Below, one piece after another: positions 1 to 64,000 of a stretch of 64,000 bases of DNA; position 1 is the stretch's first letter; every line of letters starts with the position of its first letter. Both the position numbers and the translations under genes were made by a program. This DNA comes from Telopea speciosissima (lineage: Eukaryota > Streptophyta > Magnoliopsida > Proteales > Proteaceae), in contig NC_057926.1 of assembly GCF_018873765.1 (NCBI RefSeq), positions 55,441,378 to 55,505,377 of the forward strand. Direction: 5' to 3'. Under the pieces are notes generated by a model. That model ran no database searches. It was not told where the DNA came from and saw only the letters and a list, made by a program, of their open reading frames with translations.

Positions 1-10
1 CCATACATAC

Positions 11-1194
11 CTGGAGGAATTCAGCTCCAGCTTCAAGGTCACACTTATGATCTGGAGGCATCTCACGCCCTGTAATGTACATCTCTTTGGCAATTGAGAA
101 ACTTCGAACTATAATGCTTCTTTTCTTTTCCATCACTTTGTCAAGCTTTAGACCTTTTGGTATTCTTACTGAGCTATTCAGTTTCTTTTGGTAAGCAATT
201 ACTGCCCTCACAAATTCCTGCACAATAATCAATTTTAACATCACAAAACCCCCCCATAGACACCATTACCAACTGAGTCTTACCTGATATGCTGATGGAC
301 AACCAGGGTAATCGAATTCATCCGACACCGGATGTCTCATACGCTCTGGATGGAATTGGAGTCCCATTATGAATTTACCCTCATGAGGATTATAAGCATC
401 AGGATCATAGAACCCTTCAATCAAACCATCTGGAGAGAAAGCCATTGGAACAAACCTTTGGGCTAATCTCTTGACACCTTGATGATGGTAGCTGTTAACC
501 CAAATCTCCATCTTCCCTTGTTCCTCCAGAGAATCTTTGAACCATGCATGCAATGGGGTTTCCTCCACCACCTTCACATTGTGACGATGCCCGTCATAGT
601 TGTCATAGTCAATGTGAACCGTTCTCTGTTCTTCTGGGAAATTCTTGGAGAGTTCTTTCTCAATGTCTTGATAAAGGGAACCCCCACAAGCAACGTTGAG
701 GATCTGTGAACCCCTGCAGATTCCCAAGTAAGGTATGTTTCTTTCGAGACAGAGCTTGGCGAGTCTCAATTCTATGGTGTCTTTCTCTCGATCGATGGAT
801 GTATCGCTCACATGCAATCTCCTAATCTCTTCTAATTCCTCAGGCGAAAGCCCAGAAATCTCGGCATCGTAGAGTGAAGGGTCGATGTCTTCGCCCTCAC
901 AGAGTAGAACTCCATGGATTGGCTCAAAGCTGTCCAGCAGGGTATGAACTCCGGCGACCCTGGGGACAATTACTGGCACCGCTCCATAACTAACGATGAG
1001 ATCGAGATGATATTCACCTGAAAAAAGACCCAAAATTTTTAAGGATCGAAATAAAAAAAGAAGACGAAATGGAGAAGATTTATTAAGAATTGGAACGAAC
1101 CCACAAAATCAACGAACTTGTTCTTCCGAACGGTTCGTCGGGAGACGATGAGGACCCTTGGAAGTATAGAGGAGAGATCGTCGGAGGAAGCCAT
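11..1194 (-). CDS. Class I glutamine amidotransferase-like protein (peptidase C26 fold), first three exons
   Basis: Exons are 1194-1101, 1017-284 and 217-11, all with GT-AG borders and matching phases; a donor at 10-9 leads to further exons outside the window. The predicted protein starts [21 protein letters not shown] nucleophile elbow GICRGSQ puts the catalytic Cys near residue 132, and LQFHPER supplies His254 and Glu256, so the Cys-His-Glu triad is complete. The family (Arabidopsis GAT1_2.1 is the closest I recall) is annotated as gamma-glutamyl hydrolase or amidotransferase-like; its substrate in plants is not certain. The start fits because the exon 1 sequence matches the conserved N-terminus of the family. 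The first intron is only 83 bp. Family identification is firm; the exact reaction is inferred. Confidence 0.9.
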
Positions 1195-1818
1195 TGCTTG
1201 TGTCTGTCACAATTAACAGGAACTGGGAGAGAACGATATATAAAATGCCTGATTTTAGTGTTTACACAACAAACACAAAGGACACAGAGGCTATGGCTTG
1301 GCTTTTTATATGTGAATGATACTAATGCTAGGCTGTGCTTACTAATAAATGTGAATGCTTAACACAAAATCTTATCGACATCTCCATAAATACTGGCTTT
1401 GCCTTTCTTATCTCCTCTTTTTCTTCTTCTTGCTCTTCCTTCATGCCGGACTCCATGGTTGTGTTGGACTATTGGCCTCCTTCCTACCTGGTGCATGCAG
1501 GGATTACAACAATAGCTATGTGAGTCAGGTATGACTAGGACAGGCTCTATCTTCAGTACGTACAGGTGCACGACGGCCCAGGCGCCGCGTATTCTCAACT
1601 TCTCCACGGGGCTTGGGACTTGGAGTATTACTTGGACTTAGAAGTGGTAGCAGTGTAGCACTGTCGCAGGGATTGGCCGGGTATTTCAGCTTTGTATACC
1701 CCGAGGGAGTTGTTCTCTTGTATGACCAATCAAACTTGACAATATGCTGATGTGGACCTTCTAATTTTAGGGTTTTTTGCAATATCAAATAATGAATTGG
1801 ATTTTGTATATAAATACT
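1195..1818. other. 5' flank of the amidotransferase gene
   Basis: A TATATAA-like stretch at about 1236-1245 lies 45 bp upstream of the amidotransferase start and could be its TATA box on the minus strand. Nothing else coding or repetitive is recognised here. Confidence 0.4.
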
Positions 1819-1984
1819 CCTACGGCCCCAGCTGCGCGTAGCAGCCTGTGCGACGTAATAAGACTGTGTGTGCAATGACCGCCTTACCTCCACTTGGGCA
1901 AGGTGTTGGGTAGGGGGTAAGGCGGTCATTGCACATGCGACCCATCGCACCCCCCCCAGGTTGCTACGGGCAGTTGGACCGTAG
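1819..1984. mobile_element. Hairpin MITE-like inverted repeat
   Basis: The outer arms read CTACGGCCCCAGCTGCGC and, on the other strand, CTACGGTCCAACTGCCC. The inner arms share GCAATGACCGCCTTAC. The two arms cover most of the element, leaving a short loop. It resembles a foldback MITE; no clear target duplication was found, so the superfamily is unassigned. Confidence 0.55.
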
Positions 1985-3390
1985 ACGATCTGCATTGAAA
2001 TACTACCGGGTCCTGAGCTTAGCATGGTCAAGACACAGAACCGCCTTGGGGTGTGCCAATAAATAACTGCCTTGCCCCCATATAAAGGTCGATTTTTCAG
2101 GAGCTCCAAGGCGATTCTGTGTCTGGACTCTGGAGTCTGCGCAAGGGTAGCTTCAGAACTTGATTGGACCCCTAATTAACCACTTTCATGCAGTTGTTAT
2201 CTCTACCCTTTAACCTACTAAATCCATATTTTTGTTATATGTGAATAAGACGGGTGGAGGACTAATATTTTTTTATCTTGAATCGATGATAAGGCTCCCG
2301 ATACGACTCGATCCATACTGGACCAATTTAATCTGTTCTATAATTACGATACAGTGAACAGAATTTTAACTGAATCAGTAGAAATGAAGTGATCAATAAT
2401 AATAAGATTGTTAACACTGTAGCAAATTGGAAAGGTCGTGCATGTTCGCTAATTTGACCAAATCATACTGCATGGTTGGCTTCCCAATTCCCCAAAATAC
2501 CAAGCCTGGTGTGAGGTGTTCTAGTTTGGTCTTTCTCTAGAGGCCTTCTTTCCCACATCCGCTAACCCACCCAATCAAGGACTTTCTAATGAGGATTAAT
2601 TTAAATGGGGTCTCACACAAAATCCAAACCAACCTGTTGTTCCAAACCAAGCCAATGCTTTTTCAGTGTTAATTTCAACTAAATTCTTTCCTCTTGTTTA
2701 ATTTAGTTGTACAAGAGAAATTATGTCATAACCCAAAATCCTATCCTTGGTTTTGAGGACAAGATACAAAGGGAAGGAGGGGTATTTATGGAAACAAAAG
2801 ATACATGTGATTGGTTCTCAGATGTACGCTTACCTGCATGTATGTGCAAATTAAATGATCCATTCTCTCCTTTCATCTTTCCCCCTCCCCTCTTTTTCTC
2901 CACAGAATTGAGCGCAAATTTGCTCATTATTCTCCTCTTCAAAGGGGGAACACATTGGACATTGATGGGTATCTGTAGATAAAAACTCCAAAATGGCAAA
3001 AATTTGTCTACAATGGTAGGTCTAGAGAGTATCTAAATGATAGTAGACTGAAGGAAAGAAGTAGATATTGTTATTATTAATACTGGAAAACATCTTATAT
3101 TTGAGTACATCGACTCACCTTCAGAACAGTTTACTAGGAGGAGTGAGAAAAAGTAGTATTAAGTGATCAGAACCATGACTCAACATGATTAAGTCAATTC
3201 ACCCTTCACTCTTATTTGATGTACATAAACTCTCCTTCAGAAACATAACCATTACTATTACTAAATATTTCAGAGCAGATAAAAGACTCTTAAGTAACCA
3301 ACCCATCGATCCAGACTCATACAAGCACATAATGATATGATATATATAGCATAGCAGATCAGTCCACCATGCACCTCTGCCATGTTGGAT
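1985..3390. other. Intergenic, with one copy of a dispersed repeat
   Basis: No gene is supported. About 2740-2880 carries a roughly 120-bp repeat whose diverged partner lies in opposite orientation at 5935-6035. The rest shows nothing I recognise. Confidence 0.4.
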
Positions 3391-3693
3391 CTAGCAACTA
3401 GGCCAGGCAACTCCACAGGAGCTGCCAACCTTCTTGGCATTGGAAGAATTGATGAGCTTCTGGTAATTAGGGTCCTTCATATACTGGCAAAGGCATGGCT
3501 TCTGTTCCTTCAACTTGTCGCAGCATTTCTGTGATGGGGGAGTATCGGAAGTTATTGCAGAGTAACAAGGAGCCAGCTCCACCGCATTGCAAGTTGCTGC
3601 CATCGACATACTCGCTTCTCCCAGAAGCAGCATCATAACCATTACACACACTACTAGTGCATAGTTATTAGGGACCTTCTTCATCATCTTCAC
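3391..3693 (-). CDS. Type 2 non-specific lipid-transfer protein, copy 1
   Basis: An intronless 100-residue precursor. Residues 1 to about 33 form a Met- and Leu-rich secretion signal ending near MSMAA. The mature part of about 67 residues has all eight cysteines (35, 43, 57, 58, 67, 69, 93, 100) with spacing C-7-C-13-CC-8-C-1-C-23-C-6-C, the classical nsLTP2 pattern. The CLC centre with Leu between the Cys pair is also typical. Such proteins are secreted to the apoplast and bind fatty acids or lysolipids in a hydrophobic tunnel, with roles in cutin or suberin deposition and defence. It is one of three minus-strand paralogues, separated by about 3.5 and 5.1 kb. Confidence 0.95.
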   Translation of the reverse strand: MKMMKKVPNNYALVVCVMVMMLLLGEASMSMAATCNAVELAPCYSAITSDTPPSQKCCDKLKEQKPCLCQYMKDPNYQKLINSSNAKKVGSSCGVAWPSC

Positions 3694-3792
3694 CCAACAG
3701 ATCAGCTATAAACAAAAGCAATGGATGAGAAACAGAGATATATAGACTAAGGGAAGAAGCTTGATGGGTTAATTGGGCTTGGATTCATTCAA

Positions 3793-3800
3793 TATTTATA
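3793..3800 (-). promoter_or_regulatory. TATA box of nsLTP copy 1
   Basis: On the minus strand TATAAATA, preceded by GGTC, lies 100 bp upstream of the start codon. Copies 2 and 3 have a matching TATA context at similar distances. Confidence 0.65.
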
Positions 3801-3950
3801 GACCTTAAAAAGACCCACTAAACTATTAGTGTTTTGGTTCTTCTAGCAACAATCTTCTTTAGGGAGGTTAATTTGTTTCTCTCAACTTAAAATATCTTCA
3901 AGTGTAATACGAATTGAGTTAGCTAGCTAATGCGCCTAATCATGGATATA

Positions 3951-3974
3951 TGTATTGCGTGGGGCATTAATGCA
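3951..3974. promoter_or_regulatory. Distal promoter block shared by nsLTP copies 1 and 2
   Basis: The block beginning TGTATTGCGTGG and continuing into CATTAATGCA recurs at 7668-7692, also upstream of a nsLTP gene. Either it is a leftover of the tandem duplication or a conserved control element. Confidence 0.45.
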
Positions 3975-4014
3975 AGTCACTACTTGTTATTACTTCAACA
4001 TTATCATCTCTCTA

Positions 4015-7000
4015 ATCTTAAATGAAAATAATAGGTGATGAGGGTAGTAGGTAGAATAGGGGCATCACTCTCTGTTCTCTAATCCAATTTGTTTCTCAGA
4101 AATGCTAATAATAGTCACTCACCCACATGGCTAATGGTTAGTAGCTGCTAGAAATTAATTAAACTTTCTAGTTCATGGAATGCCTTCACTGTTCCGTAAA
4201 CCTGTGACCTGCAGCTGGTTGATTAGTATTGTAGTTTAGAATAGGAAAAGAAGACTTCACCAGCAACCAAAAGTTTAAGAAGAAATTAAACTTGGAATTG
4301 ATCGAACCCCGGCCACAAGTAGTAATGGTGACAATTCAAACCCACCCGTTTGATTTGATCCATCTGCGATCGATCATTGAGCAGTAGTTTGGTCTGGTAA
4401 ACTGGGTTTAAGTTTTTAATTAAGCTCACTCGCTACTCATTATGACTGATTTTAGTTATTGTTATGTGTGTCTTGAATTCTTCGATCGGTTTCGAAGATT
4501 GACCAGCTCCAACATTTTTTATGGCGATTCGAATGAAATTTGTTCTTAGGTCTGTGATGGTAGTGGAGGATTTGGGCCTATAGGCCCAAGTGGTGTGGGG
4601 GTGAAGTCCCTGCAGTATAGTACAACCTGACCCGATGGGTCGATCCGTTTGAAGGTGTATGTATATGTTTTTCGTGTTTTGTTGTGTAAGTAAATGAAAC
4701 AAGTGAGATTTTGGGGATTTTCAAGTTAGGGTTTTTGGGTGAGAGTTTTTACTGCCGTTTTAATGTTCTTGAGAGATCTCCTGTAATCTTCTTTCATTTA
4801 CATAATGAATCATCTTTAGCTTAACCCATCGAGGTAGCACATGACATTGATGTGTGAACCACTTGTGTCATCTTTGTTTGCTCTGTTTTATTTGTTCGTG
4901 TTTCTTGATATTTGTTTTAACAATTATCTATTAATTTTGTGATTCATGACATGAGATGACGTCAACAACACAAACTATTAATAATCTAAATGGGCTCTAA
5001 GTTGTGAGTAATTTAGCTAGCAATAGTGCTAAAATTATAGAGAGCAAACTTTTGATACCTTATTTTACCAGAGACGGGTGATGTTAACCTTTATATCATG
5101 GAGCACTTCTCACATCTTTTTCAATTGATATACTCACAACTTTAATTACGTGTCAAATTAACAAGGGCTAGAGGGCCACACTAGAAACCTTTCTTGCCAT
5201 CAATATGGAAACTTTGGCCTCCCACTAAATGGTACGTACGGTGCATCTAGAATTCCTTCCACGGGCACCTACAACCTCTCTCTCTCTAAACCTCTCTCTC
5301 TAACACAAAGTGGGAAGTTCAGTGGAAGACACACATACCCACTCGAAGTATGAAGAGTTACACCAGCTAAGCTTAAGTACAAAATCTATACACTATCCAT
5401 AAAATTTTAACTGTTGTAGATATTTGTGTGATAGTCTAGAAAGTAGAATTGCAAGACTAAAAAACCTGCTCCTGTTCATTATTTTGGATCTAGTATGTTT
5501 TTAGGGAGTACGATCACCACACTGATGGAGTATAAATGGAATCTCCCACGCTAGTACTTTATTGACTGTAGGACAAAGTGGGAAGCATCTCGACCTCTCT
5601 CTCTCTCACTTAGATGTAGTGACGGTGGATCATGGGTGATGCAATGACGATGGATTGAACAATTGAGATGCTTCCTATTCCATCCAACAATCAATAATGT
5701 GCTTGCGTGGAATATTCCATTATACCCACATATGTATTCAACAATTTCTCATATCTTCATCAAAAGCTTTAACTATAATGATTACTAATACTAAGGGAAA
5801 ATGAATCTCACGATGCAATCGTGTGGATTTCTTTACACGACCCTGACAAATCACTATAGGGCCTACGCTCTCTCTTTCCATTAAACCCCCCCCCATGTAT
5901 GCTTCGAAATCCTTCCTCTTTAATTGGTCTCAGAGAATGGATTATCTGCACGTACGTGTAGGTGAACGTACATCTCAAAATCAATCATATATTTATTTTG
6001 TTTTCATTAATACCCATTCTCCCCTATTAAATGGTAAAAATAAGACAGACGGTTGCCTCTCACTTGGAACCAAACTACCTCAGGCCCCCAAATTGCACAT
6101 GGGCTGTCATATGAAACCCTCACCCTAATACTAGTTATTCTCATAGAGAATTTTCCACTTCACCATGTATGGTTATAGTAGGTTAATTGTCACCAATAAA
6201 ATATGACCGAAGGTATCATCAGATACTGACAGCTATGAAAACTAATATCATTGATTTTTGTACTACCATTTTAGCCCTCTTTAGACAAAAAATATCACTC
6301 CCTATTGTAAGAAAGGGCGAATTCGATATAATGATCTATAATACCACTCCCTAATTTGGTTCTTCTCTCTTTCTTTCTTGTCTCTATTTTTTGTTTGTTC
6401 ATTTTCCTCTCTTCCATGGATTTACAATCTCTTATCAGCCATGTGAGGGTTAATCCTACATCGGCTCCGTAATGGACTTTTACTTATCCAAGCCCATTGG
6501 GACCTTAACTACAACTATAAGTGAGAGGGGTAATGGATGGGAGGGGGGAAGGGGTGCCTTATGGCATAAGGTTAAGATAGGAAAAAAATCCAACCCATAA
6601 TCTCTTGAGAGCCTACACTCTATTGGTAACTGGTAAGACACTAGCTAATTGAATTCTAATGTTGGTGGGGATAGCCTTAACCTAAGATTGTTACGATCTT
6701 ATACCAGTGCAGTGTTTAAGCGATGACCGCCATCAGCAGAGCAGAATGGGTCGGAGCCTGAAATGGGAGTTAAGAATCGGCCATGATTGAGATAAAAGAT
6801 GGTCAATTTTGATGGAATCGGCCAATCATTCCGGAAAAAACAATTAAACCATGATTCATGAACCCGTTCTTTCTCCCAAACCACAACGCATAGATGGAAG
6901 CAAAAGTTTAATGGAAAAAGTCTTATTTGAGTAACATAGAGTACTCTCGCCTTATTCCTTGAGAACAATTTACTGAGTAGCTAGAACTGGGAAAAAAGTA

Positions 7001-7020
7001 TCAAGTGAGTGATAGCCATC
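4015..7020. other. Intergenic between nsLTP copies 1 and 2
   Basis: No gene is supported. About 5935-6035 holds the inverted partner of the repeat at 2740-2880. Short CT-rich runs occur near 5277-5300 and 5595-5610. The ORF-like stretch at 6699-6968 has no recognisable domain. Confidence 0.4.
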
Positions 7021-7104
7021 CATGACCCCACTCAAACGTCATATTATTATATATATAGCTATAGTAGAATGGTGGGACAGCAGCTCGATGGAACGATCTC
7101 CCTC

Positions 7105-7142
7105 CCATGTTCATGTTGATGTTGATGTTGATGTTGATGTTG
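7105..7142. repeat. TTGATG hexanucleotide microsatellite
   Basis: About five tandem TTGATG units lie 15 bp beyond the stop codon of nsLTP copy 2, so within its probable 3' UTR. Confidence 0.85.
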
Positions 7143-7156
7143 TTAATTGGGAGGTT

Positions 7157-7474
7157 CTAGCAACTGGGGATGGGGACCCCACAGGTACGGCCAACCTTCT
7201 TGGCATTGGGAGAGTTTATGTACTTGTGCAAATTAGGGTCCTTCACATACTGGCAAAGGCAGGGCTTTTGTTCCTTCAACTTGTTGCAGCAAGTCTCAGA
7301 TGGAGGAGAGTTGGAGGTCATTGCTTGTAAACAAGGAGACAGCTCTATCGCATTGCAACTAACTGCTGTCATCGACAAACTTGCTTCTCCCAAAAGCAGC
7401 ATCATCATCATCAGAAGCATTACTACGCACATTTTTGCAGAGTTACAGACCTTCTTCATCATCATCATCTTCAC
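7157..7474 (-). CDS. Type 2 non-specific lipid-transfer protein, copy 2
   Basis: An intronless 105-residue precursor. Its N-terminus is unusually Met-rich (MKMMMMKK, and another Met run near residues 22-25), caused by CAT-type triplet repeats on the plus strand. The signal peptide probably ends near residue 37-39. Cysteines at 40, 48, 62, 63, 72, 74, 98 and 105 keep the nsLTP2 spacing C-7-C-13-CC-8-C-1-C-23-C-6-C. It is closest to copy 1: both share CNA-ELxPC, KLKEQKPCLCQY and NAKKVG. It is probably a secreted lipid-binding protein. The start is the first ATG; a start at residue 3 or 4 would also give a working signal. Confidence 0.94.
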   Translation of the reverse strand: MKMMMMKKVCNSAKMCVVMLLMMMMLLLGEASLSMTAVSCNAIELSPCLQAMTSNSPPSETCCNKLKEQKPCLCQYVKDPNLHKYINSPNAKKVGRTCGVPIPSC

Positions 7475-7609
7475 CCACCCAACAGAACAGAACAGAGCAG
7501 AACAGAACTATGGCCAACTGATCAGAGACGACAGAGATGGAACGGAACAGGGGAGATCAAGGAAGAAGGAGGCTGATGATGATGGGTTCATATAGCTTGG
7601 ATTCCTCCA

Positions 7610-7617
7610 TTTATATA
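7610..7617 (-). promoter_or_regulatory. TATA box of nsLTP copy 2
   Basis: The minus strand reads ATCTATATAAAT, 136 bp upstream of the start codon, in the same TCTATA context as the other two copies. Confidence 0.6.
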
Positions 7618-7667
7618 GATCTCTCAGAGACCTGGCCAATGAGATAAAATTAAATCTCCACTATTAA

Positions 7668-7692
7668 TGTATTGCGTGGAACATTGATGCAC
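7668..7692. promoter_or_regulatory. Distal promoter block shared with nsLTP copy 1
   Basis: TGTATTGCGTGG followed by ACATTGATGCA matches 3951-3974. The surrounding 70 bp are also recognisably related, down to the CATCATCAT-rich tail. Confidence 0.45.
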
Positions 7693-7950
7693 GTAATTTG
7701 CTATTCCTTCAATAGCATCCATCATCATCATCATCATCTAATTGTTTTACCAAGTAAATAAATAAAAAATAAAAAAAAAACCCTTCTTATTCTGTAATCC
7801 TTCCTTTGTACAGATCGATCTTATTCTCTTTCCTTGTTTAGTTTAGCCATGTATAAACTTTTGCATATTCCTCCGTAATGGCGCGTCAAAATGACCAACA
7901 AGAGATCGATCGGGAGAGCCATAATAGAAACCTTAATTTCCTGCTGTCAA

Positions 7951-8070
7951 TATATATATATATATATATATATATGAAAACTTTTTGATCTCTTTCTCTG
8001 ATAAGGTGAGAATAATATTGATTTGGAAGAATCGTGTATCGATTGAGGAGATATATATATATATATATAC
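7951..8070. repeat. Two TA dinucleotide microsatellites
   Basis: Runs of TA occupy about 7951-7975 and 8051-8069, separated by unique sequence. Confidence 0.85.
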
Positions 8071-8394
8071 ATGATTTAGATGCCGTTTACAACTGTAAGG
8101 ATTTATGGGATTAATGATTTAGCAACATAAAAGGAAGGATAAGGAGAGAGAAGATAAGAGAGTGATTCGCTCGCTTGATACTCCCCTCTGAGAATTAATG
8201 AAATGATGCTTCCAAGACATCTTTATTTGTAGATCTAAAAGTTACATTGGCCTATACCTTCTGTGGACTTCTTCAGCTCCTTCACATGCACCATAAGTTT
8301 CCCCTGTAAGATTCATTACCTTTTTTGTTTTTCTTGGGTTGAAAACGAATTTATTCAAAAAGACGTGAAAGCCTCATGAATAAATGATTACAGT

Positions 8395-8650
8395 GGTCTT
8401 AGATCCATAGATCGAAAATGGGCCAAACCATTTTACACATGTCACGACAAAGCCCTTCCTGCCAAGAGTCAGATAGGCTATTAAACTCCTTTGGTACGAA
8501 CAAGAAAGACTTTAAATATAAAGTGTCCTCTAGAATAGGTTTGAGGATAAGAGGTGTTGTTGAAACCCCATGCTGCAAATAATTTATCACCTCCTAGTTA
8601 TCTCCTTCCACATCAAAACAAACAAAGTCCTCTGATATAGCTCTCTGTAA
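8395..8650 (-). mobile_element. Fragment of a LINE RNase H domain
   Basis: A minus-strand frame reads EVINYLQHGVSTTPLILKP and, further on, KEFNSLSDSWQEGLCRD. This is the C-terminal half of the RNase H domain attached to many plant L1-type LINEs. No reverse transcriptase part is next to it. It differs from the LINE at 53-56 kb. Confidence 0.5.
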
Positions 8651-8674
8651 GATTTCTAATCCAACAGTACTAGA

Positions 8675-9085
8675 GGTGTCAAACAGTCCGTTTCATCCAG
8701 TTTTGGCCAGGGCTGAATTAATTTGAGGCTGAGGATGAGTGAAACCAAAGCCAGGCAATAAGAGAAGGTTCAGTTTCGATCCAATTTGGGTTTGGTTTAT
8801 ATCAGTTTTCTCTTATCCGGCTATCATGGTTTGATATCGAACTCTCTAGTTTGAGTTCAGTTTACCATATATATTATATACATAATTATGAGAAAAAGAA
8901 AATTTTTTTTTTCCATACTTGGTGCATTTTTTTGTCAGTCCACTGCAGAGTGCAGTCCAATTTTCATTTGGTTCCTTAACATCCCAAACCAAAGCCGGTC
9001 TGGTAAGGAATCGGTTCATTTTGACTTGAATTTTTTGATTGGGATCGGTTGGTTTGACTGTTTGGTTTTGGGTTTGACACCCTTA
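8675..9085. mobile_element. MITE-like element with GGTGTCAAAC ends
   Basis: The left end reads AGAGGTGTCAAAC and the right end is its complement, GTTTGACACCCTTA. The interior is rich in GGTTT/TCGGTT words. No target duplication was found. Its ends resemble those of the element at 13253-13615. Confidence 0.5.
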
Positions 9086-9354
9086 TCTACCACAATATTT
9101 CAGGGAGAGCCGGAGAGGCATCGATCTGTTTATAACTTTATATTACCATCTAACATGCCATGCCAATAATAAAAGCAAAATGATATATTTATTAAGGAGA
9201 GAGAAGAGAGCTGCATATTTAGTGAGTGAAGAGTTACAAGAGAGTGTATGAGAGGAAAGTACAAACTCCTTGCTTTTAGATTGGGGTGTCATTCGATCGA
9301 TTTGGACTGATTTTGGTGTGAGAATGAATGAGAACGAGTTCAAAACATGATCCA

Positions 9355-9655
9355 ATAAGGGTGCATTGGGTTTTGGTTTGGTTTCAGGTTCCTATCTGTT
9401 TCTCTTATTATGGGTTTGGTTTCGGTTTACCATGTAAATATATTTATTAATATGGAAAAAATGTGCTTTTTTTTTCAGGAATTTTGGGCTGCTATCGGGT
9501 TATTTTGGTCCAAAATTTTAGTTTGTTTGGTATCTTATCGGTTTCAATGCGATCTAATTTGATTTTCAATGTCACAAAACTTCATCTCAAAACTTAATCC
9601 AATAAGCTCATATTGGTTTTGGTTCGGTTGATGCTAAGTTTTGACAACCCTACTT
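9355..9655. mobile_element. Second, more diverged copy of a GGTTT-rich MITE-like element
   Basis: Starts near AAGGGTGCATTGGG and ends near TTTTGACAACCCTA, with the same TTTGGTTTCGGTTT interior as the neighbour at 8675-9085. The boundaries are approximate. Confidence 0.4.
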
Positions 9656-9804
9656 TTAGGTCACAACATGACAATGAGAGAATACAAGACCACAAAATGA
9701 TCTGCTAAAACTTGTTAGTTTGAAGCCTGTGTTGGCCTGGGCCTTGGGTAGGGCTAGCACAATGTTGACATATAGGAATGAGATACGGTCGGCCCAGTTC
9801 TAAC

Positions 9805-10026
9805 CATGGTTCGTGATCTCACTATCGGTTGGATCGGATCGGGATCGCCCAAACTTAGGCAAATATGACACTTTTATCCCTATTTTTTTTATAATAAAAT
9901 TTTTTTTTTAATTTTTTTACATTTTTACACTTGTTCGTACAGTTGGATCGGATCGGTATCAATCTTGGCCGATACCGATCCAATCCAGCCAAAATCAATC
10001 GATCCGATCCGATACCTCAAACCATG
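9805..10026. mobile_element. hAT-type MITE, CATGGTT family
   Basis: This 222-bp element begins CATGGTTCGTGATC and ends CTCAAACCATG, so the termini are inverted. It is flanked by a perfect 8-bp duplication, GTTCTAAC at 9797-9804 and 10027-10034, the hAT signature. The interior carries inverted GGATCGGATC and GGTATCGG words. It has no coding capacity. Confidence 0.88.
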
Positions 10027-10034
10027 GTTCTAAC

Positions 10035-10751
10035 AGTAGTCATTTCTAGTTGCCAATGTGTTTTAAGAATTTGGGCCAACCACTTTTCTCATCCCCTTGA
10101 TTTTTAGGGGGAGCGATTTTATTGATGGGCCTATGGATAATATATCTGCAAACACACAAAATTATGGGAAAAGACTGGGCTCGTGGCCAGGATGCCCCAT
10201 CATGTGTCATCCTCTCTCCTCCCTTTTGGAAAAGTCCCCCTTGCCCTCTTGTGTTCAATCATGTGATTGATGTACGCTGCTAGCATATCCAACCCTCTCC
10301 CCAAAATTATATACCATGAGTTGTTGTTGAAGCTGTTTAATATTAAAAATAAAAAAAAATAAACTGAATAGCTCCCGTTTCCAGTCTTTGCAATTCTCTG
10401 GGTTGATCCGTGTGATAATCTCCTTGTGGTCCATAAGAATTAGTAATTTTAAAAAGTACTTATGCCTACTTGTTGCAAGCTAGCAGTGTACACCAATGGG
10501 AGGGTAGGATGGAAAGGGGCATGGGAGTTATTTCCAAAGGGGAGGGAGAGAGTGACATAGGTTGGGTCTTTTTTTTTTTTTTTAAATCAAAATGCTCTCC
10601 GCAGGTATCTTTTATCCATCCATCTTTTAGGCTGTTTGGAAGTCAAAAAAAGAAAAGAGAAACCATAATGAGAAAAAAAAAAAAAAAAAAAAAATCAAGA
10701 TGATGCAATGATTGATCTATGTGTTTATTTTTCTACCAAACAAAAAAAAAA
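10035..10751. other. Intergenic, simple-sequence rich
   Basis: Contains a poly-T run near 10567-10583 and a poly-A run near 10673-10694. No gene is seen. Confidence 0.5.
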
Positions 10752-11105
10752 GGGTGAATTACAGATCACCCTTCGGTTTTCAATCGAAACTCAGATCACT
10801 CCTTGATTTTTAAAAAACTCAAATGTCCCTCTCTACAGTAACTGTGTTAGTCTGCTGTTAGTTATTGGTGTGAAAGGACTATTTTACCTTTGTACTAAAA
10901 CATTAGAATTAAATTTACAATACTACCCTTCTTTCATCTTCAACATTGGTCAAGAGTAATTTAGGGATTTAAATTTATCTAAGTGGCTGACATCATCACT
11001 TAACAGCATAAAACTAATGTTAGGGACTAATTTGTCATTTTGAGATCTAAACCAGAGTGTGATTTGAGTTTATTCAAAAACCACGGGGCGATCTATAATT
11101 TACCC
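10752..11105. mobile_element. Mutator-type MITE with GGGTRAATTA ends
   Basis: Left end GGGTGAATTACAGATC; the right end complement reads GGGTAAATTATAGATC. The arms stay alignable for about 50 bp. Both sides are flanked by at least nine A residues, which fits a 9-bp duplication but carries little information. Confidence 0.7.
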
Positions 11106-11195
11106 AAAAAAAAAAAACTGTGTTTATCTCTCTCCACAAATTCAAATTTTACTGGATTTTTTCCTTTTCTTTTCTTGACATCCAAACATAGGCTA

Positions 11196-11622
11196 GGTAA
11201 TGTTTGATCTACATTCTGAGTATAGGCCCATGATGCATTCTGGGAATGCAACCAAACACAACATAAGTTTGCTCCACTCAATTGTGGAGAGTGTTGATTC
11301 AATCTAGTAATTCTACAACTGCAAGTTGATGTAATGGCAGTAATAGTATTGCACTGCCACTAACCCATGTAACTCTCTTTCCTGCATATTCTTGAGCAGA
11401 GGAGCAACTCTGGTCTTCACAAGTTCTGGACTTCATCGCCTGAGAAATCTCCGATGAAGTAAGGTCATGTTATTCGTTATATGGATTCTGGTGTTTGGTA
11501 TGTATTCTCCGAATAGATTCTGGAATGTAGAACACATTCGGAAATCCAGTTCTTTATTTTCTCATTTCATATTGAATTCTAAACCCAGAATCTACTCCGA
11601 AAATGCAAAGCAAACACAGCAA
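11196..11622. mobile_element. Two short inverted-repeat elements with TGTTTGG-type ends
   Basis: One spans about 11196-11262 (TGTTTGATCTACATTC against GAATGCAACCAAACA). The other spans about 11489-11622 (GTGTTTGGTATG against AAGCAAACAC, with GATTCTGG near both ends). These look like small foldback MITEs; the boundaries are approximate. Confidence 0.4.
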
Positions 11623-11638
11623 AAGTTATAGATGAACC

Positions 11639-11775
11639 GAAAAATGGGGCAACCCGTCTTAATTATTCTCTCTCTTTAATTAGTTCCAAACGGTTTGTTT
11701 CCTCAATAAAAATGGGCAACCCATCTTAATTATTCTTCTCTTTTATTAGTTCCAAACGGGTTATTTCCTCAATAC
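11639..11775. repeat. Tandem duplication of about 69 bp
   Basis: Two successive copies contain ATGGG(G)CAACCC, TCTTAATTATTC, TTAGTTCCAAACGG and TTTCCTCAATA. Confidence 0.8.
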
Positions 11776-12619
11776 CTTCAAATAAGGAGTTTCCACAACC
11801 ACAAGCATTTCTTACCGTGATCAGGCATCAAATTGTCCTGACCCATCAAAACAAATCATAAGAGAAAACTGACTCAAATCAAAGGAGCAGAATTCCAGAT
11901 TTTGAAGTAGACTTTTCCAAACATCCTCTTTGTTTATATTATGGCAATGTGTTCTCTATTGGGGAGTGTAGCCACTGCACCAACGGGTCAATGGGGCACA
12001 CGTGAAAGAATCAACAAGGGTGACATTTTCGCATTTCATGGGGGGTAGAGCGATCATTTCGCCCCTCCCCCCTCTTTTATGTCTCTGTCTGGGCATAGTG
12101 CGTAGACTCCCGGACAGAGTTCTTTTTTCCTTATATTATACTAGTAAACATCTCATTGGGGGACAAAATGACAAACCCACCTTCACTACAACTAGCAAAT
12201 AAACAATGGACTGGAGCCTTAAGATCTTATACTCTGACATCAGTTAGATCCAAATCTCACTCCAAACCTTTTTTGTATGATGTACATGCGGTTATGGTAA
12301 TGGTAATATAACTTATGCTTTTTCTCATAAATAAAAAAAAAACTAGTAAATAAAAACAGAGGAAAAACAGAGGATATGATGACCCAAGAGCAAGAACAAT
12401 ATATATATAACAGAAGAAAATACTGAACTGAAGTAGCAAATACTCTCCATGACCCTGAAGTGAATACAAACAGTAATAGTCTTAATGAAGTACTAATAGA
12501 ACTACATTAGAGATCTGATAGAACCCTTGCAAATCTATTATGGTAGTAGATGACTAATTACTAGGAATCCCAGAACTAGATATGGTGTGGATGACCAATC
12601 GAATTGGAGACGTTTGGGT
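11776..12619. other. Intergenic downstream of nsLTP copy 3
   Basis: No gene or clear repeat is seen. The final part, next to the stop codon, is probably the 3' UTR of nsLTP copy 3. Confidence 0.4.
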
Positions 12620-12898
12620 CTAGCATGAGGGGAATGGAGTACCGCATGTGTTGGCTACCTTCCTTGCGTTGGGGGAGCTGACGAACTTCTTAAGGTTAGG
12701 GTCCTTAAGATAGTTGCACAGACATGGCTTCTGCTCCTTAATCTTGCTGCAACACAGCTTAGATGGAGGAGTTGCAGACATGATAGCAGATGCACATGCA
12801 GCCAATTCTGTTGCCTTGCAAGTAACGGCCATTGAGACCTGGGCTTCAGCTAGAAACAGCACGAGCACGACACACACTGCAATGGAAGACACCTTCAT
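12620..12898 (-). CDS. Type 2 non-specific lipid-transfer protein, copy 3
   Basis: An intronless 92-residue precursor. Residues 1 to about 25 form a clean secretion signal ending near VSMAV. Eight cysteines (27, 35, 49, 50, 59, 61, 85, 92) keep the nsLTP2 spacing exactly. KIKEQKPCLC and DPNLKKF are shared with the other two copies, but this one is the most diverged (basic ATELAACASAI helix, NTCGTPFPSC end) and lacks the extended Met-rich N-terminus. It is probably a secreted lipid carrier. It may be the oldest branch of the cluster. Confidence 0.95.
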   Translation of the reverse strand: MKVSSIAVCVVLVLFLAEAQVSMAVTCKATELAACASAIMSATPPSKLCCSKIKEQKPCLCNYLKDPNLKKFVSSPNARKVANTCGTPFPSC

Positions 12899-13004
12899 CT
12901 TCGTCTTGTTTCTTTGTTCAGGGAGAACAAATAGAGATGGCTGGGGAAGGTGAATACAAGAGAGGCTAAGAAGATGGGTGTAGAAGGGGAGAGGCTTCCT
13001 TCTC

Positions 13005-13012
13005 TATTTATA
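13005..13012 (-). promoter_or_regulatory. TATA box of nsLTP copy 3
   Basis: The minus strand reads GTCTATAAATAGAG, 107 bp upstream of the start, almost identical to the TATA context of copy 1. Confidence 0.65.
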
Positions 13013-13252
13013 GACTTGAAAACCTCTGGAAGAGCAAAGCCCAATGTGCAGGAGAATTGAAATACATGTCGTCCTCATGATAAAAGATGATCTTGAAATG
13101 AATTAACTTTAGTCTTGAATAGTTAGCTTTTTAGCATCAAATCGAGGAGGTAGGGTCATCAGCCATGATTCCCAATAGAGTCCAAATTAGTGAATGAGGC
13201 TAAGGGATGAGCTCCATGTTTATCATAGATTCATAGTACCACACCTCAGTGA

Positions 13253-13615
13253 TAAGGGTGTCAAAAAGGTCTGTTCAGTCCGGTTTTGATCGGGGGCTGA
13301 ATCGGTCTCAGATTAGTACTATGCCAAATCAAAATCAAACCATTAAGCTGAAGTTTGGTTTTGGTCTGGGTTTTTATCAGTCTTGCTTTTCTCATTTTCT
13401 TACCGATTTTTTTATTGGTTTGGTTTTGGGTTCAGTTCGATTCATAGCTTTGATTGGGGTTTTTCGATTGCTTCGGTTTTTTACTGGTCTCTAAAAAACC
13501 CATTTTGAGACGGCCCAATGAAAGTTTTTTTCAGTTCAATACAGTCTGTACGAATGGTTCCAATCCGGTCTGTGTGGATGGTTCAACCAATTCAGATTGG
13601 ATTTTGAAACCCCTG
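13253..13615. mobile_element. MITE with GGGTGTCAAA ends, probably Mutator-type
   Basis: Begins TAAGGGTGTCAAAA and ends with the complement of CAGGGGTTTCAAAATCC. It is flanked by CCTCAGTGA (13244-13252) and CCTCAGAGA (13616-13624), a 9-bp duplication with one mismatch. The interior is GGTTT-rich. Confidence 0.6.
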
Positions 13616-13889
13616 CCTCAGAGATGTGAAGAATGAAACATACTCCTTGTTGGTAATATGGGGATGAACTCCTGTACCCATCCATTATAGTCCTTAAGTG
13701 TCGGCAGTAAGAGTAACCCTAGACACTGTTCCTAAGATCAAGAAGTGCCTTCTTACATGAGGCCCCTCTTAGAGCCATATTTCTTCTTCAAACTCTCTCT
13801 CTTTCTAATTGGAAGATGAGGATGATGTTTGGCTTTGGCCCACCCATTCATCCCCAATCATCCAATCACAAGGATATAAAGCTAAAGCT

Positions 13890-14085
13890 AAAACATGGAA
13901 CTTCAGTGGAGTTGGGTATTTGATAAAATTTGGTTCCAAAGATCAGAGAGAGAGAGAGAGAGAAAGAGACTAAAACATGGAGCTTCAAAAGGAACTGGGT
14001 ATTTGATAAAATTTGGATCCAAAGCTAGAGAGAGAAGCAAAAATATGGAGCTTTAGAGGATCTGGGTATTTGATAAAATTTGAAG
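13890..14085. repeat. Three degenerate tandem copies of a 65-75 bp unit
   Basis: Each copy has an ACATGGA or ATATGGA start, an AACTGGGTATTTGATA core and AAAATTTGG, followed by GA-rich runs. A GA microsatellite is at 13943-13966. Confidence 0.8.
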
Positions 14086-15430
14086 AGAGAGGGATAGAGA
14101 TGCTCCTGTGACATGTGGTTTACCACATAGATAGCATATTAAGCTCATGAGTTACTGGTCATGGTGAGAAACGAGAAGCATGCTTATTTGCATGGTCAAT
14201 CATAATGGCCCACTGAGCCGCTCCCAATCAGTATCAATGGAGACTTGGGAGGAGTCTTTCCGCAATTTTTCGGAATGGGGTAATTAGGTGTGATCAACAA
14301 ACCAAAGCATGAAACTTTATCATATCACTCCTTGGTTCTTTCTCACAAATGGCAAGCATCAACTCAATCCTTTCCTCACTATGTCTTTCGGTGATGTGAT
14401 GTTAAGATCACTAGTCTTCATCATAGCTTTATCTGCACTACCTCCAAAGCCATGGTTCTCCCTACTTTGAACAAGTTTTGAATGGGTTGGACTAAGTTTG
14501 AAATCTGGGGTATTTCCTCATCTTGCATGTTTCCTTCTCTGAATTACTCCTAATTAGAGTTGGGATTTTGGCTTGAAGTTTAGTAATAGCAAACACAATT
14601 CCAATTACTTGGTATTCACAGGTGGAATGATAATCACACTACACTTGTATCACATTTGACGCAGTGAAGATTGCTGAAGAATTTTTGGATCAGTTGGATC
14701 GATAGATCGAAGTTCATCCGATTAGGCCGAAAGTACTAATTTGTCAGTACAGTTTCTAAAGACCATAACTTTTGACTCGGGTGAAGTTACGGGAGCTATA
14801 ATATCAACATTCAAACGACAACCAATGCTCTTCAACCTATTCAATAATAGATTTGAGGATCGAATTCACACGTTTAAGAGGTGATCTAGGCTTCCGAAGT
14901 TTTGTGTTCGATAAGGAATATTAGTTTCCTACTTTATTTTGTTTTCAGTGTTACTTATGGTTCTCTTTTCTTTATTTATATAAAGTTCTTTTTCGACAAA
15001 ATAAAGAGAACTTGAAGTTCATAACCAAAATTCGTTTTATTTTCTCTTCTTTCTCGTTAGAATTAGGGTTTCTTAACATTGTGGATTTGAGAGTTTGTTA
15101 GCGCTAGAACAACATCTAACCCCATACTTTCTACTGCATCAATATTAAAATGCAGACATAATTGGTTTGCCAATTTAATTTGGCTAGCTTTTCACCAATA
15201 GTTTCCCATTTCCAAAAGCCTTACTCAACTTCTTGGTTTGAACCCTGCTTTGGTGACAGCAGAACTGAGAAAATTATAAACCAGACTCTTTCATGTGGAC
15301 CATTTATTGGAAACCTCAGTGAGGCGAGTTCATTTCCTACATAACAAGTAGGGAGAGAGAGAGAGAGAGAAATGCTTGGTTTCATTTGACCTCAAATGTC
15401 ATTCACACCTAGAACTGTAAATCATCAAAC
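14086..15430. other. Intergenic; possible LTR remnant at about 14650-15120
   Basis: The stretch 14650-15120 has an LTR-like layout: a TTTATTTATATAAAG promoter motif at about 14973-14988, then a leader-like AT-rich tract. No ends or target duplication were found, so this stays a suggestion. A GA microsatellite is at 15354-15370. Confidence 0.3.
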
Positions 15431-15943
15431 CCATAATATAGCAAAATGGGTAGTGTTATAAACATGGTGCAGCCTCATTGAAAGCTATGGATCGGGAGAG
15501 TTAAAATCACGTTCCCTATGTGACCGGGAGTTGATCAATCGAACAAGAAAATTAAAATTGCAACGGAAACTCCAATTGAGAGTTCCAAATACTCAACTGA
15601 GCAATTTCATTAAACCTCATAATCTACCTTCATTCAATCATGGAGGATTACATATATAGACTTAGAGCTGAGTATGAATAAGGAAGAAAAGAAAAGAAAA
15701 AAAAGATTACAATCTCTAATCTTCAATCATCCAAAAATACTTCAATCAGAATCTCCAATCAGCCAAAATACTTCAATCAGAATCCAATCTTCTCTTTAAT
15801 CAATCCAATATACTCTCAATCAGAAATCCACTCTTCAATCCAATCTTCAATCAAATTTTCAATCAACCCAATATACTAGCTAGCTGATTGATCCTTTATT
15901 TATTTAGGCATTATTTATTGAGAAACTGAGATAATCCCAAATT

Positions 15944-17370
15944 AGTCCAAATCTTCCCTTTTTTAGGTGCAACTTCTTTCCTTAAAATTATTGGGAAGAT
16001 AAGGAATGGATGGACTATCCCTGCAGGGGCTAGCCTTGCCTGACATGCCTCTCCTTGACCCGAACCGATTTTCGAAGAACCTTAGGGTGTGAGGTGGCGG
16101 CTTCTTCACGATCCAAGTCCAGAGCTGGATCATTCTCTCCAGGTTGAAAAAGAGTTCGTCCCCGAACTCTTGCCCAAATCAATGGTATTCGTTGTCCACC
16201 TGGATCAAATTGGAACCAAGCAAATTCATTGTTGTAGTCTCCAATTGAATTAAACAAAATTTGCATATCAACTTCAGATTTGACAGTGATATCAAATGAG
16301 GTGCTCATGGCTCGAATGAATGACATGTTCAAATATGGATTTTTGGTAACGCTCATATTTTGAACAAATTGAGATAGAGATGTGACATTGATAAATGCCA
16401 AATACGGATCATCATATGTACTGGCAATGTCGAACCATTGAAACGTGAGGGGATCATGGGTCGTGACCTCACTGTAATGCGGGCAGAAATGTTGTGCTTT
16501 CGAAACGTAATTTGGTTCAAGACTTTCGAAACCACCGTGTTCATCGATGTACTCATCTTGGTACTCATCGAAAATTGGGGGTTTGCTGAAATCAACCTGA
16601 ACAATGATTCGTTCATCTATAGCATCATCCGTTGTCGTATAAATTTCACTTGTGTTGATATCCTCCACGGGAGTTGTACGACCACCTCTATGCCTGGGCG
16701 ACATCACAACTACTTGCTCTCCTCTATGTTGGTTCCCGTTCTAGTGAGGCCTCCTCTCCAGGATAGGTTGTGCATCGTTGGATGAAGGTGAGTCAGGATT
16801 GGTCGTCTCTTCATTCGGATTCGGACGTCTCGATTCATTTCTCAAAGCCTCATTCTCATGTTGCAGAACAGCAATTTCTTGCTACAGGCGCAAGTTTTTT
16901 TCCCTTGCATTGATATCCTCGACGGGGACTGTACGGGTAGCTTGTCGGGGCGCCATTACAATCTTCCACTCTCGCAATCCTAGGCTCTGATACCAAATTG
17001 GTCCAAATCTTCCCTCTTTTAGGTGCAACTTCTTTCCTTAAAGTTATTGGGAAGATACGGCATGGATGGACTATCCCTGCAGGGGCTGGCCTTGCTTGGC
17101 ATGCCTCTCCTTGACCCGAACCGATTTTCGAAGAACCTTAAGGTGTGAGGTGGCGGCTTCTTCATGGTCCAAGTCCAGGGCTGCATCAAAACACCTTTCC
17201 TCCTGGTCCTGTGATGTAGTAGTCTCTATTTTGCCTGCAAGCATTTGTTGAATGGTGAGCCCTGGCACAAAAAAACAAAACACAAAAGAGTCAAATTTAA
17301 GAATCGACTCAATGATGGAATTTTTGTTCTTATTCGTTGAAAGGGATGAAGAGAGTAAAAAGAGATTCAT
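15944..17370 (-). mobile_element. Decayed LTR-retrotransposon fossil (Ty3-like, non-autonomous)
   Basis: A primer-binding site TGGTATCAGAGC (initiator Met type) lies on the minus strand at about 16986-16997. A direct repeat of about 180 bp is seen at 15945-16125 and 16998-17180, consistent with parts of the two LTRs. Between them is a gag-like coding remnant whose frame contains FSKPPIFDEYQDE. No reverse transcriptase or integrase is present. It is broken, with several breaks. The repeats differ by several percent, so it is older than the element at 43-49 kb. A sequence block at 15440-15943 may be more of its left LTR. Confidence 0.6.
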
Positions 17371-18344
17371 CTACTACTGGGTGAAACCTAGTATATTAAA
17401 AACCTAAGCCTGTTACCCTAGCAAACAAACAGCATTTTTTCTTCCTACCTTTATTCTGAACAGCCAAGAAGAACAGATGGGCATGGTTGAAGCTATGATT
17501 CAACTCATCCCCTGGAATTTCTTCTATTTCTGCTTTTAATTTTTCTAACATCACATCTATTATCAAAACTATAATAACAGAATAACAATAGAAGGCGGGA
17601 GTTAAAGATGGCAATCACCCTTCACATAGTCCAATCATAAGGTTAATTCACCAATGGTGAAGAGATGAGGTGAAGGAAAACTTAATCTATAACAATATCG
17701 GCCTTCTGAAAGCTAATAGAGTAAATTTTTCTTTTTTTTTTTTGGAGAAGAAACATTTTTATCTAGTTGAACAGAGCATTTTTCCTCTTTTTTTGTTGGG
17801 TAGGAAAAATAAGACAGTAAGAATTAGGCTCAGCGATGCAGTGTTAACCAATCTAATCACATGAGAGGTAAAATAATGGGGAGCAGAAAATGGAGAAGAG
17901 AACATAGCAGGTTGAGGCTCATACCAAGTTCAACTATTACCTGATGCTCCCAGTCAAATTGTGGTGGGGCTGGCTATCATTTTAAATCCTCTGTTTGTTT
18001 TCATTTTTTGTAGTTAGCCAAAGAGATGTGAACACATCATTCAATAGCGTGTCTTGTAATTATAGTTTCACTATCTCATTTCTAAACAACCCTAATAATC
18101 TTATTTTTTGTTAAAGCCATGAACATGATCCACCAGTACTCTCAGGCTAAAACTTTCATTAGTCAAAGAACAAAGATAATATCATAGTAGATAAAAGCAA
18201 CCCCACTAGGGCTCATATAATCCAAAATTCGGTGGGTTTACTTGCTGTGAGTGACTGAGTGTGCTTATAATGATAAGCCGAGAGCATGCATTTTTTAACT
18301 TAGGAAGAAATGATTAAAGCTTTCCCTCTTTGTGCATCCAAGTT
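17371..18344. other. Intergenic, nothing recognised
   Basis: AT-rich sequence with a poly-T run near 17732-17743. No coding or repeat structure is supported. Confidence 0.5.
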
Positions 18345-19616
18345 GGCAACTCACTAACCTCTGGAAATACTAAGCAAAAACTACACTTATTAGATGTCAT
18401 GAACCTATCATTCTTCATAATGTTTTCAATGGAAAATAAAGCAGTAATAAATCTAAAAACAGTCAATGTGATTAATCTAATCTGACCATACTTTAGTACA
18501 ATTTATTTCTTTAACAATGTTGGATTCACCTTAAACACATAAAATCTACAGTGCAAAAGCAATGGCATAATCATTAAGGAAAAGCCTTGAAGATTAGATC
18601 CTGGAGAGCATGATTTACCTAACAAATATTGGCAAATGTGTCATGCCCAGAAAGTCTCCCAATAGATATGGGTTTGACTTGGAGGGATCTCGCATGCCAA
18701 TATAGACACTGCTTAGATAACTGTAATCATTTGGTTTTCCACATTGCACAACAAAAGCAAAAAAGGGAAATGCAAAGGAATCCTTTTCTTTCCTTTTTTT
18801 TTTGGCTCAGATACTGCTGAGGAAATTGGGTTCTCAAAGTTTTTCTCTTGCCTGTTACAATGCTCTTCTGATTCTTCTCCAACCTAGTAGCCATAGCAGG
18901 CATGAATACTAGTGTGAATAAGAACACTCCTGCTCTTACTAAGGCAGCTGAACAGGGTTGGAACCCAAACACCTCCACAATGACCATAGACGAAAAACAA
19001 ATCCCACAACAAAGAGGGGAAAATGGAGCTAGCAAAGACCCCTTTTCCCCTCCCCCCGCCCCCCAAAAAAAAAAATGATGTTGGTCTATATTCCAAATCT
19101 ATGTTTGAAATTAATCACAATCAGCTAATGCTGGGTTGAAATGGGTTATAGTCGTTTGAGTGATTCTGCAATTGCAATAAGTCTGGAATTAGGTTAAACA
19201 TGCTTGTTTGAAAAAAAAAAATTAAGGATGAAGTTCCAGTCAAAAAGTGTTTGTCTCATTTTCTTCCTAATCTTGACCCTTTGTGCCATGTATGTGGTAA
19301 GATTCTTGTAACTATAACCAATGCTCTTTTTGCTTTTTTGTGATTATGCTAAAATATTTCTTCTTGGACTGAGTTTCCTTCCACCCACAGTGAATGGGAT
19401 CGCAGGGCAGGAGAGGGCAGGAAAGGATACCGGGAGGGTATTTTGGAACATACTAAAACCAAAGGAGAGGTTTGTGAATCCTAAGATGGTGGGTGAACCG
19501 TCCGCTATGGGTGGGAGGAAACTTTCTTTCTTCTTTAGCCATTACAGTTGACGAAAGTGTGTTCAATTTTGTCTTTGAACAGTGGGATTATTCGACAGAT
19601 CCACCTGATGGGATTC

Positions 19617-20336
19617 TGTTAGAAATCTGAACAAAAAAGGAGAGGACAGAAAGATGGCCTGAGTCGAACGAAATCGTTCTGTCTTTAAGACAGTTTTTGC
19701 ACCCTCCTAATCCTGCAAAGGGTTGCAGCAAACCTGCCTCCCAAGATAAATCAGGCGGACTGTTACTGGTTGCAGAGACAGTAACACTGTGGTTGCAGAG
19801 ACAGTAACACTGTGAAGCTATCAGAGATTTTTTTTGATATATAGACTGAGAGAATTCGTGGCCCATTTATAGGCCCACAAGGCCTGTTCGGATGGGTCAC
19901 ACCCATTGTCTCATATGGCTTGACCTGACAGGTCATGACTATTGGGCTGGGCTCCCTTGGCTGTTCGTGTGGGCTGCAACTCTTGGGGTCAATGTTAAAC
20001 CAAGGGTTGCACTCCCTCTTTGATCAGCCACCGATCCAACGGTCGGATCGATCCTAAGCACCCTTTGATCAGACACCGTCGATCCCGAAAAGATTAAGGC
20101 GACATACTGCGACGATGCGCACGTTCAAAGTGCGCCACATTGCGCCACACGCACGCACACGCGTACGTGTTCGGACGGTTACCGTCCTCGCTCGCAAGTG
20201 CACCATACAATCTCTTCTAACATTACATATGATAATAATAACTACTAACTACTAACACATATAAACCCAATGAGTTTTCCTTTCATAGCCGATGTGAGAC
20301 TAAAAGTCCACATCAATATTTTGAAAAATTCCAACA
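19617..20336 (+). mobile_element. Solo LTR with GATTC target duplication
   Basis: A 720-bp block begins TGTTAGAAATCTG and ends TTTTTCCAACA-like (ATTCCAACA). It is flanked by GATTC at 19612-19616 and 20337-20341. TATA-like motifs lie near 19837-19843 and 19866-19872. The interior includes two tandem copies of a 23-bp TTGCAGAGACAGTAACACTG unit near 19773-19813. No internal retrotransposon sequence remains. It is probably Copia-like, but that is uncertain. Confidence 0.8.
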
Positions 20337-20341
20337 GATTC

Positions 20342-21144
20342 CTTTGCCAGTAATATTATGTGTCTTTTCTTCATTTTATGTTAGTCTATTTGGGAAGCAA
20401 GGAATTCTTTTCTTTTAAGGCTTTGTTCGTTTCATGTAAAAGGGTAAGGAATAAAATAAGGTTTCCATTGTTTGTTTTAAAGTAAAATAAAATAAAATAA
20501 AACATTGAAAAAATAGAAAATTTTACTTTGAGGAAAATTTTCATGTGCCTTCTCGCCCAAATTTTGTGGTTTGGTCTGGCTCAAAAAGGTGCCTCATATA
20601 AAATAATAGAAAAAATACCATGTAAAGAATTTGTAGCGAAAAAAGATCCATGGTATGACAGGAAATTGCTAAATTTTGGAGAGAAGTTGAAAAGCTAAGT
20701 TAATTTTATCTTTTGGCAAACATTTTTACTGAAATCTAATTAACTTGATTGAGAATTTCACCCCAAGAAATTAACTTGATTGAGGAGTGAAATAAAACTT
20801 ACTTAGGTCTCACCCTCACTATATTAGTAAGTTTTTAAATTCGATATGCAATTATGGTGGGTAATGATTAGGAGAATTTCTAATTTATTTTTATTTTTAT
20901 TTTAACTTATAATATTACATTACACCATTTCAAATGTAAAGGATTCAGGTTGGAATCTTTTACCACATTAAAAAAAAAAAAAAAAAAAAACATGATTAGC
21001 TATCACCCTCACTGCTTAACCCATGATGTTACTGAAAAAACTGCCAGAACTTGTACATGACTCCCTTTTCTCCCCTTCCTAATCAGTACCATCTCCCTTT
21101 AAGGGGAGATCTCTCTATACCTACCTGGTCATGCTCATTGTTGA
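20342..21144. other. Remainder of the block unique to the left duplicate
   Basis: AT-rich, with an AAAAT microsatellite near 20481-20500 and a poly-A run at 20969-20990. No gene is seen. This part is missing from the right duplicate. Confidence 0.5.
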
Positions 21145-22368
21145 ATAGGGATACCAAATATAGGAGAGGCACAAGAAAGGAAATTTTCAAAAACAGCCAG
21201 CAGCACTGAACATGGAGAAATTACTATTATCTATACAGCTGTAAAGAAGTCACAGTGAGACAAATAGATCTATACCCAAACCAATTTAACTTGGGGTGGG
21301 TCTACCTAGAATACACAATGACATGAATCAACATTGGTATTTGACAGGTACATCCAATTGTGACAATTTTTGGGAAATGCCAACAAGGCTTAAAAATGTG
21401 CCACTCAGAAAAGAAGATCAAGAGTTGCTGATCTCTTTGGCCATCTCACTTCAGGATTTGTCGAACCAATGACCATGGTCTTCAGAAAAAGTTCTTTGCC
21501 CAGTTCCTTGTTTGCTGGAAAACTATGTTCACTGGAGAGTGAAGACCCACCATTGTCTTATTTAACAGCACATGTTATCAGAAGAAAGAGAAATTAATAC
21601 CTGTTATTATTTTCATTTCCTAGATTCAAGTAAACAATTGTCCATTTGTAGATAATTTATTAATAAACTGAAAACTGTTGATGAAGAACAAATCAATCTG
21701 AAATTTACAACATAACCAACAGAACATGTCTATTTTCTAACACCGCCAACAATGACACTTATTCTTCAAGGTTCTATAAGAATGGGAAATGATTAAGAAA
21801 ATTATCCATTCACCATTAGAACATGCAACTAAATTAACCCTATCATACTATATGGCTCTTGAAACAGACTTTGTTGATCCTGAATCATACTATTGCCCTT
21901 GCTTCTGAATTCTAATTTTCCCTAGAGCCCTTGTAAATGATGTCACCAGTAGGTGCTGCTTGATGGTGATCTCTTGTAAGTCTGAGTTTTGAGTCCTTGG
22001 GGTCCCTACAACATTCCACAGCCTGTTAAAGGATTCACATGACTGACTTGACTCAGGGTGAGAAAAGATTGTAAAAAACACAGATTTCTTTAACAAACCC
22101 AATTGATAAGTAAGTTGGGTTTGAGTTGTTCAATAGATCTTCAACCCAGCATCCAACACAACCCAACCCACACTAACCTGAAACCTACTCACTTACCTGA
22201 ATGGCCAATTAACAAATAGGCCGTGCTTGGATTGGACCCTTAGTTGTCGACATGAATAGTCAACACAATTGACCCCACTTATCGACACTCCTAATCTCTG
22301 GTTCTTCTAATGGTTCAAGTGGTGCGCGCATGGGTTACAAAAGTAGATCTCAAAAAGTTCTTCCATTA

Positions 22369-23355
22369 TGTTAGTGCTCGTGGCAATGTTGTCATTGTTG
22401 GCAACAAGGTTTGGCAGTGGTGGTCATCAGCATATGATTGTGGATACAGTATTCTGTTGGTCAGCAGGGTGTATCTCCGCCGTAGGCGCGGGGTTCGGGG
22501 GCAGTGTCCCCGATGGTCTCGCTGGGGTTCAGAGGTGGCAACCCCCGAGGCGAATTTTTGGGCTTGCGTTTTCTTACTATCAGTCCAGAGGGTATTTATT
22601 GGAAAGTATATATATTCACTTAGTATGACCGAAAACACACTTTTGGAGCCCTAGAGAAGAAGGAATTCGAGGAGAGGTCGTCTTCTACCATTTTAACGTG
22701 GTTCAAGAGCAGAGACGCGAAGGAAATCATCTAAAAAATCTCGATTTGGTGTTGGCGATGGATTCAAGTGCTTGATTCGTTCTATTGAAGATCTCACAGC
22801 ATTCGTTTGGAGTTGGAGGTTTGTCTTTGAGGTAAACGTGATCACAAACCATTACTTCTCAGTTCTAGGTTTAATTCTTATTTTTGAATGTATTGGGTAG
22901 AACCTAGAGTGTGATCTGTTTTGGGTTGGGTTTGTGATTGAATCTATTTATTGGGTTGATTAATTGTAAGGCTGAGGCCATTATTGTATTGGGATTGAGG
23001 TCCTTGCCCTCACTGAGGTGAGAGGTTGAAGCAGGGTAAGGGGTATCCTGGCCGTAGGGGCGGCTTATTGTATTTGAGTTGAGTATTGGGCATATACGAA
23101 ACCCCGAGGGGTATTGTTCTGTGGACGTAGCCTTCACATACTGTGAGGTGAACCACGTATATCTTGTCTCGCTGCCTACTGTTTTTTGTTGGAGACTAAT
23201 CCCTGTTTTGCAGAGTGGGTTTACAGTCTTGGTAGACCTGGCCACATTCTGGTGGTGCGAGGTGGGACTGTAAGCGACGGTGTTGTTTATAGAAAATGTC
23301 AAAAAAGGGAAGCTGATTCACCCCCCCCCCCTCTCAATTTGATCCGGTGTTCACA
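22369..23355 (+). mobile_element. Solo LTR with CATTA target duplication
   Basis: A 987-bp block starts TGTTAGTGCTCGTGG and ends CCGGTGTTCACA. It is flanked by CATTA at 22364-22368 and 23356-23360. The duplicate locus near 25347 has one CATTA and no insert, so the empty site is preserved beside the filled one. A C-run and CTCTC tract precede the 3' end. The ORF-like stretches inside are not genes. Confidence 0.88.
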
Positions 23356-23449
23356 CATTAGAAGAGAATTCCATAATCACACTAACAAATGAACTAAAAA
23401 TAGATAGAAACATGACAATCACAACACCAATTGTTATTTATTCGAAATA

Positions 23450-25447
23450 GTTGGCAACTCATTAACCTCTGGCAATACTGAGCAAAAACTACACTAGTAA
23501 GATGCCATCACCCTATCATTCTTCAAATTGTTTTCAATGGAGAACAAATCTGTAATGAATCTATAAACAGTTGATGTGAGTTTAAGTGATTTCTTAGAAA
23601 GTGTTGGATTCACCTTTTCCAGAAACTCCCATATCGGATTCACCTTTTCCAGAAATTACCACCACTAGATATGGGTTTGACCTTGGGGGGTCTCGAATGC
23701 CAAGATAGACACAGATTTTTTTTTTTTTTTTTTTTGGTATAAGATAGACACAGATTAGATTCTTGTAATTATTTGGTTTTCCACACCACAACAAAAGCAA
23801 AAAAGAGTAATGTAGAGGAATCCTTTTTCTCTTTTTGGCTCAGTTACTGCTGCGAAAATTGGGTTCTTAATAATGTTTTTCTTCTGCCTCCTACAATGCT
23901 CTTCTGAGATCTAAAAACAGGACCAGAAAAAGGCAGTTGAACCGGGTTGGAACCAGAACACCCCACAATGATCATAGACATGAAAAAGAGATATTTCCCA
24001 CAAAAAGAGGGGGACAATGGACCTAGACCTTTTCTCCCCCCCCCCCCCCCGGTCCAAAGAGTTGATGCGGGTCATGAAGATTGATAGATGGAGATACCAT
24101 ATATAGGCAAGGCACAGAAATGGAAACTTTTAAAACAGCCAGCAGCACTTTTTTTTAACTATACAGCTGTAAAGAAGTAACACTGGGACAAATAGAGTAA
24201 CACCCATAAGGGTTTACATACAACATACAATGACATGAATCAACATGTGTATTTGACAGGTACATCAAAATGTGCCAATTTTGGGAAATTCTCACAAGTC
24301 TAAGAAATGTTCCACTAGGAAAAGAAGATCAAGAGTTGCTGATTTCGTGGTCTATCTCACTTCAAGATTTGTCGAGCCAAAGACCATGGTCTTCAGAGTA
24401 AGTTCTTCGCCCGGTCCATGTTTGTTGGAAACCAATGTTCAACTGGAGCCCCACCATTGTCTTATTTAGCAGCACATGTTATCAGAAGAAAGAGAAGTTA
24501 ATACCTGTTATTATTTTCAATTCCTAAATTAAGGTAAACAATTGTCCATTTGCAGATAAATTTATTAGTAAACAAAAATAAACTGAAAACTGTATGTTGT
24601 TAAAGAAAAAGTCAATTTGAGGTTTACAATATAATCAATGGAACATGTCTAATTTCTAAAACCACCAACAATGGCACTTGTTCTCAATTCTGATAATTGA
24701 GTTTCAAGATTCTATAAGCTTGGGCAATGACAGAAAATTCTCCATTCACCATTAGAACAAGAAACTAAATTAAAATAATTGTGTATTCTATCAACGCTAT
24801 CAAGCCTATCATATCATATGGCTGTTGAAGCAGATTTTGTTGCTCCTGAATCATACCATTGCCCTTGCTTCTGAATTCTTATCTCCCCTAAGGCCTTGTA
24901 AATGATATCAGCAGTAGCTGTTGCTTGATGACTATCTCTAGTAAGTCTCAGATTTGACTCCTTGGGGCCCCTAAAATATTCCACAGCACGGTAAAGGATT
25001 CACAGGACCAATTTGACTTGGGATTAGAAAAGATTGTCAAAAACAGAGATTTTTAACCAACCCAATTTATACTTTTATTGGCTTTGAGTTGGACAATAGG
25101 TCTTCAACCCAGCATCCAACACAATATAACACATGCTAACCTGAAACCTACTCACTTACCTGAATGGCCTCTGTAACCAACCCAAGCTGGCCAATTAACA
25201 AACAGGTCCTGTTTGGATTGGAACTTTAGCATCACCATGAACCTTCAATGCCACTGACCCAACATATTGCACAACCTAATCTCTGGTTCTTCTAATGGTT
25301 TAAGTGGTGGACGTATGGGTTCTAGGAGTAGATCTCAAAAAGTTCTTCCATTAGAAGAGAATTCCATAATCACATTAACAAATGAGTTAAAACTTAAATA
25401 GATATAAATATAACAATCACAATATCAATTGTTATTTATTGGAAATA
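23450..25447. repeat. Right copy of the 2-kb tandem duplication
   Basis: Matches the left copy throughout, at roughly 80-85% by eye, with small indels. It contains a poly-T run at 23717-23737 and a C-run at 24039-24052. A minus-strand stretch near 24850-24960 reads open for a short distance (LTRDSHQATATADIIYKAL), but the left copy does not keep that frame, so it is not called as a gene. Confidence 0.8.
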
Positions 25448-26438
25448 ATTGAGTCCAGAAAAAATGAACCAAACCAAACTAATAGAAAAACAAAACCTTG
25501 AAAACCAACATCATCTTCAGAGTCCTACAATGACCTTCATTTGAGATGCTCGACGATAGGCAGGATCTAAAATAACAGTCAGCAGTGGTTGTGCACAGCA
25601 ATATATTGATTGTCAAGTGACTGAACCCAAAAACAGTAGTAGAAGTGCCAAGAAACATGTCAAGCAAAGAAATACAAGATTATACATGGTCCAATCTGTT
25701 GCCTATGTCCATGACATGAGATCCAGTCCATTTCTATATGAGAAATAAGAGGACTACAGCCGTCCAAACTCTCTCAAGTTCTCAGTCTATCATCAACAAC
25801 TAAGATCCGAGTAACCTAATTACACTCTTTGACTCTTTCTCATACCACCATGAAAAATGCCCTTCTTTTCTTTTACAGTGTCTGAGAAATAGAGCTGACT
25901 TTTGTCTTCCCATGCCCAAAACCTAAGAGAAAACATGCCCTCTTCCTCTCAAATGACCGAGAAGACACCACCAATATACTTTAGAGTTAAAATCTGCCCA
26001 TAAACCCTCTCCAGACAACTGTCTGTGTAGGATTCATAAAGGAAATCCACAACCCAACTGTTGTCACAAAGGCATGTAGGATTAAGAAATCAACAAGTCC
26101 TAGTATGGTTGCAAGTCCAACCCCCACATCAATTGAAGCCACAGACCCCAATAGAGTTGATGGCTTTGGAGTTCATGAGACTCTTTGGACCCAGCAAGCA
26201 AACAGGCTATTCAAAGACTACCAGTTGTCAAAAAATTTCTACACAACTGGTAGCCTCAAATGACCATACTCCCCCACCCCAACACGCGCACTCACACACA
26301 CACACAAAAATAAGTTTCAGACGTAAAAGGATTTAAAAGACCAAAGGCAGTCGCACCTCTTGATGAAATGGTTTCCGTAAATCAAATTTCTTGGAAAGGT
26401 GCCTCAACTGCCCTGAAATATTGAAATAAACATATCTG
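25448..26438. other. Intergenic, nothing recognised
   Basis: A CA-rich microsatellite lies at about 26280-26307. No gene or clear repeat boundary is seen. Confidence 0.45.
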
Positions 26439-26717
26439 TGTTACAACCGCTTATCCCCAAAGCTTGAGTGTTAAGTAAGGGCCACAATAATGCATATCAT
26501 CAACACCCCCCCCCCCAACACGTGCAGGCCCGCACGCACACATGGGGCTCTGCACATGACACCATCACATGGCACCAAGGGTACAAAGTGTAGGGGCACA
26601 ATAACACATAACAGGGACAGAACACCCGACCTCTTGACTCAAATATCATGTTACAACAGCTTCTCCCAAAAGTTCGAGCTGTTAAGGGTCACAACCATGT
26701 ATATCAAGTTATCAACA
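26439..26717 (-). mobile_element. TRIM-like element with 67-69 bp terminal direct repeats
   Basis: On the minus strand both repeats start TGTTGAT and end GTTGTAACA (5' repeat 26717-26649, 3' repeat 26505-26439). A G-rich tract directly precedes the 3' repeat, as a polypurine tract should. The bases after the 5' repeat resemble a decayed Met-type primer site. At 279 bp with no coding region it fits a TRIM fossil. No target duplication is evident, so it is old. Confidence 0.6.
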
Positions 26718-27580
26718 CTATGATGACTAGGGGAAAAAATCTGAATATTTTTCAGAATAAAGTCTAGAAATTAGCCAACTCCATTTTAGTCATGAGAAAG
26801 CTTGGTTGAACTGAGTAGAGTTTCTACAAAAGGGGTTTCTTAGCATATCAATACTAGAAGTAGCCTTTGACAAGGGATGGAAAAGGGATGAGTTCAAGGT
26901 GGGTTTCATTAATACCTAGCTAGTCCTATTAAATATTTCTCAAACAGTCAACCCTAACCTACCCTGCTCTGCTAGGCATGGGGGTTATCAATTTCATGAA
27001 GTAACCAATGGGGCCCTACAAGATGGGCGGAGTGGGGTCCTGGGGTTTCTTTTCGCATATAAAAACCAAAACACTGTAATGGTCATGCCGAACCCCAACC
27101 AATATGGGCAAGACGGGGGCAGGTCTCAGGTTCCCCCCCCCCCCCTGTTTCCATCACAACCTTAGACCAACCCAGAGAAACTATTCACACACAACAAAAA
27201 GAGTTATAAAAGTGAATATTACATCTTTCCAAACAACCCACAGAAAGATGGACTAAATCTTAATCGCACCACGTATTGGACATCCAAAACACATTGATAT
27301 AAGACAGCCAACCAACAATCATCAATAGGCTTCTGTTAGGCTAGTTTTGTTTTCTAGGCAACTAAGGCTAGATTAGTTGGTCCTTTTATGATGTGGAAGC
27401 GTATTCACCAAGCAGCCCCATGACGGCTACTGCTGAAAAGCACGAAAATCAATGCTCCTGGACCGTACTTTGATGCTAAACTTCAGCCCTGATATGAGCT
27501 TAACAGTGTACTTGGGTATCCACTTGGCTATGAGTTAAACAAATGAGGTCCAATGGCAAGGGGTGGGGAAGGGAAGGGGG
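26718..27580. other. Intergenic, nothing recognised
   Basis: Contains a C-run at 27136-27147. No gene is supported. Confidence 0.5.
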
Positions 27581-28241
27581 TGATGCAGTTGGATTAGACA
27601 TTAATCCCGTATGGAAGCCTATGTGAAAGCTTAGGAGGCCCATAAGGTGTTGGTGGCAGTCCAATAGGCTGCAATTGACCTTTGGGTAGTTAGTGATATT
27701 ATAGGTTGGGCCTTCTATTTATTCGGTTTAAATGGGCCTAATTTATAAGCCCATAAAATGTGGATGAAGTTAATACACAGGATTAGTAGTTAAGTGGAGT
27801 GTGAGTTAGATTAGAATACCTAATAGCTAGATAAGAGTTCTGTTTTGAATTTAATTACTTTATTGAGTATGTAGAGTGATTAGAAGTCCTTTTATAGGTC
27901 AAATTAGAAATTTTATAAGCTCTTTATACATGTAATAAAACCCCCATCAATTAGAGATGATTTGAGTAAAGAATATGAGTTTTATTTAAGATTTTTGGTG
28001 CTATTGAGTAGTATGATTGGTATCTCACACCTGATTTCTTCTCTTCTCCTCTCTTCTTCCACACTTTTTCTCTCTTCTTCCACCTAAGAAGATCAATCTC
28101 ATCTCTCTTCCCTCCCCTTCCATCAATCTGATTTCTTCCCTTAACAACACAGTTGTTTTCTTTATCTTAGATCTGATTACAGTTTGATCATTGGGTCGGC
28201 TAGCATTTGAGATCCATAATCGGGATTTTCAGATTGCATCA
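27581..28241. mobile_element. Possible solo LTR, TGATGCA...TGCATCA
   Basis: A 661-bp block starts TGATGCAGTTGG and ends CAGATTGCATCA, the inverted ends common in Ty3-type LTRs. A pyrimidine-rich leader at about 28040-28140 fits an LTR R/U5 part. Flanking 5-bp repeats do not match, so the call is tentative. Confidence 0.45.
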
Positions 28242-29684
28242 AGAGAAGCATGGCTAGACAACCAATTGATTTCCATGCTCAATGTCTTCAACAATTGTCA
28301 TGTATCTCGCATGATATAATGCTGCCATAGGAAAGTTTAAAAGTTTAGGAATTGGTTACAGACTTCATTTGGGATTTATATTTTAGAAAGCTTGTTCATT
28401 TTGAGTCAAGTAGAGTTCTATTAGGGTATTTTCTTATTTTATTTTTTTCAATTTGAATAAAAATAAATCATGGAACATAGATCTGTACTCATGTGTGGAA
28501 TTATCAAGTTTGTTAAATGAATTGATTTACTTTTCGGAAATCCAGTACCTGTGAGTAATCTTTTCCTTTCTATTTCTACATATCTTCTCCATCCTCCTTC
28601 CATCTTCATCTTCTTTTCTATTTTTATTTTTATTTTTACTTTTTTTTGCTCTTCAATCTGCTACATAACACCCAAATTGACCAGCAATTCCATCCCTGAT
28701 AATCTCTTCTCAAACCCCACTGGTCCAGCCTAAACATGATTCTCACCCATTAGCCAACCAGTCTTTTCTTTTTTTTTGGTGGTTGTGTTCTATGAAGTTT
28801 GTCATAAAGAAAAATATATTTTCTCTTTCCTTGGGGGTTTATTTCACTTGAAAAAAGAGTTGAATGGGGAATTTGTCAGCTAAGACACCACCATAGATAG
28901 TGGATGTCCTATACCATTATAAAATTTGTCTTAAAGGACCTCATGTTATAAATTCCCAGCTAGCTCAATATCCATTATGGAGACCGGGTAGCGGGTTATT
29001 GGGTTGAACCGCAGATCAACTGGCAGGTTGGACAATTCTATGTTCAGACTGACAACGGAAACTGTATCCCCGTCTGGAGAGAAAGAAGCTGTGCTCTGAT
29101 GGAATTCCCCCACTTCTTCCTTCTATTCTCCCCCCCCCCCCCTCCTTTTTTCCTTTTCTTTCCTTCTATTTTAATTTTAAAAACAGATGGGTTGCTGCTT
29201 GAAGCCTTAAAACCAATCTGAAATTGTCTACTGCCAGGTATGATTTGAACAGGACATTCTCTGTAATCATTTATTTCTTGTTTTGATGAATTTTAATCAT
29301 CCAATAATTTTTTAATATTACGAAAAAAAAATTATAGCTTGTACATGTCCTATTTCTTCCAATCTAATATGGCACGCTTTGATCAATATTGTGTTCCCAA
29401 CACAAATGCCTATGCACCAAGGTGCCTGCCGCCACCTTGACTCCATGACCACAGGATGACAAGCACAAATCAAGAACATAAAATTCCATACCCTCATTAT
29501 TAGCCATTAGTTGCCTTCAACAATATTAACTGCACAACGCTATAGGAAAAAATGGTTTCTACTTTCTAAAAGAGAAAAAGATCTTGATTGGCATAAAATA
29601 TTTTGTTATATTGCTATTTTAATTGTCATGTAGGCATCAAACACCCTAAGTACAAGTAGATTGAAAAATACTACCAGAAAGTAC
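28242..29684. other. Region 3' of the epimerase gene
   Basis: No gene is supported. The last 100-300 bases before 29685 are probably the 3' UTR of the epimerase gene. A C-run is at 29131-29143. Confidence 0.45.
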
Positions 29685-32220
29685 TCACCATGCAGTAGTG
29701 TCCCAATGAAGGAAACCGCCATGACCTCTAGCATTGGTGAAGTTATAAACAGCACCACAAACTGGCCAAGACAATGTCAACAGGAAGCATTATCATTAGA
29801 AGTGTTGACAGGTAACTACAAAGTGTAGATCTGTAGAGTAAATAAAAAATTACACAGTAGATTGACATAAAACATGAATCTAGAGAACAAAAAAGCACAA
29901 AGCATTAAGATGAATATACCTTCATAACCCCCAAAAACCGGATCCTCCGACAACAGAAGGGGTGTATCTAGATCAACAAATCTACAGAAAGGAGGACAAA
30001 AAAGGAAAGAGAAGAAATGAAAAAAAGTACCACAAAAAGTAAGGGGACTACTACATATTTATGCACCAGAGACATAGCAAACAAACAAATGCAAACACAC
30101 ACACCCCCCAAGGAGACTCAATACAGGCATTGACCATTTAAAACCAAAAAGCAAAGGAAGGAATGACTACGAAAGAAGTGTAATATCTACTTGAAGCAGC
30201 CAAGTCCGGCAGCAAGATGACCAGCAAAGCCCATAGCAAGTCTAGTTTCAACCATGCCACCAATCATCAGATTCAAGCCTGATCTTCTCACTACCTCAAT
30301 AATTTCAAGGGCTCCCATAACCCCAAATTTCGCAAGTTTTATGTTGATGACATCAGCAAGATCTCCTTCAATAATTTTCTGAACATCAAACAAACTCCGG
30401 CAGCTTTCATCTGCAGCTACAGATATCCCATATTTTTCCTTTGCAACACGGTTGACTTGACTGAGACCTTCCCAATCATCCTTATGAACTGGTTGTTCAA
30501 AGAGAACAGGAGTCACCCCCATTTCTGCCAGAAAGTAATAGTTAAAGGAACTGTTCAGTGTTCACTATCATGGGCATATAAATACCACAACATACTGAAC
30601 AGACTGCAGGACATGGGAAAAAAAGGGAAATAAAAAATAGATGCTTGGAAGCTTGAAAGACAAGGCCATTCCATTCTATGTAAATAACACCACTGCATCA
30701 CAAAGGTCAAATTTTTTTCCTTGAAGGCAAGTAACGGTTAGAATATTAGTAAGGAGAAAGGAATGGCTTTTAGACCAGGTCTGTGGTTTCGAAACTTGCA
30801 ACTTTACAAACCAAACGGTTGCACATGCCACGTAGATTCTTACCATTTAATTTTTCAAGAACCTCAATAGCTTCCTTGGAAGTGTAACCCTCATTAGCAT
30901 CCAAGATAAACAAGCAATGTGGGTGGACCAACCGTATTGCTTTAAGAGTTTCGATGTCTGCATTAAGGTTTTTCCCTACCTTAAGCTTCAAGGTGCCGAA
31001 ACCTTGTTTCTGATAGTTTGAAGCCAATCTAGAAGCTTCGGTCGGGGAAACAATTGGAATCTGCATGTTGGAACAAGGCAATCAAACTCAATGCTGACAC
31101 AATGAAGAACCAATGGAAAAAAATTCTTTCCAGTAGATAAGCAGTGTCTAAGATTGGAATTGAACCGTTATATCAGTAGTTATGGTATTTGATGCCCCGC
31201 CAAATAATCTCCAAAGAGGTACACCAATGCTATTAGCCGCTGCATCAATCAATGCCATCTCAAATCCTGCTCTAACCTTCAATCACAGAAACAACATAGT
31301 AAGGGCAATTAAACCACTTCAAATATATAATAATTTGAAAGTGACAAATAATTATGAAAAGGGAAGGCTAGATGTACTCAAAGTCAGAGGACTTCTCCAT
31401 GCCGTTCCAGTTTAATTGGAGATAGATGGTTAAAGATTCAGTGTCATGAAACCACTTCCCCCATCCTCTTAAAGGGGGAGGAAGAGGGAAACCAAGAATT
31501 AGGACAGTCTTTGACATCTAAATCCGAAGAATTAAGAAGCCACTACTTAGCCAAGAACAATCAATTCAAGAGCTTCAACCCGATGAACTAAAATCTCAAA
31601 AAAGAAAAGCAACAATTAATAAACAATTGGCGAACTAATCATCACTTAGAAAAATATCTGAGAGTGCGGGAATAACACATACGGTATAAAATTATAAGAC
31701 TTTAACTCACAGAAGCAAATTTGTGTCCAGGAAGAAGAGCACCAATCTCGCGGAGTAACAAACTCAGAGTCATCGGGGGACTCCGACTAAGGAACTCGCA
31801 GGCCTCGCCAGCCTTTACAAGCGCCGTATGCTGATCCTCGGCGGTAACGAAAGGGAGGATCGGGGCCTCACCCCAACCCGCGCACCCATTATTGAGTTCG
31901 ACCCTGATGGCCACATTCTCCACCTTGTCGAGCCTCGAATTGGCAATCGTGAAGGGAGATATCAGGGGTACGTTCAAGGGCCTTCCTTCTGCTCTGTGTA
32001 CATCGACGGTGAAAGTCTCCATCAAGTTCTTGAAGCCAAAGATCGTCGTCTCCGTCGTCGTTGTCATCGGCGCCGACGCCGCGGCCATTGTCTTAAAGGA
32101 ATAAACGAGCTTCGAAATAGGCTTTGATTTCAATGTACTCAAACTGGGGATGGTGTGAAGAGGAAATGAAGAGAAGATGACCAGAGAGGGAGAGTAGAGA
32201 GAAACCCCAATTGGATCCAT
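29685..32220 (-). CDS. L-Ala-D/L-Glu epimerase-like enzyme (enolase superfamily, MLE subgroup)
   Basis: Six exons: 32220-31711, 31276-31166, 31060-30844, 30524-30191, 29981-29920 and 29761-29685. All have GT-AG borders and consistent phases, giving 436 residues and a stop after HWDTTAW. Counted from the chosen ATG, the catalytic and metal residues are all present: KLK (K232/K234), Asp261 in LDANEGY, Glu289 in FEQPV, Asp317 in AADES and Lys341 in NIKLAKFG. The family epimerises dipeptides such as L-Ala-D/L-Glu through an enolate held by Mg2+. Residues 1-45 are Ser-rich with few acidic residues, like a plastid transit peptide; an internal Met (MAAASAP) could give a cytosolic form. An upstream in-frame ATG at 32388 is less likely. 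The natural substrate in plants is unknown to me. Confidence 0.92.
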
Positions 32221-32837
32221 CTGGGTTGAAGCTTCGTCAGCTGGGCGTGTTTGAGTTGGTGATATTTTTGTTGTTTGCGGCGGAGAGATTGTCTGGGTGT
32301 AATAGGCGAAACAACTGCCGCCACCATTATTGCGTCCCCAGTCCTTCACTCCATTTGTTAAACCAATTTTTTTTTCACAAATTCTCAAACAGTTTCCCTT
32401 CCCTAGTTCCCCGTCTCTTTTGCTTCTTTCTTTAATTGTTTTGGCCTTCCCTAGTGGACGCCGTTACCCACTTCGAAGCGGAAGGACCTCGCACAATCGA
32501 GCTGAATCACCATTACAATATTATATAGGTTTGAGAGAAACAACAAAACAAGCTCATTCATCTCCAGCTCTAGATCTGCTTGATACACTCATACACTGCT
32601 GGGTTAGAATCTCTGTATTTACTGATTCTGATGCGACTCGTGTCTAACAGCCCCACCCTTAGAATTTAAAAACAGTTACCTTTTGCCTGATCTTCTCAGT
32701 CGTCAATGGAATGGAAAGGTCAAAACAGCTGGTGCGGGGGTCAGTTGTTTGAACTCTTTATTTTATTTGAATTTGTCATCACGATCCAAAGGACTAGGAG
32801 TCTAGGAGGCTGCAGCTTCACCGACCAAAAAGAAATG
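32221..32837. other. 5' flank of the epimerase gene
   Basis: The 5' UTR and promoter of the minus-strand epimerase should lie here. No distinct TATA box is seen. The right edge is the target duplication of the Pack-MULE. Confidence 0.5.
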
Positions 32838-33205
32838 GGGTTTTTGTCAAATGCCCATTTGTCCAAATGCCCCTTACAACTTTTTTAATTGTAATCTTCC
32901 TTTCCTTTCAAAACAATGTAGCATTTAGTCCAATCCGTTAGTCTGAGACGTTATGTTCAAACGTCTGGACTTTTTTGACCATTTTACCCTTAATAGGGTA
33001 GAATGACCAACTTACCCTCTCTAACACTCAACCTTGCAACTCATCTTCCAAACCCTAACTATCTCCACCGTAATCCATGGCCGAAACCCAATTGTCTGCA
33101 CCACCGCTGCCAAGGGTTTCAGGGATCATCTACCCAACATCTCCACCGTAATCCATGGCTGAAAGAAACCCACCACCAAATTTAATTTTTTTCAAAGAAA
33201 GAAGG

Positions 33206-33620
33206 GAATTGGTTCCATGAACAAAAAGCTTCTGAAAGCAAAGGTGGAAGAACTGCCTTTATTTGACAAAGCCAACTTTCTCATATGATCTCAAATGGAT
33301 TCGAAATTTTAAAGGGAAGGAATCACCTCACAGATCTATGAAATCTGCCAGATCACAACCCAAAACAGCAACCAGAATTAAATAAAAAAAATTACTGAAG
33401 TTAGAACAGGCGGAAAACAGAACCAACAATGGTTTTTAACTCTGCAACCCACAGCAGAAGGGTCTGTCCGGTATGATACGTTGATGTTTGAATCACATAT
33501 GGAAACCCTACCCTCGACCAAAATCTTATACCAGATTATTCAGTTACGGTGGAGATCGAACAGAATAGTTTTTAAGAATAACTAAAAGTAAAGAGGGGTT
33601 TTCAACTCTGCAACTCACAG
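33206..33620. other. Unassigned segment of the Pack-MULE
   Basis: This segment is not terminal repeat and has no recognised coding content. A motif AACTCTGCAACYCACAG occurs twice (about 33440 and 33604), each time looking like an intron end. It could hold more chloride-channel intron or a third capture. Confidence 0.4.
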
Positions 33621-33908
33621 AATTGTTGGTGACCTATTACAGCCAGGGGTAACGAGTACGAGTGGTGGTAACGGTGCCGAGAGCCTGGACTATGAAGTTA
33701 TCGAGAATTACGCCTACAAGGAAGAACAGGTTGAGTTTCCAGGCTTCCTAGAATGTGTGTGTTGACAACTTTTACTAAGTTGCGAAATTTTTGCGTTATT
33801 ATTCTGATTTTTGTCTGGTATTTGAGATCTCATAGGCACACAGGAGAAACCTTTTAGGAGGATATTATGTGGTCCTGAAATGGTTCCTTGCGTTGCTGAT
33901 CGGTATCG
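33621..33908 (+). pseudogene. Captured fragment of a CLC-d-like chloride channel gene (two exons and intron)
   Basis: After an acceptor CTCACAG, exon 33621-33729 reads ...SLDYEVIENYAYKEEQ and ends at a GT donor. After a second acceptor, exon 33836-33908 reads AHRRNLLGGYYVVLKWFLAL and LIGIG up to GTAAGG. I recognise this as the N-terminal part of plant CLC-d (SLDYEVIENYAYREEQ, GYYVAVKWFFSLLIGIG), which includes the start of the first membrane helix. The intron between the exons is retained, so the capture was of DNA, not cDNA. Both exon frames are still open. It is a fragment inside a transposon and cannot make a channel. Confidence 0.85.
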
Positions 33909-34055
33909 GTAAGGATTCGCCAATATCTGTGGTCGTTGTGTTATTATGATTTTAATTTGAGTTTTCCTGTGTCCTTTTTGTACCTCTTGCTTAGATTTGG
34001 TGGTGGGTTTCTTCCAGCCATGGATTACGGTGGAGATTTTGGTGGTGGGTTTCTC

Positions 34056-34575
34056 GTTATTCTTTAGTTTTTCAGCCCATGTCTCTAACAGATCCCTTCG
34101 GGATCCTCCTTTGCGATTTGTCCAACAACAGGGGATTCATGACCATCTGATTTTGACTGAGCACAGACAGCGCAGAATATCTCCTCCATTATTGCAGTTC
34201 CATCATCACCCCTTGCCTTGACATGAATGGCAACTTCTGTTCCTACAGCTTCTTTTGATCATTTTTTAATGACTTCAAGCAGAGAGACCTTCTTCTAGCT
34301 ACATAAGCTAAGAAATGGATCTGCTTCTTCATGAAAACCATAATTGTCTCCGGGAATACATAACCAACCAACCAAATCTTCAGTGCTGAGGATTTCAGGT
34401 ACCTTAGATCCTCAAAAGCTGGAGGTGTTGCGACTGCTATAACATCGGTGGAGCCCCATCGATCAGTTTTATGTTCCTTTCAGTGAGAATAAAAAGTTTT
34501 CAGCCTTTTGCTGAAATTTTCAAGATTGATGGTGTATGCACTTGCTGCTACAGAAGTTTTTCCATTTGCAGCCAT
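34056..34575 (-). pseudogene. Captured fragment of SPT16 (FACT histone chaperone) N-terminus
   Basis: From an ATG at 34575 the minus strand reads MAANGKTSVAASAYTINLEN, then ATPPAFEDLRYLKSSALKIW, ETIMVFMKKQIHFL, SPVVGQIAKEDPEG and ETWAEKLKN near 34060. This is the aminopeptidase-like N-terminal domain of plant SPT16, about the first 170 residues. The reading frame has at least two in-frame stops (one in place of the conserved Trp after FYSH) and small indels, so it makes no full domain. It lies in opposite orientation to the chloride-channel fragment in the same element. Confidence 0.88.
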
Positions 34576-35010
34576 GGTGTTTACATTCTGATGATCTCCC
34601 ATTTATATATTCTACAATGACCAAAAGCGAATGGATAGCAGTGATCAACAGACTGTTAGACTTTTGAAAGAAATTAGATTTGGTGGAGGGTTTCTTCCGG
34701 CCATGGATTACGGTGGAGATAGCTAGGGTTTGGAAGATGAGTTGCAGTGTCGAGGGTTAGAGAGGGCAAGTTGGTCATTCTACCTTATGAAGGGCAAAAT
34801 GGTCAAAAAAGTTCAGACGTTTGAACATAACGTCCCAGACTAACGGATTGGATCAAAATGCTACATTGATTTGAAAGTAGGGGGAGTTTACAATTAGAAA
34901 AGTTGTAAGGGGGCATTTGGACAAATGGGTATTTTCAGGGGGGCATTTGATAAAAACCCAAAGAAATGGGTCCAACTTGTTAATTCCTTTTGGCTGCGGG
35001 CCCTCATGCG

Positions 35011-35164
35011 GATCCAAATCCTCTACAGCCGAGCTGCCCGGTAGGACCGTGCTGCCCAGACACGATGTTGCACGCAACGTCCGCCTTACCCCTGCCCAAA
35101 CGCATTACACCATGTCTGGGCAGCACGGTCTTGCCAGGCAGCTCGATAGTAGAGGATCCAAATT
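35011..35164. mobile_element. Foldback MITE with 10-bp target duplication
   Basis: Arms of about 55 bp: left AATCCTCTACAGCCGAGCTG and ACCGTGCTGCCCAGACA, right the complement with a few changes. The loop holds GTCCGCCTTACCCCTGCCC. Direct repeats GCCCTCATGC at 35001-35010 and 35165-35174 are perfect. The long duplication suggests a Mutator-type origin. The loop resembles that of the hairpin at 1819-1984. Confidence 0.75.
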
Positions 35165-35174
35165 GCCCTCATGC

Positions 35175-35705
35175 AGAGGTCAAGCTATGGTATGGTTGTA
35201 TCGGTTGATATATATCGGTATTGCTTGTACCTAAAAATCAATACGATTCCAATATCGATGCATGTGTATCGGTCTGTATAGAGCATTCTGCTCCTCTCCT
35301 ATGACCTGCCCCACTTCCCTCCCTCCTACCAAACACAAATAGGGGTAGACCCTGTTGAGGTTTGGTGTCTTGAACTTCTGATGATTGGACTGCTGCATGG
35401 AGCCTCCGTGTGCCGCATAGGGAGATTATTTGGTCTTGGGATGATTGGATATGGAAACTATCTAAATAGATTCAAATGTCAAATTTAACCGCCTATCTCA
35501 ACAATACAACTACCTTGTATTGTGATGTTCTCCTTGTTTATTCAATAAATTAAAATTTTCTAACAAACTGATATCTTTCAATAACATCAAAGCTCCATAG
35601 CGTTATATTCATACACAATAGTTAAATTGACTTGGACTGAAAAGAAATTACTAATTATATGATTAAATAGACAACATATACCTTTAGTTTGAGTGATTAT
35701 TATAA
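35175..35705. other. Intergenic, nothing recognised
   Basis: Contains a short TATCGGT/ATCGAT-rich stretch at about 35190-35280. No gene is seen. Confidence 0.45.
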
Positions 35706-37183
35706 GAGTAAAGTATACATACCCCCTAGAATGCACCTAATATTTCTCGTACCCCCTAAGCGGCTTAATATTCTGCGTACCACCCCTCAATATTCCATGT
35801 ACCACCCCTGTTTTACACCCCAAATGCCAGATAGATCCAATCCGTTAAATACCACCGTTAAATGCCAAAATTTTGACCATTTTACCCTTTGCTCTATTTT
35901 CTTAAATCTAAAAAGACTTAATTACCCTCATTTATTTGTTACCCTAAACTAATTGAAAATGACCATTTTACCCTTTGTTTTTATTTTTATAAATGAAAAG
36001 ACCTAATTGCTCTCATTTATGTATTACCCTAACTTAATTTGAAAAGACTATTTTACCTCTAAATATTTGTTCCTAAAAACCCCAAAATGCCCTCATCCTC
36101 CCCAAATCATCATCTTCTTTTACATACCCACCACCACCACCGCCACTGCCACCCACCATTAAAGAAAATAGATAGTCTTTTCGAGCGAGGGAACTCACTC
36201 CACAAGAGTTTGATCGACTTGTGATTTTAGGGGGAGGTCTCAAACTGGAAGATCTATGGACTCCACATAACAAGTGCCCCAAACAGCAAGTGGAGAGAGG
36301 GTTCAAAGTCTGAAATCAAACCCAACAGAGGATATGGAACCAACCTTTATTACTGGCTTTGATCTCAAAACCCCACTTTTTGTTTCGATCTGAAACTCAG
36401 CAAGGTAAGTCGCTCCTCTGTTTGTGAACACTCCTCCAAATCTGAAGCTGAATGGTCCAAGGATGAGGGACATTTCAACTATCTTCCCTTTTCTCAGATT
36501 ACCACCCAAAATAGGAGATAGAGTGATCCACTTCAAAGAATGATTGCAGCAGAAATCCAAGGAAAAAAACAAGAACGAAACAGAAAGGAAAGGATGGTAA
36601 TCAAACCCGAGGAGAACTAGGAATGAATCGAGCAGGGAAAGTGAGAAAAAGAGAAATGCAGAGCGTAATCACGGTTCGGATTCAAACTTGTTCCAACCGA
36701 CTGTTATTTTTAATGGTGGTGATGGTGTTAATGGTGGGTGGCGGTGGTGGTGGTGGTGGTGGTGGGTATGTAAAAGAAGATGATTTGGGGAAAACGAGGA
36801 CATTTTGGGGTTTTTAGGAACAAATATTTAGGGGTAAAATAGTCTTTTCAAATTAGGTTAGGGTAATACATAAATGAGGGTAATTAGGTCTTTTCATTTA
36901 TAAAAATAAAATAAAGGGTAAAATGATCATTTTCAATTAGTTTAGGGTAACAAATAAGTGAGGGTAATTAAGTCTTTTTAGATTTAAGAAAATGGAGCAA
37001 AGGGTAAAATGGTCAAAATTTTGGCATGTATGGTATTTAACGGATTGGACCTATCTGGCATTTGCGGTGTAAAGCAGGGGTGGTACATGGAATATTGAGA
37101 GGTCATACGCAGAATATTGAATCGCTTAGGGGGATACGAGGAATATTGGGTACTTTCTAGAGGGGTACATGTACTTTACCCTC
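35706..37183. mobile_element. Long-TIR DNA transposon (Mutator-like), possibly a Pack-MULE
   Basis: Arms of about 450 bp face each other (35706-36160 and 36715-37183): both contain GAGGGTAAAGTA-type ends, CAATATTCC, GACCATTTTACCC, TTACCCTCATTTAT and a CCACCACCACC/GGTGGTGGT tract. ATTATAA flanks both sides (35699-35705, 37184-37190), only 7 bp, so the duplication may have decayed. The 550-bp centre has a minus-strand open frame, 36572-36303 (89 codons, KWITLSPILGGNLRKGKIVE), that I cannot identify; it may be a captured host piece. Confidence 0.75.
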
Positions 37184-37190
37184 ATTATAA

Positions 37191-37680
37191 TTGTGGGCAT
37201 TGGTACCAGGATGGAATCGATTCTAAGTTCTAAAAAACAAGTTTCTCTTTTCAAAGTTTAAGCTAAGTTAAGATACATCAAACCATGGTTCTTGGTCTTC
37301 CCTTTTGTCAATTATCAAATGTGCCTTTTTACCTAGAAGTACTCCCTGAGGGCATAAACTTGCAAAAGCATTCTGAGCAAAGAGACACTTGCAAAGTAGA
37401 ATTGTTGCCGAATACACCTATAGGGCAGACTAAATTTTGCTGCTACACTTGTAGCAAGAATACAAAGCTGGCAGTCAAGGAAATGGGATCGTAAAGGGTA
37501 TTTTAGAAAATATTAAAACCTACGAGTGTATTTATAAATCCAAAGGGAAAGTGAATTATTCCATTACCTTGGCTGCCAGCCTTGTAGCAGCAAAATTTTT
37601 TCCCTCCCTGTCCTTTCTCCAACACGGAAGAATGCTACTAAAAAGGGGCATCCGTTTCTTTAGGTGGTTATAGCCATCGT
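37191..37680. other. Intergenic, nothing recognised
   Basis: No gene or clear repeat is seen. Confidence 0.4.
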
Positions 37681-37688
37681 ATTGCTAG

Positions 37689-37922
37689 CATGGTTTTAGT
37701 GCACGGTATCGAAACGGGTGTCGGTAACCTACAAACTCGATATGATACTGATACGGTATCGGCCTGGATCGAACAAAATTACCCCTAAATCTTCTTTAAA
37801 AATGAATTTTCTGACCATTTTACCCCTTATCTGTACCGTGCTACCGACACGGTATCAGTGAATAGCAAAATCGATATGTATCACTCAATACTGACGATAC
37901 GATACCCATACTTAGAACTATG
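37689..37922. mobile_element. hAT-type MITE, CATGGTT family
   Basis: This 234-bp element starts CATGGTTTTAGTGC and ends CTTAGAACTATG. A perfect 8-bp duplication ATTGCTAG flanks it (37681-37688 and 37923-37930). Its interior GGTATCGGCC and GATACGGTATC words resemble the element at 9805-10026, so the two are one family. Confidence 0.87.
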
Positions 37923-37930
37923 ATTGCTAG

Positions 37931-39010
37931 TGTCTTTCAACTAAATCGGGTCCTACTCGAGTTGAATTGGGTCAAACCAAAAAACATAAGGAAGAATCTT
38001 GTTAGCAGCCAAATTTAGTGAAAAATAAATTATAACATTTCTTTTTGTACCTACTAACATAAATGTAAAATATTTTACCCTTGGTCTAAAGAATTTTTTA
38101 AAAATTATAAATTTTAAACAAAGATTTTAAACTCAGAATCAATTATTGGATGGGAATCTATCAGAAGTGGTCCCAAAAACCCTAGAATCAACCCCTAAAA
38201 AATGAAACTCAGCAATCCAGCCCCTAAAATATGAAACTCAGCAATTCAGCCCCCAAAAAATATTTGAGACGGCTGCTCCCGAACAACCAAAACTAGGGCC
38301 GGAATCGAGATGGATCACGACACCAATTCTGATCCAAATCGGCAATTCAACCGATCCAATTCCAATATTTGAAAACCGTGGTCTAAGTTCTTCATTTTGG
38401 TGACAACAAGAAACACCCAAAATAAATATCCCTCGTCACCCAGCAGGTCCTGAACCACCCCTAGTATTGTCCAACACAACAAATGGAAACTTGGTTGTTC
38501 TATAATTTCTATAGAATCTTCAACCCAAAAAAAATAAAAAAATTTCTAAAGAATCCAATTCCGGGATCAGTGACTCAAACTAAAATTGGGCAGTCTTGGA
38601 TAATGGACAATGTAATCCCATGTCCAAAGAATTATTTGTATTGAGTACGAACCACGCAATGATACTGTCTCTAGCCCAACCTATGATTTCTGTTTCTCTT
38701 CATCTCTCGCTGTCCTACCCTTCATGGATACCTTGGTGATTGGCTATTTGGATTCCCACAAAAGGGAATTTAAGGAGAAAAACCAAAAAAAAACAAAGAG
38801 GAAGAGTCGGAACGAGGACATAAATTCTAAACAAACTAGTTTATATTGTGGCGAGCATATGAAGTAAGCTTCAAAGCCATGCCCAAGCCATTCCTTTCTT
38901 CCCTACTATTATAACTTTCTTTGCTCCCAAGCGTAGAATCCATCTTCTTATATAACATCTACCATGCTAAAACCTGCAATCCAAATTCCACAATCTACCT
39001 GATCTCAAAC
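37931..39010. other. 5' flank of the reticulon gene
   Basis: At 38185-38260 a 29-bp unit (AATGAAACTCAGCAATCCAG-type) is repeated twice. The promoter of the plus-strand reticulon gene should lie in the last few hundred bases. No clear TATA box is seen. Confidence 0.45.
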
Positions 39011-40315
39011 ATGCCTCTCATTGCTTATTCTGATGATGATATGGCTTCCTCGTCCACAACTAAACTCTTCGGTCGAGAACGATCACTACATGATGTCCTT
39101 GGGGGAGGAACAGGTATTATTTCACTACTTGCTCTGGCCTTTCTTTCAAATTACAACAACCCACACAGGTCCCCTTGGAAATTATTAAAAGCAATCACCT
39201 AACACTGTTCTGCTATTAAAATGATGTTTGATTTTTGCAGTTGCAAATTTGGTGTTATGGAGGAACAGGAACTTATCAGCTGCATTTCTCATTGGGCTCA
39301 CAGTGATGTGGTTTCTTTTTGAGATTGTCGAGTATCACTTTCTTACACTTGTCTGTCACATCTTCATCACTGTTATGCTCATTGTCTTCATTTGGTCCAA
39401 CGGCGCCCCGCTCTTCAACCGGTGACCTCTTTTTCGAACCTCATTTTATTAGATTCATCTATTTGAGAACACCAGCCCTGAGTGACAAGCACCAAAGCTG
39501 ATAGCCGGCCATGAGTGGCGATACAGCACCAGCAGAAACTATCCTTAAATACCAAAGCAACTAAATTAATACACTAGATTCTCACAACTCACAAGAGACT
39601 TCTCAATTTAGCCCAAAGAGTACTGCAACAAGAAATGCGAACCCACCCACCCCCTCTGAAAATACTGCTTTTGGATTATGGAGGCCTTTGAGATTAGATT
39701 AGATCTCTTGTTTGGTTCTCAGTTTAGCTGTCCTAATTCCCACTTTGTCTCTTCAGGGACCCTCCAACTATACCTAAAATCGTCTTATCGGAGTCGGCAT
39801 TCCAAGAAGTAGCTGCAGGCTTCCACAAGAAGCTCAACCGGTTCATATTAATCCTCTATGACATTGCATGCGGAAAGGAGTTGGGCCTCTTCATTTTGGT
39901 ATCTGAATCTAGTTCCTGTTCTCTTCACTCTGTTTCTATTTTGAATCACAACTTCGATAACATGATTCCAACTATAAATGCACTCAGGTCATTGCTACCC
40001 TCTGGATACTATCAACCATCACTGCCTATTTCAGCACTGTGAATCTTGTATATTTCGGTAAGAAAATATAGTTTTCTTTGAATTTCTGCAACTTCAGTTC
40101 ACGTCTATACTTGAAACTCGGGAACTGACTTTTTGAGCGTGTACCAAGGTTTCCTCTGCATGATGTCGCTGCCAGCTCTTTATGAGCACTATGAGCAAGA
40201 AGTGGATTATCTCGTGAGCAAGAGCAACCAGGACATGAAAAAATTATACAAGAAATTTGACTCGGAAGTTCTTAACAAGATTCCCAGAGGTCCGGTTAAT
40301 AAGAAATTCAAATAG
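39011..40315 (+). CDS. Reticulon-like protein B (RTNLB)
   Basis: Five exons: 39011-39113, 39241-39421, 39757-39898, 39988-40057 and 40149-40315, giving 220 residues. Splice sites are GT-AG and phases agree. The short N-terminus (FGRERSLHDVLGGGT) leads directly into the reticulon homology domain. The first long hydrophobic hairpin spans VANLVLWRNRNLSAAFLIGL to FIW, and the second spans LFILVIATLWILST to YFG. The C-terminus ends KKFK, which fits a KKxx ER-retrieval signal. Reticulons sit as wedges in the ER membrane and shape tubules. An in-frame Met at residue 11 is an alternative start. It is not linked functionally to its neighbours. Confidence 0.93.
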
Positions 40316-41835
40316 AGTGGAGATGCATGTTCGATGATAATCTGTTGAAAATTATGGGTAACAATTTCATTCAAGATAAGAGAGTTGTTAATGTGGGATT
40401 AAAATGAGATCTCTAATCTTTGTTAAGAGATCCAAATTTCCATGGAACTTCCTAATAATTTAATATAAATATTTATTCAATAATAAAGAATCCCTCAATC
40501 TTGGTTGGAAATTCAAGCCCATCCATAACATGCAGGAAGGCAAGGCACGAACAATCTGGAATCATTTGCCATTTCTGTTTTTTCTCCACCCCACCTCAAC
40601 CGCCACCCTTTTTTCTCTTCTTTGTATTCAGAGATAAATTTCATGATGTGTTTTGTTTCTCTGTGTCAAGTAAAACAATGCCCATGAAGACCGCAATGGA
40701 AGAAAACTCGAAACAAAAGGGAAGATGAATTTTATTCCAAGGGCGTAGAGAATCTTGAGGCGTAGTGATAAAATATTCTTCTCATCATTTGACAGCATAC
40801 TCTTGGCTCCACTTCTGTAAGGACTAAGGGATGGATGCACGCGATGCATAAAGCCCAGTATGAATCACAACCTGATACATTATATCCAAACAATGGTATA
40901 GATGCTGAAATGATGTCCACATCGCCTATGTAATAAATTATGAACACTGTTGTTCATGCAACATAAAGTGTCCATTCTGACTTTCCAATCCAACATGGAC
41001 ATGATTCAGCTAATATAAAGATCACGTTTAGCAGTCTTGATTAAGGAAAAGATGAACAAAATGGAATTGATAATACCTAAAAACAAGGCACAACATGCAA
41101 TTGAGAACAATGCTCTCACATGACTTACAGTAGGGGGTTGAACTCGGTACTGACTACAAAAATACACAATAATACCTGGTGAGTTACTTCTCAGATAGGT
41201 AAACAAGAATATATCCTGCGACCCCATTGTTGTAAGTTTGCTTGTGACCTTTGCTGATAACTACAAGTTAGCAAATTTTCTATAGCGCATCATACGGATA
41301 CAGGACTGAATGGTTCACTTGTTACTGTCGAGAAGGTAGCCTTCAACATGAAGGTTTGCCCTTTTGGCCTGCCACCAATCAAAACATACAGCGTCAAGGA
41401 TGTCAATCCTAAATATGAGACCACCTATGCAGTAATTACATATAAAAAAAAGATTAGTTGAGATTCAAATGCCTAAATGTTCAAACCAAACCAGATTGAG
41501 AGAGAATGGCAGCTGCCACAACCTGCCTCCTCAGCAATAAGAGAAGCAGTACTGTAAAATATCACCAAATGAAGAAAGAGAGAGGTGCTTGGTGGACTTA
41601 TAGAATGTAAACCAGTTTGTGTAGACTTCTAGAAAAAAAAAAAACAAACAGCACTATGTGGGATTCAAAAACATGTGACACACCACAACACCTATTCTCC
41701 AACAACTAGGATATTAGAGAATGATGTTTGTTGCATCACATAATTGACAAACTTAATGGAGGAATTAAAGATAAATATGAGGAGCTTGAGGATGTGCAAT
41801 TTTAACTGATTAAAGTATTCAAGTTTGAAATGAAC
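40316..41835. other. Convergent 3' region between the reticulon and bHLH loci
   Basis: Both 3' UTRs should lie here, and any last exon of the minus-strand bHLH locus. I could not identify such an exon with confidence. Confidence 0.4.
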
Positions 41836-43092
41836 CTGGCTAATTACTGGAACCTGCTGGACATAATTAACAGATCTCTTCATCCTCTGAGAGCTACAAC
41901 GTGCTTGGTTGGAAGAATTAACATCTTGGAACAATTTTAAAGCTGGACATTCTGGGGAAATGGATGGAGTAACTATAGCTGGTGTCGAAGTAAGAGCTGT
42001 GAAGGGCATATACTTCATTGGAACTAATGGGGTAATGGGAACAACTCCTGACCTTGGCGTCTGTGGCAAACTTGCAGCTGTTGTCACCGGTGAACAGGGA
42101 CTCTGTGAGGGGACTGCAATCAGGGGAATACCCATGGGTTGATAACACATTCCAACCATGCCCATTCCAAAACCCATCCCTACTCCACCTCCTGTGCCAA
42201 TGTTCAGGCTTCTGGGCATGAATGGAGAAAACTGGGGCGGATGTACACTTTGAACACCAGCTGGTGAAACATATGGAGCTTTCAGGCTACCTCCCCCCAT
42301 CGACATCATCTGATGAATGGAAGCACAAAAAGCAATTGCATTAAACCTAGTTAAAAGAATAACACAGCAACAAAAATAGATATACATGGTGGATTTTCCT
42401 TACCTCCACTTGCAGTTTAAGGGCTTTGAGCTATTGAATGGTCCGATCCAACACTGAAGCTCTGTCTGACTGAAATGCAGCACAAATTCAGTTTGTAATC
42501 AGTATAACATTTAACAATCTTTTGGGAAAGCGTTGGGAGCTGAAGATCATAGTTGGATAAAACTTAGGTGAGTAGGGCTTATATGGGTCTGAAACACAAG
42601 CTCTTAGCAACAGCCTCACTAATGTAACCATATTTTACATATCTAGCCTTGGGGATACCATCGTTTGTGTATTTTCAATGTGAAAAACAGAATTGTTTAG
42701 TGTTGGCAAACTTTCACATGGTTCTTTATGCATTGAAACAGAACAGGGAAAATAATGAATCTGGTTATCACAAATCCATTTAAAGTACTAGCAAATTTAA
42801 TAGAGGGAGCAGATAGAATTGATGAAAAACAAAAAGATAAATCTACACAGCTGCGTTCCAGCAGTAATTTCCAGTATTAAAAGGTTGGCAAAATTCCATT
42901 TTACACAACTCTGTTTTGGAAGGGCTTCTTAAATGGTCAACCATTTTGAGGAATGTGGACTGACAATATAGCACTTCCAACCACTGGACAGAGAGGACAT
43001 GGTCTGGATCAGCCACCTGTTTACTTTCAGAGACTAATTTAAACCAAATACCGTCAAAGTATTGGCATGCATCCCCATATATGCTTATGCAC

Positions 43093-44785
43093 TGTTTGAG
43101 TTAAAATAATACCGCAAGCGTACGGGTCAATCGTAGCTACGGGTCGAACACGAGGAGATATACGCCACTCTATTTAATTAACTTAAAAGTAATGCAAAGT
43201 GGACCAAATTAAAGTATTAAATTAAACTAATTAAACTAATGAAAATTAATGCATCCTAACTCATAAGCATCTAACAAAATTAAGGGATTAAATTGGCGTC
43301 CTAACACATGAGCATCTAACCTATCAAACTAAAGCGAATTGAAAGGAATAACAAAAACGTAGCCACACTTCATAATCACATAAAAAGAAATAAGGGAATA
43401 AAAGTGCATGCACATACCACAACCATATAAAAAAAATAAAAGAAATAGAGGGAGAAGAAGAAGAAGATAGAGAGAGATAGAGGAAAGGGAGAATGAGATT
43501 AAGGGTTTAGAGAATGAGATACCTTGATGTGCTTGAATACTTGAATAAACTCACCATGGCTTCCTCTTCTAAATCTCCATGTCTTGTCATCAACATAGGA
43601 ACTTAGACTAGGAAGCTTTAAACTAAAACTATTACAACCATTAAACTAGACTTATGAAATCAAAACTAAGAACTTAAGCCAAAAATAGGAAAAGAAGAGA
43701 AAATTTCACTAAGTGAATGAAATAAAAATTACACAAAAAAACTGAATTAAAATTGAACTAGAAACTAACTAAAAACTGAACTAAAAAAACTACTAACTCC
43801 TTACAACCCAGAGGGTAAGGGGTATTTATAAGAGGAAGAGAGGAGAAGAGAGAAGAGGGAAGTGTAGGAGAAATATTCCCTAAGAAAAGAGAATATTCTC
43901 TTCTCCTTCCTCTTTTACAATGCCTTGAATCCTAAGAAAAAAGAAAAAAATAGAAAGAAGAAGAAGAGAAAATTGTTTACATAGACCTTCTATTTCTAGA
44001 AAAGTAAACTTCCAATTCTAACAAGTGCTTCCTTTTCTTTGTAGATATCTTCTCCAAGCAATAAAATCAAAGCATCTTTGATTTTTCAACTTTCCATAGG
44101 TGAGAGAATATCTTTCAAAATAAATCTATCCCAAATAGAATTCCAGAAGTACCCTTGAGAAGTTGGAGGAGAGAGAGAGTAAGGGTGATGACTAGGATTC
44201 TTTCAAGAATAAATAAAATATCCATTCTGTCCTTCAGAAAACGTGGAGCATGGGGTGCTTATATAGGCCTCACCACTGTGTTCCTTACGAAAAATCACCC
44301 AAAATAGACCCAAATTTCGTCCAATTTGGAGTTCGGGAGCCCAAGATATCTCAAGTTGAAGTTGGACTGTCCAGAGCCCTCCAAATGGAATCTTTCGGGT
44401 ACAGGAAATATAACTTCTGGTTATTGCGTTAAGGCCCCTAGAATCCGAACTTTCGCTTCACTTTATCTCCGGCCGACTGTCAATAATTGCAAATAAACCC
44501 CTATAGACCATTTTCACGCTTCGTTACGGAAACGGCCGTAACTTCTTCGTTTCAACTCGGAATCAAGTGCCGTTTGAACCGTTACGAAGCTGACTCGATG
44601 GGCTACACATCCAAGCCATTAACACCTTTAAACAACTTAAAAACATTTCTTTAGCATCATCTCTTCCATTTTCTCAAGAATTCACCTAAAACCTAAAAAG
44701 CACAAAAAAACACCGAGTAACTCTGTCCAATGTGGTAAAATGTATGATTTATGCCCTAAGATTTCACACATAAATGTGCTCATCA
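43093..44785 (-). repeat. 3' LTR of the 43-49 kb element
   Basis: 1693 bp, TG...CA termini, about 99% identical to 48014-49707. Confidence 0.95.
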
Positions 44786-45964
44786 GATTCCCCCACACTT
44801 GAACGTTACTTGTCCTCAAGTAAAGCAAAAACAAAAACTAACATAGAATGTAGAAAATCCTAACTCACTTTCGTAGGAATCACGGTTGCACTTAGCATGT
44901 GCAACAAGCCTTTAAACCCCTAGGTTACCCCTAGTGGACGAGTTGTGTCTCGTGAGTGTTTGCAGTGAATATACACCCAAAATTCAATTGTAAATGAATG
45001 ATGTAAATTTTAATCATGGCATAAGTAGGACAGTGCACATAATCCAAAAAAGTGCTCAACTAAAGATCAAGGAGCCCAAGGTTCCCCTACATTTGAATTT
45101 TATTACCCCACATCAATTCAAGTAACAAGCATGCATCAAGTTCAAGGGATCTCCTCATATTTTCTGAACACTACTCACCTTCAAGTAAACCCCCCATAGC
45201 ATCGATGGAACCAAAGACTTAGGCATTGAGTAATGTTGACCATACTTTTTTTTTCTTCAGGCATTAAGGCAAAAGTTTTTTTTTTTCTCAACCACAAACT
45301 CGATTTCTACTCCACTACTGTTCTCTGAATGACATGGTGGAGCATACACCAGACACCCAAATACTTGGTAGCTTCGCTTATTGCATATATCCATAAGACA
45401 TTGAGACATTGATGCAAGAGTTTTTTTTTTTTTGAGTTTCCTTCCAAGGAATTTCGATCAAGTCACCCTGCTTCATGAGGCACAGTGCCCTGTCTAGTCC
45501 CAAGGAATTCCACTTTCTTTTCTATTCCTTGTTTTTTTTCTTTTTCTTTTTTTTCTTTTTTTTTCATTCACTTCCACTTTCATGCCTTGCCTTGCCACAA
45601 ACAAATTGGTCTCAACTACTAGCCAAAAGATCAAAGGGTCCATAAAACACATAGAGTAATCTAGCCATCAAATGAAATAACGCTCATATTTTCAAACTCA
45701 ATCCCCATCACCGGATATAAACCAACTACCGTCCTTGAAAAGGGATTTTTTATTATTTCGTATGCTAGGACACCTAATTCCCTCTCTCTCTCGTTTTGCA
45801 ATCAAAGAGGCATATGCACAAAACCAAACTATTGCCACAATCAAAATTCACCAATTAAGCCCAACATCCCCCCCCGCACTTAATTCATGCAGTGTCCTCA
45901 ATGCATGCATAAAAGAAAAAAATATAAGCACAAGGGAGGAGATGAAGGGGCTTACCAGATATAA

Positions 45965-47422
45965 TCAACAAAGAGGATCATAAAGAGTCATGAGCTCTAC
46001 AAAAAGTGCTAGGAGCAGCAATAGAAATCTCAATCCATGGCCAGTAAATGGAGAAATAGCTTTCGAACCAGAAAACACTCGACCATGAATTTTAGTAAAA
46101 CGAGAAATAATACGGAAGTTAAGCACAACGAGAAATATCCAATAGAAAAATCGGTCCTTATGGGACAGTGAAAATGAAGGCAATAAAACTCGGCCATAAA
46201 TCCTTCCCTTCTCTCCCATTTGTAATGTAGAACACCTATCATTCTTTGAAAAATCAACCAAAAACGGATCACAATAAGCATAAAAAGGATTATGAATAAC
46301 CACATCTAAATAATCATCAAAAATTGGAGGTTTACTCAAATCAATCCTAGCAATACAACTATCCGCTCTTTGCATAACTTGGTTTGTCAAATAAGGATCA
46401 TGAAAATATGCTTGAAAGGCATTATGACTAACATTGTCCTCCTCAATAAAATTGTCAAACCTAGGAGGTTTGAAAAAATCAATATGTGAGACAATGGAAT
46501 CCTCAAAATGACAATTATCTAAGTTTTCCAAAGAGAGAGGGGGAGATCGAATTTCCTGGCTTTCTATGTTATCATGAAAATCTGATTCTAAATCAATAAA
46601 TTCACTAGGCTCACTAAAATCAAAAATTTCAGGCAAAAGGTGGACTTCCCCAGGTAGCTCATCAAACCTCGCTTCACTAATATCTTGAGGAGACTCAATC
46701 TCAACAAATAAATCATCATGAAAAGCAGCTTGTTGGGAAGGACTCTCATTAACCTCAAACTGGGGTGGTGGACTTTCAATATCATTAAATTGGGGATGGG
46801 GAGGTTCAGGCTGACTAGGTAATGTACCCGTTTCCTCCTCCTGTAACATGGTTATCAGTTGAGAGAGTTGCTTCTCCATGGTATTTTGACTTGTTGTGAG
46901 AAGGTCTATGTATTTCTCAAGCTCATTCAGTCTGGCCTCCTCACCCATGTTTTGAAACTCAAGGGGTTGGTGATATGGTTCAAGGAGAGGTGGCCCATTG
47001 AGATTTAATGGAGGGTTGGGCATTGGAGGACCAAACTGACCATGATATTGGAAATTGGGTGGTCCAGCTTGGTTATTCCATTGATTCCACAAGAAATCGG
47101 GATGATCACTCCACCCCTGATTGTAAGTGCCAAAAGAATTGTATTGAAATTGAAGACTCACATTCTCTTCACCATAGTTACCCCCATAAAGATTAGGACG
47201 TCCTTCCATAACATGGATTGTTTGGGGATGTGACCAATCAAAATTTTTGGAAAACCCATAGTTGGGTTGGGGAGCAAAATTGTACTGAGGTGGTGCAAAA
47301 TTGTTCTCTATCTCACTACTTTTGGCTTCCCTAACCTGTTTAAACATTTCCTCCAAAATCATGGTTGCCTTAGCATAGGTCCATCTTTCCCCCAAAGTCT
47401 TATTTGGAAGTGTATTTGCCAT
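45965..47422 (-). CDS. gag-like protein of the non-autonomous LTR element
   Basis: An uninterrupted 485-codon frame starting MANTLPNKTLGERWTYAKAT. Residues 50-170 are rich in Asn, Gln, Pro, Trp and Tyr. A short coiled coil (LNELEKYIDLLTTSQNTMEK) follows near 185-205. The middle is a Pro/Glu/Asp-rich disordered stretch with repeated FSEP, SPPxxFE and SKPPIFDDYLD words. The final 80 residues are hydrophobic and probably beyond the functional protein. No zinc knuckle, protease or polymerase motif is seen. It is the only large frame of the element and lies 0.6 kb downstream of its primer site. Confidence 0.7.
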   Translation of the reverse strand: MANTLPNKTLGERWTYAKATMILEEMFKQVREAKSSEIENNFAPPQYNFAPQPNYGFSKNFDWSHPQTIHVMEGRPNLYGGNYGEENVSLQFQYNSFGTYNQGWSDHPDFLWNQWNNQAGPPNFQYHGQFGPPMPNPPLNLNGPPLLEPYHQPLEFQNMGEEARLNELEKYIDLLTTSQNTMEKQLSQLITMLQEEETGTLPSQPEPPHPQFNDIESPPPQFEVNESPSQQAAFHDDLFVEIESPQDISEARFDELPGEVHLLPEIFDFSEPSEFIDLESDFHDNIESQEIRSPPLSLENLDNCHFEDSIVSHIDFFKPPRFDNFIEEDNVSHNAFQAYFHDPYLTNQVMQRADSCIARIDLSKPPIFDDYLDVVIHNPFYAYCDPFLVDFSKNDRCSTLQMGEKGRIYGRVLLPSFSLSHKDRFFYWIFLVVLNFRIISRFTKIHGRVFSGSKAISPFTGHGLRFLLLLLALFVELMTLYDPLC

Positions 47423-48013
47423 AATTCTAAACTAACCACCTATCCCAAATTGAGGTCTCCCATAAAAGTAAAAATAAAAATTTAAAGAAAAATAAAAGAC
47501 TAGAAAAAAAAATACTAAAAACAAGAGGGAGCCCAAGGTAGATAGTGTATCTATCCCTCAGAAATCGAAACAATGATTCCAAAGCTGTAAGGTTGCCATA
47601 TAGGTTGACAGCAAGGGAACCCGTATAGTCTTCACGAGCCACCTACGGGCGACTCCAAATGGAATCTGATGTAGGGTGGAGGACTACTATACGTTTATGT
47701 TTCCAACGCTCTCACTATGTCGCTTTCCTGTTATCAAGAGTGGTCACCTCCAAAGATAAGTCACATGCCAATCCAAACCACCCAACGAATCAAGGGGCAC
47801 CAAGATTGGCTGGGTTTGGGCATATGAAAGACTTTAGATTGGGCGCACACTATTTGAAACAGAAGAGAGAAACAAGAAGAGGTTTTCAAAAACCTTTTTT
47901 TTTTTTTTTTTTAAGAGAAGAGGAGAAAGAGAAGAAACTAAAGCACTTCGAATTACTTAAAAATCAGAAAAATAAAGTGGTCAATAATCTCCCCGGCAAC
48001 GGCGCCAAAAACT

Positions 48014-49707
48014 TGTTTGAGTTAAAATAATACCGCAAGCGTACGGGTCAATCGTAGCTACGGGTCGAACACGAGGAGATATACGCCACTCTATTTAATT
48101 AACTTAAAAGTAATGCAAAGTGGACCAAATTAAAGTGTTAAATTAAACTAATTAAACTAATGAAAATTAATGCATCCTAACTCATAAGCATCTAACAAAA
48201 TTAAGGGATTAAATTGGCGTCCTAACACATGAGCATCTAACCTATCAAACTAAAGCGAATTGAAAGGAATAACAAAAACGTAGCCACACTTCATAATCAC
48301 ATAAAAAGAAATAAGGGAATAAAAGTGCATCCACATACCACAACCATATAAAAAAAATAAAAGAAATAGAGGGAGAAGAAGAAGAAGATAGAGAGAGATA
48401 GAGGAAAGGGAGAATGAGATTAAGGGTTTAGAGAATGAGATACCTTGATGTGCTTGAATACTTGAATAAACTCACCATGGCTTCCTCTTCTAAATCTCCA
48501 TGTCTTGTCATCAACATAGGAACTTAGACTAGGAAGCTTTAAACTAAAACTATTACAACCATTAAACTAGACTTATGAAATCAAAACTAAGAACTTAAGC
48601 CAAAAATAGGAAAAGAAGAGAAAATTTCACTAAGTGAATGAAATAAAAATTACACAAAAAAACTGAATTAAAATTGAACTAGAAACTAACTAAAAACTGA
48701 ACTAAAAAAACTACTAACTCCTTACAACCCAGAGGGTAAGGGGTATTTATAAGAGGAAGAGAGGAGAAGAGAGAAGAGGGAAGTGTAGGAGAAATATTCC
48801 CTAAGAAAAGAGAATATTCTCTTCTCCTTCCTCTTTTACAATGCATTGAATCCTAAGAAAAAAAGAAAAAAATAGAAAGAAGAAGAAGAGAAAATTGTTT
48901 GCATAGACCTTCTATTTCTAGAAAAGTAAACTTCCAATTCTAACAAGTGCTTCCTTTTCTTTGTAGATATCTTCTCCAAGAAATAAAATCAAAGCATCTT
49001 TGATTTTTCAACTTTCCATAGGTGAGAGAATATCTTTCAAAATAAATCTATCCCAAATAGAATTCCAGAAGTACCCTTGAGAAGTTGGAGGAGAGAGAGA
49101 GTAAGGGTGATGACTATGATTCTTTCAAGAATAAATAAAATACCCATTCTGTCTTTCAGAAAACGTGGAGCATGGGGTGCTTATATAGGCCTCACCACTG
49201 TGTTCCTTACGAAAAATCACCCAAAATAGACCCAAATTTCGTCCAATTTGGAGTTCGGGAGCCCAAGATATCTCAAGTTGAAGTTGGACTGTCCAGAGCC
49301 CTCCAAATGGAATCTTTCGGGTACAGGAAATATAACTTCTGGTTATTGCGTTAAGGCCCCTAGAATCCGAACTTTCGCTTCACTTTATCTCCGGCCGACT
49401 GTCAATAATTACAAATAAACCCCTATAGACCATTTTCACGCTTCGTTACGGAAACGACCTTAACTTCTTCGTTTCAACTCGGAATCAAGTGCCGTTTGAA
49501 CCGTTACGAAGCTGACTCGATGGGCTACACATCCAAGCCATTAACACCTTTAAACAACTTAAAAACATTTCTTTAGCATCATCTCTTCCATTTTCTCAAG
49601 AATTCACCTAAAACCTAAAAAGCACAAGAAAACACCGAGTAACTCTGTCCAATGTGGTAAAATGTATGATTTATGCCCTAAGATTTCACACATAAATGTG
49701 CTCATCA
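48014..49707 (-). repeat. 5' LTR of the 43-49 kb element
   Basis: 1694 bp; pairs with 43093-44785. The 60-codon frame at 49172-49354 is identical in the other LTR because the LTRs are copies. Confidence 0.95.
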
Positions 49708-50405
49708 TGCACACCTACAATACTCTGACCACTACTGTGCACTCTCCCATAGTCATATATTTTCAAAGCTTATTTTTCTATTTGGCCAGTTCCGATTGGG
49801 CTGAAACTTGACATGTGAGCAAAGGTGTCAAGGGTCTACCTGTTCACAAAATTTGAAACCCATCTGATCTGCCATATGGAAGGTTTATAGAGCCGTTTAG
49901 GTAAGGCTTCCTAAGTGTACATGTAAGAAACCTTTGCCCTAAGAAATTATGCTCTCCATCCCAATGAATCCAGAAAAATTAAATAGCATCTGAACTCCAA
50001 ACAGCTAGATGCAAAAACCAAAACAGTAGGTTAGATACAAACCGAGCTAATTCAAGAATCTTCGAAATCAACTTTGATAGTTCAGCAATACCTGATAAAA
50101 ATTAAGATAGAATTTCATTCTAGCAAATATTATAGCTCTAACTTACATACCAAGCAAGCATTATTCCGAATAGCAGCACAGTTTCATGGACAACCAGGGG
50201 GTTTACGTGTACTGTAGCCTTAATTGAGAGTATGTGGGAAACTTTGACTGATTTAACATTGACTGGGTCAACACATTTAGCAAAGGGGAACTTTTGGGAT
50301 ACTTGATTTTATAGACAGAAAGAGCATAGCATCAACTTCTGCTGAGTAACAAAATTTAGTACATGTAGAGGCTTAACACATATTAATTTGATGATGGATT
50401 AGGTC

Positions 50406-51552
50406 CATAATTGTCAAGGCAACAAGGTGACCCAAGGCGGTGGAGAATGCCTAAACGCTTAAATTTAGCCCCCCCCCCCCCCACCGCCGCCGCCTAGGCA
50501 CTCAAGTGTTATTTTTTATTTCTCCTCTTTTCTGACATTATTTAGTATGCTACAACATATATATATATATATCATCAAAAATCAACATTAAGCCACATCA
50601 AATCATCAACATTCAATATTAAGCCATATCATGTCATCAAAAATCAACATTAAGTCACATCAAGTCATCAAAAATCAACATTAAGCCACGTCAAATCATC
50701 AAAATTCAATATTAATCCATATCATGTCATAAAAAATCAACATTAAGCCACATCAAGTCATCAAAAATCAACATAAAATAATACAATAGAACTCAAGAAG
50801 CAAGCTACTGGAAGTTTGAAATAATCAAAGCATACATTTGGTTTATATTTTTCTTGGAAATGATCATTGTCCTAGTATGCCTAGTCTCACATTTGGTTTA
50901 TATTGTTTTTAGAAAATATGATCTTATCTTTAAGTAATTAAACTGCAACTCGATTTAAAGAAATGTTCTTGTTCTCTAATAAGTTTAACTAGTCAAATGA
51001 TTTTATTTTTAATGAGACTTTTTGTATTAGGTTGAGTACAAAATCAACTTTCCAACAAATCCAAGATTGTTTAAATCTAATTTGTATTGAATGAGGTATT
51101 TTCTGATCAAAAAATCTAATTTGGTGTGCACAAATGTTGTTTAAACGCCTTGAATGGAAATTTTTAAACATCAAATCAAAAGATTATTTTATCGCTATTT
51201 TGGTTTTTATTGATGTTTTTTTGTATAATAAGATTTATAGAATTTTTATATTTGAGAAAAACCCCACTACTAGAAAGTTGAAAATTTCACCTACCACCGA
51301 AAAATCTAGTTTTTGTTCTTGAATTGGTGGTTGACTTTTTATCCTTCTACAATTTTATTTTTTAACTAATTTTATTGGATTCAAATAGGGGAGTATTTAT
51401 TTATTTATTAATAATATCTTAAGTAAATATTGTTATAACAATTACTTGATGATATTTAGCATTAATAAGTGTCAAACCTGATTGGATACCAATAATTCGC
51501 CTGGACCCCAAGAAAACCGTCAGGACACCAAGGGGGCCCCTTGACAACTATG
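50406..51552. mobile_element. Non-autonomous hAT element with an internal minisatellite
   Basis: Starts CATAATTGTCAAGGC and ends CCCCTTGACAACTATG. It is flanked by ATTAGGTC (50398-50405) and ATTAAGTC (51553-51560), an 8-bp duplication with one mismatch. It is 1147 bp without a transposase. It lies in the large intron of the bHLH locus, 0.7 kb from the LTR element. A C-run is at 50469-50484. Confidence 0.8.
50571..50775. repeat. 31-32 bp minisatellite with a three-unit higher-order pattern
   Basis: Six to seven units vary around TCATCAAAAATCAACATTAA followed by GCCACATCAA. Every third unit is a distinct variant (CATTCAATATTAA, CCATATCATG), giving a period of about 94 bp. Confidence 0.8.
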
Positions 51553-52499
51553 ATTAAGTCATAGGAACCCATAATTATCAGGGAGGTTCTGTCCAGGAAT
51601 ATGTGCAATTAATAACATTTTTTATCGAAAATTCAGGCTACAAAGGATATAAAGGAATTGGCATTCAAATTTCAAACAGAAGGCAAGTCCAAAATCCAAA
51701 TTCACTGACCTTGTTACAGTTGGGTATAAGTTCCTGCAATGTTCTGATCTTCTCATTGATTCGATCCCTCCGCTTCTGCTCACAAGTGAAAAGTATTTGG
51801 GAGAAAGGAAACCAATTTCTTCTTCTTTAAAACAAATCCAGCAGAAAGAGAAAAGCAGTTATTTAATTTTTTTATTTTATTTTTGGGCAAATATGAGAGA
51901 AAAACAGTTATTAGAAGCAAAATCATGTAGTCCCTCTGTTCCCTCACCCTCTCAGACAGGTTGTGAACCTCGGCAGTCCGGTTACGCTTGCACGAGCTAG
52001 CTTGCTTTCTCTTCAAAACGTCCAATATGCTCAAAAACTCCTATGCCCGGAAAATTGAATGACTTCACAAACAAACCCGAAGGAAAAGTGCATAATAGAA
52101 GTCTTAAAATTGACATCTCTTTACCTCGCCGAAGATTTGGGGCACCCGATCCTCGGAGACGATAGATTTCCCTTTGCTCTCACTTGAAGAGTTCCCTCTA
52201 TCCAAAGCTAAACATGAAGAGTCAGGAGTAGGAGCAAGCGTGGCTCTATTCTGCTCCAGTGGTAAATTCAGGTTCAGCTCGACATCCGACAAAGCGTCGA
52301 AAATGTCGGAACAACTATTAACATCATCAACAGAAGAATCAAAAGGAGGGAAGGAAGTCTGAACCCAAGAAGATGGCTCGGGGAAATGAAGCTCAGGGAT
52401 AACCGCGAAGTCTAGGTGAGTCGGTGCTGGTTGCTGGGACTCACCATCTTCTTCTTCAGAGGCGGTGAAAAGGTCCCAATTCGGCACTAGGTGGCTCAT

Positions 52500-53149
52500 G
52501 TTATTATACAAAGGAGCGAAATTAAACCCAGAGAGAAGAAACGCAAATAACAACGTGAAGTGACTCGAGTGTTCTTATGAAAAAAACCAAAAAAAGAAAA
52601 ACAGAGAACACAAGTGACCAAGAGGGTCGGTACTTGGGACTAGTAGTAGTAGTAGTAAAGTTGGGAGTTGTTGGCGCAGAGAACGTGTAAATGAAAATCT
52701 TCAAACACTTGGACGGCGAAAACGAAGCAACCAATCAATGAAACAAGCAAAGTTGAGAAGCGGTGAAGGAATGAGGACACGCGATGGGACTTAACTGCTG
52801 CTAGCTAGTTGCTATCGCTAGTCGCTACTGTTTGCTTATTAAGGTTAAAAGAGGTTGGAAATTGGGAAACCATCACGCAATCTCATCGATCTGATTCTGA
52901 TCTCTGTCTTTCGTCTTCTTGTCCTCTGGCAGAGAGGAAGGACAACACAGTCTCATGCAAGCCATTCAAAGAAGAGAATTTTCAACCCTTTATCTCTTTT
53001 ACTTAAAAGATTCTATTTTTGCTTCATTAAAATAAAAAAACCTGATTTCCACGTGTTGTTTAATAGCGTTTCAAAATTTGTCGGAACAGGGAGATTTAAT
53101 CTTAACGGACTGATTGAAGCACGAGATTGCTCTCTTAAACGTGCCAAGC
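52500..53149. other. 5' flank of the bHLH locus
   Basis: 5' UTR and promoter side of the minus-strand bHLH locus, then a boundary with the LINE that I cannot place exactly. A TAG/CTA microsatellite is at 52640-52656. Confidence 0.4.
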
Positions 53150-56100
53150 TCAAGCATTGCCCCTTGAGTCCATTAGGCTCGAGGCTTCACGGCATTTTGA
53201 GACTGCCTTTATGGGATCACCACAGATTGTGTGCTCTTCTTTTGATCTTCCTATAGATCGCTCCCTTGATGTTAGTGAATGTGCATTGCTTTCCAAGGAG
53301 TTTAGTAGGAAGGAGACTAAGGGGGTGGTTTTCTCAGCTGATGATGACAGTACCCTTGGAACGGATGGCTTTGGTGTTTATTTTTTCAAGAAGACTTGGA
53401 GCATTATTGGTGATGATATCTGTAGGGCAATTTGGGATTTTTTTGATAACCTCAATCTTCTGGATCAGCTTAAACTCTCTAGACTGACGCTGGTGCCGAA
53501 AGGTGTGACACAGAGCACTTTTAGTGATTTCCGCCCTATTGTTGTGAGTTCCCTTGTTTACCGTTTTATTTTTAAGTTGTTGGCTAATAGAATGAAGCTA
53601 GTGATTAATAAATTGGTTGATTATAATCAATCAGCCTTTGTGGAGGGGAGATACATAGCTGAAAATGTACTCTTGTGTCAAGAGCTCTTGAATGGCTATC
53701 ACATTAGTGCAGGTATGCCAAGGCTTGCTGCAAAAATTGATTTAATGAAGGCTTATGACTCTGTTCAGTGGAGCTTTCTCTTCACTCTCTTAAACAGATT
53801 GAAGTTCCCACCGTGTTTTATTAATTGGGTTGCAACCTGTATTGTTAACCCTGGCTATGTGGTCTTCTTGAATGGTTCCCAATCACCGTGTTTTTCTGCG
53901 AACAGGGGTTTGAGGCAGGGGTGCCTGATGTCTCCCTTATTGTTCAATATTGTTCAACAGGTTTTCTGTGACTCTTTGAAGGTCCCTGTATGATCAAGAT
54001 CGTTTGGTTATCATTAGTTCTGTGAAAAGCCAAAGATTACTTCAGTTTGTTTTGCAGATGATCTTTTTGTTTTTGGTAAAGCTACTGTAGCTAATGCCAA
54101 TGAGCTGGTGCGGCTTTTATCTGACTTTTCAAAGCAGTCTGGTCTTACTGTTAATAGTGGGAAGTCCTCTATCTTGTTTGCAAATACACCCCTTGAGGTG
54201 CAGGTTTTTTTTGAGAGTGCTACAGGGATTGCTGCTGGGTCACTCCCGATCCGTTATTTGGGTGTACCACTTGCCTCTAAGCGGCTTAAGAGTTCTCATT
54301 TTTTGGGGTTGATTACTAAAGTACAGGACAAAATTGGATCCTGGTCATCCAAGTTTCTCTCTTTTGCTGGACGGCCAGCCCTCATTCAGTCTGTTCTTAT
54401 GGGTACCATCAATTATTGGCTCAGTGTTTTTAGACTTCCATGTGGGACTATCGCTACTTTGGAGAAGATGATGGCCAAGTTCCTTTGGAAGGGTTGTTCA
54501 GATGTGGGCTCCTACAAGGTCTCTTGGTTGGCTGCATGCTGTCCGAAAGACGAGGGTGGTTTGGGGTTACGTCGGCTGCGTGATTTGAATACGGCTTCCT
54601 TAATGCGTCATATGGACTGTGGCATCTAAAGGAAAATCTTGTTGGGTTGTTTTTGTGAAGTATAGGTGGTTGAGACGACATTCTATTTGGTCCCTCCCTG
54701 TTCCAGCTTTGTGTTCTTCTACATTTCGTGAAATTCTTCATACACGAGATGTTGCAGTTGGATGTGTCCGACATCTGATCAAGGATAGTGATGGTACTCT
54801 TGTTTGGGCTGATCCGTGGCTGCCGGCTGGCCCACTAGGTGTGCAGTGTATTCTGTTGGCTGAGGCTCTTGGCCGAAGTCTTTTTGATCGTGTTGGCATG
54901 CTCTTGGTTAGTGGGAATTCTTGGGTGAACCCGAATGATGACCCTGTGATATCTAATCGGTGGGAGGAGATAGTTGGTACCAAGGTACATTCGCATCTTC
55001 AAGAGGATTTAGTGATCTGGACTCCATCAGCTAATGGTTTGTTTACCCTTCGATCTGCATGGGATGCAGTCCGCACTAGGAGTGACAAGTTGGCATGGTG
55101 TAATTTGGTATGGTTCCCTTCTTCTCAACCTCGTTTCTCCTTCATTACTTGGTTGGCATGCTTGGGTAGGTTGACGACTCGATGGCTGCTTGCGCAATGG
55201 GGTATGTTGGTGGACACTTCTTGTGTCTTATGCCGGAATGGGGTGGATTGTTTGGATCATCTCCTATTCCAATGTGCTTTCTCGGCTGTTGTTTGGAAGG
55301 ACATTCTTAGTTTGAATGGTTTCAGGAGAGAACCTATGTGTTCATGGCAGGAGGAACTTCAGTGGTTAGGCACACATTCTTCAGGTGATTCCATTCCTAG
55401 CAGGATCAGGCGCTTCAGCTTTACTTCCACAGTTTACAGGCTGTGGCAGGAGAGGAATTCACGGCTTTTTTCAAGTTGCAGCAATTATGAGAAGTCAGTA
55501 ATTCAACGTATTATTACAGATACTCAAGGTGCATTCTCAAATTGCCCCAAGGTGTGTATGGACAGCATGTGGAACCGGTCCTTTTTTCGTGATTGGGGTA
55601 TTAATGTTTCTTTGGTTCACCCAAAAGTGAGTTATCATGTCTGGTCGCCTCCTCCCCTTGGTTGGGTTGCTATCAACTGTGATGGATCGGTTAAGCAAGA
55701 TCGTGGGGGTTATGATGCAATTGGGCGGGATCATTTAGGGAACCCTTTGTTTGCTATTGCTGGTGGTGCGCGTGAGGTTAGCATCGTCCATATGGAACTG
55801 CAAGCCATTAAAATAGGTCTTTTAAAGGCCAGCAGCTCCAATCTTTCCCGGGTGCAGGTGCGGTCAGACTCCATTTTGGCCATTAAGATGATTGTGGGTA
55901 CCTTTGCTTTGTCATGGGAAGTTAGGTGGCTGATAGAGAACATCAGAATATTGCACGAATCTTTTGTTAGTTGTTCGTTTGCTCATCAGGTTCGTGAGGC
56001 AAATTCGTGCGCAGACTACTTAGCAGGCTTGGTGGACACTTGTGTTGAGTTTTCTTTTTCTATGGACTCTCTCACTTCTGCACTTTCTGTTATGATACAG

Positions 56101-56181
56101 AATGATGCTCGGGGAAAGAAGTATCCCAATTGTAATCAGTTTATTTCAGTAATATAATATAAGCTCCTTTTATAAAAAAAA
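53150..56181 (+). mobile_element. 5'-truncated L1-type LINE with C-terminal RNase H
   Basis: In order: the start of the RT region with TDGFGVYFFKKTWSIIG, RT motifs SAFVEGRYIAENVLL and KIDLMKAYDSVQW, RQGCLMSPLLFNI, the catalytic FADDLFVF (about 54050-54075), the GVPLASKRLKSS thumb region, a zf-RVT segment CVLCRNGVDCLDHLLFQC, and RNase H (INCDGSVKQD, MELQAIKIG, VRSDSILAIKMI). ORF1 and the endonuclease are missing, so it is 5'-truncated. The frame has a stop after motif RQGCL (near 53993) and a shift near 54615, so it is dead. A short A-tail ends it at about 56181. The 5' edge could lie up to 100 bp earlier. Confidence 0.88.
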
Positions 56182-57196
56182 TTGAACATTTAAAGTCCGA
56201 TTATAACCCAATTATAGCACGATTATGAATCAATAACCGACCAATTCAATAGAAACTTTAATCCATACATTGGCCACCAACGAAGTCCCTCTCAGGTTCT
56301 CTGTCCCATACAGTTTTCTAGTGCCTCTAATAAGAGTTGGGGTAGGGTAGTGTGTTCGAACAGGGGGTAAGAAGATTATTTTCGCCTCTTATGAAAGGAA
56401 TCGGATAAACTATACCGGACACAGAAACCTAAGAGGATAAAGATCCATTATTTAAAGGAAAACAATGTAAGACCTTAACAACCCTCCTCCGGCTTTTTTT
56501 TTTAGTACTAGTGTTGTGCGTGTACTAAACACGTGTGGTACACAACATTAAATTTTCAAGTAATGAGAGCCATGATTTTAGTAATCAGTGTCTCCATTAT
56601 GTCTCCATTAATACCACTTCAGATCAACCTGTTTCGATCTGGATCGGCCCAGTATTATTCATATCGATCGATCTAATATCAAGACCTAGTATCGACCTGT
56701 TTGGCCCAAATAGACCTGTAAGGATTTTGATGATTTGATCTTAATCAAATCGAATCGGCTAATCCAACCAATCCCCCATTCCCTAGCCTAAGATCAACTA
56801 AGAATGGATGGGACACCTTTGTGGTGCAGCAAAGCATCTGATGACAAACATCGAACGGCCAGGAACACCCGGGCATGCAATGCCCGTGTATTGAGCTGTG
56901 TGCTCGGATGCTCCTGCCCTATCGTGCCACAGAGGATCTGAGTCCGCTAGGAATCGCTACTCGCCTCTACCGATACCATTATGAATTAGCTAATTTTTGA
57001 CTTATTCGACAATAACTATTATAATCATGATGAGAGCGTTAGAAGGAGAAGAAAATTTTTAATTGAATTTTTCATGTTGTCAGTGGTTGATTTTCCAAGT
57101 CCATTGTTTCTATCCCCCTGCCCAAAAGCTTGAAAGGGCGAAAATATTTTATTAAAATATGTCAGTAAATATGTTACGGACATTTTTAACGATCGA
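56182..57196. other. Intergenic, nothing firm
   Basis: A CATGATTTTAGTAA word at about 56570 and GGATCGGCC/CGATCGATC words at 56640-56700 recall the CATGGTT hAT family, but no second end was found. A small palindrome ACCCGGGCATGCAATGCCCG is near 56866-56890. Confidence 0.35.
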
Positions 57197-57277
57197 GTCA
57201 AGATGGCCGAGTTGGTCTAACGCGCTAGTTTCAGGTACTAGTCCGAAAGGGCATGGGTTCGAATCCCATTCTTGACA
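57197..57277 (+). tRNA. tRNA-Leu, anticodon CAG
   Basis: The 81-nt sequence folds as a class II tRNA. Acceptor GTCAAGA pairs with TCTTGAC, followed by discriminator A. The anticodon arm is CTAGT-TTCAGGT-ACTAG with CAG at the anticodon. The variable arm CCGAAAGG and the T arm ATGGGTTCGAATCCCAT are intact, and the box B is GGTTCGAATCC. No intron is present. A TTTT run follows at 57282. The D stem GCC faces CGC, giving one mismatch compared with the usual AAGGC, so function is likely but not certain. Confidence 0.92.
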
Positions 57278-57739
57278 GTTGTTTTATCTATCCGCTCCTT
57301 TTGAGTGCTTTACCATTACCATAAGAATTTGGCTATTTTGCATTATCAAGATTTTGTCTCATTATCGTTCTTTTCTTCTCTTTTCTTGACATCCAAATAT
57401 AACATGGTGACTCAAATTCATACTAGAGCATAAATCATTGTCCTCCAATCAACTTTATTTGAAGTTATATTTAATACAAGGCCTAAGCTATGCATGTCTT
57501 TCTTTACTTTTCCTAGGGTCATTTAAGTCTAACTTTGGTTCGTTCAATTCTTTTAATCTGAATCAAATCATTTCTTCATATTAGAGCATCCAAAAGCCTT
57601 TGTTGATCGACTCTATTAGGTCCTTCAATTTAAATCAAATCATTCTTTTGTACTGGAACATCAAAAAGCCTCTGTTGATTGACTCTTTCAATTCGTTTAA
57701 CCTGAATCAAATCACTCCTCTGTAGTAGAGTATTCAAAA
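57278..57739. other. Intergenic, diverged internal repeats
   Basis: Three diverged copies of a TTTAATCTGAATCAAATCA-TTCTTC-AGAGCATC-AAAAGCC word occur between 57550 and 57745. They are probably part of the untranslated tail of the LINE fragment that follows on the minus strand. Confidence 0.4.
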
Positions 57740-58060
57740 GTCTCTGTTAAACTTGGCCATGCCACCTCAAAAGATTTTTTCGTAGCTTATCATGCATCGG
57801 AGCTACTCTCAAATTAGCTCTAATATGATCATTCATTACCTTATCCCTCCTAGTTTTGCCACTCATCCATTACAACATTTTCATCTCTACTACACTGAGT
57901 TTATCTATAAGACGCTTCAAAACTGCCCAACATTCCGAACCATACATCCATCTGAAATTTAGTAAAAGTTTCGGTTCATATTTATTCACACTGAGTTTGT
58001 CTATATGATGCTTTTTAACTGCGCAATATTCCCCACCATACATTCATATGAAATTTAGCA
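57740..58060 (-). mobile_element. Fragment of a LINE reverse transcriptase C-terminus
   Basis: The minus strand reads MYGSECWAVLKRLIDKLSVV and, after it, EMKML, WMSGKTRRDKVMNDHIRA and KLRKNLLRWHGHV. This is the well-known C-terminal RT-associated block of plant RTE/L1 LINE copies. A 50-bp piece of it (the TTATCTATAAGACGCTTCAA-type part) is repeated at 57990-58040. Broken and partial. Confidence 0.65.
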
Positions 58061-59495
58061 AAAAATTCACTTCATATTCACTCCACAGTACAACATTGAA
58101 TTCGTATTTAGCAAAATTTGAAACAATCTAATCAATCTGAAATTTTCAAAAAATAAATAAATCAACCCCAAATATTCATGTCCAACATTTTTATTTCCTA
58201 TTAGAATAACAGTTTAGGAAAAAGAACCCCACAATGCCTATGTGGGGATTCCTTATCGTGCCTTGTAACATTCTAATCGGGGGATCCCACATTGATACTC
58301 TCTTTTCCCACACCTAATAGGCCCCCCATAGTTTCACCATGTTTCCTTAAATTATGGTTTTTCATGGAAGGAATGTGTTGGCGTCAAAGGCAAGAAGTAG
58401 TGTCATGCAGGGTCCGCTCCAAACAGTGGCTAAAGGATTCAGGCAAATAGAGGTGTGGCTGGATAAAGATGATCTACGAACTTGGTTGACACGGGAACCA
58501 AAGAGGTGTCCTTGGGGTCTTTTTGATATCCTTTTGAAAATATCTGTAATTATGTCTAAAATGGAATATAATTTTAACCTGTAAGGAACAGTATATGATA
58601 TTTGTAGCTAACAGGGTATAGTAGCAAATATGGCTAGAGTAAGTTATCTATGTCTATAGAAGACAATGTAGATATATTTTTTATTTTATTAATTTATCTT
58701 TGCTTCTCATAAAATATAAATCGGGTGAGTTAGGGAGTTTTTTTAAATGGCCAAGTGAAGTTTTTCCCTTTAATGATGGATGTTATTTGTCTCTCTAAAC
58801 AATTTAAATCTGTTAAAATACTTCGTAGAAGAATAGAGCCTGGGTGAATGTAGCTCACAGTCCTTGGTCCTTACCAACCTGCTAGGCCGACACCTTACAA
58901 TCGCATGACTACATAAACCAAAATTGGGTGGCAATTTCAACAGTATAAAGCTGAATAGCTTGGAAAATAGCCTGTGGGTAGATTTCTATGTACCAACCAC
59001 AGGATCAGCTGCAGCTGTTTTTTGCGAGAACACATGCTAACTGTATGTGGGGGAAATCTAACAACCTATTCCATATTGTAGGCAGTAAAGAATTATGATG
59101 ACTAAGTAGGGTTCAAAAATCGGAGTCGGAGATCCGGATCTGGATAAGGCCTATAAGCAAATACCAAAATACCAAATAGATTCATCATTTCTATGAAATC
59201 TATCCAAAATTGTCTTAAGAAATGGCAACACCAAGTAGATTGGATAAGGCCTATAAGCAAATACTGAAAAACTCTAATGCACGAGATGCCAGACCATATT
59301 TATTCAAAATGATTAATTCATATTCTCAAGGAAAATGAATATGATGAATATGACAAAAAATTTGTCATTCTCGGCATTCTGCTCATGTAAACCTTGTATT
59401 GGAGTAAGTAATCAAAAGAACCATCCAAATGTAACATAGAAGGAAATGAAAAAACGTAAACAAGCTCTGATAACTACCAAGGTTAGAGGTAAATT
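58061..59495. other. Intergenic 3' of the RELCH-like gene
   Basis: No gene is supported; the 76-codon frame at 58354-58584 shows no domain. A 23-bp word GGATAAGGCCTATAAGCAAA occurs twice, about 100 bp apart (59141 and 59242). The last part is the 3' UTR of the RELCH-like gene. Confidence 0.45.
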
Positions 59496-62400
59496 CTAAC
59501 TTGATTGCTTCTGGGGAGCTTCCTCGTTACTCTTGGCTTTCCCCCTAAGCATGTCAGTGAAACTTCCTCTCATGATTCGTCTGAACCTTGTGTCTTCCGG
59601 TGGGGATTGTAGCATGGCCGCCTTTGGAGACTCAACTGGTTCTGCAGGTTGATCTCCACTCTCTTTCTTTCCAAGCAACCCTCCTTCACCAAAGAAACTG
59701 GTCACTGAGGATGCAATTCCAAGATGGGCACCCATCACCTTACTGAATGTTTCAAAAGTTCCTCCTGATCTTTCCCTCATTATGATTTCAAGGGCTTCTT
59801 TATGTGCTGGATCAAGTGTGTCAGGTTCTTTTAACAAGTTTTGTACTGCTGGTAGGAGGAAATCCCTTACACTAGTTGTAGGAATATCTGTGCCAGTAGA
59901 AGAAGAATTTAGCATCACAAACCACCTAATAAACATAAAAATGAATGCAGTCACGTTCACATGCATCAATGGGGTTGATTAAGCTTCCCAATGGAAAGTC
60001 ACAACAATAGAAATCAACCACCATATAAAGATTGAAAGTTGATTCATTGAAGAGTTCACCAATAATATTGGGAGGTAGGTCAGTTAAAGTCACGTTGAAC
60101 CATAGTTCAAAAACTCAAGTTTTGGTCTCATTTTGGCCTGGCCAAAATGATCAAAATTTACCGGAATTTCGACCGAACGAGTTTTTGAACTATTCATTGA
60201 ACAGATTGGACATTGTAAAAAATGGTTCAAGAAAAAGGGGTTACCTGCTGACATCAAGAAAGCTTAAGCAGTGACCAGCTATTGCATCCCAACCATGGTT
60301 GCATCGGTATCTTATTTGAGCCAGCATACCCATCCTGAGGGACTGATATGATAACATGTCGGGGATGTTTTGGAAACTTTTCCGAAACATGTACAAATGT
60401 GGGATTGAAATAATATTGTTAGCCATTATAAAGGGCATACCCAATGCACGAGGCTCACACCACTGCGGGGTCTGGGAGGGTCATAATGTACGCAGCCTTA
60501 CCCCTGCATAGCTTTGCGGAGAGGCTGTTTTCCGACTTGAACCCACGACCACTAGGTTGTAATGGAGCAACCTTATCGTTGCGCCGAGGTCCACCCTCAT
60601 TGTTAGACATTATCTCACTTAAGAAGATGTGTTTCATTATTGTGTACTTGGATTTAATCTTATGCTAATATTTCTTATCTTGCATCTTTTTATTTCTGTA
60701 CCATTAACCTTATCAAACAAATACCAGTAAAGTGCAAAATAGAATACTGAATACCCATTAGAGTATCAATACAGTACCAATAAGGTATCATATAATGTCC
60801 AAATAAACTGTAACTAAAACTATTTTTAAGTGGAGGTACCAGTAGCAGAACCAGTATCCATACCGGTATCTCATACCAATTCCTGGCAACTATGACCTAA
60901 CGTCAAAAAATCTCAGAGCTGAAACCAGTGTGACTCAGTAATAGAGATGTGACTCAACAAAAGCTAAAGTCTGATTTTACATTTTTATTTATTTTATAGG
61001 AACTGTAGCTTACCTGGACATTAAGGAATGGATTTTACAACAAAGGCATACAATATGCCCTATGCCTTTTTTTTTTTTGTTTGGTGGTTGTTTTGGGGGG
61101 GGACACAGATGCACAACACAAAACAATCATCAGATGAATAGTTGAAATCAGTTGATGTTGAGCATTAGAAGAAAGGGTGGGGGAAAAAGGAAAGTATAGT
61201 ATTAGTTCTTGGGAAAAGCAAACCTGTAGCATCTAGAGCACGAATTGATTCACAAAAAGCATTAGCCCTCTCACAGCGTCGCATCATATCATTTCCAGTT
61301 GTAGCCATGGCTGAAAGTTGAAATATCTTAGATAAAAGATGTGCATCATGTCAAAGGAACAAATTTCATGACGAGAACATCAAGATATTTTCACAGAATT
61401 TAAAAATGAACCAGAACAAAAAATAAAATGATTAAAAACATGGAATTAGTTCTATTTAAATTGGAAGAATTTGAGGATATAATCTCGTAGTCTGTCTGTT
61501 GTATGAGGTACAGCCACCACCAATGCACGAACAACAGCAATGGTAGCTTCATGGGATCCATCCTCAAGAAAGGCATCCATCTGAACACGTATTTTATCGA
61601 TTATCTGAAAGATGAAAATTTTGGTAAGAAAACTCTAGGATGGAACTGCTCAATAAGATTCATTAAACCAAAATAAGAATAAAAAAAATGGTTACCATGT
61701 CACTTTTTAAATGCTGGGCTACAGCTCCAAAAGCATCTATACTTGCATACTTTACATTGAGGTTTTGATCAGACCCAAGTGTGACAAGGGCAGGCAAAAC
61801 ATGAGTTGATGCAAGTTTCGCATCAATATACGGAACCTATTCACAGCGTGTACAAAGTTGTGTTATAAATGAATAGGGTGTAAGTGAGAACTTCTATTCC
61901 AGATGTGTTGTTGTGCATACAAGAACTTTCAGCAGATTGGCAGCACTTATCTTCATATTTACATTGGCACTGACAACCATTTCCCATAAAATATTGAAAA
62001 CTATGCCATGATGTTCTTCAAATGTGCTGCATCAAGGTAATGAGCTATCAGACAAAAGGACAGATACAGCCAAAAGCCTGTTCACCAAAATTTACTCAAA
62101 AAAAAAAAAGAGTTGACAAACAATGAAATGTCAGATGGCAAAAATACCAACCATAGGAAGCGAACTGCATCAATGATCTCAGCATTCATATTTATGGGCC
62201 TATCCTCCTTCATCAGGCCCTGAACTAAAAGTTTTCTTAGGTATTCTGCTAATTGTTCATGCCTACTACGAACACCCAGAATGCCCGCCAAGAGAAGTGG
62301 AAGGAGACACATTATCGCAAGCCTCTCAGCCACCACAGTTTTAGGCCATAAACCTGCAATTAAGCAACACCATGTGACCATATAATAGTGAAGACCTACC

Positions 62401-63989
62401 TGGACTGGATGAGAAAACTTATAGCTAGACCTGTAGTTAAGCATCACTGTGTGAGTAACTGTGAAGACTGGATCCAGTTTAGTGCGGAATAGTTCAGTTT
62501 TCCATTCCCAATAAGCAAATGACACATCAAAAAATGTTGGGCAGTGTATTTTTTTTAACTTGAAAATATGTTCCAGTAAACACACATGGAATACAGACAT
62601 ACAGTAGCCTAGTGTATTTACCAAATATTTACCCTTTAAACCTACTTGACGTGTCATGCACCAGTGGATATGGATTGTCACACATTTGACTCCATCCACT
62701 CAAGTTCTTATACACATTTGAAATCCCTCTACCTTTGATTCTTGACCGGATAGTCTGGGGAAAACTTTTTAAATCATACGTATCCCCAACTGCTACCAAG
62801 AAAATCGGCAACATTATGTGAGTCAAATAATGATCTCCAAAGCTTTCGGATACAGCCAGCAAAAACTGCATTAGCAATATCAACATCAGCAACACCTATG
62901 TAAAGCATGGTACTATATATTTAAAAATTTTATATATTATTTCATCACCCCAAACCAAAACAAATGAGTCCTTCCCCCCCCCCCTCCAGCTGCCTCAAAA
63001 AATCCCTGAATATTGCAATAATATTCCCAATTTTGATAAATTTAGGCCTCATCACCTAAACCCCACAACAAAATAAACCAAAATTGAAGCTTCAACAGTT
63101 TTTGCTATAGAAACTGGTGAAAATCAAGGACAATATCATAAATGAATACTGAATTGGTTTTTTACCTTTGTCATACGATTTTTTAGATAATCTTCCTTTT
63201 GAGGTAACAAGCAGGCAAGTTGAATCAAAACTGGCAAGCAGTCAACATGCACCCAATCAAATGCAGGCCACTCCACATATCTCCTGACCAGAGCCAAAAA
63301 GAAAAAGAAGTAAATAGGAGCAGTCAGATTTTCATTCCATTCTCTCAACCTAAATTGTTAAAAGGTTTTGCTCCACCTGGGACAAAAGAAATGATATATA
63401 AATGAAGGATCAGAGAAGTTAACCACACCCTGCATACAGTTCAAGCAAGGGAGTGGAAAAAAATGCACCCCCTGTTTCTGAAGTTGCAAGATGACCAATA
63501 ACAGAAGGAAATGGGCATGTCTCAATTGCTTTCCGGTACACAAATGGAAGCAGCTCTGTCAGCATGCACAGTAAAACATCAACATTCCAGCGTTCACGTT
63601 CACCTAAAACACGAAGATGCGACTCCAAAGAATCTTCGACCCCCGAAACAGGAGGACACCGCTGGCAAGTTAGACAGTAAGTATCAGAATCTCAGATTGA
63701 AACAATTTCCAGTTCCTAAGGTAGTCAAGCATTAATACCTTCCCCCCTCCCCTCCCCCCTCCAAGAAAAAAAAGAACATATATATAACACAAAATGGAGA
63801 GAGAGGTCAGTAAGCACTTGTTAGAAGGAAACACACCTGAGCAGAGCCGACAACATGAGAAAGTAAAACTTGCTGGATATGGTCCAATTTGTTCCCCCAA
63901 TTAATTACCGATGGAACTAATTGTTTGAGTGAAGTTTCCACAACCACACCCGACGGATCACAGACCAGTTGGAACATCAACTCCTCAAC
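59496..63989 (-). CDS. RELCH: RELCH-like LisH/HEAT-repeat protein, C-terminal ten exons (5' end outside)
   Basis: Exons: 63989-63837, 63661-63429, 63283-63166, 62865-62733, 62353-62152, 62026-61921, 61836-61696, 61604-61481, 61340-61224 and 59887-59496. Together they give 572 residues in frame to a TAG stop. Helical HEAT-type repeats run through ERERWNVDVLLCMLTELLPF, DHYLTHIMLPIFLVAVGD, AERLAIMCLLPLLLAGILGV and VRALVVAVPHTTDRLRDY. The C-terminal tail holds DPAHKEALEIIMRERSGGTF and EDTRFRRIMRGSFTDML. Animal RELCH binds RAB11 and helps move cholesterol from recycling endosomes; the plant role is inferred from homology only. All introns are GT-AG except one AT-AC intron. The last intron (1.3 kb) holds a hAT MITE and an Au SINE. 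Confidence 0.9.
60101..60194. mobile_element. Small hAT-type MITE in the last RELCH intron
   Basis: A 94-bp near-palindrome begins CATAGTTCAAAAACTC and ends with GAGTTTTTGAACTATT. It is flanked by CGTTGAAC (60093-60100) and CATTGAAC (60195-60202), 8 bp with one mismatch. Confidence 0.75.
60423..60598 (-). mobile_element. Au-type SINE
   Basis: On the minus strand: box A region GGCGCAACGATAAGGTTG, box B GGGTTCAAGTCG, then the conserved GGGTAAGGCTGCGTACATTA and CCTCCCAGACCCCGCAGTG blocks, and a 3' end GTATGCCCTTTATAATGG. It is flanked by CTAACAAT on both sides (60415-60422 and 60599-60606). 176 bp, full length. It lies in the same orientation as the host gene's transcription. Confidence 0.92.
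61341..61480 (-). other. U12-type AT-AC intron of the RELCH-like gene
   Basis: The intron begins ATATCCTC (minor-class 5' splice site consensus ATATCCTT) directly after CGAGATT. It ends CATGATGCAC, with a branch-site match TTCCTTTGAC about ten bases before the end. Joining the exons gives RLRDYLLSKIFQLSAMATTG in frame. Without this intron the upstream exon would run into TAG at 61454-61452, and there is no GT donor before that stop. Confidence 0.85.
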
Positions 63990-64000
63990 CTATTCAACAA

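What the first reader, a model, noticed from the sequence alone, without database searches (positions are those of the whole stretch)
32838..34959. Pack-MULE that captured two unrelated host genes in opposite orientations
A TIR element with a perfect 9-bp duplication (AAAGAAATG) carries a CLC-d-like chloride-channel piece (plus, two exons and their intron) and an SPT16 N-terminal piece (minus). The seen facts are the ends, the duplication and the protein similarity. That plants have CLC-d and SPT16 families is established. Two captures in one element, one with its intron, imply at least two DNA-level acquisition events. The epimerase gene's 5' end is only about 600 bp away, so the element could also influence its promoter.
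Basis: partly seen in the sequence, partly recalled or inferred. Interest (0 to 1): 0.85.

Follow-up and report, generated by a model that had tools for sequence, protein, structure and literature searches.

The report
Transposon carrying three plant gene fragments
A small plant jumping-gene element has picked up decayed pieces of at least three unrelated host genes; it is a clear, well-preserved example of a type of element that is already well known.

Summary
Window 32838-34959 is a non-autonomous long-TIR element with a perfect 9-bp duplication. Its ends recur in this 823-Mb plant genome (41 TIR places, a lower bound); 6 of 11 elements with both ends called, this one included, have perfect 9-bp duplications. 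The plus-strand piece matches a CLC gene on contig C1 (94%): part of exon 1, all of intron 1, exon 2, part of intron 2. The minus-strand piece is the 5' end of an SPT16 gene on C2 (93%). The SPT16 piece is dead (3 stops, 2 frameshifting indels). Both large captures have equal private divergence (17/596 and 10/341 sites), so one template-switching episode is possible. One copy was found and no intermediate; expression and effect on the neighbouring enolase-superfamily gene are untested. It is a new member of a known kind: multi-gene Pack-MULEs are in print.

The parts
32829..32837 (.). left 9-bp target site duplication AAAGAAATG
32838..33208 (+). left TIR (about 371 bp, with an inner 26-bp direct duplication)
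   Evidence: relatives L007, L026, L035 align to element position 371
33209..33236 (.). short stretch shared, among matches found, only with two relatives (L057, L058)
33237..33596 (.). internal part of a dispersed repeat, best copy C4:51700611 (94% over about 334 bp)
33597..33620 (.). second copy of 24 bp of the same repeat
33614..33649 (+). 36 bp of a squalene epoxidase exon, donor-like C4:13323766-13323801 (34/36)
33650..33729 (+). CLC exon 1, 3' part
33730..33835 (+). CLC intron 1, complete, GT..AG
33836..33908 (+). CLC exon 2
33909..33992 (+). 5' part of CLC intron 2
33991..34054 (.). fragment of the inner end of the element's own TIR, with a 17-bp repeat of it
34055..34059 (.). 5 bp that match neither neighbouring template (filler, by eye)
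34060..34660 (-). SPT16 5' end (start codon at 34602, N-lobe, 58 bp upstream), donor-like C2:78644469-78645067
34663..34959 (-). right TIR
34960..34968 (.). right 9-bp target site duplication AAAGAAATG

Best explanation
A non-autonomous Mutator-like element (Pack-MULE), moved in trans by a transposase not identified here. Shown: its ends, its duplication, its family, and a mosaic interior whose pieces trace to separate loci. Inferred: a break inside an earlier element was repaired by a polymerase that switched templates in turn. It copied a dispersed repeat, a squalene epoxidase exon, a CLC gene, the element's own TIR edge and SPT16, and ended in the right TIR. The SPT16 piece, at least, has since decayed as pseudogene sequence. 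Any output would be TIR-driven chimeric or antisense RNA, or siRNA; that is not shown.
For: 9-bp duplication and matching ends. TIR family with 41 places, 40 of 1141 candidates scored. Perfect 9-bp duplications in 6 of 11 elements with both ends called, this one included. Donor-like loci 93-94% identical, none with a TIR match in the 1.5 kb held on each side. CLC intron kept. Junctions show 2-4 bp of shared bases, a blunt join, a 5-bp filler and a TIR fragment (read by eye). Relatives carry other gene pieces: PPR and UDP-glycosyltransferase. No Pfam transposase match in the 12 element ORFs scanned. SPT16 changes look unconstrained.
Against: No transposase with these TIRs was found: of the 150 PF10551 matches scored (826 candidates), the nearest to any of 43 TIR places is 181 kb away. 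The longest TIR pair, 16 kb on C11, was read for 9.9 kb and gave only a weak reverse-transcriptase-type Pfam hit in the 4 ORFs scanned. No empty site was available. 5 of 11 elements lack a perfect duplication as called, among them the two relatives with Pfam-supported gene pieces (L026 at 7/9, C5:13.10 Mb none).
Confidence: 0.93

Rival explanations
1. The captures were built in place: a plain MULE inserted here first, and a later break inside it was filled from other loci, so the filled element has never transposed.
For: The captured interior was found once, with no intermediate (6 of 6 candidates scored in each). Animal single-copy Pack-TIRs are attributed mostly to such gap filling (PMC8277862, abstract and passages).
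Against: Nothing seen here excludes it; the 9-bp duplication fits either order.
Confidence: 0.45
2. Two separate Pack-MULEs, one with CLC and one with SPT16, fused; the TIR fragment between the captures is the scar of the lost inner ends.
For: A 64-bp piece of the inner TIR edge lies exactly between the two captures. Elements with extra internal TIRs are known (PMC3310237, passages).
Against: Only the inner edge of a TIR is present, with no outer tip. No single-capture element was found among the 6 places and the 6, each count including this element (TIR check).
Confidence: 0.2
3. The chimera is a working gene: the squalene epoxidase and CLC pieces join in frame across an intact intron.
For: The spliced frame of 62 codons is open, with both donors' reading frames and GT..AG kept.
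Against: No in-frame ATG upstream in the stop-to-stop frame. The SPT16 piece is broken by stops and indels. There is no expression data. An in-frame join has a 1-in-3 chance.
Confidence: 0.03

Closest known systems
Pack-MULEs of rice, lotus and other plants
   Same: long TIRs, about 9-bp duplication, no transposase found, host-gene fragments; fragments from several genes in one element are reported (PMC9168764 and PMC3544724, passages citing earlier work). Rice has over 3,000, some expressed as chimeric transcripts (PMC13317346, passage). [quoted passage not shown]
   Different: the particular donors (CLC, SPT16, squalene epoxidase) and host; the two large captures are not GC-rich (0.41 against window 0.39)
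MULEs with extra internal TIRs (tomato, Arabidopsis, maize, rice)
   Same: TIR sequence inside the element (PMC3310237, passages)
   Different: here only a 64-bp inner-edge fragment sits at a capture junction, not a whole TIR
Animal Pack-TIRs formed by gap filling or FoSTeST
   Same: template-switch-like junctions with short microhomology; single copy (PMC8277862, abstract and passages)
   Different: plant MULE with several donors in one element

Membership tests
Mutator-like element (MULE) | long terminal inverted repeats | tested here: met
   about 240 bp at 90%, homology to about 300-370 bp
Mutator-like element (MULE) | target site duplication of about 9 bp | tested here: met
   9/9 here; 9/9 in 5 of 10 relatives with both ends called, one of them poly-T; two at 8/9, one at 8/9 only after a one-base shift, one at 7/9, one without a match. 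PMC9168764 passage gives 7-12 bp for MULEs
Mutator-like element (MULE) | mobilised by a MURA-type transposase | tested here: inconclusive
   PF10551 matches are abundant (150 of 826 candidates scored) but the nearest to any of 43 TIR places is 181 kb away
Pack-MULE | interior holds host-gene fragments with identifiable parents | tested here: met
   C2 SPT16, C1 CLC, C4 squalene epoxidase
Pack-MULE | no transposase inside | tested here: met
   longest stop-to-stop frame in the element 140 aa; 12 element ORFs scanned with Pfam, none matching a transposase; the other listed ORFs were not scanned
Pack-MULE | empty site at orthologous position | not testable with these tools
   no relative's genome held; left flank single-copy

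The most novel reading that the evidence does not exclude
The element is a readable record of one serial template-switching repair that used the element's own TIR edge as a landing pad between captures. Its two opposed fragments make antisense or small RNAs that act in trans on the CLC and SPT16 parents, and the in-frame squalene epoxidase-CLC exon is transcribed.
Probability: 0.08. Interest if true: 0.5.

Novelty: new member of a known kind. Interest (0 to 1): 0.3.

Why it matters
It is a clean multi-donor Pack-MULE from what is probably Telopea (Proteaceae). Junction sequences and donor-like loci are in one assembly, so the capture mechanism can be read base by base. It adds a case to a known process rather than a new process.

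Tried and rejected
Paralogous empty site: the left flank has one match, itself; right-flank matches other than itself cover only a foldback repeat (40 of 1427 candidates scored). Autonomous partner: the 16-kb TIR pair on C11 was read for 9.9 kb; ORFs of 130 aa or more were listed, and 4 of them scanned gave one weak RT_RNaseH_2 hit below its cut-off (3.6e-05) and no MULE transposase. Nested insertion as the origin of the dispersed repeat: rejected, because homology between other copies continues past both ends of the piece held here. RRS1 hit to the left piece (E=0.17): treated as chance. C2:78.47 Mb CLC copy as donor: less likely, 92.6% against 94.4%; C1 and C2 share 4 derived bases that the element lacks, against 1 shared by the element and C1 and none by the element and C2, so the capture seems older than the C1/C2 split. 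Literature: 'Pack-MULE' with 'SPT16' gave 0 papers, with 'Proteaceae' 1; three primary papers looked up by id are not held, and the original rice Pack-MULE paper was not looked up. Passages of PMC8903248 and PMC2773423 were seen and add nothing against.

Full report
The window lies in an 822.9-Mb assembly with 1287 contigs; eleven of the contigs named in the outputs, C1-C11, run from 57 to 88 Mb. A table in PMC13080361 (passage) gives Telopea speciosissima as 823 Mb in 11 scaffolds, so that species is likely but not proven.

The element is real. AAAGAAATG flanks 32838-34959 exactly. At that spacing 4 of 61,840 window positions show a 9/9 match; three of the four are this site, since the repeat runs two bases (GG) into the tip, and one is elsewhere. 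The duplication also falls at tips that match in 18 of 19 bases. The tips and inner TIR sequence recur in the genome: 41 places, with 40 of 1141 candidates scored, so a lower bound; one element can account for two places. Eleven distinct elements had both ends called (L012 was dropped because its left end was not found, and L014 is the same element as L028). Six have perfect 9-bp duplications: this one, L010, L024, L027, L030 (poly-T, weak) and L057. Two are 8/9 (C9:732 kb and C5:12.88 Mb). L028 is 8/9 only after a one-base shift, L026 is 7/9, and C5:13.10 Mb does not match as called.

The interior is a mosaic. From left to right: a piece of a dispersed repeat (33237-33596, best copy 94%), with 24 bp of it repeated; 36 bp at 34/36 of an exon on C4 whose peptide matches squalene monooxygenase (E=3.2e-10); 343 bp of a CLC gene on C1 at 94%; 64 bp from the inner edge of the element's own TIR; 5 bp of filler; and 601 bp of SPT16 from C2 at 93%, reversed. 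The first 83 bases's query, which span the join of TIR-adjacent sequence and repeat, are 98% identical in two other elements (L057, L058) that then diverge. I infer that this join is older than the rest; exchange between elements would also explain it.

Donors. The C2 SPT16 locus is open over the 679 codons held, with three Pfam domains typical of SPT16; its 3' end was not read. The C1 CLC locus has exon 1 with a start codon and four PF00654 matches downstream on the same strand. The spliced donor peptide matches CLC-a entries weakly (E=0.0026). That it is CLC-d rather than another CLC is recalled. The retained intron (33730-33835) shows that CLC was copied from DNA.

Age and decay. Polarised against a paralogue, the SPT16 piece has 17 private changes in 596 sites (4 further differences could not be polarised); 15 are nonsynonymous and 2 synonymous. 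It also has three stops, a 5-base insertion and a 1-base deletion. All possible single changes in these codons stand at about 3.6 nonsynonymous to 1 synonymous. The CLC piece has 10 private changes in 341 sites, with 4 unpolarised. Both are 2.9%, so one episode is compatible with the data, although the counts are small.

Mechanism. By eye, the joins show 4 shared bases (repeat to squalene epoxidase), none (squalene epoxidase to CLC), 2 (CLC to TIR fragment), and a 5-base filler (TIR fragment to SPT16). This fits template switching during gap repair, the model described for animal Pack-TIRs (PMC8277862, abstract and passages). It is an inference; no chance control was run for the joins, and chance sharing of 2 bases is common.

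Relatives carry other sequences: PPR (E=2.7e-15, L026) and UDP-glycosyltransferase (1.6e-10, C5:13.10 Mb) fragments in 2 of 7 relatives' ORFs scanned. I gave one ORF each from 7 of the 10 relatives with both ends called. Against this, those two relatives are the ones with the poorest duplications. A third (L057) looks like a wall-associated kinase to me from memory, but had no Pfam match. The family is thus probably a Pack-MULE family. Its transposase was not found: the nearest of 150 scored PF10551 matches is 181 kb from any of 43 TIR places.

Known or new. Pack-MULEs with fragments of several genes are in print (PMC9168764 and PMC3544724, passages). The finding is a new member of that kind.

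Noticed in passing
window 35706-37183 (approximate): A second long-inverted-repeat element just downstream: arms within 35752-36158 and 36735-37133, 83-95% complementary in pieces, with outer tips GAGTAAAGTA / GAGGGTAAAGTA and ATTATAA on both sides by eye; its tips differ from those of the element reported.
   Followed up: partly
window 35018-35157: Foldback repeat (51-bp arms, 84% complementary) with many copies in the genome (133 matches including itself, 40 of 1427 candidates scored), directly beside the element.
   Followed up: no
   Followed up: partly
L043, L045 (C2:78470987-78484522): A CLC copy whose exon 1 is split by about 13 kb with TGAAG on both sides and TG..CA ends, as a retrotransposon insertion would leave (by eye); no PF00654 match was listed nearby. 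It lies about 160-174 kb from the SPT16 donor on the same contig.
   Followed up: partly
L059 (C11:30266700-30276600): Retrotransposon-like ORFs inside a 16-kb pair of the same TIRs (reverse transcriptase by eye; weak RT_RNaseH_2 hit).
   Followed up: partly
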